Positions 1-33,953 of a stretch of 33,953 nucleotides of DNA are shown piece by piece. The stretch comes from Thermoplasmatota archaeon. Its GTDB lineage: Archaea; Thermoplasmatota; Thermoplasmata; Thermoplasmatales; Thermoplasmataceae. The stretch is taken from the NCBI GenBank assembly GCA_023379345.1, contig JAMCUV010000020.1, positions 1-33,953 of the forward strand. The letters are read 5' to 3'. The notes beneath the pieces are model-generated. The model ran no database searches. It saw nothing but the letters and a program-made list of their open reading frames with translations, and was not told the DNA's origin. The position numbers and the translations under genes are program-made. Numbering within the stretch: position 1 is the stretch's first letter; each line of letters begins with the position of its first letter.

Positions 1-70
1 GCGAGGGGATTCGGACCCCTGATCTGCAGCTTAGGAGGCTGCTGCCATATCCAGACTGGGCCACGCGCCC
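1..70 (-). tRNA. tRNA-Arg (anticodon CCT), truncated at its 3' end by the window edge
   Basis: Reverse complement GGGCGCGTGGCCCAGTCTGGATATGGCAGCAGCCTCCTAAGCTGCAGATCAGGGGTCCGAATCCCCTCGC. Anticodon stem GCAGC/GCTGC with loop CTCCTAA; T-arm AGGGG-TCCGAAT-CCCCT; acceptor 5' strand GGGCGCG, with about 4 nt of the acceptor 3' strand outside the window. Confidence 0.93.
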
Positions 71-415
71 TAACTTGGTGCTCAACATAATCACATACTT
101 GTATATATTTCAAACTCAAGATCGTAACCTCCGAAGACATTCATGAGATCTCTATTTGCTAAAGGTCTTGCAACAGGATCTGAATGCAATGCGACGGCTG
201 CCCAAGTTCCCTGGTTGCATCATGGGACAATGTCATGGGGTTCCGGATAAAGATTGCGATTTTATCTCGGAATATTTCACCCATGAAGGGAGCTGCTGCA
301 ACCACAACATCAGAAAGTGTATTCCTCATGGATAGTTCCTAGCTTCTCACATGATTGATTCAGATCCCCAGAAATGCTGATCAAAAATTAAGAATAATGT
401 CAATATGCAGTAATT

Positions 416-886
416 ATGAAACTTATGATTGATGGGTCACTTGGCCACATGGATTTTTCGGCAGCACATTTCATACCAACAATAGAGAAGTGTGCCCATC
501 TCCATGGACACAACTACTACGTAAATGTGGAAGTTGAGGGTGAACCTGTGGAAGGCGTGCTTATGGACTATGGAATACTGAAGTCCCTGATTAGAAAAGC
601 CATTGAACCCTTGGACCATAGAATACTTGTCCCGGAACGTTCCGGTTTCTCCACTTGCACAATTGACGGAGATGTGTGCCTGGTTGCATATGCAGGAAAG
701 AAATTCCAGTTTCCTCTCAGCGACGTGTATCTGCTCGACAGGGAAATGAGCTCAAGTGAGTTGCTTTCCAAAAGCATACTTGAAAAGACACAGAGGGAAA
801 TATTCCGTCACAGGAATATCACAAGGGTCGCAGTTTGCGTTTACGAGAGCCCCGGGCAGGGTGCATGTTCGGAAGTGACCCGATGA
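416..886 (+). CDS. queD: 6-carboxytetrahydropterin synthase (QueD / 6-pyruvoyl tetrahydropterin synthase family)
   Basis: FSAAHF...KCAHLHGHNYYVNVEVEGE matches the QueD Zn/catalytic CxxxHGH motif; adjacent to queC. Confidence 0.9.
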   Translation: MKLMIDGSLGHMDFSAAHFIPTIEKCAHLHGHNYYVNVEVEGEPVEGVLMDYGILKSLIRKAIEPLDHRILVPERSGFSTCTIDGDVCLVAYAGKKFQFPLSDVYLLDREMSSSELLSKSILEKTQREIFRHRNITRVAVCVYESPGQGACSEVTR

Positions 887-1590
887 TTGGTAAAGCAGTA
901 TGCCTCCTGTCAGGAGGGGTTGATTCCACCACAGTTCTGGCCATCGCCCTGAGCAAGGGATACGATTGCACAGCCATAAGCTTCGATTATGGGCAGAGGC
1001 ACAGCAGGGAACTTGAAGCGTCTGCCAGGGTGGCGGAACATTACCACGTCCAGAGGCATGTGGTCAGGATGAATCTGAATGAAGTCACAAGCAGTGCCCT
1101 GACCGGCCAGAAGGATGTGGAAACCAGGTCGCTGGATCACATAGAGGCAAGCATCCCCAATACATATGTGCCATCAAGGAACATCATATTCCTTTCCATA
1201 GCAGCATCAATGGCTGAATCAATAGGCGCAAACCATATTTTCATCGGCGCCAATGCAGTTGATTTCTCCGGATACCCAGACTGCAGGCCCGCCTTCTACA
1301 ACGCTTTCGAAAATGCGTTGAACATGGGAACAGTGGCCGGAGCAGAAAACCCCTTCAGAATAAATGTTCCCCTGCAATACCTCACCAAGGGAGAGATAAT
1401 AAGAACAGGAATGTCACTGAATGTGCCGTACGAGCTTACCACCTCATGTTACCTTGGCAGAGAAAAAGCATGCGGAAAATGTGATTCTTGCCTCCTGAGG
1501 CTGAAAGGATTCATGGAGGCCAGCATCCCCGATCCGATCCCTTACGAGACCTATCCGGAATTTTATAAAAAATTTCTTGGGAAAAATTAG
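883..1590 (+). CDS. queC: 7-cyano-7-deazaguanine synthase (QueC)
   Basis: PP-loop LLSGGVDSTTVLAIA; C-terminal Zn Cys cluster CYLGREKACGKCDSCLLR. ATG at 883 overlaps the queD stop (ATGA); the ORF track start at 835 is upstream. Confidence 0.93.
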   Translation: MIGKAVCLLSGGVDSTTVLAIALSKGYDCTAISFDYGQRHSRELEASARVAEHYHVQRHVVRMNLNEVTSSALTGQKDVETRSLDHIEASIPNTYVPSRNIIFLSIAASMAESIGANHIFIGANAVDFSGYPDCRPAFYNAFENALNMGTVAGAENPFRINVPLQYLTKGEIIRTGMSLNVPYELTTSCYLGREKACGKCDSCLLRLKGFMEASIPDPIPYETYPEFYKKFLGKN

Positions 1591-2561
1591 TTTTTGGATT
1601 TCAGGAAGTCGTCAACCTTTTTGCAGTTCTCCTGAACTCCCTTAACAGTCTTCTCCCAGAGGGCTTTCTCCTCGGCAGTGAAGTCCATATCGTATATTCT
1701 CTCAACACCGTTTGAGCCTATGCTTATGGGAACGCCGATGAATATGCCTGATGCGCCGTAGTGCTTTGCATGGTCCCCTTCAAGGTAGGCTGCGCATGGG
1801 ATGACTCTGTGTTTGTCCTTTATTATTGATTCTACCATGGCAGTGATGGAGATGCCAGGTGCGTAATACGCGCTTCCAGTCTTGAGGTAGTTCACTATTT
1901 CCCCGCCACCGAATCTCGTTCTCTTCACAATCTCGTCAATCTTCTCCTTTGAAAGAAGGTTGCTGATTGGGATGCCTGAGACGTTTGAGTATCTTATGAA
2001 CGGCACCATGTCATCGCCGTGCCCGCCAATCACGAATGCGTTGACGTCCTCGACCGATACGTTAAGTTCCATTGCAAGAAAAGTCCTGAATCTTGAGCTG
2101 TCAAGTGACCCGCCAAGTCCCATTATGTATTCCGGCTTCACTCCGGAAACCTTCTGGAAAGCATATGCCATTATATCGGCAGGATTTGATACAACCACGA
2201 CCTTCGAATGCGGGGAATATTTCTTGACATTCCTGGCAACATCTGACATGATCTCAAGGTTCTTGTTCAGGAGATCGTCACGGCTCATGCCTGGTTTCCT
2301 TGCAAGTCCAGCCGTTATAACTATGACATCTGAGTTTTCCATATTCTTGTATGCTTCGGGATTTATGGTTGTGAATCCTTTCACCTCAACATCAGTGCCC
2401 CAGTGCGGGCTTCCCTCCATAATATCAAGGCCCTTACCTTCAGGAATGCCGTCTACCACATCGAATAAATATACGTCGCCGAGTTCCTTCAGCGCTATAA
2501 ACTGAGCCACAGTAGCCCCAACATTTCCGGCTCCCACTACTGAAATCTTTTTTCTTACCAT
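1587..2561 (-). CDS. mdh: Malate dehydrogenase (LDH/MDH superfamily, NAD-type)
   Basis: Rossmann VVGAGNVGATVAQ with Asp at the end of beta-2 (YLFDVVDG); TAGLARKPGMSRDDLL with Arg in the substrate-specificity loop; active-site IGGHGDDMVP. Confidence 0.9.
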   Translation of the reverse strand: MVRKKISVVGAGNVGATVAQFIALKELGDVYLFDVVDGIPEGKGLDIMEGSPHWGTDVEVKGFTTINPEAYKNMENSDVIVITAGLARKPGMSRDDLLNKNLEIMSDVARNVKKYSPHSKVVVVSNPADIMAYAFQKVSGVKPEYIMGLGGSLDSSRFRTFLAMELNVSVEDVNAFVIGGHGDDMVPFIRYSNVSGIPISNLLSKEKIDEIVKRTRFGGGEIVNYLKTGSAYYAPGISITAMVESIIKDKHRVIPCAAYLEGDHAKHYGASGIFIGVPISIGSNGVERIYDMDFTAEEKALWEKTVKGVQENCKKVDDFLKSKN

Positions 2562-2741
2562 GACAGAAAATCACTTATTCAATCTTAAAGTTGTGCCTAG
2601 GCATCCAAATAAAGCGCACAGTTGATACGAATGGGTTACCACGGTTATTTATGTCTCCATGCACATTTATGTTTAAAATATTAGAAATATTAGAGATTCA
2701 GGAGAAATTTCATGAGAAAACTGGCACGGCACAATGGCAAA

Positions 2742-2753
2742 AATTAAATAATC
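2742..2753 (+). promoter_or_regulatory. Putative TATA box for the DUF835 gene (near-leaderless start at ATG 2775)
   Basis: AT-rich AAATTAAATAAT about 25 nt upstream of ATG 2775. Confidence 0.45.
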
Positions 2754-2774
2754 TTGAAGTTTAAATTAGAGACA

Positions 2775-3641
2775 ATGATTCTTGTATATGATGGGTCTGG
2801 CAGTGAAGAGGATATGCTCAGGGAGCTTATGGCTCCCACTGGCATGGAGTTCCAGCTGCTGAAAAAACTGAGCGTCCGGATTCTGGAGGAGGCCAGCCCC
2901 ACCACTTTGATATATTTCGTTGATGGCGGAATGCCAAGTGAGGATGAGAAGCTATTCCTCAAAGAAAAAAGAGAATTCCTCCTCATACTCATGTACAGGT
3001 CCGTTCCAGAAGTGAATGAACGGATAAGATATTCATCTGAGCTTGTGCCCATAGACCCGGACAACATTGATGAGACCCGTGACCGCCTGAGGAAAGCTCT
3101 TTCAAGCCATACAGTCCGGAAGCTCAGGACAATTAATGATACCACAATATACCTGGCCAAGAATGGGCTTTACCCTGGAAACACATATTTCACTAACCCT
3201 GATAACACCGGCCTTTTCACCTCCATGCTCATATCAAAGCATATTGACAGGGACAGATCCCTTGTTGTTTCAAGATTCAATCTGAGAATGGAGATGCCGG
3301 AAATCCTCAATGACAGGAACTTCATCTGGGTGACTGATTCCATCGGAGCGCAGCGGAACCGGCCGGTGAATCTCACATTTATTGTGGATACAATAATCAA
3401 GAGGATAAATGAGGGTTCGACCTACCTGATTTTTATTGACATTTTTGACCTGATGATAGTTTACCATTCCTTCTATGATGTGGCACGCTCCTTTGAATTG
3501 ATAAAGAGCGCCGCAATGGAAAAGGAAGTATACCTGATACTTGTCCTGGGCGAGGAATCCATGGACCACATCCAGTTTGGACAGATTACAAGGTACTGCT
3601 ATGAATGGAGCCCCAGAAAGATAAACGACCTGGAGAGATGA
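2775..3641 (+). CDS. DUF835-domain protein with an N-terminal degenerate receiver-like region
   Basis: C-terminal half fits the DUF835 pattern (STYLIFIDIFDLMIVYHSFYDVARSFELIKSAAMEKEVYLILVLGEESMD). N-terminus MILVYDGSG...TLIYFVDGGMPSED resembles a receiver with a DxxMP motif. ORF track starts at TTG 2754; ATG 2775 preferred. Confidence 0.7.
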   Translation: MILVYDGSGSEEDMLRELMAPTGMEFQLLKKLSVRILEEASPTTLIYFVDGGMPSEDEKLFLKEKREFLLILMYRSVPEVNERIRYSSELVPIDPDNIDETRDRLRKALSSHTVRKLRTINDTTIYLAKNGLYPGNTYFTNPDNTGLFTSMLISKHIDRDRSLVVSRFNLRMEMPEILNDRNFIWVTDSIGAQRNRPVNLTFIVDTIIKRINEGSTYLIFIDIFDLMIVYHSFYDVARSFELIKSAAMEKEVYLILVLGEESMDHIQFGQITRYCYEWSPRKINDLER

Positions 3642-3648
3642 TGCATTC

Positions 3649-5094
3649 TTGAAAATTAGAGAAGGACTGATTGGACTACTTGACAATTTCTTCAGCCAGA
3701 AATTCGGGAAGTCGCTGGTAATCAAGGGTAAGCCCGGTGCGGGCAAGACGACTTTCGCACTTGGATACCTGGAGGGCATCCTTGGAGACACTCCCGTATG
3801 CTATCTTTCATCCAGGTTTTCCGATGATTCTCTTTTTGAATCCTTCCCGTGGCTCAAGGACGTATCCATAAAGAACAGGGAAGCAGGTGCACAGTCAGAC
3901 CTCACATCGGTCAGTACCGATTCACTGCAGAAACTTGAAAGAATGATCGAGGAGGGCCAGATTTCAAATTCCCTCAACAAGGGCTTGATCCTCAACATAA
4001 CGGATCTCCTGCCAGACATAAGATCCATTTATGAGTTTGTAGATGCAAATTTTGGGAACAACCCACTGATTGTCATAGATTCCATGGAAGCCCTGTCAGA
4101 GAAGTACGACATGAGCAGTCTAACGCTCTTTTCCGTCATACATTCTGATCTTGTGGAAAAATCCGGAGCCAATATTATTGCAATTCTTGAAGCCAACGAG
4201 AACCAGAAGCTGGAGTACTTTTCGGATGGCGTTGTATCAATGGATTACTACGTTGATTCGGATTTCCTTGTGAGGAGGGCCACCGTTGAGAAGCTCAGGG
4301 GAGTTTCACTGGGATCTACGCCAGTCTACCTGTACACACTCAAGGAGGGCAGGTTTGACCCGTTCAAGCAAAACCTCATAATATACCCTGAAACCCGCAT
4401 TGCTGTTGAGGCGGGAAAGAGCCATGAGGAATTTGAGGTACCGCTTGATTCGTCCGATCTCCCCAAACTTACCCCAACCGGGTCGAAATCAATTCCCCTT
4501 GGATCTGTGATAATGTTTCACAGGAAAGACAATTCAAACGTTGTCAACGATGTTGTCAACCTGGTAAAGAACAATCTCATAAAAAACGCAATTTCCGTGG
4601 GACGTGGTGTCATTGATGCCACATCCAGCAGCTATGAGACTTCCAGGATACTTGTCAACGTCATGGATCCTGAAACCATGAAACATTACATAACAGCCGA
4701 GAAGTCCAAGAGGGCCAACTCGTTTGTAATTAATCTTGAAGGAAAGAGCATTGTAGAGGATTTCCCCAATGACGTCATAGATTTCTTCATGTCATCATCA
4801 TCCAGGCCAAACCTCTATTTCTTTTCCACGGATTTCCTGATGTTCACGTACGGTCCAGACTTCTTCGGAGACCTGGTTAACCTCATAAACGGCATAAGGC
4901 CCACAGGAGCAACCATAATAATAGCAGATGACGAGTATTACGGCAAAATAAGCCATTACTCAAATCTTGCCATCCATTTCAAGGAAGTCAGTGGCTATGC
5001 GCTGATGAATTCAGCCCCCAGAATCTCCTATGCTGCCATTCCTGAATATGACAAATCACACTGGCCGGACATAAAGCTGTTCGACATTGTGTGA
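3649..5094 (+). CDS. RecA-superfamily ATPase, GvpD/KaiC-like
   Basis: Walker A IKGKPGAGKTTFALGYLE, Walker B NPLIVIDSMEAL, then a RecA/KaiC-type LRG...YLYTLKEGRFDPF strand. TTG start 7 nt after the upstream stop. Confidence 0.75.
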   Translation: MKIREGLIGLLDNFFSQKFGKSLVIKGKPGAGKTTFALGYLEGILGDTPVCYLSSRFSDDSLFESFPWLKDVSIKNREAGAQSDLTSVSTDSLQKLERMIEEGQISNSLNKGLILNITDLLPDIRSIYEFVDANFGNNPLIVIDSMEALSEKYDMSSLTLFSVIHSDLVEKSGANIIAILEANENQKLEYFSDGVVSMDYYVDSDFLVRRATVEKLRGVSLGSTPVYLYTLKEGRFDPFKQNLIIYPETRIAVEAGKSHEEFEVPLDSSDLPKLTPTGSKSIPLGSVIMFHRKDNSNVVNDVVNLVKNNLIKNAISVGRGVIDATSSSYETSRILVNVMDPETMKHYITAEKSKRANSFVINLEGKSIVEDFPNDVIDFFMSSSSRPNLYFFSTDFLMFTYGPDFFGDLVNLINGIRPTGATIIIADDEYYGKISHYSNLAIHFKEVSGYALMNSAPRISYAAIPEYDKSHWPDIKLFDIV

Positions 5095-5117
5095 AAGCAA
5101 AGGAAGATTGTTCTTTC

Positions 5118-5573
5118 CTACGCTTCCCGTATGGCTGTGATTGCTATTTCCCTGATTTCAACATAATGCTTTGAAACATCGAACGAAGCGTCGTCCAGGG
5201 TGCATATTGCCAGATCCCTTAAAACTGAATATGAAATGTCCAGGAGCCTCCTTATTGATTGGTGCAGGAATTCAGTTTTAGCCTTCGCTATTACTGCAAT
5301 ACGGTTTCCACTGATCTCGAAGCTTATTGCCAGATCCCCTGTGAAGCAGACATTCTCCTTTGATGACATGGCCTGATCCCTGACCTGGGTGAAGCAGTCG
5401 TTTTCCTTTCCTGCACCTTCTATCAACTTGCCAACTTTCTCGGATGGCAGCACTAGTGTTCCCGATGACTGTAACTGATACAATGACCTCAACAGGATAG
5501 TGCTATGAATATCAAAAATATGTTTGATCCTTGAAGCAAGCCTTAGACCTGCAACCCTGAGTACAGCGTTCAA
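5118..5573 (-). CDS. Hypothetical protein, 151 aa
   Basis: Intact ORF between a convergent and a divergent neighbour; no family recognised. Confidence 0.55.
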   Translation of the reverse strand: MNAVLRVAGLRLASRIKHIFDIHSTILLRSLYQLQSSGTLVLPSEKVGKLIEGAGKENDCFTQVRDQAMSSKENVCFTGDLAISFEISGNRIAVIAKAKTEFLHQSIRRLLDISYSVLRDLAICTLDDASFDVSKHYVEIREIAITAIREA

Positions 5574-5810
5574 CTTCGGAGATTATTAGGTATTGTTCCT
5601 AAGCAACAACATATGTTACCTCTTTTTCCAGGCCTTCATGGGCGCATTCAACTCAGATATGGTTTGTGGAGGCTTCATGGGTTCGAGCGTTCTCAAGCCA
5701 CGGGGTCATCCGCCCACATGCGGACATGGCAGCTGATTCATTTTCATGGCATCTAATGCCCGGTGAATGTCATCTCGCATATGTTAAATCTCAGCTTGCA
5801 ATGGCCACAC

Positions 5811-6770
5811 ATGTTTCCAGTATCAAGACCCAGGAGATTACGAACCACCCAGGATATTCGTGATCTTGTTGCAGAGACTGCCATTAGGCCTGAAAAACTC
5901 ATAATGCCTGTCTTTGTGGATGAGGGGGCAAAAAAGGCAGTCCCAATAAAGTCCATGCCAGGCATACACCGTTATCCTTTGTCCGAACTTGAAAACCACC
6001 TTCTCTCCCTTCAGAGTTCCGGAGTCAGGAGCATACTGCTCTTTGGAATTCCTGTGAACAAGGATGAGACCGGCAGCTCTGCGTATGACGAGAACGGCAT
6101 TGTCCAGAAAGCCATAAACATCAGCAAGGAAAAAACCGGCCTTATCACAATTGCCGATCTGTGCATGTGCGAATATACCAGCCACGGGCATTGCGGTATA
6201 CTCAGAGGCAATTATGTGGACAATGATGCCACTCTGGATTCCTATGGAAAAATAGCAAAGACATATGCCGATGCAGGCGTGGACCTCATAGCACCAAGCG
6301 GCATGATGGACGGACAGGTAGGCAGGATAAGAAAGACACTGGATGACGCTGGATATTCCAGAATCCCCATAATGGCCTACAGCGCAAAATATGCCTCATC
6401 TCTCTATGGGCCATTCCGTGAGGCAGCAGAATCGACTCCTAGCTTCGGGGACCGCAGGAGCTACCAGATGGACCCCCGGAACTCCAGGGAGGCCATGAGG
6501 GAGATAGATCTGGATGTAAAGGAAGGCGCTGACATAATCATGGTTAAGCCTGCCCTCTTCTACCTTGATGTGATTAGAGGAGCAAGGCGGAAATATTCAC
6601 TGCCCCTGGCCGCATACAGTGTTAGCGGTGAATACACAATGATAAGGAACGCCGTGGATGCAGGATATCTCTCTGCGAATGCAATAGAAGAAGCCATAGG
6701 ATCGATTTTCAGGGCCGGAGCTGACATGGTAATAACCTACTTTGCCAAGTATCTGGCAGAAAAATTGTGA
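5811..6770 (+). CDS. hemB: Delta-aminolevulinic acid dehydratase (porphobilinogen synthase), Zn-type
   Basis: ADLCMCEYTSHGHCGIL (CxC...C metal site), YSAKYASSLYGPFREAAES, MVKPALFYLDVI, AYSVSGEYTMI. N-terminus MFPVSRPRRLRTTQ at 5811 preferred over ORF start 5763. Confidence 0.93.
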   Translation: MFPVSRPRRLRTTQDIRDLVAETAIRPEKLIMPVFVDEGAKKAVPIKSMPGIHRYPLSELENHLLSLQSSGVRSILLFGIPVNKDETGSSAYDENGIVQKAINISKEKTGLITIADLCMCEYTSHGHCGILRGNYVDNDATLDSYGKIAKTYADAGVDLIAPSGMMDGQVGRIRKTLDDAGYSRIPIMAYSAKYASSLYGPFREAAESTPSFGDRRSYQMDPRNSREAMREIDLDVKEGADIIMVKPALFYLDVIRGARRKYSLPLAAYSVSGEYTMIRNAVDAGYLSANAIEEAIGSIFRAGADMVITYFAKYLAEKL

Positions 6771-6786
6771 CGTTGCACCATTCGCC

Positions 6787-6799
6787 GATTTAATATATC
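6787..6799 (+). promoter_or_regulatory. Putative TATA box of the peroxiredoxin gene
   Basis: GATTTAATATATC followed by a short leader carrying GGTGAT 6 nt before ATG 6830. Confidence 0.5.
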
Positions 6800-6829
6800 A
6801 AAAAACAATAACTATTTGGTGATAAAAAA

Positions 6830-7444
6830 ATGGCAGTAACATTAGGACAGAAAGCACCGGACTTCACGGTAAACTCAACGCAGGGCCCCATAACTCTATC
6901 AAATTTCAAGGGTAAATGGGTTTTGCTTTTCTCGCATCCTGCAGACTTCACACCTGTGTGCACAACTGAATTCATGGCATTTTCAGAATCCTATGAGGAG
7001 TTCAAGAAACTTGGAGTGGAACTTATAGGGCTCAGTGTTGACAGCATATATTCCCATATAGCGTGGCTCAAGGACATTAAGGACAAATATGGCATTGAGG
7101 TTCCATTCCCTGTTCTTGCAGATCTTGAGAGGGAGGTTGCAACCCAGTATAATCTGCTGGATCCCAAGGTTGGCACAACAGTAAGGGGAGTGTTCATAAT
7201 AGATCCGAACCAGACTGTAAGATGGATGATATACTATCCTGCTGAGACTGGAAGGAGTATCAGGGAAATCATACGTGTCATTAAAGCTCTCCAGTTCAAC
7301 TGGGACAAGAAACTGGCCACACCTGCCAACTGGGAACCGGGCAAAGAGGGGATTGCATCAGCTCCTAGCACGCTGAAGGATGCTCTTGCAAGAGAAAAGG
7401 AAGCGGGAGCCGAACGCTGGTACCTGAAAAGAGTCAAAGCGTGA
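6830..7444 (+). CDS. 1-Cys peroxiredoxin (AhpC/TSA, Prx6-like)
   Basis: HPADFTPVCTTEF peroxidatic Cys motif, VRGVFIIDPNQTVRWMIYYP. Only one Cys in the 204-aa protein. Confidence 0.92.
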   Translation: MAVTLGQKAPDFTVNSTQGPITLSNFKGKWVLLFSHPADFTPVCTTEFMAFSESYEEFKKLGVELIGLSVDSIYSHIAWLKDIKDKYGIEVPFPVLADLEREVATQYNLLDPKVGTTVRGVFIIDPNQTVRWMIYYPAETGRSIREIIRVIKALQFNWDKKLATPANWEPGKEGIASAPSTLKDALAREKEAGAERWYLKRVKA

Positions 7445-7463
7445 TATCTTGACTCTCTGTGCC

Positions 7464-7787
7464 ATGTACAACATCACTGTGGGGGAGAGGCACCCCGCAG
7501 TAATCTGTGTTGATCTCTCAAATGTCAGCAAATCGCTTCTTGCCCTGGCAGATGTGCTTTCCACTGATTATGTGGAAGATGGTCTGCAGGAGTTCATTGA
7601 GGAGTTTTCCAGGACGGACGAGGTCATGCCGGAAGACAAGACTGTGGGATTTGTGGTTGTTAACTCCACAAAGCGGGTGCTGTCATTATCCTTTGCTTCC
7701 ATTCCAGATGACCTGGCGAACAAACTTAAGGCAGATGCTGATTCCTTCAGGAAAATAGGCTACGATGTCCAGCTGGACATTGAATAA
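7464..7787 (+). CDS. Hypothetical protein downstream of the peroxiredoxin gene
   Basis: Intact ORF 19 nt after the peroxiredoxin stop (ORF track TTG start at 7449); same strand. Confidence 0.6.
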   Translation: MYNITVGERHPAVICVDLSNVSKSLLALADVLSTDYVEDGLQEFIEEFSRTDEVMPEDKTVGFVVVNSTKRVLSLSFASIPDDLANKLKADADSFRKIGYDVQLDIE

Positions 7788-7856
7788 GAAAGCCTCTGCG
7801 CATCTGGTCCGCTTTTTTCCATAAAAGGTTAAATAAGCAGGTTGAATTACATTGGT

Positions 7857-8162
7857 ATGTTTGATTCACCCATAGAGTGGTTGATCATTGTAGCGGTTAT
7901 ACTCCTGCTTTTTGGGAGCACCAAGAAGATCCCGGAATTCGCCAGGAACCTTGGAAAAGCGACGGGCGAATTCAAGCGCGGGCAGATGGAGCTTGAGAAT
8001 GAGATCAAGAAAGCCATGAATCCGGCACCGGCAGCTGCTGATGCCAACAAAGCCATAGATTATACTGAGATAGCACGCAACCTCGGAATAGATCCCGCAA
8101 ACAAGACCCACGAACAGCTTACGAAAGAAATCGCTGAGAAACTGAAGCTCAATGATCAATGA
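7857..8162 (+). CDS. tatA: Sec-independent protein translocase TatA/B-type subunit
   Basis: Short TM helix IEWLIIVAVILLLFGSTKKIPEFARNLGKATGEFKRG with the FG hinge and amphipathic helix. ATG 7857 lies about 24 nt after TTAAATAAG; ORF track TTG start is 7842. Confidence 0.88.
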   Translation: MFDSPIEWLIIVAVILLLFGSTKKIPEFARNLGKATGEFKRGQMELENEIKKAMNPAPAAADANKAIDYTEIARNLGIDPANKTHEQLTKEIAEKLKLNDQ

Positions 8163-8986
8163 CAGACGAAGAATTCCTGCCAATTATCTTTAAGAATATA
8201 GATGAGTTGCGTTTTCGTCTAGTCCGTATTCTTGAAGTGTTTGGATTCTTCTTTATATTCTTCCTGATTTTTTCCATACACAGGGTGACATTATTTGGTG
8301 TGTCATTCCCGTTCATCACCTTTGACGTTTACCACAATATTCCTGCACAGTTCCTGAAACTTCTGGAGGCGCATATAATTCCCAACGGAACCCAGCTACT
8401 TGTATTGAAGCCAACAGATGGAGTCTCGGCCAACATATACACCGCGCTGTTTCTTTCCCTTATATTTGCCATGCCCAATATCGTATACCAGATAGGCAAG
8501 TTCATCGGCCCTGCACTTAAGAAGAGCGAAAAGGAGCTCATAAGGGTCATAACGGTGCCAGCAAGCCTCCTCTTTGCAGCGGGCGCATTCATGGGCCTGT
8601 GGTTTGTGGCTCCGGAACTCTTCACCATATTTCACAATTTCAACATCGGCCTGGGGGCCGAATCCACCATGGGCGTCATGAGCTTTGTGTCCTTTCTACT
8701 TCTGTATGTTGTGAGCTTTGGAGTTGCATTTGAGATTCCAGTGTTCATGTATGGACTCACCAGATCCGGCATGGTTCAGGCTGAAACCTGGTACAAGTAC
8801 TGGAGGTATGCAATCGTTGGATCACTGGTCTTTGGAATGATATTTTCCCCCGGAGTGCTTGGATTCACAATGATGGTAATGTCATTACCCATGATTGCAC
8901 TGTATTTCGCGGGCGCATATTTTGCCATGAGGTACCAGAGAAAATACGGGCAGAAGGAATCAAATACTGTTACGGAAGCGCTCTAA
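8159..8986 (+). CDS. tatC: Sec-independent protein translocase TatC
   Basis: Multi-TM protein with a TatC-like N-terminus (IDELRFRLVRI) and KKSEKELIRVITVPASLLFAAGAFMG; ATGA overlap with tatA. Confidence 0.88.
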   Translation: MTDEEFLPIIFKNIDELRFRLVRILEVFGFFFIFFLIFSIHRVTLFGVSFPFITFDVYHNIPAQFLKLLEAHIIPNGTQLLVLKPTDGVSANIYTALFLSLIFAMPNIVYQIGKFIGPALKKSEKELIRVITVPASLLFAAGAFMGLWFVAPELFTIFHNFNIGLGAESTMGVMSFVSFLLLYVVSFGVAFEIPVFMYGLTRSGMVQAETWYKYWRYAIVGSLVFGMIFSPGVLGFTMMVMSLPMIALYFAGAYFAMRYQRKYGQKESNTVTEAL

Positions 8987-9697
8987 TTCAGTCATTGTCA
9001 GGCAGCTGGGTGAATAGATCCTGAAGAAAAGAGAATCTATGGCCTGCCTGTACTGGCCAACGCGTTCCGCTGGCTTGAGCATGCTCACCAGCCTTGTCTC
9101 CATCTTCCTGCAGTAATTTTCGGCATCTCTCATGAAATTCATGGAATCTATGATTGCTGTTATCATGCCGAACGATTGTGCTTCCTGTATTCCGAATATC
9201 GCGCCTGATTTAACTGCGGCAAAGAGACCGCCGGGATACTTGTCTGGTATTTCAGGAACAAAACCTGTGAGTGAGGGGATCCCGAACTTGATTTCCGGCA
9301 TCCCGAAGTGCGATCTCCCGGAACTGATTATAAAATCAGAACACAATGCGATCTCCAGTCCCAGGCCAAGGGCATAGCCATTTATGGCGGATATGACGGG
9401 CCGGTCATTCCTCAGTATTATCCTTGCAATAGAAGTTCCAAGTGAATAGGCCTCCTCCAGATGCATCTTATCAGATATCTTGGTGCAGGAGGCTGAATAG
9501 CCAACAGAAAATGCCCTCTCGCCACTTCCTGTGATCATTATGGGATTGTTGTTTCCAGAAATTGCTTCGGTCAGGGCCATCAACATGTCCCTGAGTCCTT
9601 CATTGGTGAGGGTGTTGTTCACTCCATTTGATATTGTGACAACATTGAGATCATCCTCCTTCTTAAGATTCACCAGGGGAACTCTCTCCAGAGACAT
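8960..9697 (-). CDS. Enoyl-CoA hydratase/isomerase (crotonase) family protein
   Basis: AINGYALGLGLEIALCSDFIISSGRSHFGMPEIKFGIP; both Glu positions equivalent to the ECH catalytic pair are present. Confidence 0.85.
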   Translation of the reverse strand: MSLERVPLVNLKKEDDLNVVTISNGVNNTLTNEGLRDMLMALTEAISGNNNPIMITGSGERAFSVGYSASCTKISDKMHLEEAYSLGTSIARIILRNDRPVISAINGYALGLGLEIALCSDFIISSGRSHFGMPEIKFGIPSLTGFVPEIPDKYPGGLFAAVKSGAIFGIQEAQSFGMITAIIDSMNFMRDAENYCRKMETRLVSMLKPAERVGQYRQAIDSLFFRIYSPSCLTMTELERFRNSI

Positions 9698-9754
9698 GGG
9701 TACAAATATGCAGGACTTGACTTAAAAATTGACCTCACATGTAGCGAAATTTCT

Positions 9755-10009
9755 TCAGTACATTGTGAGATTATATTTCCGGTCCATGGCCTGATAATCT
9801 TCCAGTGAAGTTATTCTCAGAAGGTCTGTAAGTGTTTGCATTGCCTTGGCATAACTGTCGTCGTATATCTCCCTGCCAAGGATCAGGCGTTTCTGCACTG
9901 GATCATACATAACCTGTTCACCGTGCTTCTTAAGGCAGTGTATGCATTCCGCCGCAGACTCCTCATTCTCCTCAATGTGGGAAAAGCAATCGTCAAACCT
10001 TGCAGTCAT
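9755..10009 (-). CDS. Small hypothetical protein with a CxxC motif, 84 aa
   Basis: ATGA overlap with the upstream gene at 10006-10009; DDCFSHIEEN...ECIHCLKKHGE. Confidence 0.6.
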   Translation of the reverse strand: MTARFDDCFSHIEENEESAAECIHCLKKHGEQVMYDPVQKRLILGREIYDDSYAKAMQTLTDLLRITSLEDYQAMDRKYNLTMY

Positions 10010-10371
10010 AGATCATCGCACCTCTTCATGTCAAATTCAGGAAACCTGACATCGTATCGGTCAATGGCAAGCTCCAGCAGATAGAACAGCGAAGGCAGAT
10101 AACCATGTTCACCTGTCTGCCTTTCGAGAAGGTTTTCAAGGCCATGGATTCCTCCGCTAATTGATTTGAACTGCTCCAGTGTAATCTGGGATCTTAGGAG
10201 GCTGTCAAGAGCTTTCAGAAACTCCAGATACCCCTGCAGTTCCGGTCTGCTTCTCCGCTTCAGGATGATTCCGAGATTCCTTATGCGCCTCTGAATGACC
10301 TTCTCCGCATCTCCGATATCGCCGTATATTATTGCACTCTTGATTATTTCCATATCGCTGTCTATGGACAT
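10006..10371 (-). CDS. Hypothetical protein, predicted helical
   Basis: MSIDSDMEIIKSAII start at 10371, 5 bp after the nuoN stop (10377). The ORF track start at 10419 overlaps nuoN and is less likely. Confidence 0.6.
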   Translation of the reverse strand: MSIDSDMEIIKSAIIYGDIGDAEKVIQRRIRNLGIILKRRSRPELQGYLEFLKALDSLLRSQITLEQFKSISGGIHGLENLLERQTGEHGYLPSLFYLLELAIDRYDVRFPEFDMKRCDDL

Positions 10372-10376
10372 TTCAA

Positions 10377-11825
10377 TCACCCGAATAATCCGTTTGCCAT
10401 GCTTATGAGGGAGGGCCACCAGATGACAACCACTGATAGGGCCACTGTTATGAGTGCGGAAGCGTAAATGGGCACCCTGGCTGAGGTTGACATATCAAAT
10501 GGCTCTCCAGAAATGGGATCCTTACCAAACATATACAGAATTATCCTGAAATAATAGAAAACAGAAATTGCACTGTTCAGTATGGCGATTATGGCCAGCC
10601 ACCAGAGGTTCCCCTCTATGAGTGACAGGAAAAGAAGATACTTGGCAAAGAACCCTCCCGTTATTGGGACCCCTGCCAGTGCAAGGAGCATCACTGCGAA
10701 GCTTACTGCAGTTGCAGGTGATTTCTTGGCCAGGCCCGAAATATCGCTGATCATGACATTATCTTTCTTGACCAGGTTCAGTGTTATGAAAGCCCCTCCC
10801 TTCATGAACACGTAAACGAGAGCATAGAACATTCCTGCCGCAACTGCCACATCAACCACTGCAGAATTTGTGTTTCCCACAAAGCCCACCACTGCAAGCA
10901 CAAGTATGAGGTACCCCGCCTGCGCTATGCTGGAATATGCCAGTAGCCTCTTCAGGTTGTTCTGAGATAGGGCTGCGACGTTGCCGTATGTCATTGTCAG
11001 TATGGAAAGTATGATGAAGAGATATGAAACATCCCTGAAATCTGAGGAGAAACCCACAAGGAATATCTTCAGTATCACCAGGAAAGCCAGGACCTTGCTT
11101 CCAGCAGCAAGATACGCAGAGATGGAGTTCTCTGTGCCATCATAGGCATCAAGTGCCCACTGGTGCATTGGGAATATTGCCAGCTTGAAGCCAAAGCCGA
11201 TTATGAGGAACACTAGTGAAATCAGGAGTTCCGGTGTAGGTGGGGCTGATTTCAGTACCTGAAGATCAAAGGTTCCGGTCTGAAGAAAGAAGAATGAAGC
11301 CCCGAAGAGTATGAATGCCGTTGCGATTGTTCCAGTAAAGAAGTACTTGATTGTGCCCTCCAGGTTACGCCGGGATTTGCCAAAGCTTGCGAGCACATAT
11401 GTCCCAATACTAACCGATTCAAATGCCACGAAAAGCGTGATTATGTTGTAGCTGAATGCGGCAAATATCATGCCAACTGAGACAAAGAGCAGGGTTGCGT
11501 AAAATACCTCACTCTTTGATTTAATTGCCCTTGTTGCCGGATAGGAAATGAGCATTCCGGAAAGCAGCATGACTATGGCGAAGTATATTCCGAAGTCTGA
11601 ATACTGGAAGGTGCCGTAAAAGAGGGATTTTCCCACGGGAGAAAGGAGGAATACCAGGATTGCAGATATTCCCAGAGCTCCAAAGGAGATCCATGAGATT
11701 ATGCGCTTATCGATTCTGAAGGTTCCTAGGGCAAGGATTATGAACCCCACAAGCCCAAGGAATATCTCGGGCGTGAAGGTTACAAGAGCCTGTGCTCCAC
11801 TCAGTGAAATTATTGCAGCTGTCAT
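10377..11825 (-). CDS. nuoN: NADH-quinone oxidoreductase-like subunit N
   Basis: Proton-antiporter-like membrane protein (FKLAIFPMHQWALDAYDGT, LKRLLAYSSIAQAGY); last of the N/M/L series in the operon. Confidence 0.9.
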   Translation of the reverse strand: MTAAIISLSGAQALVTFTPEIFLGLVGFIILALGTFRIDKRIISWISFGALGISAILVFLLSPVGKSLFYGTFQYSDFGIYFAIVMLLSGMLISYPATRAIKSKSEVFYATLLFVSVGMIFAAFSYNIITLFVAFESVSIGTYVLASFGKSRRNLEGTIKYFFTGTIATAFILFGASFFFLQTGTFDLQVLKSAPPTPELLISLVFLIIGFGFKLAIFPMHQWALDAYDGTENSISAYLAAGSKVLAFLVILKIFLVGFSSDFRDVSYLFIILSILTMTYGNVAALSQNNLKRLLAYSSIAQAGYLILVLAVVGFVGNTNSAVVDVAVAAGMFYALVYVFMKGGAFITLNLVKKDNVMISDISGLAKKSPATAVSFAVMLLALAGVPITGGFFAKYLLFLSLIEGNLWWLAIIAILNSAISVFYYFRIILYMFGKDPISGEPFDMSTSARVPIYASALITVALSVVVIWWPSLISMANGLFG

Positions 11826-13306
11826 TAGATTATTCCCCCAACATAGGATACAAGTATGCCATAGATCAGGTTTGGAACTATTCCAAGAATGAATATGGCA
11901 GCGAATGTCCCCATAAGTATGGCAAATCTGGATGGCGTCACGTCGGCGATCTTCCCAAGATTCTCGTTATAAGGCCCGTATAGCGATCTCTGTGCGGCCC
12001 ATATGTGATAAGATGCGGTCACTATCATTCCAAGTATCACCAGTAGTATGAGCCAGCCGATTGCTGCAAAAGACCCCACAAGAATTGAGAACTCACCGAT
12101 AAATCCTGCCAGTCCCGGAAGACCAAGGGATGCCAGTAGCCCGGCAAGAAGGAATGTGCTGAGCATGGGCACCTCACGGTAAATGCCACCGAGTCCGTAG
12201 GTTGTTTCCTTTCCTGTACTCATCTTTATGAAATACAGCGCCGTGAATATCATGGCCATGATGAGCCCATGAGCCACTATCTGGAACATGCCTCCAGCAA
12301 GCTCAAGGCTGGCGGTATATTTTGTGCCTTCCAGGAGGCCGGCGCCGAATGAAAGTGTGACAAAGCCCATTGCCCCTGCGCTGGCGAATGCCATCATGCG
12401 CTTGAGGTTCTTCTGGATCAGTGCTGTGAATGAGAAATAGAGGAGGCTGATGATGCCCAGGGCCACCAGAAGCTGCAGTACACCGGTCCCAAGGGAGCTG
12501 TATATTGGCATAAGTATCCCAAACAGTCCATAACCCCCCATCAGGGATAAGCCCCCCGCAAGTATAACAGTGCCCGGGTATGGAGATGTCTCGTATGTGT
12601 CAGGAAGCCACGAGTGAAGCGGGAAAGACGGCATCTTCACCAGGAATGCGAAGAGGAAGCCGAAGAATGCGAAGTACCTGAGAGCTGTTGGAATCATGTC
12701 AATGTACTTCGACTGCATGAGCGCCCCTATTTCGAAGGTAAATACTCCAGTTGCGTCATAGTGATATGCGTACACTGTGAATATGGCAAGGAGAAGGAAC
12801 ACGGAGCCTATGTGGGTATAAACGAAGAACTTCAGTGAAACATGATCCTTGTTTCTCCCCCCATATTGTGCAACCATGAAGTATACCGGTATAAGCACCA
12901 CCTCCCAGAATATATAGAAAAACAGGAAGTCTCTGGAAATAAGTATTCCATAGAGCCCGACCTCGGTTATCATGATGTATGAATACATTGTCTGGGTGAA
13001 TTCATGCTTGCCGGCTATGAAAGCCGCGATGAATATGACTATTCCTGAAAGAATAAGCAGTGCGTCGGCAAAGCCGCTGACCCCAATGGAGAACGCAATA
13101 CCAATGGAGGGCGCAAGATTGTAAACACTTACTGAACGGAATCCTCCGGCCCCGTAACCCGTGCTGAATCTCAGTATGCTGTATACTATTGTGGCGACGA
13201 GGAATATGGCCGTGGCAATGAGGGCATATTCACGCCTGCGATCCGTAAAAGCGAATGAAACCAGTGAGGCAAGTACCATTATTATGAAAAGTATGAGAAT
13301 GAACAA
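11825..13306 (-). CDS. nuoM: NADH-quinone oxidoreductase-like subunit M
   Basis: FLVKMPSFPLHSWLPDTYETSPYPGTVILAG, WEVVLIPVYFMVAQYGG. Confidence 0.92.
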   Translation of the reverse strand: MFILILFIIMVLASLVSFAFTDRRREYALIATAIFLVATIVYSILRFSTGYGAGGFRSVSVYNLAPSIGIAFSIGVSGFADALLILSGIVIFIAAFIAGKHEFTQTMYSYIMITEVGLYGILISRDFLFFYIFWEVVLIPVYFMVAQYGGRNKDHVSLKFFVYTHIGSVFLLLAIFTVYAYHYDATGVFTFEIGALMQSKYIDMIPTALRYFAFFGFLFAFLVKMPSFPLHSWLPDTYETSPYPGTVILAGGLSLMGGYGLFGILMPIYSSLGTGVLQLLVALGIISLLYFSFTALIQKNLKRMMAFASAGAMGFVTLSFGAGLLEGTKYTASLELAGGMFQIVAHGLIMAMIFTALYFIKMSTGKETTYGLGGIYREVPMLSTFLLAGLLASLGLPGLAGFIGEFSILVGSFAAIGWLILLVILGMIVTASYHIWAAQRSLYGPYNENLGKIADVTPSRFAILMGTFAAIFILGIVPNLIYGILVSYVGGII

Positions 13307-13307
13307 G

Positions 13308-15245
13308 TTACATCAACCCCGCCAGGAGCATTATGATAAAAACAATGGAAATGCCTATTATGAGGACAACAAAGTAGTTCTCCACCACTCCGTCCTGCAG
13401 TTTCCTGAAGAATGACCCAAGACTCAGTGTTCCTGATCCTGTCTTGTCCACCGCGTTGTTGTACGCATTCTCAAATGAGGCGATACCGCCGGATACTGGC
13501 GCTATGACTCTCTCGGCAATTATATTTGTGAACAGTGTGTCTAGGTAGAACTTGTTCTTCGCCAGCCTGTAAAGCCTGTTCTTGTTGAAATCCATATGCC
13601 TCCACCTGTCTGTGCCGTAAAGAACATATGTAACAATGAGGCCGATGGCGAGGAGCGTGATGGGTATGGCTTCAATGTAAATGGGAACTGACGGAACAAA
13701 GGCTTCCGGAGTGATGAATTTATAGAAAGGAGTCTGTATGAGACCGAGTAAAAGCGCCCCTGCAGCCAGGATAAACAGCGGGATCAGTGCCCAGACAGAG
13801 GGATCCTTGGCATGCTCAGCCAGATGTGACCTGGGCTTTCCGAGGGAGACCCGGAAGAACATCCTGAAAGTGTAAAGTGTGGTTAGAAGCGTGCCGGTAG
13901 CAAGGAATATCCATGGAATAAAGCTCCAGGCAGTGCCATAATGCGTATAGTAGAGCCAGGAAGCTGAAATTATTGAATCCTTGGAGAAGTAGCCAGCAGT
14001 TCCGGGAAATGCGATTAATGCCAGTGACCCTATGAAGAGAAGAGTGACTGTCATGGGCATTTTTCTCCACAATCCGCCCATTTCCCTTGTGTCCCTGAGG
14101 TCCATAAGGGCTATGAGTATGGCACCGGCTGCCATGAACAGAAGTGCCTTGAACACTGCATGGACAACCAGATGGAACATTCCCAGCGGTACGGCAGCAT
14201 AACCGAACAGGCCGCCAAGGCCTATGGCTGCAAACATGTAACCTATCTGGCTTATTGTTGAATATGCCAGGATGCGTTTTATGTCATTTACAAATATTCC
14301 GATTATTCCAGCAAAAACCGCAGTAAAGGCTCCAAGTATGACCACTGAATAGAGTGCGAATGGTGCAGCTGCGTAAAATATGTTGAAGACCCTGGCGACA
14401 AGATAGACCCCGGCAGTAACCATTGTAGCTGCATGGATAAGGGCGGAAACCGTAGTTGGACCTTCCATTGCATCCGGTATCCATACGTGAAGTGGGAACT
14501 GTGCAGATTTACCTGCCGCTCCTGCCAGAAACAATACTGCAACAATACCCAAGGTGTTCTTTCCTATATAGGAAGCAATAAGACTGGCGTTATTGATGAG
14601 GAATGGTATGCTGAGCGGGCTGTTGCTGCCAAGACCTGGAAAACCAACCAGGGAATCGTAAAGGATTGCCATGCCTACAAGGAATAGCAGGTCACCAACT
14701 CTTGTCACTATGAATGCCTTCTTGGCAGCAGCTGTGGCATTTGGCTTGAAGAACCAGAAGCCTATAAGAAGGTATGAACACAGTCCCACCAGTTCCCAGA
14801 ACAGGAAGAATACAACCAGGTTCGAAGCCACCACAAGACCAAGCATTCCCGCCGTGAACAGGGAAGTTTCAGCAAAATACACATGCTTGTTTGGATCGTT
14901 CTTCATGTAATACAACGCAAAGAGATGTATCATCAATGACACAAATGACACCATCAGTGCCATCATTATGGACAGCCTGTCAATGAATATGCCAATATCA
15001 ATGTTGAAGAACCACAGGTAATGGTTATATGCATACTGCCCAGTTATGACATAAAGTTTTGAGCTGTTTGACACAACCGTTCCGGCATCGACATAGAAAA
15101 ATGTTATGATGGAGGCAACCAGTGCTCCGCCAACAGCAAGAGATGCTATGATTCCTGCCAGCGATTTATAACGCTTCCCAACTGCGAGAGCTATTGGGGC
15201 ACCAATGAGAGGACTTAGAAATATGAACCAACCAGGCCAATACAT
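13308..15245 (-). CDS. nuoL: NADH-quinone oxidoreductase-like subunit L
   Basis: FFLFWELVGLCSYLLIGFWF, KSAQFPLHVWIPDAMEGPTTVSALIHAATMVTAG; 645 aa. Confidence 0.94.
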   Translation of the reverse strand: MYWPGWFIFLSPLIGAPIALAVGKRYKSLAGIIASLAVGGALVASIITFFYVDAGTVVSNSSKLYVITGQYAYNHYLWFFNIDIGIFIDRLSIMMALMVSFVSLMIHLFALYYMKNDPNKHVYFAETSLFTAGMLGLVVASNLVVFFLFWELVGLCSYLLIGFWFFKPNATAAAKKAFIVTRVGDLLFLVGMAILYDSLVGFPGLGSNSPLSIPFLINNASLIASYIGKNTLGIVAVLFLAGAAGKSAQFPLHVWIPDAMEGPTTVSALIHAATMVTAGVYLVARVFNIFYAAAPFALYSVVILGAFTAVFAGIIGIFVNDIKRILAYSTISQIGYMFAAIGLGGLFGYAAVPLGMFHLVVHAVFKALLFMAAGAILIALMDLRDTREMGGLWRKMPMTVTLLFIGSLALIAFPGTAGYFSKDSIISASWLYYTHYGTAWSFIPWIFLATGTLLTTLYTFRMFFRVSLGKPRSHLAEHAKDPSVWALIPLFILAAGALLLGLIQTPFYKFITPEAFVPSVPIYIEAIPITLLAIGLIVTYVLYGTDRWRHMDFNKNRLYRLAKNKFYLDTLFTNIIAERVIAPVSGGIASFENAYNNAVDKTGSGTLSLGSFFRKLQDGVVENYFVVLIIGISIVFIIMLLAGLM

Positions 15246-15246
15246 G

Positions 15247-15546
15247 TTACCACTTTATCTCCTTCAGCAGGGAAATGGCAATCCTGCCGACCTTTTTATA
15301 TGTGGCTGTGAGCAGACTGAGGCCCACAACTGATTCCACTGCGCCTATGGCGATGCCAAACAGCGCCATTATGAGTGGATCAACTGATCCGTAGGCTATT
15401 GCTACGGCAACGAGATTTAGAATTGCAGAGTTGATGATTATTTCAAGAGAGATCAGCATCTTAATGCCGATGTTGGACGTCATTACCCCATAGAGACCAA
15501 TTACAAAGAGGATCAGGGAAAGCATGCTCACAAGAAGTATCTGCAT
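15247..15546 (-). CDS. nuoK: NADH-quinone oxidoreductase-like subunit K
   Basis: About 99 aa, three TM segments, AIGAVESVVGLSLL with the conserved Glu; position between J and L. Confidence 0.9.
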   Translation of the reverse strand: MQILLVSMLSLILFVIGLYGVMTSNIGIKMLISLEIIINSAILNLVAVAIAYGSVDPLIMALFGIAIGAVESVVGLSLLTATYKKVGRIAISLLKEIKW

Positions 15547-15764
15547 TAATCTTCCCTCCCTGCTATATAGAACATGCCTATGATTCCGGCCACCAGAATG
15601 AGCGAAAGCAGTTCAAACGGTATGAGGTATTTTCCGAACAGAGTGGTTCCGATCTGGGCAATGTTCTGTGAAGACGGGGTGAAATTATACCGTATCCTTG
15701 CCACTTCAATTCCGAATACAACCAGGAACAGGGCAGCCGCAACTGCTGATAATTTGTTATTCAA
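15546..15764 (-). CDS. NADH-quinone oxidoreductase-like subunit J, C-terminal part
   Basis: 72 aa ending with a TM segment ELLSLILVAGIIGMFYIAGRE typical of the NuoJ C-terminal half. Confidence 0.78.
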   Translation of the reverse strand: MNNKLSAVAAALFLVVFGIEVARIRYNFTPSSQNIAQIGTTLFGKYLIPFELLSLILVAGIIGMFYIAGRED

Positions 15765-16005
15765 GTTCCTTACCTCCGCTGAGCATCAGGGTAAACACAA
15801 GCAGTGTTACTACTGCGCCCACAAAGACCAAAAGCTCAACTGCCCCTATTATTGATCCACCCAGGAATATGAAGAGTGCAGAGAGCATTACCAAGAAGAC
15901 CATCAGATAAACCGCAGAATGCGTAAGGTTCTTTTCTGCAACGGTCTTGAGCGCAAGAGGTATCAGTATAATGGCGAACAGTATGAGAACAATGGTATAG
16001 ATCAC
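15757..16005 (-). CDS. NADH-quinone oxidoreductase-like subunit J, N-terminal part
   Basis: NLTHSAVYLMVFLVMLSALFIFLGGSIIGAVELLVFVGAVVTLLVFTLML is typical of the NuoJ N-terminal half. Confidence 0.85.
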   Translation of the reverse strand: MIYTIVLILFAIILIPLALKTVAEKNLTHSAVYLMVFLVMLSALFIFLGGSIIGAVELLVFVGAVVTLLVFTLMLSGGKELE

Positions 16006-16436
16006 TTTATCACCTCGTCCTCAGGCAGTGAGAGCTCTTCTGGGGAATACGTGAAGCTGTTCCTTGTCCTGGCGAGCTCGAACGTGTGCGTAAGGTAAAT
16101 GGCATCGGTAGGACAGATCTCCTCACAGTTGCGGCATATTGTGCAAGTTCCGAAGTTAACATCCGGATAGATATGCCTCTTGTTTCTTGGATTATCACGG
16201 TTCACTTTCTGCATTGTTATGCTCTTGTTGGGGCAGACCTGTTCGCAGAGGGTGCATCCCACGCAGTCATCCAGGCTCAGGAATATTCTGAACCTGAACC
16301 TGTCAGGATAATCGGGTTTCTCTTCAGGATACTGAACTGTTACCGGTTTCTGTAAAACGTGCTTTCCCACAGATACTACTGCCTTTATAGTGCCTATCAG
16401 CGGTATTTCCTTCTTAGGTTCCTTAACTTCTATCAT
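16002..16436 (-). CDS. nuoI: NADH-quinone oxidoreductase-like subunit I, 2x[4Fe-4S]
   Basis: CVGCTLCEQVCPNKSI and CTICRNCEEICPTDAI motifs. Confidence 0.93.
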   Translation of the reverse strand: MIEVKEPKKEIPLIGTIKAVVSVGKHVLQKPVTVQYPEEKPDYPDRFRFRIFLSLDDCVGCTLCEQVCPNKSITMQKVNRDNPRNKRHIYPDVNFGTCTICRNCEEICPTDAIYLTHTFELARTRNSFTYSPEELSLPEDEVIK

Positions 16437-17473
16437 AGCGACAACCCCAGAGTTAATATTCCTGCAATTACCAGATTAATTATGGCTGCCGGCAGGAGAT
16501 ACTTCCATCCCATATTGACAAACCTGTCTATCCTTATCCTTGGAACTGACAGCCAGATTGTGAATGACAGTATGACCAGTATCATTGCCTTTATGAAGAG
16601 ATAAACGAAGCCTGCATCTCCTGAAAATGGGCCATTGTAAGCACCTAGATAAAGGAGGGACACTATCATTGAACCCAGGAAGATGCTTCCGAACATTCCC
16701 ATGTAGAACATTCCGAACCTCATGCCGGAATACTCGATGGAGTGGCCTGAGACAAGCTCACTGTCACTCTCGCTCATATCAAATGGAGAATATGCAGCCC
16801 TTGCGATCATTGCGATGAAGAAAACACCAAGCCCGATCACTTGCGGTATGCCATATGGAATGGACTGAACGGAAATGAGGTTCACCATGTTGAGAGGCTG
16901 GTTAGTCCTAGCTGATGCCATCATGACAAGGGCAAGCACAGATATCATCATTGGAACTTCAAAGGAGATATCCTTGGCAACTCCTCTCAGGGCCCCAAGT
17001 ACAGCGTACTTGTTCTTTGAGCTCACACCTGCCAGAACTTCTCCAACAGGCATAATGGCAAGTGCCGCGAAGAGAAGCAGGAGGGAAACATTGGAATGTG
17101 TGATTGTCAGTGACCCGATATAATAGAAATCCCCATATGGAATGATGGCAAAAGCCATTATGAGACCAAGGAAAACAACTATTGGTGCAATTTTGTAAGG
17201 CAGGTCATCACGCCTGCTTGGAAGGATGCTTTCCTTTCCAACGAGCTTCAAGGCATCAGCTATGAGCTGCAGTGTACCGGCCTTTCCCACCCTGTTGGGG
17301 CCTATTCTCAGCTGCACACGGGCCATGTATTTACGGAAGAGGTATATCATGACTATGAGCATGATCACTACGAAAATCAGCATGAACAAAGTTTCGAAGA
17401 AATAAGCCAGAATATAAGCAGGGTAATGTCCCAGTATTGCGAAGAATGCAGCCAATCTTTCCAGTACGCTCAT
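16433..17473 (-). CDS. nuoH: NADH-quinone oxidoreductase-like subunit H
   Basis: MARVQLRIGPNRVGKAGTLQLIADALKL...ARAAYSPFDMSESDSELVSGHSIEYSGMRFGMFYM. Confidence 0.95.
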   Translation of the reverse strand: MSVLERLAAFFAILGHYPAYILAYFFETLFMLIFVVIMLIVMIYLFRKYMARVQLRIGPNRVGKAGTLQLIADALKLVGKESILPSRRDDLPYKIAPIVVFLGLIMAFAIIPYGDFYYIGSLTITHSNVSLLLLFAALAIMPVGEVLAGVSSKNKYAVLGALRGVAKDISFEVPMMISVLALVMMASARTNQPLNMVNLISVQSIPYGIPQVIGLGVFFIAMIARAAYSPFDMSESDSELVSGHSIEYSGMRFGMFYMGMFGSIFLGSMIVSLLYLGAYNGPFSGDAGFVYLFIKAMILVILSFTIWLSVPRIRIDRFVNMGWKYLLPAAIINLVIAGILTLGLSL

Positions 17474-18603
17474 CTGTCCACCTCGCCGAACACGAGGTCT
17501 GTGGTGCCGGATATTGAGAAAAGGTCAGCTATCATGACATCCTTGGCCAGATACGGCAGCACACTCAGGTTCCTCATGGCGGGGCTCCTCACGTGGACCC
17601 TGTAGGGTTTTACACTTCCATCTGCTACAATGTAGACGCCAAATTCACCCTTGGAGGACTCCGTTCTTGCATATGCTTCCCCCTCTCCCCTTAGCCTTAT
17701 CATCAGGGATTTCTTTGCCTTGGGATTGAAATACGGGCCATCGGGTATCTTCTTTATAGCCTGTTTTATTATTCTTATGGATTGCCGCATTTCCTCAAAC
17801 CTTACAAGGAATCTGGCAAGATTGTCTTTCTTGAATGATACGGGAATGTCAAAATTCAGCTTATCGTAAACCAGGTATGGCTCAGCCTTCCTTACGTCGT
17901 ATTCCACTCCCGAGGCCCTGAGCATTGGTCCCGTTACCCCATATTCTATGGCAACTTCCGGCTCAAGTATGCCCACCCCCTTGTTTCTCGATATGAATAT
18001 GTCGTTCTTCACAAATGTGTTGAAAATCTCCTCAAGTTTCTTGGGAAATTCTTCAGTGAATTGGTCTATGTCGTAGATAATCTGATCATCAATATCCTGG
18101 TAAACTCCACCGATGCTCATGTAGTTTGTCTGCTGCCTTGAACCGCTCACTGCAGTGAAAATCCTCAGTATCTTTTCCCTTTCAATGAAGCAATAGAAGA
18201 AAGGCGTAAGCATACCCAGGTCAAGGCCAAACGCTCCTGCCCATACCAAGTGGGCTGCAATCCTGTTGAGTTCCGCCATTATTACTCTTATCCACTGCGC
18301 CCTCTCAGGTGGCGGTATCCCCAGAACTTTCTCAGCAGCTTCTAGATAGCCAAGCTCCATATTCATGGCGCCAACATAGTCCATTCTGTCGAAGTAAATG
18401 AGCGAATCACAGTAATAATCCATTTCACAGAGTTTTTCGGCATTTCTGTGGAGATATCCAATAATTGGCTCAACCTCCTTGACTGTTTCACCATCAAGCT
18501 TTACCCTGAGCCTTAGTACGCCATGGGTGGATGGGTGCTGTGGACCTATATTGAGTTCAACCCACTCCTTGGATTGATCTATCTTCTCGCCCTCAACAAC
18601 CAT
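17470..18603 (-). CDS. nuoD: NADH-quinone oxidoreductase-like subunit D (49 kDa)
   Basis: NIGPQHPSTHGVLRLRVKLDGE, IGYLHRNAEKL. ATG 18603 overlaps the nuoC stop (TAATG); the ORF track TTG start is 18609. Confidence 0.94.
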   Translation of the reverse strand: MVVEGEKIDQSKEWVELNIGPQHPSTHGVLRLRVKLDGETVKEVEPIIGYLHRNAEKLCEMDYYCDSLIYFDRMDYVGAMNMELGYLEAAEKVLGIPPPERAQWIRVIMAELNRIAAHLVWAGAFGLDLGMLTPFFYCFIEREKILRIFTAVSGSRQQTNYMSIGGVYQDIDDQIIYDIDQFTEEFPKKLEEIFNTFVKNDIFISRNKGVGILEPEVAIEYGVTGPMLRASGVEYDVRKAEPYLVYDKLNFDIPVSFKKDNLARFLVRFEEMRQSIRIIKQAIKKIPDGPYFNPKAKKSLMIRLRGEGEAYARTESSKGEFGVYIVADGSVKPYRVHVRSPAMRNLSVLPYLAKDVMIADLFSISGTTDLVFGEVDR

Positions 18604-19064
18604 TACCAACCATCTCCGGGATCGAAGGTTGCGTAATCGTTCCCATCCTCATCCATGTTTATATATTGAACCTTAGACAGATCGTAGTTCTTCCTGAGCG
18701 GGTGACCAACCCAGGATTCTGGCAGGAACAGGCGCTTAAGATTTGGATGACCTTCGAAGACTATGCCCAGCATGTCGTACTGTTCACGCTCCTCCCAGTT
18801 GGCTGCGGCATACAGGGATGAAATGCTTGGCATCCTTTCGTCCATAGTCTCAGTTCTAACCACTATGTACTCATTTTTCTTCATGTTGTGCAAGTGATAA
18901 ACGACTTCCAGCCTGTCTTTTCGGTCAATGCCGGTAATCAGGGATAGATGGTCGTAGCCCTTGCTCTTCAGGTCCTTTATCAGTTCAACAAGATTTTCCT
19001 TGGCTACCTTGAGGTTTCTCCTTCCATCCTTTCCCTTGGTCTCCTCAATAATTTCAACCAACAA
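18603..19064 (-). CDS. nuoC: NADH-quinone oxidoreductase-like subunit C (30 kDa)
   Basis: NWEEREQYDMLGIVFEGHPNLKRLFLPESWVGHPLRKNYD signature. Confidence 0.92.
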   Translation of the reverse strand: MLVEIIEETKGKDGRRNLKVAKENLVELIKDLKSKGYDHLSLITGIDRKDRLEVVYHLHNMKKNEYIVVRTETMDERMPSISSLYAAANWEEREQYDMLGIVFEGHPNLKRLFLPESWVGHPLRKNYDLSKVQYINMDEDGNDYATFDPGDGW

Positions 19065-19067
19065 TCA

Positions 19068-19541
19068 TCACCTCTCCGCTTCGTTCCGTATCTTTTTCTG
19101 AAGCAGCATTATTCCGTAGGTCAGCGCTTCAGGGGTCGGTGGGCATCCGGGAACATATACGTCAACAGGAACTACCCTGTCAACACCAAGGACAACAGAA
19201 TATCCAAGATGATATGGCCCTCCCTGGATGACGCAGACACCCATTGCTATGACGTACTTGGGGTAAGGCATCTCATCATAAATTCTCCTCAGCCTGGGAG
19301 CCATCTTTTTCGTAACAGTTCCTGACACTATCATCAAATCAGACTGCCTGGGTGAGTTCCTGAAAATTTCACTCCCAAACCTGGAAATATCCAGATTGGA
19401 AGCCTGTATTGCCATCATCTCAATGGCGCAGCATGCCAGTCCAAAGGTCAAGGGCCAGAGCGAGTTGCTTCTTGCCCATTCCATGGCCTGATCAACTGTT
19501 GTTGTAAGTGCACCGCCTTCTCCACTCTTCACTTCTGCCAC
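19068..19541 (-). CDS. nuoB: NADH-quinone oxidoreductase-like subunit B (cluster N2)
   Basis: [51 protein letters not shown]. Confidence 0.94.
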
Positions 19542-19987
19542 CTCATATATCCTTCCTTGAAAGCATAGTAAACCACAAAAAGTGGCATTGCAAGGAACAG
19601 GATTGTCTCAAGGAACGGGACTATCCCAAGTGCCTTGAAATCAAATGCCCACGGGAAAAGAAGTACCATATCCACATCAAAAAGTATGAAAAGAAGCATT
19701 ATAACGTAATACTGGACCGTAACAAATTTCCCTATCTCTCCCCGGGCAACCTCACCAGTTTCATACGGCTCAAGGTATGACCCATCCTTGGCGGGAGGTG
19801 AACGTTCAAGAACCAGATTCTGAACAATATCATCCGGTTTCATGCTAAACTTTTTATTTGGCCTGTACCGGCTTTCCCCAAGTGTGGGAAGAAGCATAAA
19901 CAGCCCGATCATCCCGAGAACCATTAGAACCAGGGTGATTAGCAATGGGATGTATCCGTCCAACATCCAGTGAGTATCGTTAGACAT
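19529..19987 (-). CDS. nuoA: NADH-quinone oxidoreductase-like subunit A
   Basis: [13 protein letters not shown] motif followed by [27 protein letters not shown], with the conserved acidic FDVD segment. Confidence 0.9.
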
Positions 19988-20062
19988 TATTTAAGAATTG
20001 TTTAGCAGATCGGATTTGGGCTTATTTTCCAAGGTGTACCGTCAATATTTTAAATTTTATAT

Positions 20063-21871
20063 TTAATTTTGCTCCCCGGAAATATCCTTGAATATCCTGA
20101 AAGCAGTGGAAGGATCAAAAATCCCCTTGACGGTTGCCTTGAGGCGAGGTATGAGATTTTTCTCATTTATGCTTTCTCCTTCATAGAGCGCTAAAATGGC
20201 TTTACGCAGTTCACCATCATCTATGTGTTTCAATTCTGGAGAGACCAGAATTGAATCAATGGGCATGGATTGCACAATCAGGAGGTCCAGGGCACGTTCA
20301 TATTCCTCTTTCACCGCACTCCTTCCAGCAAGTGCAGTGAGCAGTTTCCTTACGTCTGCCATATTGATGTTTCTGGTCGCCTTCCTGGCAAGATCAGGGA
20401 TAACCTGAAGCAGTAACCTTGAGGCGAGTTTTCCGTTGCCAAGTACAGAAGTGTAGTCATCAATTACGCTGGAAAGATTGTTCACTATTATTGATGAGGC
20501 TTCCTGCTGGGATATCCCATATTTTCTGGAAAATTCGGCAATAAGCTCCTCCCTGCTCTTCGGAACTATCTCCTGCGATCGCCTCATCAGTTCCCGTGTT
20601 ATTGGATAATTAGGGATATCTGTTTCCGGATACATCCTTTCACCGCCAGGAAGCGGTCTCAGGTAATGTGTTTCGCCCTGGGCATCAGCATATCTGGTTT
20701 CCGACAGATCAAGCCTGAGAATTTTTGAAATCCTCGCATTCATTTCGCTTCCTATGATCCTGATATGTGCATCATCCGATACTATGATGAAAAATCCGTC
20801 ATCTGCCCGGGGTTTCAGCATATCCTTCAATGGTTCCAGTTCACCTTTGACCCCGTAGCCGGGAAGCTCGTCTGAGTGCATTATTCCACCGGAACCGTAC
20901 AGCTTTGCCACATCGGCCAGCTCTCTTCCAAGCCTGTATGTACCGTTCCTGAGATACCCGTTCAATCCTGGGAGCAGGGAGGCGTAAACCTTCATTCCAG
21001 CCTCAAGAGACCGCCTTATGACCTTGGATCCGGTTTCAGCAAACAATTCGGTAACATCCGTGAATTCGATTCCATTTTCCCAGTTACTTCCAAGTTTGTC
21101 AGCCATCTCCTTCAGTGATGCCTGTCTCTCCTTTTCATACAGAAGGCAATCCCTTATTACTGAAAGTTTAGGCACGCCCTTTATTTCAACCCGGCCATAA
21201 CCCATGGAAAAATTCACATCCTGCCTTATTGATTCCGGGGCCCTGCGTGACCATCCTGAGAGGAGTATGATATCACCGATCTGCTTTGCGACCTCAACGG
21301 CGTGTTCACCGTCCAAGATATCAGGTTCAGTTGCAATCTCCAGCAATGGAATTCCAAGCCTGTCAAGTGAGTACGATACTTCGGCCGATGCGTCTGAAAT
21401 CTTTCTTGCGGAATCCTCCTCCAGGCATATTGTGCTGATCCTCACCCTTCCACGTGTTGTGTCAACCCAGCCTCCGAAAGATATTATGGCTGTTCTCTGG
21501 AAGCCAGATGTGTTGGAGCCATCAACAACGATCTTTCTCATGTACTCAAGAACATCAACAGTCCTGCAGTTGAGCGCCTGTGAAACAGCCAGGCCTTTCA
21601 AAAGAGCCTCTGAGTTAACATCATGCGGAGGTTCCTCATCATATTCAACCAGGCAACTGTTGTCGGAGATCTCATACTCAAATACTCTGCTGCGGCCCCT
21701 CTCATAAACTGCAGCTGGGTCATAATTGCCCATCTCCCCAGTGGAGAGAGAAAGCTTCCTGTAAATTGATCCAGACTTGGTCCCATCACTTTCTGTGGGG
21801 CATTCACAGAATAACTTCCGGCCTCCAAGCTGCACATGAATCTCCAGGCCTATCTTTACAGGCGCGGTCAT
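20063..21871 (-). CDS. gatE: Glu-tRNA(Gln) amidotransferase subunit E
   Basis: KIGLEIHVQLGGRKLFCECPTE, CLEEDSARKI, FSMGYGRVEIKGV; about 602 aa with a GatE-type insertion; overlaps gatD by 4 bp. Confidence 0.93.
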   Translation of the reverse strand: MTAPVKIGLEIHVQLGGRKLFCECPTESDGTKSGSIYRKLSLSTGEMGNYDPAAVYERGRSRVFEYEISDNSCLVEYDEEPPHDVNSEALLKGLAVSQALNCRTVDVLEYMRKIVVDGSNTSGFQRTAIISFGGWVDTTRGRVRISTICLEEDSARKISDASAEVSYSLDRLGIPLLEIATEPDILDGEHAVEVAKQIGDIILLSGWSRRAPESIRQDVNFSMGYGRVEIKGVPKLSVIRDCLLYEKERQASLKEMADKLGSNWENGIEFTDVTELFAETGSKVIRRSLEAGMKVYASLLPGLNGYLRNGTYRLGRELADVAKLYGSGGIMHSDELPGYGVKGELEPLKDMLKPRADDGFFIIVSDDAHIRIIGSEMNARISKILRLDLSETRYADAQGETHYLRPLPGGERMYPETDIPNYPITRELMRRSQEIVPKSREELIAEFSRKYGISQQEASSIIVNNLSSVIDDYTSVLGNGKLASRLLLQVIPDLARKATRNINMADVRKLLTALAGRSAVKEEYERALDLLIVQSMPIDSILVSPELKHIDDGELRKAILALYEGESINEKNLIPRLKATVKGIFDPSTAFRIFKDISGEQN

Positions 21872-23133
21872 ATGGGCTCATCCCCCAGTCCGTCTCTCAA
21901 ATTGAACTCCCCACGCATGTTCTTAAGGAAAAGCCCAATAAAATCCTCATCTGGATAATTGCCCAGAAGGTGCATGCTCTTCACCATGGCAACCTCAGGA
22001 AGCATTGATCCAGCAGGGATTACCCCAATGGACTGGAGTTCCCTTCCAGTTGAGTAGACGTTCATGTCAACCATTCCGTTTATGCACTGTGATGTCATTA
22101 TGACCTTGACTCCGCTATCCACCGCATCTTTTATTATGCCATAGAACCTTCTTCCCACATGGCCCAGCCCGGTTCCCATTATTATTGAGGCCCGCCTGCC
22201 ATCCAGCATCTGCCCCAGATCATCCGGTTCGAGAGATGGGTGAAAATACACCATTGAAACTTTACGCTCAAGTTTGTCCATTAGTACGTTCCTTTCTGAT
22301 GCTGGACTCGGGCCTTCGTTGAATCTGGCAGCACCAGATGAATAAACTGCCATGGGTTTTCCTCCAAGGGTCCGGAATGCGTCCCTTCTTGAGGTATGCA
22401 TCTTCCTGACCCTGACCGCTCGATGCAATGCAGCTTCATGGTCCGAGATGTTCCTGTGCATCACAACGCCCACTTCTCCCATTGGCACCTTGGAGAATTC
22501 AAGTGCAGCCTCAAGGTTCAGGAATGCATCGCTGCTTGGCCTGTCGGAGCTCCTCTGGGACCCGACGAAAAGGATTGGGCCAGTCTGCTCCTGGAACATG
22601 AATGACAGGGCTGATGCAGTATATGACATAGTGTCGGTGCCATGCAGCACTATGGTTCCCCCATTCCTCTCCAGGAGTTTCAGCGACCTGCGGGCGATTT
22701 CCACCCAGTCATTTGGTTTCAGATTCTCACTCAGGACCGGATCCATGAGATCCATATCCAGCGAAAACTCCCTGATATTGGACACACTGTCTTCCAGAAA
22801 TGCGGGGTCCAGCACCGGCTTGACTGCTCCTGTCACGTAGTCCACCCTGCTTGCTATTGTTCCACCTGTTGCAAGGAGACCGACTTTTTTTCCACCATCA
22901 GGCTTCCCTTTTCTGGCTTCAGTGGACACGATCTTTCTTGTGCCCCTCAATTCAACGTCGTCCATTGAATCTACCGGAATTGTCATGTTGTAGCCGCTGC
23001 TGAGTTTCACGTTCACCAGACCGTTACTGTAACTTATGACAATCCCATCAAACTGGGTTTGCTTGTATTTGAACCTTAGAATTGCTCCCTCAACAAGATC
23101 CTTCAATGTGCCGCATCCCTTGCTGAGTATCAT
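21868..23133 (-). CDS. gatD: Glu-tRNA(Gln) amidotransferase subunit D (asparaginase-like)
   Basis: VGLLATGGTIASRVDYVTGAVKP, VLHGTDTMSYTASALSFM, SQCINGMVDMNVYSTGREL. Confidence 0.93.
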   Translation of the reverse strand: MILSKGCGTLKDLVEGAILRFKYKQTQFDGIVISYSNGLVNVKLSSGYNMTIPVDSMDDVELRGTRKIVSTEARKGKPDGGKKVGLLATGGTIASRVDYVTGAVKPVLDPAFLEDSVSNIREFSLDMDLMDPVLSENLKPNDWVEIARRSLKLLERNGGTIVLHGTDTMSYTASALSFMFQEQTGPILFVGSQRSSDRPSSDAFLNLEAALEFSKVPMGEVGVVMHRNISDHEAALHRAVRVRKMHTSRRDAFRTLGGKPMAVYSSGAARFNEGPSPASERNVLMDKLERKVSMVYFHPSLEPDDLGQMLDGRRASIIMGTGLGHVGRRFYGIIKDAVDSGVKVIMTSQCINGMVDMNVYSTGRELQSIGVIPAGSMLPEVAMVKSMHLLGNYPDEDFIGLFLKNMRGEFNLRDGLGDEPI

Positions 23134-23249
23134 GATCTGTGCTTAAAACTTTTAATCGGCTGAGAAAAATGATAGGCGAAATTCTGCCATGCATATTCCG
23201 CTTTGCTTCTATTTTGACCTGGATGCCATTGGTTCTGGATTTAAGTCTG

Positions 23250-24068
23250 CTAAAAAAGCTGCATCTGGTGGCCTCCGGATTCCATCCCCATGATTCCTGC
23301 GAAGTCCATTGCATTCCGCGGTGCATTGCCTGAAGGGTGGTTGTTGAAATAAACGAAAACCTCGTCACCGAGGTCCATGCTCTTCTTTACGAAGCTGGAT
23401 AGCTGCCTGAGTTCCTCCAGGCTGTATTTATATCTGTATCTGGCTGAAGGATCCTCGCTGCTTGAAAACCATGATTCGGCATTTCTTCCGTGAAACCTGA
23501 AGTAGGAAATTCCGTGACCGTAATCAGCATAACTCTTTAGTCTGGCAGCAGGGCTGTCCGTGTTTGCAGGAGTGTACCCGGTTTCATCGTATATCTTCCG
23601 GATAGCCGGGCTGTTTGCAAGTGATTCACTCCTGAATTCCAGTACGCCCTTGAAATCGTGGATGCCCACGCTTGATAGGAGCGTATTCAGGTTCGCGGCA
23701 TGCGATTCCTTGAAGAAAGGTGGAAGCTGGACCAGCAGGGCCCCTGAAAGATGTGCCTGGGACAATGGCCTCAAGGTGCTGTCTGAAAATTTCTCCATTT
23801 CCTCCACTGCTGATCTGATGTCTCGCAATAACAGATCATGCGTGATGTTTCCGGGCGCCTTGATGGAGAATCGGAATCTGGCCAGCTTTCCTGCTGTCTT
23901 TATCCAGTGGATTATGGTATCTTCAGCAACCTGCCTGTAAAAGGTTACGTTCACCTCGACTGAGTTGAAAAATCTTCCATAATAACTGAGGCTGCCAGAC
24001 ATGCCCCGGGGATAGAACACATCGTTCCAGTCACTGTAAGCCCAGCCTGAGCAGCCCAGCCATATCAT
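23250..24068 (-). CDS. DUF72 (YecE-like) family protein
   Basis: LGCSGWAYSDWNDVFYPRG...VEVNVTFYR...RFRFSIKAPGNITHD...YFRFHGRNAESW...VFVYFNNHPSGNAPRNA. Confidence 0.88.
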   Translation of the reverse strand: MIWLGCSGWAYSDWNDVFYPRGMSGSLSYYGRFFNSVEVNVTFYRQVAEDTIIHWIKTAGKLARFRFSIKAPGNITHDLLLRDIRSAVEEMEKFSDSTLRPLSQAHLSGALLVQLPPFFKESHAANLNTLLSSVGIHDFKGVLEFRSESLANSPAIRKIYDETGYTPANTDSPAARLKSYADYGHGISYFRFHGRNAESWFSSSEDPSARYRYKYSLEELRQLSSFVKKSMDLGDEVFVYFNNHPSGNAPRNAMDFAGIMGMESGGHQMQLF

Positions 24069-25211
24069 CTACTGTCTTAGAAGTTCTCTGGCTATTATAA
24101 CTCTCTGGATCTGGTTTGTTCCTTCATAGATCTGGGTTATCTTTGCGTCCCTCATGTGCCGCTCTGCGTCCAGATCTGTTGTATACCCGTATCCGCCGAA
24201 CAGCTGAAGACAATCAGTTGTGATGCTCATTGCCGCATCAGATGCGAAGAGTTTGGCCTGTGATGAAATCTTCACTGCATTCTCATGCCTGTCCCACATC
24301 TCAGCTGCCTTGTATGTGAGAAGCCTGGCAGCATCCAGTTTCGTAGACATGTCAGCAAGCATGAACTGTATTCCCTGGAAATCCCCTATGGCTTGGCCAA
24401 ACTGTTTCCTCTGCCTGACGTAATCCACCGCCTCGTCAAGGGCAGCTTGGGCGATTCCCAGTGCCTGTGCCGCTATGCCTATTCGCCCGGAATCCAGGGT
24501 CTCCATTACAACCCTGAATCCCCTGTTAACCTCGCCCACAACATTCTCATCCGGGACGAAGACGTCCTGAAACTCCAGCTCCACTGTGCTGCTCCCGCGT
24601 ATGCCGAGTTTCTCTATGTCCCTGCTGACCCTGAATCCAGGTGAATCAGCGTCCACAACAAAGGTTGTTATGCCCTTGTGACCCTTGGAGGGGTCTGTGA
24701 CCGCATCCACAACAAAGAATTTCGCGATACGCCCGTTTGAGATGAACATCTTGCTTCCGTTGATGACATAGCCGTTGCCTTTCCTGACTGCAGAGGTCTT
24801 GATTGCGGCAGCGTCGCTTCCAGCATTTGCCTCCGTCAGCGCTAGACCTCCCACTGCGCCTGCAGCCACCTTCGTGAGATATCTCCTCTTCAGGTCATCG
24901 CTCCCGAACATGATGAGGGGATCGGCAAAAAGTGTCAGTGCACCATCCAGTACAAGTGCAGTGCTGGGGCATGCCATTGAAAGCTCTTCTATGACTCTCA
25001 CAAGAAAACTGAAGCTGAGTCCTGCTCCGCCGTATTCCTTGGGTATATAGCTTGAGAAGAGCCCCAGTTCATTCATCCTGTCTATGATTTTCTGCGGGAC
25101 TGACTTGGTCCTGTCTATCTCTCTTGCAAGAGGCTTGACCTCTTTCTGGGCAAATTGCCTTACATACTTCAGAACTTCATTTTCGTCCTGCGTTATGGTG
25201 GCTTCAATCAT
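24069..25211 (-). CDS. Acyl-CoA dehydrogenase
   Basis: ALTEANAGSDAAAIKTSA, MFISNGRIAKFFVV, QLFGGYGYTTDLDAERHMRDAKITQIYEGTNQIQR. Confidence 0.94.
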   Translation of the reverse strand: MIEATITQDENEVLKYVRQFAQKEVKPLAREIDRTKSVPQKIIDRMNELGLFSSYIPKEYGGAGLSFSFLVRVIEELSMACPSTALVLDGALTLFADPLIMFGSDDLKRRYLTKVAAGAVGGLALTEANAGSDAAAIKTSAVRKGNGYVINGSKMFISNGRIAKFFVVDAVTDPSKGHKGITTFVVDADSPGFRVSRDIEKLGIRGSSTVELEFQDVFVPDENVVGEVNRGFRVVMETLDSGRIGIAAQALGIAQAALDEAVDYVRQRKQFGQAIGDFQGIQFMLADMSTKLDAARLLTYKAAEMWDRHENAVKISSQAKLFASDAAMSITTDCLQLFGGYGYTTDLDAERHMRDAKITQIYEGTNQIQRVIIARELLRQ

Positions 25212-25271
25212 GAGACTGGGATGGGTATAAAAATAATAAATTGTCTGTTGTGAAGAGGGGTTGGATTACAG

Positions 25272-25844
25272 TTAAACTGTAAGTTCGCTCTTCAATTGCT
25301 GCAGCAATAACCCAGATATCTTTCCGGCCTCGGAATAGCCCGGCTTCCTTGTCTCGATATAGACGTTCTCGGCTGACCTGAACTGATCCGCAAGAGCCCT
25401 GTTGAAGTGGAATTTCAGGTACTGAAGAGTGGATTCCAGGACTTCTGTCGATCGCCCCTCCTCCGGGGTGGCCTTAAGTTCGTGCCCGTCAAATGAGAGA
25501 TAAACAGTATTCTCAATGCCCGTCAGCCTGGGCATCTCAGCCACCATCTGCCTTTCATCCCTGAACTCTATGAACATCGATACACTGAATGTATCAGGCC
25601 GGGGAAGCAGATCACTATATACCTCTATGAGCCTCCTTATTTCCTCAGGGTCCTTGACCTTCTCTATGAAAACCATTTCATTGATCTGGTTCATCACTGT
25701 GTCTCTTGATTCAAAGAGAAAGCTGAAGGTCTTCGTCTCCACTCTTCTGGTCTTCTTGATTTCAATGATCTTTCTTGTGATTTCGTCCCGCTGCTTCTCA
25801 AAATTTTCGGGAGGAATTATCTCCTCCGATCTTATCTCCTGCAT
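25272..25844 (-). CDS. DUF3501 family protein
   Basis: RRVETKTFSFLFESRDTVMNQINEMVFIEKVKDPEEIRRLIEVYSDLLPRPDTFSVSMFIEF...LTGIENTVYLSFDGHE fits the DUF3501 pattern; 12 bp or less downstream of rubrerythrin. Confidence 0.78.
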   Translation of the reverse strand: MQEIRSEEIIPPENFEKQRDEITRKIIEIKKTRRVETKTFSFLFESRDTVMNQINEMVFIEKVKDPEEIRRLIEVYSDLLPRPDTFSVSMFIEFRDERQMVAEMPRLTGIENTVYLSFDGHELKATPEEGRSTEVLESTLQYLKFHFNRALADQFRSAENVYIETRKPGYSEAGKISGLLLQQLKSELTV

Positions 25845-25855
25845 ATGAGCCCACC

Positions 25856-26275
25856 TTACTTGGGCAGCTTAGCCAGAGTGTCTTCGTATTTCTTTGCGTG
25901 TGATTTTTCTGCCTTTGAAAGTATCTCAAACCAGTGTGCTATGTCGTCAAACTGCTCGTCCCTAGCAACCTTTGCGAACCCGGGGTACATCTGGCTGTAC
26001 TCGTATGTTTCCCCAGCAATTGCTGATTTCAGGTTCTGTTCTGTTGTTCCTATGGGCTCACCCGTGACAGGGTCCCCGACCTGTGCAAGATATTTGAGAT
26101 GGCCGAATGCATGTGCAGTTTCTCCATCGGCTGTTGACCTGAATATGGATGCAACCTCCTGGTATCCTTCCTCGTCTGCCTTCTGCGCGAAATAGAGATA
26201 GCGCCTGTTGGCCTGGCTCTCACCGGCAAAACCGGCTTTCAGATTTTCCAGCGTCTTACTGTTTTTTAGTTCCAT
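25856..26275 (-). CDS. Rubrerythrin-family diiron protein lacking a rubredoxin domain
   Basis: GFAGESQANRRYLYFAQKADEEGYQEVASIFRSTADGETAHAFGHL...AIAGETYEYSQMYPGFAKVARDE...AEKSHAKKYE; 139 aa with no CxxC. Confidence 0.93.
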   Translation of the reverse strand: MELKNSKTLENLKAGFAGESQANRRYLYFAQKADEEGYQEVASIFRSTADGETAHAFGHLKYLAQVGDPVTGEPIGTTEQNLKSAIAGETYEYSQMYPGFAKVARDEQFDDIAHWFEILSKAEKSHAKKYEDTLAKLPK

Positions 26276-26302
26276 TTTGACACCTAACGTTTATCTGTCC
26301 AC

Positions 26303-26315
26303 GATATATTAACTT
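26303..26315 (-). promoter_or_regulatory. Putative TATA box of the rubrerythrin gene
   Basis: Minus strand AAGTTAATATATC about 27 nt before ATG 26275; AGGTG in the short leader. Confidence 0.5.
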
Positions 26316-26340
26316 TATGATAGTTATTCTCAGTTAATAA

Positions 26341-27537
26341 TTATAAAAATTTACCATACCGTGAAGCAACTGCGTAGACTGCCACAGCCCCTGGAATCTC
26401 AGCTTCACCAGTATCAAGGCTGAAATTTTCACCTGCAATGCTTATCTTTAGAGGACGCTGGATGTCCACCCTTGCTGACCGACTGTTGAAACCTGTATAG
26501 ATGGCATCTCGGAGCGGATCAAATGAATCAAACCCATCAACGGGTATATGCTTCACGATGAATCCAGTTTTTCCATGAAGGCTTCCTGGAGTCCTTATGA
26601 GCCTGTGCACGTCGGTGGTCACCGGCTCATCAATTTCACATGCAATGCTGTCCCTGACCTTGCTGATGATGTGCGTGAGTATCTTCTCGTCGTTGGCATC
26701 CATGTGCCTGTACTTCTCGCTCCCGGGCTTCAGGAACAGATCGCGCTTCTTCACCGGCACGCCGGAGCCGATCTGTTTGGATAGATTGCGGATGTAGGCT
26801 TCGGCGCTTCTCCTGTTTCCAAGCACGCTGGATAGTGCCTGGCTGCTGGATTCGTCTGCAACTTCAGCAAGAAATTCAACAAAGAGCCTGTCCACGTCGG
26901 ATTTCCATCCACCCATGACAGCAGAGGCTTCCTGCATTGACCTGCGGACGTCATAAGTGCTGAATCCCTCACCCCGTATGTAATTTGCAATCTCACGGCG
27001 GGAGTCCGATCCAAGAGAGTAGATGGAATCTTCCACAACGTGGACATGATAACCTCTTCCGCCGGAAAAAAATATCTTCAGGTCCTTCTCCTGAAATCCA
27101 AGATCATCCATCAGGAAGCGAAAAATGAGACGGTGTGTGTGCTTCTTGACCTCTGAAAGAATTTCGGTATAACTCATCTTTTCTGCACCCGGAATATGGT
27201 CTGCATCCAGATCAAATATGAGTTCGGCACCAAGCCATTCCTTGTCCTTCATGACCTTTTCTTCCGGCTTCCTGTAATATGCGGTGGAATAATATGTGTG
27301 GCGCGGAACAATGCGCCTCATCATATCAGTCAGGGAGGTGAGGTTCAGCACTGCCCTGTGCCTTACCATGGTTCCAAAAAATGGGATGAAACCGATTTCC
27401 CTTGCAGAGACTATGTCAATGAGATCAGCCTTCCAGTTCCTGTAATAGTCATGAAAATATTCACGCAGCACATTTTCTGAAGTGTCTGTCTCAGGCAACG
27501 CCTGCCCATGACATGATATATTAATATGATTTACCAT
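26341..27537 (-). CDS. priS: DNA primase small (catalytic) subunit PriS
   Basis: AELIFDLDADHIPG catalytic acidic motif, FFSGGRGYHVHVVEDS, PVTTDVHRLIRTPGSLHGKTG. ATG 27537 preferred over 27561. Confidence 0.93.
   Translation of the reverse strand: MVNHINISCHGQALPETDTSENVLREYFHDYYRNWKADLIDIVSAREIGFIPFFGTMVRHRAVLNLTSLTDMMRRIVPRHTYYSTAYYRKPEEKVMKDKEWLGAELIFDLDADHIPGAEKMSYTEILSEVKKHTHRLIFRFLMDDLGFQEKDLKIFFSGGRGYHVHVVEDSIYSLGSDSRREIANYIRGEGFSTYDVRRSMQEASAVMGGWKSDVDRLFVEFLAEVADESSSQALSSVLGNRRSAEAYIRNLSKQIGSGVPVKKRDLFLKPGSEKYRHMDANDEKILTHIISKVRDSIACEIDEPVTTDVHRLIRTPGSLHGKTGFIVKHIPVDGFDSFDPLRDAIYTGFNSRSARVDIQRPLKISIAGENFSLDTGEAEIPGAVAVYAVASRYGKFL
27515..27528 (+). promoter_or_regulatory. Putative TATA box of the sedolisin gene, inside the priS 5' coding region
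   Basis: GATATATTAATATG about 26-30 nt upstream of ATG 27551. Confidence 0.45.
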
Positions 27538-27550
27538 TGAGTTGAGGCAG

Positions 27551-30500
27551 ATGCCTTTCAATAAGTTCTACGCGATACTTGCAGTTCTGCTCATGGCAGC
27601 ACCCATGGCGGCATTAATTCCTATGTGGCAGCCATATTCCGCACACAGCAACATAGAAGCAGGCATCATCCATTCTGGAGAGAATGTGACGCAGAGTAAT
27701 GAACAATACTATATTGCCTATTTCCCCGGAACATATTCAGGAATGATCACCACTGAACTGGGCTTGCTGGGAGTGAGCTATGCAAGTTCAGGAGGCTTCA
27801 TGAACATATATCCTAATGAGGCGCAGCTGGCGTATGTGTCAAATATCCTGAAAATCGCCAGCAAGGACTTCGGCATTCAATATGCCCTGATCAACGGCAC
27901 CGTAACTTCCACCCCTTATGATGTCGTGTCGCAGGTGACCCCGGACCTTGTCATTCCCTATGCTTTTGTGCCCTCCCAGATCGCAAGCGCATACAACTTC
28001 ACCTGGGAATACAGGTCAGGATATACCGGTTCAGGAATAACAATAGGAATAGTGGATGCATATGGCGACCCCAATCTGGCCTATGATCTCAAGGCATTTG
28101 ATGAGTTGAATGGCCTTCCGCCTGCGAATCTGAGCGTTGCTTATCCAGAGGGGCAGCCAGGGAATGGGACGTACAATGCATCATGGGCACTGGAGACTGC
28201 GACGGATGTTGAATGGGCACATGCCATGGCCCCAAATGCCACAATACTACTCTACATTGCCCCTTCAGCCATCACCCAAACGCTTCAGTTTGCCGTCAGC
28301 GACATGGTCGACAGCAGTTCCGTGAATATTATTTCCCTGAGTTGGGGCAATCCCGAGATCCAGTTAACACAGCGTGAAATTGGAGTTTATTCACAGATAT
28401 ACAGGGAAGCTTACCTGAAGGGGATAACCGTTGTTGCCGCAACGGGGGACTCCGGATCAGATTATTATGGTGCGAATGGGACTGGCATACCAACTGTGAA
28501 TTTTCCATCCTCAGATCCATATGTTACCGCTGTGGGAGGCACTTCACTGAGCCTCTTTGATGGAAAATACTCCCAGACTGCATGGGGCGGACTCTACGAA
28601 GGGCAGAGTTTCGGAAGCGGAGGAGGGTACAGCAGGTTCTTTTCAACACCCTACTGGCAGTCTGCGCCTGGCTTCAACAGCACTGAAAGGGGGACCCCTG
28701 ACGTCTCGCTGGACGCAAACCAGTACACAGGAATGATAGTTGTTGTCAGGGGCAAACAGTATGAGGCGGGCGGTACAAGCATTGCCACCCCAATCTGGGC
28801 AGCTGCAGCAGCCATAATGGATCAGGCCACCCACAGGAACCTGGGCTTCCTGAATCCACTTCTGTATCAGATTTCAAGGACCCCATTATACAATTCATCA
28901 TTTGAACAGATAAGGACAGGAACCAATGGCGCATACAGTGCAGCACCGGGATGGAATCCTGTTACCGGATTGGGGACGCCAAGCGTTTCGGGACTGGTGA
29001 ACGCCACTGAAAAGATAACTGCCGGATTCGGCGGGCAGGTTCTTCTCCAGGGAAATGCCACGTATGCCAGCAGCGTATATTCAGTCCTGAATCTTTCCGT
29101 AAACACCTCAAACATGAAGTCGAACGGAAGTGGTTTCTATTATGTTGGGCTGTATAACAGTCCAGCCAATTATATTGAATTTGGCGTAAACGTTTCGGCG
29201 TCTGCCGCCAATTATATGATGAGGATAGGACAGTCCGGTTATGTCAGGACATTTTACGGCCCCCAGATTTCAGGATCATGGGGGCCATTGCACTACATCT
29301 CGAACCTGTCGCTCACCTACAAAAATGGGTGGATATCAGCAACATCCAATAGTTCAAGAGAAATCAGCGTCCCTGCGCCGGTATTTCTCAACTATGCTGG
29401 CAACTCAACCCCGGTGGCCGGAGGAGTAAGCATTGGTTCTTACGACAATCTAACTGATCTTGGGAATTTCACTTTCAGCAGCCTGACCGGGGTTTACAAT
29501 GGCACTCAATTGAATTCCTCAGGTATGTATTTCCAGAGGTTTTCAGGAATTGACATTCCCGGCTATTCATCACTGAATGCTGCAATAAACGGGACAGAAG
29601 TTGAATTTTCCCGGTATATCAAGAGCAGTCCCCCGGCAATCTCCTATGGTCCGCCGGCACCTCTGATTTCATATATGCTTAATTTCAGCTTGCCGGTGCA
29701 CGGGTCGTTCCACCTTTCCAACTACACAGGATCCGTTGAATGGAAGGTCAACGGAACGTCCATTGCTGGTAACACATATTCATTCCCTGCGACGGGGTAT
29801 TACAACATCACGGCCTCAGAATATGTGGACAGGAGCAGGGTGAATGAGACACGCATAATTTACATACCTGACATGGTGATCCAGAACGTGAGCGTCCACT
29901 CTGATGTGTCCCATGACCTGAACCCTCCGTCGTCTATCGTTGTGGATTATTTCTCCAGATATGCTGTCAGGAATACATCAGCAATACCGGTGGTTTCGGG
30001 CACGAATGATTTCGCAGTTTCGTCTACAGGATTCCGCACTGAATCCCTGAGCAACAAATCGTCCGGGAACCTCACCATAGAGCTTCATGCACTGCCAGTG
30101 CCAGTTTCCGCTTTCTTATTCCAGGGCAATGCGACTGTGACGATCCAGAACGTTACTGTGGCAGGTGAGAACGGGACATTTTCCGGAACAACAATGCCGG
30201 GTGTCGTGTGGATCAACGCCACCGCCCCTGGTTTTATTCCATTGAACCTGTCAACCATCATAATGCCGGGAACTTCATACCGCACGCAGATATTGCTTCA
30301 GCCTGAATCCAGCAGCATGGTTCTCATACAGGGCACGGTGAATGACGCGGTTTATGCCTTCCCTGTGGCTGGGGCCGTCGTATCTGTGTCAAACCAGTCA
30401 TATTCTTACACGAATTCCACCGGATACTATCGACTTTACGAGGGTTCAGGCACCCTCAATATATCAGCGTCCGCGAATCTCTATGAATCCCAGTACAAGC

Positions 30501-30964
30501 ACCTTGTTCTGAAATTTGCCCCACTTGACCTCAACTTCTCCTTGAAACCTCTGGACATAAACATCAGCTCCATGCCTTTCATAACAATAACCAGGTATTT
30601 CCCGCTGTTCTTCTTCATGGGAGTTGTCACCTGGTCAGGCTACAGCGGAAAGATCTTCTCTGAATATCAGCTCTACGTTTCCCAGAATGCAGGCTTCTTC
30701 AATCCAAGGGTTATCACCTTCACATCACCATCAAGCACATCCACCGTGATCTCCGGCATATATCCCGGGCACACTTACTACGCAACAATAGTGCTGAGGC
30801 TCTCCGATGGGGAGGTCTATCAGTCTTCGGTGGTTAAGATAACTTACTCAAATCCCGTATATCTGGGAATGAACATTGCCATAGTGGGAGGCATTGCAAT
30901 CTATCTGGCTTTCATGGGCGCATATTTAAGGAGGAGATGGAAAAAGACGCCTGTTTATCCCTAA
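27551..30964 (+). CDS. Secreted, membrane-anchored S53 peptidase (sedolisin / pro-kumamolisin family) with long C-terminal beta-rich region
   Basis: Signal-like N-terminus; SWALETATDVEWAHAMAP (Glu/Asp), ATGDSGSDYYG (Asp), YEAGGTSIATPIWAA (Ser), GWNPVTGLGTPS; C-terminal TM plus RRRWKK. ATG 27551 preferred over TTG 27542. Confidence 0.9.
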   Translation: MPFNKFYAILAVLLMAAPMAALIPMWQPYSAHSNIEAGIIHSGENVTQSNEQYYIAYFPGTYSGMITTELGLLGVSYASSGGFMNIYPNEAQLAYVSNILKIASKDFGIQYALINGTVTSTPYDVVSQVTPDLVIPYAFVPSQIASAYNFTWEYRSGYTGSGITIGIVDAYGDPNLAYDLKAFDELNGLPPANLSVAYPEGQPGNGTYNASWALETATDVEWAHAMAPNATILLYIAPSAITQTLQFAVSDMVDSSSVNIISLSWGNPEIQLTQREIGVYSQIYREAYLKGITVVAATGDSGSDYYGANGTGIPTVNFPSSDPYVTAVGGTSLSLFDGKYSQTAWGGLYEGQSFGSGGGYSRFFSTPYWQSAPGFNSTERGTPDVSLDANQYTGMIVVVRGKQYEAGGTSIATPIWAAAAAIMDQATHRNLGFLNPLLYQISRTPLYNSSFEQIRTGTNGAYSAAPGWNPVTGLGTPSVSGLVNATEKITAGFGGQVLLQGNATYASSVYSVLNLSVNTSNMKSNGSGFYYVGLYNSPANYIEFGVNVSASAANYMMRIGQSGYVRTFYGPQISGSWGPLHYISNLSLTYKNGWISATSNSSREISVPAPVFLNYAGNSTPVAGGVSIGSYDNLTDLGNFTFSSLTGVYNGTQLNSSGMYFQRFSGIDIPGYSSLNAAINGTEVEFSRYIKSSPPAISYGPPAPLISYMLNFSLPVHGSFHLSNYTGSVEWKVNGTSIAGNTYSFPATGYYNITASEYVDRSRVNETRIIYIPDMVIQNVSVHSDVSHDLNPPSSIVVDYFSRYAVRNTSAIPVVSGTNDFAVSSTGFRTESLSNKSSGNLTIELHALPVPVSAFLFQGNATVTIQNVTVAGENGTFSGTTMPGVVWINATAPGFIPLNLSTIIMPGTSYRTQILLQPESSSMVLIQGTVNDAVYAFPVAGAVVSVSNQSYSYTNSTGYYRLYEGSGTLNISASANLYESQYKHLVLKFAPLDLNFSLKPLDINISSMPFITITRYFPLFFFMGVVTWSGYSGKIFSEYQLYVSQNAGFFNPRVITFTSPSSTSTVISGIYPGHTYYATIVLRLSDGEVYQSSVVKITYSNPVYLGMNIAIVGGIAIYLAFMGAYLRRRWKKTPVYP

Positions 30965-31845
30965 TGCGTCTCTTTTTCCAGAAGGCCCTCCCATCTTCTG
31001 TCAACTTCTTCCTGCAAAATACTGATTTCATCCTCGTCCATATGCGAAAATCTCTTCTGGGACTGGACATATTCCTTGACAGAAACAGGCTTGCTGGGTC
31101 TGGTGAGCCTGAACGTGCCCATTGAGTACTCATACAGCGGGAACATCCTTGACTGCACAGCCATCCGCGACACCTCGATGGTTTTCTCGGGAGGGTAGTA
31201 CCAGCCTGTGGGGCATGGCGCGAGGATCTGGATGAACTTCGGGCCGTTGGTCTTCTTGGCATTCTGCACCTTCCGGATGAGGTCTTCAGGATATGCTATG
31301 GTGGCTGTTGCCACATATGGAACTCCCTGGGCCATCATTATATCCGCCACAACCTTCTTCTGCTGCTTCTTGAAATTTCTATCCAGACCAACTGGAGTGG
31401 TTGTGGTTTCAGCACCGTAGGGCGTGCTTCCGGATCTCTGGACACCTGTGTTCATGTAGCCCTCATTGTCGTACATGATGTAGAACACGTTGTGTCCCCG
31501 TTCCATGGCTCCCGATAGTGACTGGAGACCTATGTCTGCTGTCCCTCCGTCACCGGCAAACCCAACAACGTTGTAATCGCTGTCGCCCCTTATATCCAGT
31601 GCCTCTCTCAGACCACTTATTGAAGCGCCTGTGGCTGCAAATGGAGTGTAAACCATTGGTATGTCCAGTGTCCTGTTTGGCATGGCACCGGGAATCACCG
31701 CCCAGCATGAGGCAGGCACTGAGACCACGGTCTTCTTGCCAAGCGCCTTCAGAACATATCTCATTGCCAGTGTTGCACCGCATCCCTGGCAGGCTGTGTG
31801 CCCAGGTTCCATAAGTTCCTGTTCGGGAATGGATGTGGGCATCAC
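30961..31845 (-). CDS. porB: Pyruvate (2-oxoacid):ferredoxin oxidoreductase beta subunit
   Basis: GHTACQGCGATLAMRY, VGFAGDGGTADIGLQSLSGAMERGHNVFYIMYDNEGYMNTG, QILAPCPTGW. Confidence 0.93.
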   Translation of the reverse strand: MMPTSIPEQELMEPGHTACQGCGATLAMRYVLKALGKKTVVSVPASCWAVIPGAMPNRTLDIPMVYTPFAATGASISGLREALDIRGDSDYNVVGFAGDGGTADIGLQSLSGAMERGHNVFYIMYDNEGYMNTGVQRSGSTPYGAETTTTPVGLDRNFKKQQKKVVADIMMAQGVPYVATATIAYPEDLIRKVQNAKKTNGPKFIQILAPCPTGWYYPPEKTIEVSRMAVQSRMFPLYEYSMGTFRLTRPSKPVSVKEYVQSQKRFSHMDEDEISILQEEVDRRWEGLLEKETH

Positions 31846-33029
31846 TGATCACCCCTTGTGTTTATGAAAACAGTACCTTCCTTCCCTGCCGCCATCATGT
31901 CTATCATCCCCTCTATGTCATCCTCCTTCACATCACGGCCCCCAATGCCGGCAACGAACCCTGTTACGGGTATGTCTGATCTGCCGTAAAGTGCTGCCTT
32001 GATCTCATTGAACATGGTCCCTCCGGATCCAAATGACACTGATCTGTCGATCACGCCTATGTGGGCAGCATCCTTTGTGGCACGCACAATATCCTCGGCA
32101 GGGAATGGCCTGAAATACCTTATCCTGATTATTCCCACCTTCCTGCCATCGGCCCTCATCTTCCCTGCAACATATTTAGCGGTTGATGCAACTGTCCCTG
32201 ATGCTACAAGTAAGTACTCCGCACCGTCAGTCATGTATTCCTCAATCAATCCTCCGTAGTCACGGCCGAAGATCTCGGAGAATTCCCCTGTCACCTTCTT
32301 GATGGTGTTGGCAGATTGCCACATGCTCTCCATCATATCCTTTTTCAGTTCCATGAAGGGACCGTCAGGTGTGGAATATGATCCGTAGCCCATGGGGCGA
32401 TCCGAATCAACCTTGAAATCCAGGTGGAATTCGGGAAGGAATTCGTCAACAAGCTCCTGGTCCGGTATCACAACCTGCTCCGAAGTGTGCGACAGTATGA
32501 AGGCGTCCTCCATGCTCATGAAGGGGAGCATCACACCTGAATCCTCTGCAATCCGGTAACCCATTATGAGCGTGTCCATGGCCTCCTGATTTGATTCACT
32601 GTAGACCTGAATCCATCCAGTGTCCTTCTGGTTCATGCTGTCGGACTGGTCGGACCATATATTCCATGGGGGGCCAATGGCCCTGTTGACCACGCTCATG
32701 ACAATTGGAAGGCGCTGGCCCGCAACCCAGTGCAGCATCTCATGCATGTAGAGAAGACCCTGTGAGCTTGTTGCAGTGTAAGACCTCACGCCGGCAATTT
32801 CACTTGCAAATACAGCGGCCATTGCACTGTGTTCACTTTCCACCTCAACATACCTGGCGCTGATCTCCCTGTTTGCCACCATTTCCGCCAGTTTTTCCAC
32901 AATTGTGGTCTGCGGTGTGATGGGGTATGCTGAGATGAAGCCCACCTTTGACAGGCGAACGCCCTCTGCAACAGCCTCATTGCCGGTCATTATTGATGTC
33001 TTTGATCCTATTTCCCTCATTCCAGTCAT
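31842..33029 (-). CDS. porA: Pyruvate (2-oxoacid):ferredoxin oxidoreductase alpha subunit
   Basis: MTGNEAVAEGVRLSKVGFISAYPITPQTTIVEKLAE, YVEVESEHSAMAAVFASEIAGVRSYTATSSQGLLYMHE. Confidence 0.94.
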   Translation of the reverse strand: MTGMREIGSKTSIMTGNEAVAEGVRLSKVGFISAYPITPQTTIVEKLAEMVANREISARYVEVESEHSAMAAVFASEIAGVRSYTATSSQGLLYMHEMLHWVAGQRLPIVMSVVNRAIGPPWNIWSDQSDSMNQKDTGWIQVYSESNQEAMDTLIMGYRIAEDSGVMLPFMSMEDAFILSHTSEQVVIPDQELVDEFLPEFHLDFKVDSDRPMGYGSYSTPDGPFMELKKDMMESMWQSANTIKKVTGEFSEIFGRDYGGLIEEYMTDGAEYLLVASGTVASTAKYVAGKMRADGRKVGIIRIRYFRPFPAEDIVRATKDAAHIGVIDRSVSFGSGGTMFNEIKAALYGRSDIPVTGFVAGIGGRDVKEDDIEGMIDMMAAGKEGTVFINTRGDQ

Positions 33030-33325
33030 TCCTCCTCAAAATTCATTTCTATACATTTCTCCGGGCACTCATTTGCGCATATTCCGCATCCCTTGCAGTA
33101 ATCGTAGTCTATGACCGGAATGCTGAAGGCAATAACCTTCTGGTTGGGTGCCGGAGTCTTGCGCCCATCCTCAAGATTTATTGCATTGTCGGGGCAGAAT
33201 TTCCAGCATATCTCGCACCTTATGCAGCTTGAATAGTCAATTACGGGCTTCAGTGTCCTCCACAGGCCCGTATGGTTTGCCCTCGAACTGGTCTCCGCCA
33301 GTGGTACAAGCACCAACTCTACCAC
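33026..33325 (-). CDS. porD: Pyruvate:ferredoxin oxidoreductase delta (ferredoxin) subunit
   Basis: Two 4Fe-4S motifs, CIRCEICWKFCPDNAI and CKGCGICANECPEKCI. Confidence 0.92.
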   Translation of the reverse strand: MVELVLVPLAETSSRANHTGLWRTLKPVIDYSSCIRCEICWKFCPDNAINLEDGRKTPAPNQKVIAFSIPVIDYDYCKGCGICANECPEKCIEMNFEEE

Positions 33326-33867
33326 CCCATCCTTACGGAACTGTATGCTTTCTCGGCTGCGCTGACATTCACATCAGCCTTGGACGGAGACATTTCTGAT
33401 ATTGCTTCACGAATCTGGGTCATGTCCACAACCCCTGTGCTCTTTGAGAAGGCACCAAGCATCGCGGTGTTGATTATGGGGTTTGTTCTGTTGCCCAGTC
33501 CGAGATCGGTGGCAATCCTGGTTGCATCCACTGTTGCCACATGGTAAGGAAGGCCGAGATCTTCGGGAGCTTCAGGTGAATTGAGTATGAGCGACGACCC
33601 GGGCTTCATCCCTGCAGTCACATCGACGGTCTCCATCACCTTGCTGTCCAGCACCACAACGACATCAGGATTGTAAACCTGCGTCTTCAGCAGTATGGGC
33701 GTGGTGTCAATCCGCGTGAACGCTGTAACGGGTGCCCCCCTTCGCTCCGTCCCGAAGAATGGAAATGATATTACATACTCACCGGACATGAAGGATGCCA
33801 GAGCTAGCATCTTTGAAGCCGTTACTGCACCCTGTCCCCCTCTTCCGTGAAACCTGACTTCCAGCAT
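33319..33867 (-). CDS. porC: Pyruvate:ferredoxin oxidoreductase gamma subunit
   Basis: EVRFHGRGGQGAVTASKMLALASFMSGEYVISFPFFGTERRGAPVTAFTRI. Confidence 0.93.
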   Translation of the reverse strand: MLEVRFHGRGGQGAVTASKMLALASFMSGEYVISFPFFGTERRGAPVTAFTRIDTTPILLKTQVYNPDVVVVLDSKVMETVDVTAGMKPGSSLILNSPEAPEDLGLPYHVATVDATRIATDLGLGNRTNPIINTAMLGAFSKSTGVVDMTQIREAISEMSPSKADVNVSAAEKAYSSVRMGW

Positions 33868-33953
33868 ATTGATCAGGATTACCTTTGCACCACAATATAA
33901 TAAGATGTGCCCTTACATATAATGAGGAAAATTATTTAGGGAGCAACTGGAGG

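Follow-up and report, generated by a model that had tools for sequence, protein, structure and literature searches.

KaiC ATPases and their inactivated homologues were reportedly proposed by Makarova, Galperin and Koonin in 2017 (mBio 8:e01959-17) to be signalling hubs in archaea. Galperin et al. (2018; PMC5847659) described DUF835 as an inactivated KaiC domain (iKaiC) and listed its fusion to a receiver, REC-DUF835 or REC-iKaiC, in Methanomicrobia and Thermoplasmata (their Table 2). GvpD, encoded in the gas-vesicle clusters of haloarchaea, reduces the activator GvpE, for which it requires its P-loop (PMC4390858). Receivers in which at least one of the five active-site residues is missing are called pseudo-receivers (PMC12632262). 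The locus described here brings these elements together in two adjacent genes of a Thermoplasmatota archaeon, within a window of 33,953 nt (the whole stretch of DNA that was analysed). Gene 1 encodes a predicted degenerate receiver joined to DUF835, and gene 2 encodes a GvpD-like tandem ATPase of the KaiC family. The parts of the pair and the REC-DUF835 architecture are already known, and the degenerate, ATPase-locked version is a variant of it. The first-pass annotation had called the pair a candidate uncharacterised module; this is correct only in part, since DUF835 as iKaiC and REC-DUF835 had both been published. Among the papers searched, a set exclusive of the 2017 paper on KaiC hubs, we found no report of a degenerate REC-DUF835 protein tied to a GvpD-like ATPase in a family where Response_reg goes undetected. 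With those hubs the pair shares the combination of KaiC ATPases and inactivated homologues.

The pair forms an isolated unit between minus-strand neighbours (Table 1). Coordinates, strand and the 7-nt gap between the two genes (3642-3648) were as the first-pass annotation had described them. An alternative TTG start for gene 1 lies at 2754, 21 nt upstream. The host, an acid-loving archaeon, is represented by an assembly of 1.06 Mb that is 66% complete, in which the pair lies on contig C20 and DUF835 occurs a single time. The product of the gene convergent with gene 2 had just one Pfam match, at chance level, and similar small genes hold its place in many genomes of the host's family. PADLOC assigned the pair to none of its anti-phage defence families.

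Table 1. Coordinates of the gene pair, its predicted domains and motifs, and the flanking genes in the window.
Feature	Position (nt)	Strand	Evidence or remark
Malate/lactate dehydrogenase-type gene	1587-2561	-	Upstream of gene 1
Gene 1, 288 aa, predicted degenerate receiver + DUF835	2775-3641	+	ORF, DUF835 match, AF2, orthologues, dN/dS
Predicted receiver-fold domain, gene 1 residues 1-112, (beta-alpha)5	2775-3110	+	AF2, Foldseek
Asp6 of gene 1	2790-2792	+	Receiver domain
Asp50 of gene 1	2922-2924	+	Unconserved among orthologues
Predicted KaiC/RecA-fold domain without P-loop, gene 1 residues 118-288	3126-3638	+	AF2, Foldseek, Pfam
DUF835 match, gene 1 residues 153-273	3231-3593	+	Pfam
Gene 2, 481 aa, predicted tandem ATPase of the KaiC family (GvpD-like), TTG start codon	3649-5094	+	Pfam, AF2, Foldseek
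Walker A GKPGAGKT, gene 2 residues 27-34, first KaiC-like domain	3727-3750	+	Sequence, homologues
Walker B aspartate D144, gene 2	4078-4080	+	Homologues
Predicted second KaiC-fold domain, gene 2 residues 262-481, GvpD_bR2, without P-loop	4432-5091	+	Pfam, AF2, Foldseek
Gene for 151 aa without Pfam family	5118-5573	-	Convergent with gene 2, then hemB

We assessed gene 1 by profile search, structure prediction and comparison with 27 orthologues. The DUF835 domain suspected at its C-terminus was confirmed with PF05763 (74.3 bits, gathering cut-off 33.1) and was recovered in all 27 orthologues. The AF2 model, for which these orthologues served as input, had a pLDDT of 88 and a pTM of 0.84. Foldseek matched its N-terminal domain to the receivers of KdpE, RR468 and YycF (probability 1.00, target TM-score 0.65-0.67) at modest E-values (~4e-3), and receivers were the dominant single-domain matches; the C-terminal half matched KaiC (3k0c) and PH0186 (2zts), again with probability 1.00. 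The N-terminal domain is therefore predicted to have the receiver fold, in keeping with the layout that the first-pass annotation had seen there. Response_reg (PF00072) matched none of the 27 orthologues at E-values up to 10, and profile comparison of the N-terminal domain with receivers of the same order was not significant (probability 1% for the host's family, 38% for the DHVE2 rows). We base the receiver assignment and ancestry of gene 1 on fold and domain order. Profile comparison between DUF835 and the ATPase domain of gene 2 was likewise not significant (probability 5%). NCBIfam held no family for gene 1, and a sequence search of the PDB returned only the Scone-R entry (E 0.0026) and noise.

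The residues at the receiver active site indicate that the domain is degenerate and that its active site has been lost. Gene 1 carries the literal motifs MILVYDGSG and DGGMP, and Thr/Lys switch residues are missing, as reported in the first pass: Tyr74 stands in place of Thr/Ser and Asp94 in place of Lys. Only the first Asp of the acidic pair is clearly retained (Asp6), with Gly7 second. The DxxMP motif was not conserved; the equivalent of Asp50 was Lys in the same-genus locus L068, Asn in L064 and L071, and Thr in the E-plasma group, and the motif thus provides no evidence of a phosphoacceptor. Several of the active-site residues named in the published definition of a pseudo-receiver are absent from gene 1, but PF00072 does not recognise the domain, and the assignment as a putative pseudo-receiver is based on fold and domain order. 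The bacterial pseudo-receivers of that work (PMC12632262) differ from gene 1, which is archaeal, fused to an inactivated KaiC and unrecognised by PF00072. A Walker A motif (GKT/S) was not found in the aligned DUF835 half of the orthologues, and the Walker-B-like Asp222 was invariant in all 27.

Gene 2 was assigned to the GvpD/KaiC-like ATPases by Pfam, with matches to GvpD_P-loop (99.4 bits, cut-off 24.0), GvpD_bR2 (45.4, cut-off 27.9) and KaiC (PF06745; 29.6, cut-off 26.6). NCBIfam gave KaiC-type matches only, all of them sub-threshold. Among 62 homologues, G27, G30, G32, K33 and T34 of Walker A and D144 were invariant or nearly so. Together with Foldseek, these results upheld the RecA-fold ATPase with complete Walker A and B motifs proposed in the first pass. 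The AF2 model (pLDDT 86, pTM 0.83) matched two-domain KaiC over its full length (E 3e-19, ~510 columns), at low overall TM-scores (0.33-0.38) and a large rmsd, which we take to reflect a difference in how the two domains are placed towards each other; the likeness to KaiC is therefore claimed for the series of domains and not for their arrangement. The two domains did not match each other significantly in profile comparison. Gene 2 shares with KaiC two RecA-type domains in tandem, but its second domain is without a P-loop, so a KaiC-type autokinase is not expected. Gene 2 is most likely a working ATPase, with an active first and an inactive second domain. With haloarchaeal GvpD it has in common GvpD_P-loop, GvpD_bR2 and the Walker A and B motifs, and its homologues adjoin DNA-binding regulators in other lineages, a GvpD-like trait; unlike GvpD, it is partnered with a pseudo-receiver/iKaiC protein instead of GvpE.

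Genomic context suggests that gene 1 regulates gene 2. We favour, with moderate confidence, a reading in which gene 1 is an adaptor that forms, with the KaiC-type ATPase of gene 2, a switch independent of phosphotransfer that acts on a partner. Gene 1 would descend from the archaeal REC-DUF835 response-regulator architecture; as its receiver chemistry and its ATP-binding loop appear to be lost, it could act only as a binding or adaptor subunit. Their RecA/KaiC-fold domains would hold the two proteins together. A protein or small-molecule signal would be received by the pseudo-receiver, which may then bias the ATP state of gene 2, this being the presumed direction of control. The ATP cycle of gene 2 would drive the output, with the complex acting on a partner that, by analogy with the action on GvpE of GvpD, the best-studied relative, would most likely be a transcription factor. 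Winged-helix neighbours in other lineages (see below) suggest that the ancestral output was transcriptional. A more specific form of this reading is possible and more tentative: in these archaea, where neither Response_reg nor HisKA was detected, a former REC-iKaiC regulator would now be the ligand- or protein-sensing subunit of a ring or filament of mixed active and inactive KaiC domains, controlling transcription free of phosphotransfer.

We estimated how tightly the two genes are linked in a sample of 77 genomes of the host's family. Gene 2 was present in 55 of these and DUF835 in 24, and in all 24 DUF835 lay directly upstream of gene 2; a weak KaiC-like match (G094) was excluded from the counts. 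The remaining 31 genomes with gene 2, from seven genera, had no DUF835 match. Gene 1 immediately precedes gene 2 at each of the 27 named loci that carry it, 17 of them from the host's family (including E-plasma and ASS_A1) and 10 from DHVE2/Aciduliprofundum. The pairing exceeds chance. Conservation of the pair across relatives, raised in the first pass, thus holds for every named locus with gene 1 but is not obligate, given the genomes with gene 2 only. The receiver-like fold, DUF835 and synteny, on whose absence that annotation had said its reading would fall, were all recovered, synteny with these exceptions. In a tree of gene 2, both deep clades contain the pair, whose distribution calls for about four changes; this agrees with the pair being ancestral and lost several times, with long branches that leave single nodes unsure.

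Because gene 2 is kept without DUF835 in the 31 genomes, its core job is independent of gene 1, which weighs against the reading that we favour. Gene 2 might then work alone, gene 1 being a dispensable passenger or a relic on its way out of the family. We consider this unlikely. The number of genomes with gene 2 only (31 of 55), the at least 3-4 changes of pair label on the tree, which are consistent with repeated loss, and the degenerate receiver all fit such a history, but where gene 1 is present it always adjoins gene 2 and is strongly constrained. In comparison with a same-genus sequence, dN/dS was ~0.03 for gene 1 and for gene 2, and both genes are under purifying selection. Within gene 1, dN/dS was ~0.01 for the DUF835 domain and ~0.07 for the receiver domain. 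The lowest dN values were those of the DUF835 domain and of the second domain of gene 2 (0.005 and 0.004 at a dS of ~0.5), the latter being the slowest-evolving part of gene 2 among the same-genus sequences compared. The strongest constraint therefore falls on the two P-loop-less, ATP-incompetent domains.

The context of gene 2 homologues in other lineages bears on the output. In DHVE2/Aciduliprofundum, a DUF835 gene preceded the gene 2 orthologue and a winged-helix gene followed it by 7 nt or less (10 of 10 loci). At 23 of the 28 loci outside the two main families, many of them in Methanomassiliicoccales, a gene of this winged-helix family comes next after the GvpD-like gene, and DUF835 is absent. 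The winged-helix genes there (loci L104-L110, L112-L114, L116-L122, L131, L132, L134, L138, L139 and L141) encode 110-150 aa with the motif (I/V/M)P(I/V)AxxYR(R/K), often in two copies. This winged-helix gene was found at none of 42 loci of the host's family, and the partner family had no match in five genomes of the host genus. DHVE2 has a paralogous GvpD-like gene, and at 16 of its 17 loci (L142:1934-5062, L143:994-4128, L151, L160-L167 and L169-L173) a canonical stand-alone receiver gene follows or overlaps it; seven of the 16 carry a DUF835 gene upstream, and two such receivers scored 79 and 88 bits against Pfam. The DUF835 genes of L142 and L143 are themselves preceded by a KaiC-type gene. 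Across lineages, GvpD-like ATPases are thus repeatedly linked to receivers, DUF835 and winged-helix genes.

These neighbourhoods, the matches of gene 2 to both GvpD families and the P-loop-dependent reduction of GvpE by GvpD (PMC4390858) would also suit a gene 2 with the exact role of GvpD. It would then use ATP to remove a transcription activator whose gene lies outside the operon, and gene 1 would be the operon's regulatory subunit. We regard this as doubtful, as the winged-helix family is unmatched in the host genus and no GvpE-like partner was identified. No gvp gene was present among the scanned neighbours of the pair, and gvpA (PF00741) was detected in 0 of 61 genomes of the family, a count of little weight because the control genomes were also without a match.

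Far less probable still is that gene 1 functions as a response regulator, with Asp50 phosphorylated by a histidine kinase encoded elsewhere, and controls gene 2 by way of phosphorylation. Asp6 and Asp50 lie near the expected positions, DGGMP mimics DxxMP, and REC-DUF835 proteins with intact sites do occur in the class. Those from other families of the class (~305-329 residues) scored 85-94 bits for Response_reg and 103-131 bits for DUF835, and the acidic pair, phosphoacceptor, Thr and Lys were all visible; no GvpD-like gene was adjacent in the loci examined. Gene 1 is alike in domain order, DUF835 family and class, and similar in length, but its receiver appears degenerate and it is locked beside a GvpD-like ATPase. 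It also differs in its surroundings. As the first-pass annotation stated, no histidine kinase is encoded nearby, and HisKA was detected in 0 of 61 genomes of the family, compared with 12 of 14 control genomes. Response_reg was found in 0 of 77 genomes of the family, compared with 18 of 18 in another family of the same order (f5). The kinase search was confined to HisKA and HATPase_c; the HATPase_c matches in the host's family covered only part of the model and lay in frames of mostly ~640-690 aa, which we infer to be topoisomerase-type proteins. Substitution of Asp50 and the residues at the switch positions also argue against a working regulator. With the active site missing and neither HisKA nor Response_reg detected in the family, phosphotransfer by gene 1 is very unlikely, and a phosphorelay reading was rejected. 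The first pass had left room for a pseudo-receiver or a non-canonical receiver; the former is favoured over a non-canonical receiver that still works, given the loss or poor conservation of the active-site residues and the lack of a match to either Pfam domain in the family.

A KaiC-type timer, with gene 2 cycling through phosphorylation states and gene 1 as its input, is hardly credible despite the full-length fold match to KaiC and a non-significant KaiA_N match (E 0.029) in one gene 1 orthologue, and we rejected the clock reading because the autokinase of KaiC resides in the second domain, which in gene 2 is without a P-loop.

The adaptor-and-ATPase switch that we favour would mark a possible path from two-component to KaiC-based signalling, as intact REC-DUF835 proteins, GvpD-like genes with canonical receivers and a fused degenerate receiver all occur within one class. 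Such pairs are small systems for testing KaiC-type ATPases as archaeal signalling hubs, and could also serve to test how pseudo-receivers work without phosphate. For GvpD-like proteins outside gas vesicles, pseudo-receiver/iKaiC proteins and winged-helix regulators are suggested as partners.

Some further loci were recorded. The final 38 codons of gene 2 recur in an identical copy on a second contig of the host assembly (G000:C10:6850-6963, minus strand), probably as an assembly overlap or a duplicate. One relative (G011:C3:16189-18389; L018, L028) has both genes of the pair split into several frames with stops, reflecting either decay or assembly errors. A KaiC-family gene of ~227-229 aa follows the GvpD-like gene in L124:6447-7127, L135:6429-7112 and L136:6558-7247; its product starts without a clear P-loop and, in L124, matched PF06745 (59 bits) and DUF7504 (32 bits). 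Stand-alone DUF835 proteins of ~200-226 aa were found in L144:3208-3864, L146:2515-3114, L147:2484-3137 and L148:2461-3141. In three families of the order, the stand-alone DUF835 genes adjoin the same gene, whose product starts with M[V/T][R/K]KP.RMYR and which, by eye, we take to be ribosomal-protein-like.
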